27,021 bases of DNA from a virus, in IMG/VR virus record IMGVR_UViG_3300040790_000037, positions 1-27,021 of that record; one strand, 5' to 3'. This document shows positions 1 to 27,021 of this stretch, one piece after another. The translations under genes and the position numbers were made by a program. The notes below the pieces were generated by a model. It ran no database searches, was not told the DNA's origin, and saw only the letters and a program-made list of their open reading frames with translations. Every line of letters starts with the position of its first letter. Position 1 is the first letter of the stretch.

Positions 1-39
1 ACAACATACACTAAGGCATCTTAGGGTATGTGTATGTGC

Positions 40-68
40 GGGGCAAAAACCCCTTTTTTGGGGTTTTT
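40..68 (+). terminator. Rho-independent terminator-like hairpin
   Basis: A perfect 9-bp inverted repeat (45-53 with 60-68) of five A then four C, a six-T loop, and four G then five T forms a classic A-stem/GC/T-stem terminator, probably working in both directions. A second, mutually exclusive hairpin pairs the GGGG at 40-43 with the CCCC at 50-53 and is followed directly by the T-run 54-59. It lies upstream of the gp25 gene, so it most likely ends a transcript from beyond the left edge. A small CTAAG/CTTAG inverted repeat at 11-24 lies just before it. Confidence 0.7.
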
Positions 69-99
69 GGGAGTATCGAAAAAATTACGATAATTTAAT

Positions 100-158
100 T
101 AATTATCTAAAATTAAAAATTAATTATTCATAATTATCTAAAATTAAAAATTAATTAT
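100..158. repeat. Two 28-bp direct repeats, period 31 bp
   Basis: Positions 100-127 and 131-158 are identical over 28 bases and separated by three bases, so the period is 31 bp, close to three helical turns. The repeat is almost pure A/T and sits between the terminator-like hairpin and the gp25 start. It could be a pair of operator sites, an UP-element-like region or a recombination relic. Low complexity makes a chance origin less unlikely than the length suggests. Confidence 0.6.
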
Positions 159-182
159 GAATAATTTCGGAGAAAATATTAA

Positions 183-575
183 ATGGCTACAGTAATTAGA
201 ACTGCTATATATTCAGACTTAGATATGGAATTAACTAAACAAACAGATGGTGATGTTAAAAGAGATACAGAAATAGAAGCAGTTATTCACTCTCTTGAAA
301 ATATTATATCAACAACTCAAGGTTCCCGTAGAATGTTACCTGAGTTTGCTATTGATATTCATAATCTATTATTTGAACCACTTGATAAAAGAACCGCCGA
401 AATGATAGGTAATAGAATAGTATTGGCAATAGAAACATGGGAAACAAGAGTAGAAATAATAAAATTAAATATTGATGTTAATTATGACCAAAATTTATAC
501 AACATGACTTTGGAATTTATGTTGAAACCCTACGATGAAATAATATCAATAGACTTTGTTTTATTAGCACAATAA
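183..575 (+). CDS. 25: Baseplate wedge protein, T4 gp25-like (GPW/gp25 family)
   Basis: This 130-residue protein has the length of T4 gp25 (132) and the family's hallmark segment, GSRRMLPEF at residues 47-55, preceded by the amphipathic helix around LENIISTT (38-45). The GPW/gp25 family forms the inner part of the baseplate wedge next to the sheath-initiating ring; despite a lysozyme-like label in older work it is structural. The ATG follows a CGGAGA ribosome-binding site at 168-173. It is the first gene after the terminator and repeats and is followed by the gp6 homologue, the same W-J order as in P2. No truncation or frameshift is visible. Identification is from motif and length, with context agreeing. 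Confidence 0.93.
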   Translation: MATVIRTAIYSDLDMELTKQTDGDVKRDTEIEAVIHSLENIISTTQGSRRMLPEFAIDIHNLLFEPLDKRTAEMIGNRIVLAIETWETRVEIIKLNIDVNYDQNLYNMTLEFMLKPYDEIISIDFVLLAQ

Positions 576-576
576 A

Positions 577-584
577 TATAAATA
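577..584 (+). promoter_or_regulatory. Possible T4-type late promoter (TATAAATA)
   Basis: An exact match to the T4 late promoter core TATAAATA lies in the 47-base gap between the gp25 and gp6 homologues, 38 bases before the gp6 start. A gp55-like late sigma factor is encoded in this window, so such promoters are expected. The octamer also occurs by chance inside genes here (for example 10848 and 11351), so the support is its position rather than its sequence. Confidence 0.35.
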
Positions 585-622
585 TAAAAGAAATATAAAA
601 TATTACGGGGAGAAAAATAGTA

Positions 623-2320
623 ATGAGTACCCTTACACCTGATTATCTTTCAATAGACTATTCTAGTCTTATAACAAGATTAAAACAACAATTAAGAAAT
701 TCAGATACATTTGCAGATTATAACTTTGAAGGTGCTAATATCACAATTCTTTTAGAATTGTTGGCATATGTTACTGAATTAAATACTTATTTTACAAATA
801 AAGTAGCAAAAAATGTTCATATAGAAACGGCAGATGTTTATGAAGCCGTAAATAGAGCCGCAAGACAAATGGGATATGAACCAAAAGGTGCTATTTCATC
901 AACCACAACACTTACTATAACTCTTACAGGTGCAATTCCTGGTAACACATATAGATTATATCCATTTTCACAATTTGAATGTCCAGACGAACAAGATGAA
1001 AATGGTGATACAATAAAATTTTCAAATACAACTCTCTATACAGAGGTTGCATCTTCATCCACTGTTATATTTGAAGATGTAATGGTTAGACAAGGTATAG
1101 TAAAAGAATTAACTGGATATACTGGTGATGATTTAATTGATAATGAATTATTTTTACCTTCTAATTACGCATATGATAATAATCTTACTGACGATTATCC
1201 ATCATTAGAGGTTAGAATAAATGATGTGGCATGGACGAGAGTACCAGATTTTTGGGATGAACTATCTGCTTATTATACAAATGATGATGTTTATATGTTT
1301 GTATATGATAGATATGGAAGAAGCAAAGTAGTATTTTCAACTTCAAGAAATGTACCAACAGATGATGATACAATAGATATAACTGTTTTAGAATCTTTAG
1401 GTGCCAATAGTAATGTTGGTGCTAACTCAATTACAGCATTTCAAACAAATCTTATTTATGATGAGGATGAAGGTGAATATATTGATTCAGAACAAATAAT
1501 AGAAGTGGTAAATGACACGGCATCATCTGGTGGTCAAGACGCAGAAGATATTGGAACAATAAAAGAAAATGCTAAAGCTTCATTACATACACAATATCGA
1601 AATGTTACTGCTGTTGATTATAAAGCCCACTTACAAGAAAGGTCGGATGTTGCAGTTGCAAAAGCGTGGGGAGAACAAGATGTAACACCAGCAGGTGATA
1701 TTACTAATTATAATTTAGTCTATATATGTTTATATCCTTCTTTATGGAGTACAGACAATATTAATTGGACATCAACAACATTTTCAACTACTTGGGGTTT
1801 GACTCAAGCAATTGTTGTACCAACAACATATAATAGTGATTGGACAACGGAATTATCTCTTTATTTAGAACCAAGAAAAATGATTTCAGCATATGAAACA
1901 TACACAGTACTTGACCTTGTTTATTTTTCATTTGATATTAGCGTAAGAGTAAAAAGAGGTTATGATTTTACTTTAGTACAAACTGATATAATAAATAAAC
2001 TTCAAAGATATTTTAGAGCAACAAATCAAGAGTTTTATACTATTATAAATTTTAATGATATTGTTGAATATTTATTAGATATATCTGAAGTTGGAACATC
2101 AGATAATTATGATAATATAAAAGGTATTAGAAATTTAAATATTAGAGATATAGAAGTTAGTCATACGATGTATGAAAATAATGAAGTAGGTAATTATCCA
2201 TATTATATAGAAGATTCAAGTACATATGATGGTGATAACCAGTTAAGAAGGATACAACTCGGTTTAAATCAATTTCCAGTATTAGCAGTTGATACTGTAA
2301 GAGTAACACAGGAAGATTAA
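623..2320 (+). CDS. 6: Baseplate wedge protein, T4 gp6 / P2 J-like
   Basis: This 565-residue protein matches the gp6 class of baseplate wedge subunits. The N-terminus has the pattern of a gp6 start: short helices, then a GANITILLELLAYVTELNTY stretch around residues 38-57, then an 'ETADVYEAVNRAARQMGY' type segment around 68-86. The middle contains the baseplate J-like region, including ENAKASLHTQYRNVTAVDYK around residue 315, the conserved site where J-like proteins carry a 'tr.RAVT..DY' motif. gp6 homologues dimerise into the ring holding the wedges together. It is a little shorter than T4 gp6 (660). The ATG follows GGGGAG at 607-612. It is followed after one base by the gpI/gp7-like gene, consistent with one wedge operon. 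Confidence 0.9.
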   Translation: MSTLTPDYLSIDYSSLITRLKQQLRNSDTFADYNFEGANITILLELLAYVTELNTYFTNKVAKNVHIETADVYEAVNRAARQMGYEPKGAISSTTTLTITLTGAIPGNTYRLYPFSQFECPDEQDENGDTIKFSNTTLYTEVASSSTVIFEDVMVRQGIVKELTGYTGDDLIDNELFLPSNYAYDNNLTDDYPSLEVRINDVAWTRVPDFWDELSAYYTNDDVYMFVYDRYGRSKVVFSTSRNVPTDDDTIDITVLESLGANSNVGANSITAFQTNLIYDEDEGEYIDSEQIIEVVNDTASSGGQDAEDIGTIKENAKASLHTQYRNVTAVDYKAHLQERSDVAVAKAWGEQDVTPAGDITNYNLVYICLYPSLWSTDNINWTSTTFSTTWGLTQAIVVPTTYNSDWTTELSLYLEPRKMISAYETYTVLDLVYFSFDISVRVKRGYDFTLVQTDIINKLQRYFRATNQEFYTIINFNDIVEYLLDISEVGTSDNYDNIKGIRNLNIRDIEVSHTMYENNEVGNYPYYIEDSSTYDGDNQLRRIQLGLNQFPVLAVDTVRVTQED

Positions 2321-2321
2321 T

Positions 2322-5300
2322 ATGAAATTTACTGATCCAAATTATAACACTTTAAAAACATATTTTGATATTTTAAAGAACCCAAGAAGTAGTGATGCAA
2401 ATTCTTATCTTATGACTTGGCGAACACCTATTGTTGTTCGTGGTGGTGTTTATACACCATTATATCAATTGAAAGATAATGGTGATTTTGTTGGTTATAA
2501 GTTTATTATTGAAGAAGTTGATGGTGATAATTTTGTTTTTTCATATGGTGGAATGTTATCAACTCATTCAGAAGCAACGGAATTAGAAGTTGGTAAAGAA
2601 ATGTATTTTAGAAAGGACGCATTCTTTAGAGATTGGTTAAATGTTAATTCAGATACATATGCCAATTTTGTAAATGCAAATAAAACATTCATATATTTTG
2701 GTAAAATATATGAATTATCTAACAGTGCTAGTAGATATTTTATTAAATTCGAAGGTTTAAAGAATTGGATTATGGAGTGTTTACCACAACATAATCGAAC
2801 AGAAAAACTAACAGAACTTTTAAATGTTTCATTTGACCAAGTATATCACGAACCATACAATATGTTAAAGAATGTGTTTTCATTTTTTGATCCAAAAGAA
2901 GTTCAATTAAAACATTTATATTATCTTGCAGATAAATTTGGTGTATCAATAGATGTTGATTTATTATCTGAAATAGTTCTAAGAGAGTGGGTTGATTCTT
3001 TAATTAATCTTTTAAAGAGAAAAGGTACTTATACATCTTATTACATTATTTTTAAATTATTATTCTCAAATACAAGAAATAAACTTAATATTTATGAGAG
3101 ATGGTTGGAATTATGTCATCAAGATATTTTTGGTGATACAACCTCTGAAGGTTATTTTGAAGACCATCATATATTAGAACACTATGGTATTCATCCTTCT
3201 GGTGGTTCTGGTGATTTATGGTATGCATCATATGACCCAGATAATTATCCTGCACCCACAATAATACCACCTTGGCAAAATTCTACATATACTTGTGGTA
3301 GTGATTATCTTAGTCTTGGATCAGGTTCCTTTACCGTTTTTGATGATAGTGGTAGATTGGCTTCACAAGATGATAATAGTATTATAGTTCATGGACTTGT
3401 ACCAGATGAGGACACATTTTATGCCTCAAGATCATGGTTTTCTCGTTCAGTTGCACATGGTGGATTTAGATATTGTTTTAGATTTTATGTATCATCAACA
3501 ACAACTCTTGGTGGTTCGGTTTTTATTTGGACCATAGCAAATACTGGTAGTAATATGTGGCAAAATCTTGATGATCCAGTAGGTCTTTATTTAAATGTAT
3601 CTTTAGCAAATAATTTGAGAGTTGGATTAAGAGTTGGTGAAACAACACAATATCTTGTTGATGGACAAACAGGAGAAGCAGATAAAGTTATTGAATTTGA
3701 TACTTGGTATTATGTGACAGTAAATTCATATTCAAATCTTGATTTTGGTGTAGATGAAGAAACCTATGTAAAAGCAGAAGTTTTTACAAGTAATAATAGA
3801 TTACCAAGTGAGAAAGTGGCAACTGGTACACTTGATTATGATGGTTTAAGTAGAGATTATTTACTTATGGTTACTCATACTAGAGATGCTGCTTTTATAT
3901 CCTGGTATTTTCATGTTGCATATTTACAATATCTAAATGAAAGTAATGTTTGTTCAAAGAAAGAATTGACTTGTTCAACTCCATTGGATTTATCGGAATT
4001 TATAGGAGTTGATACTGGTAATAACATTATAAGTCAATCATCTGATATGATTGAGGTAGAAGATTTTGATCCAGATACAGATACCATGTATCTATACAAA
4101 TCTCTCACCACTCTTGGTAGAATTTATGGTGGATTTAAACATTGTTTCACATTTTTTATTCCATCATCGAATACAGGTAGTGGTAAAATTTATATTTGGT
4201 TACAATCAAATGAGACAGAAGAAGTATTTGATACTATGACTACTGGATATGGATTTTATATTGATAATTTTCTTTCATTAAGATGTGGTTTAAGTAGTCC
4301 ATCAATATCAAAAAGTATTGGTACTATAAAAGAAAATGTATATTATTATGTCTCAATATATACAGAGGATATGGATGAAAATTATATAGCTGTTGATATA
4401 TATGATTCACCTGAAAGAAAATCTGAAAATTTAATTCTTAGTGGAAACATAGCACATGATGGTGCAACCAGAAATTATTTATATGTATTGAATCAAGGTC
4501 CATTATTTAGTGGTAGTCATGATATAATAATTTCTGACTATTATACTAATTTCACTGCAACAGAATCAGTAGCGGCTAGTGGTAATTTATTTTTATCGCC
4601 ACATTATAAAGTTGAAATTGATTTATCAACTGAACCAATGGAAGAAGGTTCTATCATAAGTGAGAATTATTCAAAAGAATTAATTAGATATTGGGAATAT
4701 ATGAAACCGGTATCTAAGTTCGTTGATTATCATTATGTTTTGGCACCACTTGCTATAATTGATGATTTTAATGAATATAGAGAATTGTATGAAAATTCAA
4801 TTGTTGGATATTGTGATACAAAATTTACAGGGTCATTCTTTGTTTCTGGTGGAACAGCTCCACCGTCTATTGATTATGGTGAATCAACATATGTATATAG
4901 ACAAGGAACAAGTAAATCAGAATGGAAAATAGTACATAATTTAGGAACTTCAGACGTATTAATACAAGTATATAATGAATTTAATGAAATTATATATATG
5001 GATACTGTTCAAGTTTTAAATACAAATACAGTTATATTGACATTTGATACAGCAGTTAGAGGTTCTGCATTTGTAGCTGGATTAAAAAGTTGGAATGTTC
5101 TTCATAATCAAACATCTGAGACTGATCCGTGGACGATAAATCATAATATGGGAACAGATGAAGGCGCCTTAAATTATGTATTTGATATATATAATTTATC
5201 GAGAACTGAATATTTGGTACCAGATAGTATTGAGAGAACCAGCACTGACCAAATAGTTGTAACTTGGTCAACAACTGGTAAATCAATAGTAAAATCAGGT

Positions 5301-5855
5301 AGAATGCCTATTAGAGATGAAGATTATATACATACACAAGCGGTTGCATCAACTACATGGACAATAAATCATAATCTAAATGCTGCTGGTTTTATTGTAG
5401 AGGTTTGGGATAGTGATGATAAATACATATTTCCTAAAACAATAAAACATACAAATTCAAATACAACAACTATATACTTTTCTGAAGCAGTTGCCGGTAC
5501 AGCAGTTCTTGTATATTTCCAAAGAGAATTTGAGAATGAAGAAATTGTTAATACAATTTTAGGTTCGGGTGCTTACTGGATGATTGGTGATGAGGATAGT
5601 GATACATTTAGACCTGAAGTATCAAATTATTTAAATTCACCAACAACAAGTGGTGCTATTTTAGATGAAAATGTTATAGAGTATAGTGATAAATATATAA
5701 TAAACTTTACTATTCCAACAGGAGAGGAATATTCAATAAAAGAAATTGGTATATTTAATGGTGAGGGTAATATTATGTTCTATACAAGATGTTCCGAAGT
5801 ATTTAAACCAGAAAATGTACAATTAGATTTACATTATAGAATAGATAAACAATAA
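2322..5855 (+). CDS. Large baseplate wedge/tail protein with gpI-like core (P2 gpI / T4 gp7-like)
   Basis: This 1177-residue mosaic protein starts one base after the gp6 homologue. Around residues 165-260 it has a tail protein I-like core: a 'LYYLADKFGVSID' segment, then LINLLKRKGTYTSYYIIF, matching the RKGT site of P2 gpI-type proteins. Residues about 329-533 and 557-743 look like two copies of one beta-rich, possibly jelly-roll domain (both contain a GGF-aromatic-C-F strand and later a 'DG..R.YL' segment). Three 'W.I.HNL' beta domains, common in phage tail proteins, begin near 870, 937 and 1013. The C-terminus (from about 1085) contains IKEIGIFN, a collar-fibre-like strand. Gene order 25-6-this matches W-J-I in P2, so a gp7/gpI role is inferred, with inserted domains perhaps exposed on the baseplate rim. 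Confidence 0.75.
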   Translation: MKFTDPNYNTLKTYFDILKNPRSSDANSYLMTWRTPIVVRGGVYTPLYQLKDNGDFVGYKFIIEEVDGDNFVFSYGGMLSTHSEATELEVGKEMYFRKDAFFRDWLNVNSDTYANFVNANKTFIYFGKIYELSNSASRYFIKFEGLKNWIMECLPQHNRTEKLTELLNVSFDQVYHEPYNMLKNVFSFFDPKEVQLKHLYYLADKFGVSIDVDLLSEIVLREWVDSLINLLKRKGTYTSYYIIFKLLFSNTRNKLNIYERWLELCHQDIFGDTTSEGYFEDHHILEHYGIHPSGGSGDLWYASYDPDNYPAPTIIPPWQNSTYTCGSDYLSLGSGSFTVFDDSGRLASQDDNSIIVHGLVPDEDTFYASRSWFSRSVAHGGFRYCFRFYVSSTTTLGGSVFIWTIANTGSNMWQNLDDPVGLYLNVSLANNLRVGLRVGETTQYLVDGQTGEADKVIEFDTWYYVTVNSYSNLDFGVDEETYVKAEVFTSNNRLPSEKVATGTLDYDGLSRDYLLMVTHTRDAAFISWYFHVAYLQYLNESNVCSKKELTCSTPLDLSEFIGVDTGNNIISQSSDMIEVEDFDPDTDTMYLYKSLTTLGRIYGGFKHCFTFFIPSSNTGSGKIYIWLQSNETEEVFDTMTTGYGFYIDNFLSLRCGLSSPSISKSIGTIKENVYYYVSIYTEDMDENYIAVDIYDSPERKSENLILSGNIAHDGATRNYLYVLNQGPLFSGSHDIIISDYYTNFTATESVAASGNLFLSPHYKVEIDLSTEPMEEGSIISENYSKELIRYWEYMKPVSKFVDYHYVLAPLAIIDDFNEYRELYENSIVGYCDTKFTGSFFVSGGTAPPSIDYGESTYVYRQGTSKSEWKIVHNLGTSDVLIQVYNEFNEIIYMDTVQVLNTNTVILTFDTAVRGSAFVAGLKSWNVLHNQTSETDPWTINHNMGTDEGALNYVFDIYNLSRTEYLVPDSIERTSTDQIVVTWSTTGKSIVKSGRMPIRDEDYIHTQAVASTTWTINHNLNAAGFIVEVWDSDDKYIFPKTIKHTNSNTTTIYFSEAVAGTAVLVYFQREFENEEIVNTILGSGAYWMIGDEDSDTFRPEVSNYLNSPTTSGAILDENVIEYSDKYIINFTIPTGEEYSIKEIGIFNGEGNIMFYTRCSEVFKPENVQLDLHYRIDKQ

Positions 5856-5866
5856 AGGAAAAATAA

Positions 5867-6652
5867 ATGAGTAGATATCAATACTGGCAATATATTGTTG
5901 ACGAAGAAGGAAGACCACTTGAAGGTGTTAATATAAGATTTTATCTAAGTGATAGTCCAAATACCGAAGCAGATATATTTCTTAGTCCTACATTAGGATC
6001 ACCAACAAAAAGTTCAATAGCAGACATTGAATCAAATGCAGATGGTTATTTTGAGTTTTGGGTTGGTGATGAATATGAAACAGTTGGTGGTTATGTTTCA
6101 ACACAAAGGTTTAGAATAACCTGGGAGAGAGCTGGTATTTTAATGGGTTATATTGATAATATTGATATATTTCCACCAGTATTTCAAGTAGATGAAACAG
6201 ATGAAGAATCGCTAACATCAGACCAAAGAAATAAACTTATAAGTAACGCATTGGCATTTAAATGGGATCACCATGTAAATTCAACTTATGAGGAACAACC
6301 ACATAACCTACTACCAGTTGACTGGACAGATGATGACCCAACATTCAATAAACTTGTAAATAACACAATGTTGAATTACTTATTCTCCGTTCTTTCTTCA
6401 GCCGGTACAACCTCTATTGGTGTATCGGGTGCTGCCGCTCGTTATTTTACAGTAACATCATGGACGGCATATGGTGGTTATTATTATGTTGATTTACTAC
6501 ACGCTCTTGGTAATCAATATGCAATAGTTCAAGTTATGACTCAATCAACTGGTGACAAGATGTTACCACAAAGAGTTGTTGCGTTAAATAAAGATACAAC
6601 AAGAATATGGGTGACTACACCTTTTAATGCTGAAATAACAATAATAGGATAA
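5867..6652 (+). CDS. Baseplate-attached tail fibre/adaptor protein
   Basis: This 261-residue protein begins with an Ig-like or carboxypeptidase-regulatory-like beta domain (residues about 5-75): 'DEEGRPLEGVNIRFYL', later 'ADGYFEFWVGD'. A helical middle follows with an 'RNKLISNALAFKWDHHV' segment near 120-137. The C-terminal beta domain resembles the 'HNL'-type domains of the upstream wedge protein. The whole protein is paralogous to the first roughly 270 residues of the next gene, sharing the MSR start, GYFEF-VGD, IDN-IF, NKL-SN-A-KW-HV and F-NKLV-N blocks. A role as adaptor or short fibre bound to the baseplate is inferred from position and paralogy. The ATG follows AAAGGA. No enzymatic motif is visible. 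Confidence 0.6.
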   Translation: MSRYQYWQYIVDEEGRPLEGVNIRFYLSDSPNTEADIFLSPTLGSPTKSSIADIESNADGYFEFWVGDEYETVGGYVSTQRFRITWERAGILMGYIDNIDIFPPVFQVDETDEESLTSDQRNKLISNALAFKWDHHVNSTYEEQPHNLLPVDWTDDDPTFNKLVNNTMLNYLFSVLSSAGTTSIGVSGAAARYFTVTSWTAYGGYYYVDLLHALGNQYAIVQVMTQSTGDKMLPQRVVALNKDTTRIWVTTPFNAEITIIG

Positions 6653-6660
6653 CAATAATT

Positions 6661-9600
6661 ATGTCAAGAAAAAAGTTTTGGGGTTATGTAAAAAATGAAT
6701 TAGGTAGAGTAATACCGGATGCCAATATAAGATTGTATCTCAACGGTACAGATAATTATGCAACTATATACTCAACACCTGTTTCTGCAAGTAGTGATGA
6801 GATTGACCAAGATACATTTTCAGCAAATTCATCTGGTTATTTTGAATTTTATGTTGGTGATATGTATGAATTTGGTGATAAAATAGGTTATCAACCCGAC
6901 CAACTTTTTGATTTAAGATGGGAATCACCTGATGGTGAAAAATACGGTAATATTGATAATTTACAGATATTTTATCAATTATTTTTATGCGACCCAACAG
7001 ACGAATTTGATACAGTAAAAAATAAACTTGTAAGTAATGAAGATGCTTATAAATGGTCAACTCATGTTGAGGAAACTTGGTTTCATAGAGTTCATCAACT
7101 TGATTCTCTTGATATCAATGATTATTCAAGTGCTACATTTAACAAACTTGTAAGTAATAAATTAATGAAAGATTTATATGATTATATACCAACATTTCTA
7201 ATTAGTGGTGGTGGTGTAAACTACATTGAAACTATTGGTTCTGGTGGTATGACATTTTTGGTAGATGCTGGATCATGGTCTTCTGAAAGTGGTTATTATG
7301 TTTATACAGTTAATCATAATTATGGTATTCCTAATTTATATCCTCAAATAGAAATATGGAATATTGTTGGAACTGGATATGCATGGGGAAAACCAGAAAT
7401 TATTTATCCGGTAAGAATAGACTATGTTGATGATAATAACTTAAAAGTATATGTAACTACTCCACTTGATAGAGCTATTTTTATCGCAGGTGAGAGAATA
7501 ACAAATGATGATTTTGAGGTTGAAGCACCTGAAGTAATGGTATTTAGTCTTCAAACTGTTACACCTAGTGGTGTTGATGGTATTGTACTTGAACTTTGGG
7601 AGAGATTATTTCCTTTAAGTGATAGCGTTGATCAAGTCACAAAAGATTTGAATCCAATGGATTGTAAATCGTTTGCTTATAATAATGAGATATATGTTAA
7701 ATCTAATAATACAAAAGTAAACTTTGATACCTTAGCCGATGCTGGTAAATATATTCATAAGTATAATCCTTCAACATATACTTGGTCAACAGTAACAACT
7801 GCTGGACCTGAAAGATATTTAAGTTCTTTTGAACAAATTAATGGTAAAATATATATTCATGGTGGTTATGAAAGTGGGTTTGTTCCAGAAAATGAAACGT
7901 GGTCTTATAATATTTCTGCTGATACATGGACACTTTTGTCAACTGCAGGACCGGCTTATCTATTTTCTTCATATACAAATAATGGTAGTGATAAATTATA
8001 TATGTACTCTGGTATAGATAATACTTATACTACTAATGAAGATTTATGGGAATACAATGTCAATACAAATACTTGGACTTTATTGGCATCAACATCACCT
8101 TTGACATATAATGATACTCTAAGGTCATTATATTATAGTGATACAGATAAAATTTATTATATAAGTTCAAATGAAATGTATACTTTTAATTTATCTGGTA
8201 ATAATTGGTCAGCTTCATTACCATTTCCTTTTACCTCCAGTGTTTATTATCATGAAATAACTTCAATAGAGGGTGCAATTTATGTAAATGGTGGTTACAA
8301 CACAAATACTTTATGGAATTTTGAAACATATTCTTATGATATTGACTTAAATGTGTGGACACAACTTACAGATTTACCATATGGTTTACAAGGTCATTTT
8401 GTAGAAAATGTTGGTGGTATTATATATTCTGGTGGAGCATCATCACTAAAAAATTATGTATTAGAATATGACCCAGAAGGTGATACATTTGAGATTTCAA
8501 ATGTAGAAATAGGTGATAATTATATACCACAAAGAATTTCGTATATTAATTTTGAATATAATGATTTATTATATTTATTAAGTGGTTTACAAACAAGAGA
8601 CTTGGATGATCAATGGATTTATAACCCATATACAAATACATCAACTATGTTGGCATCAAGTAGTGATATAAAAAGATTATGGAATCCTTCTATTTCTGTT
8701 TTAAATAATAAAGCTTATGTTTTTGGTGGATATAATACAGATACTTCTTCATATTCATATAAATTATTTTCTTATGATGTATTAACAGAAACTTGGGACG
8801 AACTTGCTAATTTACCAACATCTGCAGGTAGACGAGCACCAACCTCTGTAATATATAATAACAAATTATATGTACATGGTGGTAGTACAGGATCATCAAC
8901 ATATACAAACGAAACTTGGTCATATGATATTTCAGGTAATACTTGGACTCTTGTATCAACCGCAGGACCAACTGCTAATTATATGTGTTCTGTATTATAT
9001 GATGGTAAAATGTATGCACATGGTGGTAGAACAACAGGAGGTGGTTATTTAAATAATCTATGGTCATATGATGTTTCGGGTAGTACTTGGACTCTTGTAT
9101 CAAGCGCAGGACCAACCAATGCGGTGTCAAGAATGATATTGAATGGTGATGATATCTTTATTGTTGGTGGTCTTCAAAATAATAGTTTTTGGCAATATGA
9201 TATATCAGGTGATTCATGGATACAATTAAATTCAGTTTTTGATGAAGACCTTGAAGATTTGTCTTATTGGAATATTTCTTCAATATTAAGTAATGGTTCT
9301 ATATATCTTTATGGTGGTCAACTCAATAGTGTATATCTTGATAATATTATTAAAAATAAAATAGAAGAACCTGCAACAATAACAGAAGTTCCTTCGGTTT
9401 TTGTAAAAGATGATGAGGCATATCCTGTATCACACTTTTTCTCTTTTAATCATGATAATGAAATGTATATCTATGGTGGTAAAGCAGAAGAATATGTAGG
9501 AGGTATTGCTTATTCATTACGAGATACTGGATATGTTTCAAAATATGATTATATCAATAAAACTTGGTCTATTATATCAACTGATGGACCATCTCGTTTT

Positions 9601-11139
9601 GATTTTGTTGCAGGTTATTATAATGGTAAACTTTATGTTCACGGTGGTAGAGACACAAGCAATAATTATTACTCAGATACTTGGTCATATAATATATCTG
9701 CCGATACTTGGACACAAGTTGTAACGGGTGGTTTATCAATTAATAGATCGGTATATGCTTCTAATGATGAAAAACTTTATTCATATGGTGGTTTTTTAAC
9801 AACGACAAGTACACATGCTTTGTATGAATTTGATATGAGTTCAAATACTTGGTCAACAATATTAACCGCTGGAGATGTTACATTTCCTGATTGGATGGTA
9901 TATCATGATGATAATCTTTATGTACATAGTAATTCTTCATCATCTTTCCAATTATATGACATTTCAGGTGATAGTTGGTCAGGAGAATTAACTTATCATA
10001 GTGATACAATTTATTATTCAAAAGCTGTTGTTTATAATGATAAGATTTATATGACAGGTGGCGCCACACTAACAACTACATTGTTTTCTAATTTAATTCT
10101 TTCAATATATGATATTACAGGTGATAGTTGGAGTTACAGTAGTGAATATTTATTAACAGAATCGGTTAATTCTAATTTAATAGAATATAATGATAAACTT
10201 TATACTTATAGTGGTGGTGATGGTAATTATTTAAGCCCAACATATATGCAGGTTTATGATGTTGCTGGTGATAGTTGGTCATTTGATAATGTTGAAAAAA
10301 CAAAAGCATTTTTAAAATTTTCGGGTACCGGAAATATTTGTGAATTAATTAATAATGAGGCCTTTGTTTTTTATAACGATTCATATAATAACATATGGGA
10401 AGAAGCTAAATTTAATATTGATACAAATACATCAACATTAATAACATCTGCATCAAGTATACCTAGAGGTTTATATAAAGCAACAACAGTGGTGGGTGAT
10501 AAAATTTATATGTTTGGTGGTTCAGATTCATCATATGATGATATATTATATGAATATGATACAACAACATATTCATTGTCGGTGGTAAGTACATATACTG
10601 GTCACGGTAAATATAGTTCTATAATGGAAACATATGATAATAAATTATATATTCACGGTGGTTTTGATGTCGCAAAATCTCAATATACTTATGATACTAT
10701 AGAATATGATATTACAGGTGATACTTGGACAGTTGTATCATCAGCCAACGGTGGTAGTACAGGAACCTCCATGTCATCTACTGTAAGTGGAAGTAATATA
10801 TATACATATGGTGGACAAACAAATACTACTGAATTATGGAAATTTGATATAAATACAAGTACTTGGTCATTATTATCATCAACTGGTGGACCTGATGCAT
10901 TTTTTGGTCATTCAATATACATATATAACAACATATTATATGTATTTGGTGGTGTATCAACAAATAAAAATATTTGGACATACAATTTATCAACAGATAC
11001 TTGGGCAATGTTGGATGATACTTTTGATAAAACATTATTAAACTCCAATTCTGTTATAAGAAATAATATAGTATTTTTCTTTAATGGTTATTATGGTGTT
11101 GTTAATAATGATAAAGTATTGAGATATAAAATAACATGA
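6661..11139 (+). CDS. Giant kelch-repeat tail fibre / adhesin
   Basis: This 1492-residue protein has an N-terminal attachment module (about 1-280) paralogous to the preceding gene, including an Ig-like fold (ELGRVIPDANIRLYL) and a 'YTVNHNYGIPNLYPQIEIW' beta domain. From about residue 333 to the end it is kelch repeats: about 21 motifs of the hydrophobic-Y-x-x-GG type followed by 'YDISGDTWT' strands, spaced roughly 45-60 residues apart. That is enough for about three or four beta-propellers. Kelch propellers bind protein or glycan partners; here a receptor-binding fibre is the natural reading. The ribosome-binding site (ATAGGAT) is weak. The stop overlaps the next ATG (ATGA). No signal peptide or membrane segment is visible, consistent with a virion protein. 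Near-identical repeats inside the gene could drive length changes. Confidence 0.82.
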   Translation: MSRKKFWGYVKNELGRVIPDANIRLYLNGTDNYATIYSTPVSASSDEIDQDTFSANSSGYFEFYVGDMYEFGDKIGYQPDQLFDLRWESPDGEKYGNIDNLQIFYQLFLCDPTDEFDTVKNKLVSNEDAYKWSTHVEETWFHRVHQLDSLDINDYSSATFNKLVSNKLMKDLYDYIPTFLISGGGVNYIETIGSGGMTFLVDAGSWSSESGYYVYTVNHNYGIPNLYPQIEIWNIVGTGYAWGKPEIIYPVRIDYVDDNNLKVYVTTPLDRAIFIAGERITNDDFEVEAPEVMVFSLQTVTPSGVDGIVLELWERLFPLSDSVDQVTKDLNPMDCKSFAYNNEIYVKSNNTKVNFDTLADAGKYIHKYNPSTYTWSTVTTAGPERYLSSFEQINGKIYIHGGYESGFVPENETWSYNISADTWTLLSTAGPAYLFSSYTNNGSDKLYMYSGIDNTYTTNEDLWEYNVNTNTWTLLASTSPLTYNDTLRSLYYSDTDKIYYISSNEMYTFNLSGNNWSASLPFPFTSSVYYHEITSIEGAIYVNGGYNTNTLWNFETYSYDIDLNVWTQLTDLPYGLQGHFVENVGGIIYSGGASSLKNYVLEYDPEGDTFEISNVEIGDNYIPQRISYINFEYNDLLYLLSGLQTRDLDDQWIYNPYTNTSTMLASSSDIKRLWNPSISVLNNKAYVFGGYNTDTSSYSYKLFSYDVLTETWDELANLPTSAGRRAPTSVIYNNKLYVHGGSTGSSTYTNETWSYDISGNTWTLVSTAGPTANYMCSVLYDGKMYAHGGRTTGGGYLNNLWSYDVSGSTWTLVSSAGPTNAVSRMILNGDDIFIVGGLQNNSFWQYDISGDSWIQLNSVFDEDLEDLSYWNISSILSNGSIYLYGGQLNSVYLDNIIKNKIEEPATITEVPSVFVKDDEAYPVSHFFSFNHDNEMYIYGGKAEEYVGGIAYSLRDTGYVSKYDYINKTWSIISTDGPSRFDFVAGYYNGKLYVHGGRDTSNNYYSDTWSYNISADTWTQVVTGGLSINRSVYASNDEKLYSYGGFLTTTSTHALYEFDMSSNTWSTILTAGDVTFPDWMVYHDDNLYVHSNSSSSFQLYDISGDSWSGELTYHSDTIYYSKAVVYNDKIYMTGGATLTTTLFSNLILSIYDITGDSWSYSSEYLLTESVNSNLIEYNDKLYTYSGGDGNYLSPTYMQVYDVAGDSWSFDNVEKTKAFLKFSGTGNICELINNEAFVFYNDSYNNIWEEAKFNIDTNTSTLITSASSIPRGLYKATTVVGDKIYMFGGSDSSYDDILYEYDTTTYSLSVVSTYTGHGKYSSIMETYDNKLYIHGGFDVAKSQYTYDTIEYDITGDTWTVVSSANGGSTGTSMSSTVSGSNIYTYGGQTNTTELWKFDINTSTWSLLSSTGGPDAFFGHSIYIYNNILYVFGGVSTNKNIWTYNLSTDTWAMLDDTFDKTLLNSNSVIRNNIVFFFNGYYGVVNNDKVLRYKIT
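8921..9114. repeat. Near-identical 50-bp kelch-encoding repeats
   Basis: Positions 8921-8970 and 9065-9114 match at 46 of 50 bases. They encode successive kelch blades ending in a 'TLVS..AGP' stretch. The similarity is far higher than between other blades of the same gene, pointing to a recent internal duplication or gene conversion. The period is 144 bp, 48 codons, one blade. Confidence 0.75.
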
Positions 11140-11477
11140 GATTAAAAGAATATTTAAACGATATTGATAAAGTAAGAAACATAAAAATCGGCCTTGTGAA
11201 AAACGAGGCCGAATACCATTCTTTTATTCAAAGTTTGAAAAAAAAATATGATTTAAAACGAGATATTATAAAGGAAATTGATGAATTTAATCAAGAGTTC
11301 AAAAAAATTTATAAAGGTAAATTTAAATTTGATTTTTGTATTCAAGAAGATATAAATATTGATAGTCTTAAAATAAAAAATTTAAGAATAAAAGAGAAAT
11401 TAAAGTTAAAGTGGTTTCAATTAAATCACGATTTAAGTAAAATAAAAACCGAGTTAGAAGATAAACTTAGTGTCTGA
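11136..11477 (+). CDS. Small Lys-rich helical protein of unknown function
   Basis: A 113-residue, highly charged protein (many K, E, D, I) with probable coiled-coil helices over most of its length. I do not recognise a family. It overlaps the fibre gene by four bases (ATGA), so translation is probably coupled. Position directly after a large fibre gene is where fibre-assembly chaperones often lie, but there is no motif to support that. The 5' part of the gene contains a strong GC-rich hairpin (11188-11212), unusual in this AT-rich region. There are no transmembrane segments, and one cysteine. Confidence 0.6.
   Translation: MRLKEYLNDIDKVRNIKIGLVKNEAEYHSFIQSLKKKYDLKRDIIKEIDEFNQEFKKIYKGKFKFDFCIQEDINIDSLKIKNLRIKEKLKLKWFQLNHDLSKIKTELEDKLSV
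11188..11212 (+). other. GC-rich 10-bp hairpin inside a coding region
   Basis: Bases 11188-11197 pair with 11203-11212 over ten base pairs (one G-T wobble), closing a five-base GAAAA loop. It stands out from the surrounding A/T-rich sequence. No T-run follows, so it is not an obvious intrinsic terminator. It lies 52 bases into the small gene after the kelch fibre and could slow ribosomes, mark an RNA processing site or protect mRNA ends. Confidence 0.55.
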
Positions 11478-11555
11478 CAAGCGTTCCTCACGGATTGGTG
11501 ATTTTATCTAAAAATCATACAGGCTAAGTTCTTATTTAAAAATCAAGGTGAATTA
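11478..11555 (+). promoter_or_regulatory. Intergenic region with small hairpin before the short-fibre genes
   Basis: This 78-base gap is less A/T-rich at its 5' end than its surroundings. It contains a 7-bp hairpin (11499-11505 with 11511-11517, loop 11506-11510), and a second, overlapping TCAC/GTGA pairing (from about 11488 to 11501) would compete with it. No T-run follows the hairpin and no good promoter is visible. The ribosome-binding site AAGGTGA (11545-11551) serves the next gene. Confidence 0.35.
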
Positions 11556-12104
11556 ATGAAAATTTATGGTAAAACAGAAATGCGTGGTCCTTTTTGGACT
11601 CAAAGAGTAAATACATCAGCAGATGTCTCATGGTCAAGTTCACGATTAGGTAGATTAGTATATGCTAAAGCAACGGATACATTATGGTTCTGTGGCTTGA
11701 CTGCTTGGATTGAGGTTGCCGGTTCAACTAGTTTGATAAATACCAATCAAACAATGGTTTTTTTTAATTACCCATTACCTACAAACTGGACTTTAAAAAC
11801 GGATATTATAAATGATAGAATGATAATACTTGAACCCACTACTCCGGGAGCAGCTGGAACTTATGGTGGTACATGGATTATATCAGGTATGAATAATACA
11901 ACATCAACACATAATCACTATGCTCCTGGTGGTGTTAGTCAATCATCATCATCAACAAGAATTGGTAAATCAGATAGAAATGATTATCAATCACAACCTG
12001 ACCATAGACATTATCTTTCATATGATGGTACGCATACACACACATTTGACGGTGGTTGGAGAACACCGTTAGTTTTCGGTATCGTTGGTGTTTATAGTGG
12101 ATAA
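11556..12104 (+). CDS. Short tail fibre protein with His-x-His tip (copy 1)
   Basis: A 182-residue protein with an N-terminal beta module (about 1-55) shared with three other genes nearby, recognisable by the 'GRLVYAKATDTLWF...W' pattern. The C-terminal half has repeated H-x-H pairs: HNH near residue 118, HRH near 150, then HTHTFDGGWR near 158. Such HxH-rich tips occur in T4 gp12/gp37-like short fibres, where histidines bind metal ions along the trimer axis. A metal-stabilised trimeric fibre tip is inferred. The ATG follows AAGGTGA. It is separated by 11 bases from a paralogue, showing tandem duplication. The tip differs from its paralogues before the conserved C-terminus, suggesting variable specificity. 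Confidence 0.72.
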   Translation: MKIYGKTEMRGPFWTQRVNTSADVSWSSSRLGRLVYAKATDTLWFCGLTAWIEVAGSTSLINTNQTMVFFNYPLPTNWTLKTDIINDRMIILEPTTPGAAGTYGGTWIISGMNNTTSTHNHYAPGGVSQSSSSTRIGKSDRNDYQSQPDHRHYLSYDGTHTHTFDGGWRTPLVFGIVGVYSG

Positions 12105-12115
12105 TAGGAGAAGTT

Positions 12116-12640
12116 ATGAAATTTCATGAAATTGATATAAAAGGTTATTTTAAATTACCTATAGAGGCTAATATTAGTTCAGTAACACATTTAGGATCAG
12201 CAGATGAGGGAAGAATATTTTATTCATCGGGTCAAGATACAATATATTATGGTACAAATACGACTTTTGTAAGAATACCAGGAAAATATGATATTTATGA
12301 AAACGGTGATGTTGTTTTAATGGGTACATATCCATTTCCAAATTATTGGACTTTAATAAATTATGGGTCAAGAGGTATTAGAATAGTAAGTACTGGTTCA
12401 TCTGCCGGTGCAGTTGGTGGTACATGGACAATAACAGGATGTGATACACAAGGTGCACATACACACACAACAGGTACGGCTACTCAATTAGATTCAATTG
12501 GTAAAGATGATAGTTATGCAGATACGTCACCAAGTACTCATACACATACAATGGAATATGACGGTTTACATACACATGCATTTGATGGAAATTGGAGACC
12601 AGCTTGGGTTAAATTCGTTGCTGCGAGGTATGATAGGTAA
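12116..12640 (+). CDS. Short tail fibre protein with His-x-His tip (copy 2)
   Basis: A 174-residue paralogue of its neighbours. The N-terminus reads MKFHEIDIKG and is followed by 'DEGRIFYSS...YYG' near 36-51, the shared module. The C-terminal half has HTH near residue 114, HTH near 142 and HTHAFDGNWRP near 151, again a probable metal-binding fibre tip. Strong AGGAGA ribosome-binding site. Its stop codon shares its last base with the next ATG (TAATG), so the next paralogue is probably translationally coupled. Between the shared ends the sequence diverges more than the flanking blocks, as expected for receptor-binding loops. Confidence 0.72.
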   Translation: MKFHEIDIKGYFKLPIEANISSVTHLGSADEGRIFYSSGQDTIYYGTNTTFVRIPGKYDIYENGDVVLMGTYPFPNYWTLINYGSRGIRIVSTGSSAGAVGGTWTITGCDTQGAHTHTTGTATQLDSIGKDDSYADTSPSTHTHTMEYDGLHTHAFDGNWRPAWVKFVAARYDR

Positions 12641-13176
12641 TGAAATTTTATGGAATAGATATTCAAAATAAATTTTTTGTTCAAATTGTTTCAACAGTTG
12701 TTGGTTTAGCACATGCTGGTGCAACAGATGAAGGTAGAATAGTATATAATTTAACAGATGATCACTTATACACCGCATCACAGAGTACTTGGAATAAAAT
12801 TGTAATTTCCACTGATATATATTCAAATGGAACAAAACAGTTATTTTTAAATTACCCATTACCAGCCAATTGGACAATTGATGCCGCTCATAATGATAGA
12901 ATGTTGGTATTATCACAAAATGGTTCATTTGCAAATGGTATATATGGTTCATGGACAATTACTGGTATAAGTACTACTGGTAATCATAATCATGGTGGTT
13001 ATACTGGTTTACCATATGGTAGAACAATTTACGCTGGTAAATCTGATAGAGAGGGTTATGGTGGTGAAGACAATCACCTACATAGCATGTCAACAGCTGG
13101 AAATCACCAACATACGTTTGATGGTGCCTGGAGACCAGCATATGTAAATGGAATAAAAGCAACATATAGTGCTTAA
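12640..13176 (+). CDS. Short tail fibre protein with His-x-His tip (copy 3)
   Basis: A 178-residue third member of the tandem family. The shared N-terminal module is MKFYGIDIQNK plus 'DEGRIVYNLTDDHLY' near residues 30-44. Histidine pairs occur at HNH near 116, HLH near 146 and HQHTFDGAWRP near 156. The middle block, FLNYPLP-NWT (about 70-80), is shared with copy 1. The start overlaps the preceding stop by one base with only a weak GAGG upstream, consistent with translational coupling. The presence of three tandem tip proteins suggests either heteromeric fibres or alternative receptors. Confidence 0.72.
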   Translation: MKFYGIDIQNKFFVQIVSTVVGLAHAGATDEGRIVYNLTDDHLYTASQSTWNKIVISTDIYSNGTKQLFLNYPLPANWTIDAAHNDRMLVLSQNGSFANGIYGSWTITGISTTGNHNHGGYTGLPYGRTIYAGKSDREGYGGEDNHLHSMSTAGNHQHTFDGAWRPAYVNGIKATYSA

Positions 13177-13187
13177 AAGGAGAAATT

Positions 13188-13631
13188 ATGGCTGAATTAG
13201 ATGAAAAATTAATGCATTATAGAAATATAAGAAATATAATGCAAAAATATAAAAGAATTGCTATATATGCTTTACCCGGAGAAGGTAAATCTCATATAAT
13301 GGCAGAATTAAAAAAGAAATTTGAACCAGAGTGGAATTTTTATCATTTTGGTCGTGGTATTACAAAAGAACCATACATTATTGAATTACCAGATACTTTT
13401 CTCCCAGAGAATGTTTTAAATGATCTACCAGTTATTGATATTATTTATTGTCTTCAATATTCAAAAGAATATAAGGAAAGAATAACTGGTATAAGTTTTG
13501 GTAATGTTTATAGACCTTTTATGGACTATATAAGAGAAATGAAATATGCAAGAGCCGGTAGTCTTAATCTATCGGGTAGAAGATTTAAAAGTATAACAGA
13601 ATTAGAAAATGTGATAAGGAGTGTTATGTAA
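13188..13631 (+). CDS. Small P-loop protein of unknown function
   Basis: A 147-residue protein. The only clear motif is a Walker A: ALPGEGKS at residues 28-35, after a hydrophobic strand (IAIYALPG), matching the [AG]-x4-G-K-[ST] pattern. A nucleotide-binding fold is therefore likely at the N-terminus. A possible Walker B strand, PVIDIIYC, lies near residue 82. The short length resembles small phage nucleotide kinases or P-loop accessory proteins, but no kinase lid motif is recognisable. It sits oddly between fibre genes. AAGGAGA ribosome-binding site; its stop overlaps the next start (TAATG). No specific substrate is claimed. Confidence 0.6.
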   Translation: MAELDEKLMHYRNIRNIMQKYKRIAIYALPGEGKSHIMAELKKKFEPEWNFYHFGRGITKEPYIIELPDTFLPENVLNDLPVIDIIYCLQYSKEYKERITGISFGNVYRPFMDYIREMKYARAGSLNLSGRRFKSITELENVIRSVM

Positions 13632-13981
13632 TGAGATTTAAGAAAGCTTTCAAATGTTCAAGATGTCCAGAAAATAATGGTGAAAATGGATGTCCAATGT
13701 GGTGGGAAATGATTTTAAAAAATAGTGACACAGATGAAACAAAAATTACTAAAGCTTGTGGATTTACACAACTTCCACAAATGCTCGCTTTAATATCAAC
13801 AGATACAATGCACTCAGTTGCGGCATCTTATGATATGAGAAATAAAGTTATAAAAAATATTGGTAAAGTAATTTTTGCCATCAATGAAAAAATGAATTTG
13901 GAATTTAAAGAAGAAGAAATTGAAGAAATGTCGTCAATCGAAGATAATGATAAAAAAATGATTGAAGATAGGGGAGAGTAA
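13631..13981 (+). CDS. Small Cys-motif protein (possible Zn or Fe-S binder)
   Basis: A 116-residue protein with four cysteines near the N-terminus: C9, C12, C21 and C43, in CSRCP, CPMWWE and ACGF contexts. Together these could bind zinc or an iron-sulphur cluster. The C-terminal third is acidic and helical (many E and D). I do not recognise a named family. The start overlaps the stop of the P-loop gene by one base and has an AAGGAG ribosome-binding site, so the two are probably made together. Its placement just before a fibre gene and the radical SAM block leaves its role open. Confidence 0.55.
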   Translation: MRFKKAFKCSRCPENNGENGCPMWWEMILKNSDTDETKITKACGFTQLPQMLALISTDTMHSVAASYDMRNKVIKNIGKVIFAINEKMNLEFKEEEIEEMSSIEDNDKKMIEDRGE

Positions 13982-13985
13982 CTAA

Positions 13986-14669
13986 ATGGAATTTCAAGAA
14001 ATTGATACAACTGGAAAAATATGGGTTCAAAGATTAGCTTCTATACCTACATGGACAACTGCTGATAAAGGTAGAATTATATATAATACAGCAAACGGTT
14101 ATTACTATTTTGGTGGTGCTAGTTCGTGGGTTATAATGACAACCGGTGTAAATACAACATATTTAAGTAGAACAACTACAGATTCACACGCCGGAACAAT
14201 TTATCCAACGGTAGACGCCGCGGTTAATTTAGGTGGTGGTGTAAACAGATACGCCAATATTTATGCGGTAAATTTTCATGGTATTGCAACATCAGCAAAA
14301 TACGCTGACGTTGCTGAAAAATATATTTTAAAGACTGATTATCCTATAGGAACCGTTTTAAAAATCAATAATAATGAAAATTTTGAAATGAGACAGGTTA
14401 GTAATATAGATGATTTGGTAAGTGGTGTTGTTTCTAAAAATCCTGGTTTTATTCTAAACTCTGAATTAGAAGGTGGTACATCGGTTGCATTAGTTGGTAA
14501 AACGCCTGTAAGAGTTATTGGACCTGTTACAAAGGGTGATATGATCGGACCTTATGATGATGGTTGTGGAATAAAGACAGAAGACAGAACCAATATGTTT
14601 GCTATTGCATTAGAATCATTCTTTGGAGAAGGTGTTGAAGAATTAGTAATGTGTTTGTTAAAATTATAA
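13986..14669 (+). CDS. Tail fibre/structural protein with 'SAKYADVAEKY' domain
   Basis: A 227-residue protein. Residues 1-55 belong to the N-terminal module shared with the three short fibres (MEFQEIDTTGK..., DKGRIIYNTANGYYYF...W). Instead of a His-x-His tip it continues with a glycine-rich linker and GIATSAKYADVAEKYIL near 98-114. A compact C-terminal domain follows with GVVSKNPGF and ALVGKTPVRVIGPVTKGD (about 140-185). This pattern is seen at the C-termini of virion fibre and decoration proteins in T4-like phages and is often labelled peptidase-like or chaperone-like; no catalytic residues can be assigned here. Strong GGGGAG ribosome-binding site. It is the last structural-type gene before the sigma-70 promoter. 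Confidence 0.65.
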   Translation: MEFQEIDTTGKIWVQRLASIPTWTTADKGRIIYNTANGYYYFGGASSWVIMTTGVNTTYLSRTTTDSHAGTIYPTVDAAVNLGGGVNRYANIYAVNFHGIATSAKYADVAEKYILKTDYPIGTVLKINNNENFEMRQVSNIDDLVSGVVSKNPGFILNSELEGGTSVALVGKTPVRVIGPVTKGDMIGPYDDGCGIKTEDRTNMFAIALESFFGEGVEELVMCLLKL

Positions 14670-14670
14670 G

Positions 14671-14699
14671 TTTACATTATTGACTATTTAACTTATAAT
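14671..14699 (+). promoter_or_regulatory. Sigma-70 promoter P1 for the radical SAM region
   Basis: A -35 box TTTACA (14671-14676), a 17-base spacer and a perfect -10 TATAAT (14694-14699) lie in the 53-base gap between the last fibre gene and the first radical SAM gene. The predicted transcript starts near 14706 and runs into a strong GAGG ribosome-binding site. A nearly identical arrangement occurs at 20683. A host-type promoter here separates this region from the late structural genes upstream. Confidence 0.78.
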
Positions 14700-14722
14700 A
14701 TAAAATATGTGAGGTGATAAAA

Positions 14723-15835
14723 ATGTCTTTTCAATTTCAATTAGTTGTAACAGAGAAATGTAATCTAAATTGCTCATATTGTTATATGAAAAAAAATTCA
14801 ATCAATATGAGTAATGAAACATTTGATAAACATTATAAAGCATTGCCAATATTAATGAGTAAATATAATCAATCTGATTATGTAACATCATTTTTTGGTG
14901 GTGAACCATTATTAAATTTTGAATTAATAAAATACGCAGTTAATATATTAAAAAATGACCCAAAATGTAAGGGAATGACAGTTGTTACAAATGGTCTTCC
15001 TCTTGGTCCTGATAAGAAGAACTTTTTAAATGAAAATGGTGTTAATATATCAATATCATTTGATGGGTTATGGAATGATGTAAATCGTAAACTTATAAAT
15101 GGTGGAGATTCTGTAAAATATTACATAAACAATAAAAACTTTTTAAGATTAAAAAGTTGTAAGGTAATGGTAGGTCCGAAAAGAGGAACTGTATCTATGG
15201 TTGATAACTATAGATGGTTCATGAATGAGTTTGATATATTAAGTCCTGATTATACTTTAGTAAGGGACGATATATGGTCTGATGAAGATGTTGAGTTGTT
15301 TTCTAAAGAATTAACTGAATTAACTGATGAAAATATTAAAGTTCTATTATCCGGTAAAGAATCTATAATCGGATGGTATGAACTTTATTTTTTGGATACA
15401 TACATATATAAAAAGTATGGAAAGAGAAAATTTGGTTGTTTTGCTGGAAATCACGGTTTATCATTTATGCCAGATGGTTTTGTATATCCTTGTGCGAGAT
15501 TTGGTAGTAAAAAGGAATATTTAGTATATGACTCAATTTTAAATCATTTTTATGAACCAGATAGATTGGAAATTATAAGTGATAAGATATCCAATCCTCA
15601 AGAATATAAAGAGTGCAAAGAGTGTTCATTATATAACATTTGTAATGCTGGTTGTTTATATTCCCAATTGGATTATAGTAAAAAAGTTGATGGTGAAATA
15701 AGATGTAGACCAATACCAAATGTATGTAAATTATTGAAATTATTATATTCAGAAACATTAAGATTGGTCAATACTGTTGGTGAAACAAAAGCATTTAAAA
15801 AAGTTGTTGAAAAATCTATAAAAAGGATAGGATAA
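14723..15835 (+). CDS. Radical SAM/SPASM peptide-modifying-type enzyme (rSAM 1)
   Basis: A 370-residue protein. Radical SAM motif C13-x3-C17-x2-C20 (EKCNLNCSYCY) and GGEP at 59-62 show the SAM-binding iron-sulphur core. The C-terminus is a full SPASM domain: C239, G252-x4-C257, then C298-x2-C301-x5-C307-x3-C311, then C328 and C335. This layout would bind two extra 4Fe-4S clusters, as in enzymes that crosslink or otherwise modify ribosomally made peptides or activate sulphatases. The ATG at 14723 is chosen over the in-frame GTG at 14714 because GAGG (711-714 of this block) ends eight bases before it; the GTG would overlap the ribosome-binding site. First gene after promoter P1. Substrate unknown; the Cys-rich protein at 17368 is the best local candidate. 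Confidence 0.88.
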   Translation: MSFQFQLVVTEKCNLNCSYCYMKKNSINMSNETFDKHYKALPILMSKYNQSDYVTSFFGGEPLLNFELIKYAVNILKNDPKCKGMTVVTNGLPLGPDKKNFLNENGVNISISFDGLWNDVNRKLINGGDSVKYYINNKNFLRLKSCKVMVGPKRGTVSMVDNYRWFMNEFDILSPDYTLVRDDIWSDEDVELFSKELTELTDENIKVLLSGKESIIGWYELYFLDTYIYKKYGKRKFGCFAGNHGLSFMPDGFVYPCARFGSKKEYLVYDSILNHFYEPDRLEIISDKISNPQEYKECKECSLYNICNAGCLYSQLDYSKKVDGEIRCRPIPNVCKLLKLLYSETLRLVNTVGETKAFKKVVEKSIKRIG

Positions 15836-15837
15836 AA

Positions 15838-16218
15838 ATGGATAGAGAAACAAAAGTGTTCTTATGTGTGAAAAGTTTATTTAATATATCAAATGACTTA
15901 AAAGATGATTTTGAGGATTATTCAAATATATTATTATTTATTGCAGATAATATAGCAAGAAAAATGGAAAAAGAAATGGAAAATACAAAACCATCAATTC
16001 ATAAAGATGGTAATATACATAATTTAGGTGAGGGTGTGAAATCTCTTAATGAATATATGGATAACACACCAAAAATGGAAAAAGAAAAAAGTTTAGATTT
16101 TCCAATTCAAACACCAGAAGAAAGAATGATTGAAGAACAAGTTGATAATACTATAAAAGAAGTAAGAAAAGAATTAAGTAATTCAATAAAAGAAGAAACG
16201 AGTAATGTCGGATGCTGA
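15838..16218 (+). CDS. Small acidic helical protein between two radical SAM/SPASM genes
   Basis: A 126-residue, charged protein that I do not recognise. Residues 1-50 look helical (KVFLCVKSLF, YSNILLFIADNIARKM). The rest is low-complexity and acidic, with repeated MEKE-type segments. It ends in a single cysteine (SNVGC). It sits two bases after rSAM 1 and overlaps rSAM 2 by seven bases, so it is made with them. Possible roles are partner, leader-binding protein or peptide substrate; none is shown. There is no recognisable PqqD-like RRE fold in the visible sequence pattern. AGGAT ribosome-binding site. Confidence 0.55.
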   Translation: MDRETKVFLCVKSLFNISNDLKDDFEDYSNILLFIADNIARKMEKEMENTKPSIHKDGNIHNLGEGVKSLNEYMDNTPKMEKEKSLDFPIQTPEERMIEEQVDNTIKEVRKELSNSIKEETSNVGC

Positions 16219-17390
16219 AAAGAAAAGTAAGATATTTTCATATTGATTTGAATACAACAAGATCATGTAATATGGCTTGTAAATATTGTTTCGAACCAAA
16301 AGAATTAATACCTATAGGTAATAAACTTGACTTTGATTTTACTAAATCTTTTGTATATTGGGTAATGGATTTTGTTAAATCATCATTTTTTATTGATAAT
16401 TATGATATTTTAAGTATTGATTTTTGGGGTGGTGAACCAACATTATGTTCATATGAAATTAAATCAATTATTGATTACTTCGAGAATTATGAGAATATAA
16501 AATTTTATATTTACAGCAATGGATATGATATATCAGATATTAAAGAGACTTTAATAAAATATAGAAATAAAGTGGTATTAGATAACTCACCTAAATTATT
16601 ATTACAAGTTTCATATGATGGTGAAAAATTACAAGATAAGTATAGAGTCAATAAAAAAGGTGAGGGTACAAGCAAAAGAGTAAAATCAAATATAGAGTGG
16701 TTAAATGATAAAGAAATACCATTTGTAATAAAATCGGTTATTTCACCAGTTGATTTTGACTTAATGATTGATTCGTATGATGAAATAAAAGAGTTAATTT
16801 ATAACAATAATGTAAATACTGGTTATTTTCCTACAATTGAATATTATAATTCTGAAAGATTTACGGAAGAAGAAATACAGGACCATTTGAGTAAATTAAG
16901 ATATTCAATGACTATAATAACAGCAAAAGAAATAATAAGTATTTTGGATAAAAATGAGAGATTATTTTTTACTTGGTTAAAGGGTAATATAGCATTATGT
17001 AATGCCGGTCAAAACTATATATCAATTGATTATGATGGAAATATATATTCCTGTCATGGTTGTTTTTATTCAAATAAAAAAGATCATTATTTTACTAATA
17101 TGTTAAGTAATAGTAATTCAATAGATTGGATTAAAATAATTTGTAATAAAAATAAACTAAATAATAACTATATACCTCCTAAATGTGAAGAATGTGACAC
17201 ATTAATTTGTCTAAGATGTAATGTTGTAAAATATGAAAACAGTAAAAAAGAAAATTATTTTGATAAATGGAGAGACTATTCAAATCAACCAACATTATGT
17301 AGATATTATAGAGAGGCAAGCAAATTTATAAAAATTTTTAGAAATAAATTGGGGAGAGATAAATTAAATGGCGTGTACAGGTCATGTTAA
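16212..17390 (+). CDS. Radical SAM/SPASM enzyme (rSAM 2)
   Basis: A 392-residue protein. Radical SAM motif C19-x3-C23-x2-C26 (RSCNMACKYCFE) and GGEP at 73-76. The C-terminal SPASM-like domain has CNAGQNYISIDYDGNIYSC (a cysteine followed by G-x4-C), then a C-x2-C-x4-C-x2-C group (KCEECDTLICLRC) and a later LCRYYREAS cysteine. This is slightly different spacing from rSAM 1, so the auxiliary clusters may be arranged differently. The enzymes are diverged and not simple duplicates. The start overlaps the upstream gene by seven bases with a weak ribosome-binding site. Its last 23 bases overlap the start of the Cys-rich gene, a tight link that supports an enzyme-substrate relation (inference). Confidence 0.87.
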   Translation: MLKRKVRYFHIDLNTTRSCNMACKYCFEPKELIPIGNKLDFDFTKSFVYWVMDFVKSSFFIDNYDILSIDFWGGEPTLCSYEIKSIIDYFENYENIKFYIYSNGYDISDIKETLIKYRNKVVLDNSPKLLLQVSYDGEKLQDKYRVNKKGEGTSKRVKSNIEWLNDKEIPFVIKSVISPVDFDLMIDSYDEIKELIYNNNVNTGYFPTIEYYNSERFTEEEIQDHLSKLRYSMTIITAKEIISILDKNERLFFTWLKGNIALCNAGQNYISIDYDGNIYSCHGCFYSNKKDHYFTNMLSNSNSIDWIKIICNKNKLNNNYIPPKCEECDTLICLRCNVVKYENSKKENYFDKWRDYSNQPTLCRYYREASKFIKIFRNKLGRDKLNGVYRSC

Positions 17391-17859
17391 TAGTTGTTTA
17401 ACACATCCGGGATATATAGGACCACGAACAGCAACAGTTTGGACTGATCCAACATTAAATACTAGTATAACAATAAAAGCAACTCATTTTAATCAATTAA
17501 GAACAGCAATCATAAATGAATTAGCAGTTAGAGGTTTGGGAACTAGTGGTATGTATGGTGCGCAAAGTTCTGGTACTATTATATATTCAGTTTTATATAA
17601 AGGTTTAAGAAGTAATATGGAAAGAATTGATGCGGCTCAATGGGCCGCCTATAGTGCTGTAGAAAAAGCAAAAATGAATGATACAGCTCTAGCAATTGGT
17701 TCATTAATAGAAGATACAACAACTGCTGCATTTAGAACATACACAAACTATATGGAAAGTTTATGTGTGTGTAATTGTAATTACGCCTGTACTTGTGATT
17801 GTAATTATTGTACTTGTAATTGTGCAAATGAATGTAGTTGTCAAACATATTATTATTAA
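17368..17859 (+). CDS. Protein with 11-cysteine C-terminal tail, candidate radical SAM substrate
   Basis: A 163-residue protein. Residues 1-130 are an ordinary mixed domain, with C3 and C10 near the start and a 'TDPTLNTSITIKATHFNQLRT' type region at about 26-46 that looks more like a structural protein than a leader peptide. Residues 133-158 hold 11 cysteines (133, 135, 137, 141, 143, 145, 148, 150, 152, 156, 158). They form three CxCxC runs and one CxC, separated by NYA, NY and ANE; the end is QTYYY. Such a tail could be thioether-crosslinked by the two upstream SPASM enzymes, or could bind metal. The ATG follows GGGGAGA and lies inside the end of rSAM 2. Whether it is a virion protein, a released peptide or a metal binder is not resolved. 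Confidence 0.72.
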   Translation: MACTGHVNSCLTHPGYIGPRTATVWTDPTLNTSITIKATHFNQLRTAIINELAVRGLGTSGMYGAQSSGTIIYSVLYKGLRSNMERIDAAQWAAYSAVEKAKMNDTALAIGSLIEDTTTAAFRTYTNYMESLCVCNCNYACTCDCNYCTCNCANECSCQTYYY

Positions 17860-17860
17860 A

Positions 17861-17884
17861 AGGAGAAAGATGTGGGTAAATTAG
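17861..17884 (+). promoter_or_regulatory. Ribosome-binding site with overlapping ATG mini-ORF and GTG start
   Basis: AGGAG at 17861-17865 precedes both an ATG at 17870, which gives only four codons before TAG at 17882-17884, and a GTG at 17872 in another frame, which opens the 201-residue gene. The GTG has ideal spacing (six bases). The competing ATG could lower or regulate expression of the gene. Confidence 0.5.
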
Positions 17885-18477
17885 CAAAAAGTTACTTTAT
17901 CATTTTCGATAAAGGTGATATGTGGCAAGTAACAGGAACAGTAAATATTCCAGAAGGTTATGAAGTATCGGAAAACCATGATGGTGTTCTTGATATGTCT
18001 GATTTTAATGTTAGAGAGGTTTTTCTTTACGCTAAGGAAAAAATAGAAAATAATAATGTTTATATTCCAAAAAACTATCAAGGTAGATTAGTAAAAGATG
18101 ATCTTATTATAGTGCCTCATGATAAATTGGAAGTAAAAAGAGCTAGAACTATAAGTAAAGGTAAAGAAATTTTGATGCAAAAGGTTTCTTTATTTGAGAT
18201 ATTTGCTTCAGTTGAATTTATTATACTAAATAATTATTTATTAGAAAAGGGTTATGTTATTACTGATAGTAATAGACAAGATAAATACCTTGAAATAATA
18301 GAAACAGGTGATATAGAGTTAATAGAAAAATTAGAAAGATTTCTAAAATGTCGTGATGATATAATGATAAATTATACATTTCATTCAATATTTCGTGAAT
18401 TTAGATTAAATCTTGAAAAAGCAGAGAGTGAAGAAGAAATAGATAAAATTTGGAAAGAATTTGTTATAATATTTTAA
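17872..18477 (+). CDS. Unknown protein downstream of the Cys-rich gene (possible assembly chaperone)
   Basis: A 201-residue protein starting at GTG. The only nearby ATG (17870) leads to a stop after four codons, and AGGAG at 17861-17865 fits the GTG. The N-terminal half is beta-rich (SYFIIFDKGDMWQV). The C-terminal half is helical and charged (from about 105), ending in 'AESEEEIDKIWKEF'. Helical C-termini of this style and position after a structural gene are seen in phage tail-fibre assembly chaperones, but I cannot assign it to that group with confidence. It ends one base before the next ATG. No catalytic motif or membrane segment is visible. Confidence 0.55.
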   Translation: MGKLAKSYFIIFDKGDMWQVTGTVNIPEGYEVSENHDGVLDMSDFNVREVFLYAKEKIENNNVYIPKNYQGRLVKDDLIIVPHDKLEVKRARTISKGKEILMQKVSLFEIFASVEFIILNNYLLEKGYVITDSNRQDKYLEIIETGDIELIEKLERFLKCRDDIMINYTFHSIFREFRLNLEKAESEEEIDKIWKEFVIIF

Positions 18478-18478
18478 T

Positions 18479-19321
18479 ATGTTAAGAAAAAAATACTTGT
18501 TTATACCAAAAAAATTTGGTAAATTGAAAAGGGGTGCTTGGATGGCCTCTTTAGATTTGAAGGAAACTTTTGATGAGTTTATCGACATAAGAGAAAGTAG
18601 AAGTATAAGAAGAATTTCAGATGTAGTTAATGATTATGAAAAATTAATATTCATTACACAAGTACCTCATTTATATCACTTAAATATAAGTTTTATTGCG
18701 TTAAGAAATATCAATCATTTGATTTATCTAAGGGGGGAGTATGTATCTCCCCTTTATAATTCTTGTAATAATGGATTTCATTATTACAGAGAACATAATC
18801 AAATAAAACATTATATTCCATTCATACCTAACCTACCAAAATATGAAAATAAGAATTATAGAGTTGGTTTCTATTATAGACCCTGGCTAAATCCAGATTC
18901 TTGTAAATGGTTTATAGATAATTATGTAGATAATGACATACCTATAATGACTATGGGTAGTGTACCCATAAGATTACTTCAAAGAAAGAATTGGAAACAT
19001 ACATTCGATAGAAATGAATTTTTTAGTAACATAACAGATTATATTTACGTCAAATCAAAAAAATTTAATGACCCATTTCCTACTTCTTTATGTGAAGCTG
19101 TTCAAACGGGTAAGAATATTAAAATAATTGATATAGGATATAGACCTTTTAAAGATGGTATTAATGATATTGAAGATTGTATTAATTATGATGATAGTTT
19201 ATTAAACTTTTCTAATTGGATAAAGTGGTATGGGAATATTTTGAATAATGGATTCAATAATGTAATGGATAGGAATAAATATAATAATTTTTCTAATTGG
19301 ATATTAAATGAAGTAATTTAA
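18479..19321 (+). CDS. Glycosyltransferase-like protein (GT-B-like), copy 1
   Basis: A 280-residue protein. The N-terminal strand KYLFIPKKFGKLKRGAWMAS aligns with the starts of the genes at 19400 and 22987 (hydrophobic strand, Gly/Asn loop, G-[AS]). The C-terminal part contains DYIYVK, then NDPFPTSLCEAVQTGKNI near 208-225, matching the donor-binding region of GT-B glycosyltransferases (D-P-x-P then E-x4-GK). It is shorter than usual GT-B enzymes (350 or more), so one Rossmann domain may be reduced. The long start is preferred although a better ribosome-binding site (AAAAGGGG, 18527-18534) precedes ATG 18542. Starting there would remove the first beta strand that the paralogues keep. The donor and acceptor cannot be named. 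Confidence 0.6.
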   Translation: MLRKKYLFIPKKFGKLKRGAWMASLDLKETFDEFIDIRESRSIRRISDVVNDYEKLIFITQVPHLYHLNISFIALRNINHLIYLRGEYVSPLYNSCNNGFHYYREHNQIKHYIPFIPNLPKYENKNYRVGFYYRPWLNPDSCKWFIDNYVDNDIPIMTMGSVPIRLLQRKNWKHTFDRNEFFSNITDYIYVKSKKFNDPFPTSLCEAVQTGKNIKIIDIGYRPFKDGINDIEDCINYDDSLLNFSNWIKWYGNILNNGFNNVMDRNKYNNFSNWILNEVI

Positions 19322-19399
19322 TATCTCTCCCCTATATCTCTCTTTCTCCCCAACAACTAGTTTATTATAACACATTTTGGGAGAATGTAAACATAAAAA
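19322..19399 (+). promoter_or_regulatory. Pyrimidine-rich intergenic region with RBS-sequestering pairing
   Basis: The gap holds two TATCTCTC-type pyrimidine stretches and TTCTCCC at 19344-19350, which can pair over seven bases with GGGAGAA at 19379-19385. The latter includes the only Shine-Dalgarno-like site before the next start at 19400, itself 15 bases away, longer than usual. An ATG-TAA pair at 19385-19390 follows directly. This could be a translational switch. A TATAAC (19365-19370) could be a -10 box, but no good -35 is seen. Confidence 0.35.
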
Positions 19400-20284
19400 A
19401 TGAAAAAAATTTTTATTTTATCAGACCATAGATATTTGAGTGGGTCACTAATAAATCTACTGGATTTTCAACAATATTTAAAAGATGTTGAAAAATACAA
19501 CGTAACATTTATATGTGAAGATAAGCTCATAAATCATAATCTAATTAAACTAACTAATAGAAAATACACATTCGATAGACTTGATAAAATAAAAGATGTG
19601 ATTATAATAAAAGGTTGTTTGATAACAGATTTTAAATCCCTATGTTCAACTTACCTTAATAATAAAAGAATATTAGCAGATAAATGTATTGTGGTTGATA
19701 ACATTGAATTAACATTTTATTTGAATAAAAGAAGTGACACACATTTATATTATGATATTGACCTATATAATTGTTTAAATTATCATAAAGTGAAAAATTT
19801 CATATTTTTAATGCCAAAATTTAATAAAGATATTTGGGATAATATATATAGTGATGTAAAATCAGAAGTCTTTTATAAGAAGATAAATTTAAATTTATTG
19901 AATCATATGAATATTAGTAATAACGGTAAACTATTTTTCAGGTCACATAATTTTTATCTTGATGATGATATGGTAAATTTTACTAACATATCAACAATAA
20001 TAAAGAATAAATATTCCAATTCAGTTGAGTTGAATCTGTTAAATTATAAAGATATATTCAATTATAAAGGTTATATTTACTGTAAAAAACCAGAGACATA
20101 TTATTTTGAACAATTTGGTAGACTGATATTTGAGTATATATTGTTAGGAAAAGAGATACATTGGTTTGATAATCCTTATGAATATGATGATGGTTTAAAA
20201 GAATATTTAAATTACTATAGTGAGGATAAAAATCAAATTGAATATCTTATGAATAAAAAATATGAAGAAAAGCCATGGGAGTAA
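19400..20284 (+). CDS. Glycosyltransferase-like protein (GT-B-like), copy 2
   Basis: A 294-residue protein. It starts with a Rossmann-like strand and glycine loop, KKIFILSDHRYLSGSLINLL. Its C-terminal region, GYIYCK then FEQFGRLIFEYILLGKEI (about 225-252), aligns with the same block in its two paralogues: Y-I-Y, an aromatic/proline-containing loop, E-x4-GK. The conserved E four residues before GK is the best catalytic or nucleotide-binding candidate. The DPxP motif of the other two copies is replaced by YYFEQF, so activity may differ. It is in the same transcription unit as the radical SAM genes. The assignment rests on this shared pattern and is moderate at best. Confidence 0.5.
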   Translation: MKKIFILSDHRYLSGSLINLLDFQQYLKDVEKYNVTFICEDKLINHNLIKLTNRKYTFDRLDKIKDVIIIKGCLITDFKSLCSTYLNNKRILADKCIVVDNIELTFYLNKRSDTHLYYDIDLYNCLNYHKVKNFIFLMPKFNKDIWDNIYSDVKSEVFYKKINLNLLNHMNISNNGKLFFRSHNFYLDDDMVNFTNISTIIKNKYSNSVELNLLNYKDIFNYKGYIYCKKPETYYFEQFGRLIFEYILLGKEIHWFDNPYEYDDGLKEYLNYYSEDKNQIEYLMNKKYEEKPWE

Positions 20285-20287
20285 AAT

Positions 20288-20680
20288 ATGATATTAGAAA
20301 CTGTAATTATTGAACCATTTGTTTATTATGATACAAAAGAACAAATGAAAAATGCATATTTTTCTCTTATTGGAAAAGAGAGATTAGAAGATTGGAAAAG
20401 AATTGAAAAAGAACAAATGAAAAATGATGAGTTATTAAAAAGAGTTCATCATTTCTCATTAAATGAGTTTGAAAAATATGTTGTTATATATTATTCAATG
20501 TGGAAAAATGAGAGAAGTAGAGTAAAAAATTTACAATATTTAGATCGCATTAATCAAATTATTGAAAGAGATTCATGGTATATTAATGAATATAAAGTTA
20601 AACTCATAACAAATTATAAAATGTGGATGAAAAAATACTACATAGAACATGTTATGGAAAACAATAAAAAGATAATATAA
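20288..20680 (+). CDS. Helical protein of unknown function
   Basis: A 130-residue, mostly helical, charged protein rich in K, E, Y, W and M; I do not recognise a family. Three bases separate it from the glycosyltransferase-like gene, and the second sigma-70 promoter begins right after its stop, so it closes the first transcription unit. There are no cysteines, no signal peptide and no membrane segment. It is probably a small binding protein or partner of its neighbours, but nothing in the sequence decides this. Confidence 0.5.
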   Translation: MILETVIIEPFVYYDTKEQMKNAYFSLIGKERLEDWKRIEKEQMKNDELLKRVHHFSLNEFEKYVVIYYSMWKNERSRVKNLQYLDRINQIIERDSWYINEYKVKLITNYKMWMKKYYIEHVMENNKKII

Positions 20681-20682
20681 TG

Positions 20683-20711
20683 TTTACAATATTGTAATAA
20701 TTTGGTATAAT
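20683..20711 (+). promoter_or_regulatory. Sigma-70 promoter P2 for the late-sigma/radical SAM unit
   Basis: -35 TTTACA (20683-20688), a 17-base spacer and -10 TATAAT (20706-20711) lie in the 57-base gap before the gp55-like gene. The elements and spacing are identical to promoter P1 at 14671. The first 13 bases including the -35 also agree at 12 positions (GTTTACA, one variable base, TATTG), so the two promoters probably share an extra recognition feature. Confidence 0.8.
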
Positions 20712-20737
20712 AACATAAAAATTTCAAAGGAGTAATA

Positions 20738-21166
20738 ATGGCAAAACCTTATTATGTAAAAAATTCAGAACTCTTACCTCATATTCATGTATATAGAGAG
20801 ACAGGAGTTGTATCAGAAGAACTTGGTGGATTTATCTATAAGATAGCATACAATTATGCAAATAAAGGAAGTTTTTACGGTTATACTTGGAAAGAAGATA
20901 TGGTATCAGAAGCAGTATTGACTTGTATTAAGTATATGCATAATTTTGACCCAATGGCCCAGAAAAGACCAAATCCATTCGCATATTTCACAACAGTTAT
21001 TCATAATGCCTTTTTGAACTATATAAGAAAGCAGAAAAAACATAGTAAAATTAAAGACATATGTTGGAAAAATTGTTATCTACTAGATAAAGAAGAAATA
21101 TATCATACAAAAGCTATTGACTATAGAGTAATGAAAAGGACAGATGATGCGGACGAGTCGTGTTAA
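20738..21166 (+). CDS. 55: Late-transcription sigma factor, T4 gp55-like
   Basis: A 142-residue protein resembling T4 gp55 (185 residues), the sigma factor that directs host RNA polymerase to TATAAATA late promoters. Shared blocks are YYVKNSELLP at 5-14, the GYTWKEDMVSEAVLTCIKYM segment around 48-67 (the GYT-WK-EM-A pattern of gp55), HNFDP at 68-72, and 'NPFAYFTTVIHNAFLNYIRKQKK' near 79-101. The latter corresponds to sigma region 2, used for core binding and -10 recognition. The C-terminus is shorter than in T4. AAAGGAG ribosome-binding site. It is the first gene after promoter P2 and overlaps the next radical SAM gene by 23 bases, so both are expressed together. Its presence supports a T4-like late programme for the tail genes. 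Confidence 0.88.
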   Translation: MAKPYYVKNSELLPHIHVYRETGVVSEELGGFIYKIAYNYANKGSFYGYTWKEDMVSEAVLTCIKYMHNFDPMAQKRPNPFAYFTTVIHNAFLNYIRKQKKHSKIKDICWKNCYLLDKEEIYHTKAIDYRVMKRTDDADESC

Positions 21167-21953
21167 TGTTTTATATTTAACTACCAAATGTAATATGTCA
21201 TGTGACTATTGTTATGAAAAAGCGAGTAGAGATAATCTACCAGAACAAATTGATGTATCAAAAGAAGATATTAATAAATTTTTAAAAGAAATATCAGAAA
21301 GAGAGAAAAATCAAATATCCACCATCGTCTTAATGGGAGGTGAGGTATTTCTCAAACCTAATTTATTAAAATATGTATTTGATAAAATGAGTAATATGAA
21401 TCATAAGTGGGGATCATCAATTACTACAAATGCAACATTATTTGATAATGGTGAGTTAATAAACGATTTATATTTTAATAAGAGTAAAAATGTAAGTTTA
21501 ACTATTGAAATAAGTTATGATTGTAGCGGTCATGATAGAAGAACATTTAGAAATGGTCGTTTCACAAAAAAGGTAGTTGAAAATTCACTTGATTTACTTG
21601 TAAAAAGTAACATACCCTTTAAAATTAGTTATACACTACATAAAGATAACTATAATAATTTTGTACATGATATGATTTACATATGTGAACGATGGGGTAG
21701 TCATCTTTTAAATATAAAAGTATCACCATTTTTTAGTGAATTAAATGAATATTTTGGTGAAAATTCATTGGAGAAAATTGGTATTCTGGCCAATGCTATA
21801 GGAAAAAGATATAAGATATATATTTGTGATTTCAATTGTAGTGTGTGTAAAAAATGTGATAGGTCAAATTTTATTGGTAATTCTTATTTATCACCTAATA
21901 AGAGTATAATATATGAAGAAAGTGAAACACAAAAATTATTTGATAAGTGGTAA
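21144..21953 (+). CDS. Radical SAM enzyme (rSAM 3)
   Basis: A 269-residue protein. Radical SAM motif C16-x3-C20-x2-C23 (TKCNMSCDYCYEK) and GGEV at 65-68. The C-terminus has CDFNCSVCKKCD near 230-241, a compact Cys group that could bind one auxiliary cluster; there is no complete SPASM domain. Two adjacent ATGs can serve as start: 21147 has better spacing (six bases) to AAAAGGA at 21134-21140 than 21144. The start lies inside the end of the gp55-like gene. The substrate is unknown. Similarity to the other radical SAM genes here is limited to the core motifs, so it is a separate subfamily. Confidence 0.82.
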   Translation: MMRTSRVNVLYLTTKCNMSCDYCYEKASRDNLPEQIDVSKEDINKFLKEISEREKNQISTIVLMGGEVFLKPNLLKYVFDKMSNMNHKWGSSITTNATLFDNGELINDLYFNKSKNVSLTIEISYDCSGHDRRTFRNGRFTKKVVENSLDLLVKSNIPFKISYTLHKDNYNNFVHDMIYICERWGSHLLNIKVSPFFSELNEYFGENSLEKIGILANAIGKRYKIYICDFNCSVCKKCDRSNFIGNSYLSPNKSIIYEESETQKLFDKW

Positions 21954-21955
21954 AA

Positions 21956-23026
21956 ATGATAAAAGTAGAAACAAAATCAAAGGTTATTGGACGTCCACAA
22001 TATTCTAAAAACATAGTAAAATCAAAACCACAATTAGTTGCTTTTGGTGATATTGATATGTTTAATAGTGGTAATGTGAAATTATTATGGACACCCACAG
22101 AGGTTTGTAATTTTAATTGTTCTTATTGTGGTTATAAAAGAATAAAAAATCCACACCATTCAACAAATGGCGATATAAAAAGATCAATTAAATTTATGGA
22201 AAGAATACAAGATGTAAAAATCATAAAGAAATTATTTATCATTGCTGCTGAACCAACATTGGTAAAAAATTTAGACTTGATAATAGGTACTATAAAACCT
22301 TTATTGATAAATTGTGATATTATAACATTATATTCTAATATGAGCGCAAGTATAGACTTGTATAGAAAAATAATGGATTTGTTTATTGATGGTAGTATGA
22401 TGTTTTCATTGTTTCCATCATTTCATAAAAAAGACATAGATGTAGATGTTTTTATGGGTAAATTATGGACTCTCAAAGAAGAATATGGTAATTACAGTAA
22501 CATATCTCTTGACAGTATTAGTTTTATGGTTGAAGATGATGATTATCACGAAAGAGCAAAAGAAGTTTATGAAAAATATCCAGGTCTTAGATTTCATTTG
22601 TTTCCAATAAGAGAAAAGGGTGATATAATTAAGATAGAACAACAATTTTATCAAGAACCATATAAAACAAAGAATAATATAGTAAAAATTTATAAAGATG
22701 GTAGTGAATATTTCTATACTAAATTTTTGAATAATGAATTACCATTAGTACCTGAATTTAAAAATTTTATATGTCAATCATGGGATAATTTGTTATATCT
22801 TGATGCAAAAGGATATTTAAGATATTGTACTTTAACAAATCCTCAATGGGATATGAATATAAAAGACTTAGAAGAAACTATTCAAAAATTGAGAAATAAA
22901 AAAAGACAAGTTTGTAATGTATCTCAATGTTTTTGTGATTGGGATGTTCCAAAATATAAGATATCTGAATACAATAAGATAAAGTCATGGACAAAAAAAG
23001 ACATATTACAACTGAAAATGTTGTAA
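21956..23026 (+). CDS. Radical SAM enzyme with degenerate GGE motif (rSAM 4)
   Basis: A 356-residue protein. The motif C51-x3-C55-x2-C58 (EVCNFNCSYCGYK) is preceded by an unusually long 50-residue N-terminal extension. The usual GGEP is AAEP (FIIAAEPTL), so SAM binding may be altered. The C-terminus has CQSWDNLLYLDAKGYLRYC (a cysteine followed by G-x4-C) and CNVSQCFCDWD, a twitch or partial SPASM arrangement resembling the last radical SAM gene at 26061. The ATG 21956 is preferred over GTG 21947, which would lie before the upstream stop; neither has a strong ribosome-binding site, and coupling to the upstream gene is likely. It overlaps the next gene by 40 bases. Confidence 0.78.
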   Translation: MIKVETKSKVIGRPQYSKNIVKSKPQLVAFGDIDMFNSGNVKLLWTPTEVCNFNCSYCGYKRIKNPHHSTNGDIKRSIKFMERIQDVKIIKKLFIIAAEPTLVKNLDLIIGTIKPLLINCDIITLYSNMSASIDLYRKIMDLFIDGSMMFSLFPSFHKKDIDVDVFMGKLWTLKEEYGNYSNISLDSISFMVEDDDYHERAKEVYEKYPGLRFHLFPIREKGDIIKIEQQFYQEPYKTKNNIVKIYKDGSEYFYTKFLNNELPLVPEFKNFICQSWDNLLYLDAKGYLRYCTLTNPQWDMNIKDLEETIQKLRNKKRQVCNVSQCFCDWDVPKYKISEYNKIKSWTKKDILQLKML

Positions 23027-23811
23027 TATTTTACAATTGGTTTAATGGTATAAATGGTGCGTTGATAGATGCTTTTGAATATTATATATCAATATTAGAA
23101 AAAGTACCTGTTAAATTTCTATTGATAAATCGTATAGATAGAAAACTTGATAATATATTACACATGTTTGAAAATAGATATGATTTAGATGATCTGAAAT
23201 GGAAAGAAAATATAATAACAACAACACTTCCTAAACTCATTCATCTTAATTTTAAGAACTCTTTAGTTGTTGACTACTCAACTATAAACAAGACAAAGGG
23301 TCTTTTAAGGTCAGAAAAGATAATTGTAATATCTGACTTTCATACAGATAAAAAAGAGTTTATGTATGATAAGAAAAAACAGAATGTTATATACTATGGT
23401 GAAATGCCATTTGTTTATAATGATGTTCCATATAGAATGAAATTTTTATTTGATAGATTCAAAGAGTTGAGATATGTGAAAGATAGAATATATATCAATA
23501 GTCCATTCAATAAAGATATCAGTTTTGTGAATAAGTTGAATCTGAATAAAGAAGTTATATTTAAGTCAACATCACATTTAGATAATTTATTTGAACAGTT
23601 TAATACCTATATATACTATCACGCAAATAAATGGTTTGACCCACATCCAAGACTGTTTCACGAATGTTATTTTTATGGTAAGAACATTCAATATATCAAT
23701 GATTACGGTGTGTTAGATGGTGGTTATTATAGATATGTTGATTTGAAAAAAACGGGTTTAAATAATAGATATTTGAATGAAAATGATGAAATAGTGAAAG
23801 AGTTTCTATGA
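22987..23811 (+). CDS. Glycosyltransferase-like protein (GT-B-like), copy 3
   Basis: A 274-residue protein. The N-terminal strand and loop (NVVIFYNWFNGINGALIDAF, from residue 11) align with the two earlier copies. The C-terminal block TYIYYHANKWFDPHPRLFHE then CYFYGKNIQYI near 208-236 has Y-I-Y, D-P-x-P and E-x4-GK as in copy 1, giving GT-B-like donor-site features. It starts 40 bases inside rSAM 4 with no other start available in frame before the first strand. It overlaps the deacetylase gene by four bases (ATGA). Small size again suggests a minimal or atypical enzyme. It likely acts with the neighbouring deacetylase on a sugar-containing target (inference). Confidence 0.55.
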   Translation: MDKKRHITTENVVIFYNWFNGINGALIDAFEYYISILEKVPVKFLLINRIDRKLDNILHMFENRYDLDDLKWKENIITTTLPKLIHLNFKNSLVVDYSTINKTKGLLRSEKIIVISDFHTDKKEFMYDKKKQNVIYYGEMPFVYNDVPYRMKFLFDRFKELRYVKDRIYINSPFNKDISFVNKLNLNKEVIFKSTSHLDNLFEQFNTYIYYHANKWFDPHPRLFHECYFYGKNIQYINDYGVLDGGYYRYVDLKKTGLNNRYLNENDEIVKEFL

Positions 23812-24368
23812 AAAAAATATTAATGATACATGATGTTAATGAAGATATACTAAAACTACCGCTGGACCAATACATCTTAACTTTTGATGATGGTTTATAT
23901 AGTCAATTTTATTATTGGCCTCTTATAAGGGAGATTAATACAGAGAAAATCTTTTTTATAACTTGTTCATATGTATCTGATTATAGTATGGAAAGACCTG
24001 TTTTTAATGGTAAATATTATAGATTTATGGATTGTATCAATGCTAGACAAGATTTTGAAAAGTCTGGTGATAGGTCACAATATATGTCTTTATGTGAGAT
24101 ATATAAGATATACTCAGAGGGTGGAATCATAGGTGGTCATAGTTATTTTCATAAGAAATATGAAAAGGGTATCATATTGGATTTATTAGAATTTAAGTAT
24201 GATACCGAAAGAATGATAAAATGGTTTGATGAGTTATTAAAGATAAAACCCACTCATTATTGCTTCCCATTTAATAAAGAGAAATTATTAATGAGAGAAA
24301 TATTAAGAAGATATGGTTTCACCAATTTCTATGGCAATGAAAGAGTACCAGTGGAGGCTCTATTATGA
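23808..24368 (+). CDS. Polysaccharide deacetylase-like (NodB/CE4) protein
   Basis: A 186-residue protein with the CE4 (NodB homology) signature: TFDDG at 25-29 (the two aspartates are the base and metal ligand) and H111-x3-H115 in GGHSYFHKK, the metal-binding histidine pair. A later CFPFN near residue 153 stands where the third motif (RxPY) normally lies. The family removes N-acetyl (or O-acetyl) groups from sugar polymers such as chitin or peptidoglycan. The length is near the minimum for the domain and no signal peptide is visible, so it would act in the cytoplasm on an intracellular or nucleotide-linked sugar. It overlaps genes on both sides by ATGA. Confidence 0.75.
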   Translation: MKKILMIHDVNEDILKLPLDQYILTFDDGLYSQFYYWPLIREINTEKIFFITCSYVSDYSMERPVFNGKYYRFMDCINARQDFEKSGDRSQYMSLCEIYKIYSEGGIIGGHSYFHKKYEKGIILDLLEFKYDTERMIKWFDELLKIKPTHYCFPFNKEKLLMREILRRYGFTNFYGNERVPVEALL

Positions 24369-25183
24369 ATTATCTAACATTATTTTTAACTGAACAATGC
24401 AATAGAAAATGTGAATATTGTGACATAAGTAAAATTGAAAACAAGAAAAAACCTAATAAACCTACCGTCAGAAAATTCATACCACTAATAAAAAAATCTT
24501 CTTGGTCAAATATAGTATTAACGGGTGGGGAGGTTTCTTTAATTGACCCATTACTATTAGATTTCATAATGACTGAGTTAAAAGATAAGATACTCAAAAT
24601 CAACACAAATGGTTTGTGGTTTAAATTTGGTCATTTCAAAAAATATTATGAAATAACCGACTACATTCAATATCATCCCATATCTGAAATAAATGAACAT
24701 TTTGAACCTATAATTGATAAAAAAATAACTTATTACTTTCCAATACACAAGAAGAATATTGATTATCTTGATGATTTTTTGAATAGAAATAGAAATTTAG
24801 TAATAAGATTAGCACCTTATGATATGAAATATTTGAATAATAAGTATTTGTTAAGTGTTGGTGATTTTACTGAAATAAGTAGAATCATAGGAAAATATGG
24901 TAACATAACAACCGATACAAAGAAAATGTTTGATTTTCTTTCAAGAAATAATGATTTAACTTTGTTAAAGAAAATGTGTTTCTATCCATCAATAGATTTT
25001 GTTAATTGTAGGATTAACAAATGTATAAAAAGTCATTCACTATCTACTTGGATATCACTAACTGAAGAAAATTTTAACAATATGGAACAGTTAAAATATA
25101 CTAAAGATAGTATGTGTGATTATTGTCATATGTTTGTAAGAGATTTTGAAACAATAATAAGGAAATTAGTATGTTCGGATTAG
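24365..25183 (+). CDS. Radical SAM enzyme (rSAM 5)
   Basis: A 272-residue protein. C12-x3-C16-x2-C19 (EQCNRKCEYCD) and GGEV at 54-57 followed by an INTNG strand. Additional cysteines at 205, 215, 220, 251, 254 and 270 suggest an auxiliary cluster but no standard SPASM domain. It is paralogous to the next gene (shared LF-TE-CN-KCEYCD, L-LTGGE, K-NTNG, YY...HP blocks). The ATG overlaps the deacetylase stop (ATGA). A QueE-like role was considered because of the small size, but the sequence beyond the core motifs does not support it. The substrate is unknown. Confidence 0.82.
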   Translation: MNYLTLFLTEQCNRKCEYCDISKIENKKKPNKPTVRKFIPLIKKSSWSNIVLTGGEVSLIDPLLLDFIMTELKDKILKINTNGLWFKFGHFKKYYEITDYIQYHPISEINEHFEPIIDKKITYYFPIHKKNIDYLDDFLNRNRNLVIRLAPYDMKYLNNKYLLSVGDFTEISRIIGKYGNITTDTKKMFDFLSRNNDLTLLKKMCFYPSIDFVNCRINKCIKSHSLSTWISLTEENFNNMEQLKYTKDSMCDYCHMFVRDFETIIRKLVCSD

Positions 25184-26064
25184 AGAATAAGTTATCTGCT
25201 GTTAGATTTTCATTGTTTATAACCGAGTTGTGTAATTTAAAATGTGAGTATTGTGATATACCACTACAAAAAGAACATTTTGATTGTAATGCAAAACTAT
25301 TATTAAAATATCTACCAATTATTGATACATATGATTTTGATTGTTATACTCTTACTGGTGGTGAACCAGGACTTTCATCCTGTATTCCAGAAGTATTTGA
25401 CATTGTAACAAAACCTGTAAAAGTCAATACTAACGGAGTGTTCTTTGAAAGAGGATTTTTCGAAAAATATTATGATAAAATTCAAGAGGTTGGATACCAT
25501 CTTTTGAAGCATCCTGGCGAAGTCGTTCCAGATTCGTCGTTATTGAGAGATAAAAAAATAGTGTTATACATACCCTTCGATAATTATAATTGGTTTTTGA
25601 TACCTAAAATGGTTGAAGATAATCCTGATATAATGTTCAATTTTATACCTTATATTAGAAAGATAGAAGGTGATAGTCACGATAAAACAGTATCACTTGA
25701 CAATATGAGAAAGTTATACAAATCAATATATCACTTCAAAAATACTCAATCAAAAAGTTTATCAATATTAATGAATAAATTAAATCAATCCAATTTAGAA
25801 TCCCATAGAAAATTTTGTATGAACTCAAATACTCGTTATTTGTTTGACTTCACAAGAGGAAAAATATATAGGTGTGCTAAAAGCCGTATACATAATAAAA
25901 GTGTAGAAATGAATGATGAGAATATTGATAAAATTAAGACATTTACATTATTCGAGAATGATGATATTATGGACGAGGCTTGTAAAGATTGTTACTATTT
26001 TACATTCTTTTTAAGATATGCAATGAGAAATAGTATATTAAAGAATAAGAGGAATTATAGTTGA
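25171..26064 (+). CDS. Radical SAM enzyme (rSAM 6), paralogue of rSAM 5
   Basis: A 297-residue protein. C21-x3-C25-x2-C28 (ELCNLKCEYCD), GGEP at 63-66 and VNTNG. The C-terminus has C216, G230-x4-C235 (RGKIYRC) and C271-x2-C274, a partial SPASM (twitch-like) layout that probably holds one auxiliary cluster. It overlaps rSAM 5 by 13 bases and is its diverged tandem duplicate. Its stop TGA shares TTGA with the next gene's TTG start. The pair may act on two positions of one substrate or on related substrates. Confidence 0.82.
   Translation: MFGLENKLSAVRFSLFITELCNLKCEYCDIPLQKEHFDCNAKLLLKYLPIIDTYDFDCYTLTGGEPGLSSCIPEVFDIVTKPVKVNTNGVFFERGFFEKYYDKIQEVGYHLLKHPGEVVPDSSLLRDKKIVLYIPFDNYNWFLIPKMVEDNPDIMFNFIPYIRKIEGDSHDKTVSLDNMRKLYKSIYHFKNTQSKSLSILMNKLNQSNLESHRKFCMNSNTRYLFDFTRGKIYRCAKSRIHNKSVEMNDENIDKIKTFTLFENDDIMDEACKDCYYFTFFLRYAMRNSILKNKRNYS
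26048..26063 (+). promoter_or_regulatory. Ribosome-binding site deciding a TTG start
   Basis: AGAGGA at 26048-26053 is followed seven bases later by TTG (26061-26063), which overlaps the previous stop as TTGA. The frame has no ATG or GTG before its radical SAM motif, so this TTG is the best start. Confidence 0.65.
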
Positions 26065-27021
26065 ATATAATTTTCAGTGGTTCATTTCATAATTATGTTT
26101 ATGATGATACTCTATTTGTATCATGGAACTTGATAGAAGATTGTAATTTTAACTGTTACTATTGTGGAACCAAACAAGGTAGAAGTTATGGTAAGGATAA
26201 CTATAAGAAATTATTGAATGAAGAATTGATATCAAATGTAATAGATTTAATATCTTCAAAAACAAATTATGAAAAGATTGATTTTACTATATCAGGTGGT
26301 GAACCAAGTATAATAGAAGAACATCTTTTTGAATTTTTACTAAATGAGATAAAAGATAAATTAAGTTCTTTCAAAACAACCATTAGATATATGACTAATT
26401 TATCTAATGAAATTTCATATTATAAAAAGTTATGGAATATACTTGATAACTCAAGAATATTATTTTCACCAACAATACATTATCAAAGTAATATTGATAA
26501 ATTTGAAAGTAAAATAAAGAAATTATCATATGAACCTATTATAATTGATATAAGAGTTCCTATTATAGCAAAAAGTATTAGAATGTCTATACATAGATAT
26601 GAGAAATTAAAGAAAATGATAAGTGAAAATATTTTTGTTATTCCAAAGTATATTATGGAATTTGAAAATAAGATAAACAAAAATACTTATGATTGGATAG
26701 TTAGAGAGAATGAAGATATAGTTTATAAACAACCACTTGATTTATCTTTTGATACATTAATACTTGATGATAATGATAATGTTATTTGGAAAAAACAAAA
26801 TAGAGATATATTCAGTAATTATTATAAAAAAGGAATAAAATGGATATGTTATTTAAAATCTAATATCTTTATTGATTATAAAGGTTTATCTTGGAAGTGT
26901 ATAAATGACTCAAATGCTGGTAAGATAATAGATAATGATATAGTATTATGTGAGTATCCAGTATGTTCTTGTGGTCATCAAATACCAAAGATAAATTTGA
27001 AGTATAAGAAAAGAGTTGAAA
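26061..27021 (+). CDS. Radical SAM enzyme (rSAM 7), partial, TTG start, runs off the right edge
   Basis: An open frame of 320 codons reaches the window end without a stop. Starting from TTG, it has C28-x3-C32-x2-C35 (EDCNFNCYYCGT) and GGEP at 79-82. Near the visible end a C-x11-G-x4-C group (CYLKSNIFIDYKGLSWKC) and LCEYPVCSCG resemble the C-terminus of rSAM 4 (G-x4-C, then C-x4-C-x-C). It is thus the closest relative of rSAM 4 here but keeps the normal GGEP. The ribosome-binding site and TTGA overlap support the start. The C-terminal cluster region appears nearly complete, so the stop is probably not far outside. Confidence 0.78.
   Translation, partial: MNIIFSGSFHNYVYDDTLFVSWNLIEDCNFNCYYCGTKQGRSYGKDNYKKLLNEELISNVIDLISSKTNYEKIDFTISGGEPSIIEEHLFEFLLNEIKDKLSSFKTTIRYMTNLSNEISYYKKLWNILDNSRILFSPTIHYQSNIDKFESKIKKLSYEPIIIDIRVPIIAKSIRMSIHRYEKLKKMISENIFVIPKYIMEFENKINKNTYDWIVRENEDIVYKQPLDLSFDTLILDDNDNVIWKKQNRDIFSNYYKKGIKWICYLKSNIFIDYKGLSWKCINDSNAGKIIDNDIVLCEYPVCSCGHQIPKINLKYKKRVE

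Follow-up and report, generated by a model that had tools for sequence, protein, structure and literature searches.

The question raised by this locus is whether a viral gene whose product ends in a dense run of cysteines encodes the substrate of the radical SAM (rSAM) enzymes around it, and what kind of protein that substrate would be. The window, that is, the whole stretch of 27,021 nucleotides that was analysed (IMG/VR record IMGVR_UViG_3300040790_000037), is near-identical to a 61-kb record that extends it (L001). The baseplate wedge genes assign the locus, on sequence grounds, to a phage tail module. The features that matter here are the following:

183..2320, + strand: two ORFs, baseplate wedge genes (PHROG baseplate wedge subunit, E 2.7e-30 and 7.9e-42)
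13986..14669, + strand: fibre-like ORF just 5' of rSAM A, with a weak Peptidase_G2-like C-terminus; found at the same place in L042 and L043
14714..15835, + strand: rSAM A (rSAM 1 of an earlier note on this DNA), radical SAM/SPASM enzyme (PF04055, E 2.3e-12)
15838..16218, + strand: small ORF of 126 aa between rSAM A and B; similarly placed small ORFs occur in L042 and L043
16212..17390, + strand: rSAM B (rSAM 2 of the earlier note), radical SAM/SPASM enzyme, the partner tied closest to the Cys-block gene (PF04055, E 1.4e-8)
17368..17859, + strand: Cys-tipped tail-fibre-like protein, proposed substrate of rSAM A, B and C (ORF, conservation, AF2)
17425..17763, + strand: front domain, residues 20-132, predicted by AF2 to be all-helical
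17764..17841, + strand: Cys block, residues 133-158 (CVCNCNYACTCDCNYCTCNCANECSC), from the translation and its alignment with the repeat blocks of relatives
21144..21953, + strand: rSAM C, third conserved partner (PF04055, E 8.5e-13; orthologues aligned)

The 126-aa ORF has no convincing family match in Pfam or NCBIfam. Four more complete rSAM ORFs lie 3' in the window, starting at 21144 (rSAM C), 21947, 24365 and 25171; the last three are not conserved across the family, and in the same region (21947 to 27021) one more rSAM-like ORF begins and is cut by the end of the window.

The ORF at 17368-17859 begins with ATG and encodes 163 residues, 13 of which are cysteines (positions 3, 10, 133, 135, 137, 141, 143, 145, 148, 150, 152, 156 and 158). 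The translation bears out the eleven cysteines that the earlier note had counted within residues 133-158, a density which was never reached (0 of 100,000) when the protein's own residues were shuffled. The start of the gene does lie, as the same note had it, inside the end of rSAM B, with an overlap of 23 nt, and a ribosomally made candidate precursor is thus found directly beside a putative peptide-modifying enzyme. The two additional N-terminal cysteines (3 and 10) were absent from that note. The ORF is, judging from its sequence, a real gene, because it is conserved: 30 relatives align with it lengthwise. The AF2 model built with 30 relatives predicts a folded front domain, as had been supposed (pLDDT ~92 over residues 20-132; helices 38-54, 74-87, 89-94, 97-101 and 116-131), and places most of the Cys tail below pLDDT 50, the unmodified chain being predicted to be largely disordered. 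With ~110 residues in a confidently predicted fold, the front domain is not organised like a leader. Searches of solved structures by sequence and by fold gave no significant match to the protein, and Pfam and the translation revealed neither a Peptidase_S74 domain nor an S74 motif in the window protein. The weak fold matches of the front domain are to large uncharacterised archaeal rod-shaped virus proteins (E 0.27 to 0.9, probability 0.72-0.84). Many members also carry C-x-x-H repeats (MACTGHVNSCLTH) at the N-terminus (17368-17410 in the window; L026; L027, in several copies; L020), a second Cys/His-rich stretch of these proteins.

A first search of viral contigs provided 15 loci with relatives of the Cys-tip protein, and the family set was built from tail scans, one scan of bacterial and archaeal genomes and enzyme-first scans, with an automatic pattern for the Cys block. 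When the window protein was compared directly with 50,697 phage records by tblastn, no match was obtained; the relatives in annotated phages were reached via IMG/VR and then a Campylobacter homologue. The family contains at least 73 distinct phage proteins made up of a helical front domain and a Cys block, the latter consisting of tandem seven-residue units, C-T-C-[ND]-C-N-Y, or of shorter units with two cysteines. The constraint on the units extends beyond the cysteines: in the 249 units counted, N or D occupies position 4 in 92%, N stands at position 6 in 89% and the unit closes with Y, F or H at position 7 in 96%, and some units have an eighth, spacer residue (A or S). The copy number ranges from three units in the window to 28 (L017/L209), four being the commonest form among the matches listed, and it varies even between near-identical contigs (L018 versus L019-L021). 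The two-Cys class, which the first pattern missed and which was therefore defined post hoc, is exemplified by CICNSDCSCNLVCSCHNDCGCNY-SD and includes CxCNxD and its variants (L059, L060-L064, L067, L074-L077, L081, L089, L092, L151, L161).

Some loci bear two to four Cys-block genes in tandem behind one enzyme set (L072/L232, L087/L233, L026, L028, L037), which suggests alternative tips. Phage-like copies were also found inside a Chloroflexi MAG (L041) and a Thermoplasmata MAG (L042 and L043), possibly as misbinned phage contigs. Other CxC-rich viral proteins (CECECTCTCTCTC...) encoded near unrelated rSAMs (L167, 5965-6540; L176, 9368-9931; L099, 12141-12860) are possibly further systems of a similar sort.

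The rSAM genes around the Cys tails were grouped into three orthologous families, A, B and C, represented in the window by the ORFs starting at 14714, 16212 and 21144; the other rSAM genes of the tail-bearing phages are not conserved. The earlier note had seen two SPASM-type rSAM neighbours. Both score above the Pfam cutoff for Radical_SAM, whereas SPASM is sub-threshold in Pfam; the SPASM character is recovered by the NCBIfam SPASM model, whose cutoff rSAM A exceeds, and by the seven conserved SPASM-type cysteines that accompany the CX3CX2C motif in both A (13 phage orthologues aligned) and B (family alignment, 12 orthologues). rSAM C has the CX3CX2C motif and a four-Cys C-terminal cluster motif. 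Orthologues share ~22-47% identity with the window copies and keep the rSAM and auxiliary-cluster cysteines. The best NCBIfam model for the three enzymes is the ranthipeptide maturase PapB, at 147 bits for A (E 5.7e-43), 76 for B and 62 for C, against a cutoff of 340 bits, and this model gives the best E-values, matching every one of the 13 A and 12 B members. Among solved structures, the closest to A by sequence is CteB (5wgg/5why), and the AF2 model of B retrieves at the top an anSME (anSMEcpe, the best by E-value) and the thioether-forming CteB. The resemblance to PapB, anSME and CteB therefore indicates chemistry on peptide cysteines, in kind rather than in exact type. An N-terminal leader-binding extension is absent from A, B and C in the window.

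If the Cys block is the substrate of these enzymes, the two should be found together, and the earlier note had proposed to look for such co-occurrence with SPASM genes. It was recovered from both directions and spans dozens of only distantly related phages. Starting from the tail, A, B or C is encoded at the locus for 31 of the 36 distinct tail proteins, and four of the remaining five lie at contig edges. Starting from the enzymes (A and B alignments), a Cys-block gene is present at the locus in at least 56 of at least 57 distinct rSAM-B systems, a count that leaves out two outliers (L028 and L176); the sole B system without one among the matches listed is an 8.6-kb fragment. In at least 25 B systems the Cys-block gene lies no more than 60 nt 3' of B, and five B systems among the matches listed are devoid of a convincing A. 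As a control from the same scans, two or more CxCxC units were found in 3 of the 69 listed loci that have other rSAMs only, none of them of this type. Among the 50,697 phage records, the 15 with the tail protein are the same 15 with B, all from one genus. Homologues with the same tail and no rSAM gene nearby had been named beforehand as evidence against the proposal: only one contig with adequate flanks is of this kind (L025, IMGVR_UViG_3300033146_001939; 43.8 kb, a 17-unit tail and no rSAM anywhere on the contig).

Several candidates were set aside. L006/L007 and L012/L013 were rejected as counterexamples: their contigs end within ~1.6 kb of the tail gene, and a relative, L041, has its rSAMs 3-8 kb 3'. 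The incomplete rSAM genes that L022 and L231 have at their contig ends do not belong to family C. The faecal records H46 and H47 match B but seem to represent cellular rSAMs: an N-terminal extension is present, and a Cys block of the kind described here is missing.

The system is not restricted to metagenomic contigs: the isolated Campylobacter phages CP220 and CPt10 resemble the window in having CLCDCNYCTCDCNY repeats together with orthologues of A, B and C. In CP220 these genes are scattered (A at 16.4 kb, C at 83.9 kb, the tail protein at 160.9 kb and B at 164.8 kb), and their being kept although dispersed argues for retention rather than mere linkage. The earlier view of the tail and the enzymes as one system is thus upheld as regards its conservation, and amended in that the set is A, B and C rather than two adjacent genes, adjacency being unnecessary in CP220. 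In the part of the CP220/CPt10 paper available to us, the 11-12 rSAM genes of Campylobacter group II phages, termed highly unusual in 2010, are given as unexplained and separately from the repeat region, with no link between the two (PMC2853527). The same part describes the 21-bp repeats of CPT_0180 as the sole intragenic repeat region of CP220, and reports that six of the seven repeat regions tested changed length inside a plaque-purified stock, without naming the six (PMC2853527). The tail protein is absent from the 11 CP220 virion bands identified there by SDS-PAGE (PMC2853527). In CP21 (CP21_105) and in OP654737 the Cys-tail protein is labelled N-acetylneuraminate pyruvate lyase, apparently in error, and the rSAM B of CP21 is split into two ORFs (CP21_110/111; HE815464/NC_019507, 78884-80003), because the gene is disrupted or the sequence contains a mistake.

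The composition of the enzyme set also follows the type of unit. C is present in at least 29 systems with three-Cys units, whereas the two-Cys units are accompanied by B and often A, and all 19 two-Cys systems among the matches listed are without C, whole records of up to 281 kb included. The other three-Cys systems are those of the Campylobacter phages (C elsewhere in the genome), fragments, L028 (a diverged C) and L176 (an unrelated locus); L086 and L090 have one three-Cys unit although C is missing from their records, which are 174 and 281 kb long. A crude Fisher test over the matches listed, with unresolved cases counted against the association, gives P = 2e-10. On the B tree the two-Cys class needs only two changes, and therefore few independent events stand behind this correlation. 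That the enzyme set tracks the unit type is nevertheless good evidence, of a comparative kind, that A, B and C would act on the Cys block, and it is suggestive of a role for C in serving the extra cysteine of the three-Cys units.

The relatives of the window protein indicate where in the virion the Cys block may be placed. At least 18 of the at least 73 family members continue in frame, after the last Cys unit, into a complete Peptidase_S74 chaperone, which scores above the Pfam cutoff in every fused protein tested and starts directly after the Cys block. The fused junction reads ...CTCNCNY-SDERLKENI..., with the Ser-Lys cleavage motif SDxRLK. In phage endosialidases and MYRF, the S74 serine and a lysine five residues on form a catalytic dyad, and the C-terminal product starts at the serine (PMC3742443); the serine and lysine of the fused relatives are likewise five residues apart. 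At least 22 other members end ~12 residues after the serine, and others, including the window protein, end at or shortly after the Cys block. At eight loci among the matches listed (L003, L004, L043, L075, L151, L222, L231, L238) the fibre gene ends ~12-15 residues past the cleavage serine and the remainder of S74 is a separate 3' ORF in a varying frame; the chaperone would seem to be provided in trans. A programmed frameshift, considered for the out-of-frame remainder of L043, was rejected since the remainder has its own start and a varying frame in the other loci. Tail-fibre PHROGs match several family members. The suspicion that the front domain belongs to a virion-type protein is strengthened by these matches, by the chaperone of the relatives and by the baseplate neighbours, all of which point to a tail fibre. 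If the same cleavage takes place here, the mature tail fibre, a trimer, would end at its C-terminus in the Cys block as its tip, given that S74 begins directly behind the last Cys unit.

These observations lead us to favor, with a probability of about 0.68, the reading in which the product of the gene at 17368-17859 is a tail-fibre or fibre-tip protein of the phage whose Cys tip is modified by A, B and, for the three-Cys type, C, likely through thioethers. The tip as substrate of the three enzymes appears well supported by the sequence comparisons, and the thioether chemistry is proposed by analogy with PapB; that the modification takes place, that the fibre is cleaved and what the tip does are steps that we infer. 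The enzymes would act on the newly made tip, borne by the helical front domain, before trimerisation of the fibre, because the tip is still flexible then. In each C-T-C-[ND]-C-N-Y unit, they would join the Cys sulphurs to the side chains of nearby Asp, Asn, Thr or Tyr. Thuricin CD provides an example of two rSAMs working as a single complex (PMC12093266). In the relatives, the S74 chaperone would drive trimerisation; cleavage of the Tyr-Ser bond just behind the Cys block would then remove it, and the fibre would end in the exposed tip. For contact with surfaces, a function suggested by its position at the end of the fibre, the modified tip would be stiff, of adjustable length, resistant to proteolysis and insensitive to redox conditions. 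It seems to us an even call whether this constitutes a new class of virion modification, in which two or three rSAMs make a polythioether or otherwise cross-linked rod at a trimeric fibre tip, with an enzyme set fitted to the number of cysteines in each unit and a length tuned by repeat slippage.

One alternative, which we deem unlikely, is that the rSAMs modify the Cys block in another manner, by converting Cys to formylglycine as anSME does, by Cys-Tyr or C-C cross-links or by epimerisation. It draws on anSMEcpe, which oxidises a peptide cysteine, being the best solved structure for B by E-value, and on the NCBIfam matches of A and B, which cover several chemistries, cyclophane formers among them; nevertheless, PapB scores best for both enzymes. 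Aromatic cross-links would find Y, F or H in the three-Cys units, yet many two-Cys units, such as CICNSD, have no aromatics. The Cys-x-Pro/Ala-x-Arg context, which we take to be that of anSME targets, is missing from the units, and this counts against formylglycine.

It is less probable still, in our opinion, that the Cys block forms a tip which binds metal or Fe-S clusters or is joined by disulphides, comparable to the needle of T4 gp37 with its iron-binding histidines, and that the rSAMs serve another purpose in the tail module. T4-type fibre tips do hold metal ions, the dense CxC spacing resembles metal ligands and the tail of L025 has no rSAM on its contig. Yet the tail is accompanied by three specific rSAM families whichever of the two is searched for first, even where the genes are scattered, the enzyme set follows the unit type, and metal ligation does not account for the conserved N/D, N and Y. 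Both readings could also be true together, with modification first and metal binding after. A travelling tail-module cassette, whose rSAMs modify host surface glycans or small molecules and are merely co-inherited with the fibre gene, would fit the unconserved rSAM genes 3' in the window and its relatives and the frequency of rSAM genes in large phages remarked upon for CP220 (PMC2853527), but is very improbable given that conservation among the rSAMs is limited to A, B and C, that CP220 retains them unlinked and that all three are most like peptide maturases.

If the favored reading, modification of the Cys tip by A, B and C, is true, viruses would use the radical peptide chemistry of small RiPPs to build a structural part where the fibre meets the host, and the 11-12 rSAM genes of the Campylobacter group II phages would be partly explained. 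Protein engineering would also gain a cross-linked scaffold that is built of repeats and can be adjusted in length, and three orphan enzyme families would have a substrate on which they can be tested directly, with isolated phages available. A full-text search, largely of open-access journal papers, found no paper linking rSAM enzymes to phage fibres.

Among known systems, PapB/PapA (freyrasin, NF047865) is similar in its rSAM/SPASM enzyme and in its Cys-rich repeated target with Asp/Asn near each Cys; A and B have the rSAM core and a SPASM domain with two auxiliary cluster motifs. The links formed by PapB are Cys-Asp/Glu thioethers, and it accepts Cys-Xn-Asp with n = 0-6 (PMC9413430). Contrary to PapA, the phage target is a larger folded fibre rather than a short leader-core peptide, two or three enzymes are present and there is no apparent leader removal. 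The system is not filed as a ranthipeptide because all three enzymes miss the curated NF047865 cutoff and the units lack Cys-X3-Asp/Glu repeats, their Asp/Asn (position 4) lying three residues and one residue after a Cys. SCIFF/CteB-ScfB (TIGR03974) likewise has a thioether-forming SPASM enzyme, and CteB is the best solved structure for A by sequence and near the top for B by fold, but its precursor differs, the phage A and B are without the N-terminal extension of ScfB and they score under the family cutoff. The S74 fibres (PF13884) share with the relatives the S74 domain with its Ser...Lys dyad, which here follows the Cys block, though the chaperone is a separate ORF in some relatives and absent from the window protein; to our knowledge, a Cys-rich, rSAM-linked tip is not part of such fibres. 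QhpD is an rSAM/SPASM enzyme that cross-links cysteines in a structural protein subunit, not in a secreted peptide, and its model (TIGR03906) matches rSAM A with E 2.9e-22. Its target is a cellular enzyme subunit with no CTCNCNY repeats, and it acts as a single enzyme. By analogy, QhpD is nevertheless a precedent for the cross-linking of a protein subunit by an rSAM enzyme, and the phage system would work like a RiPP pathway on a structural protein.
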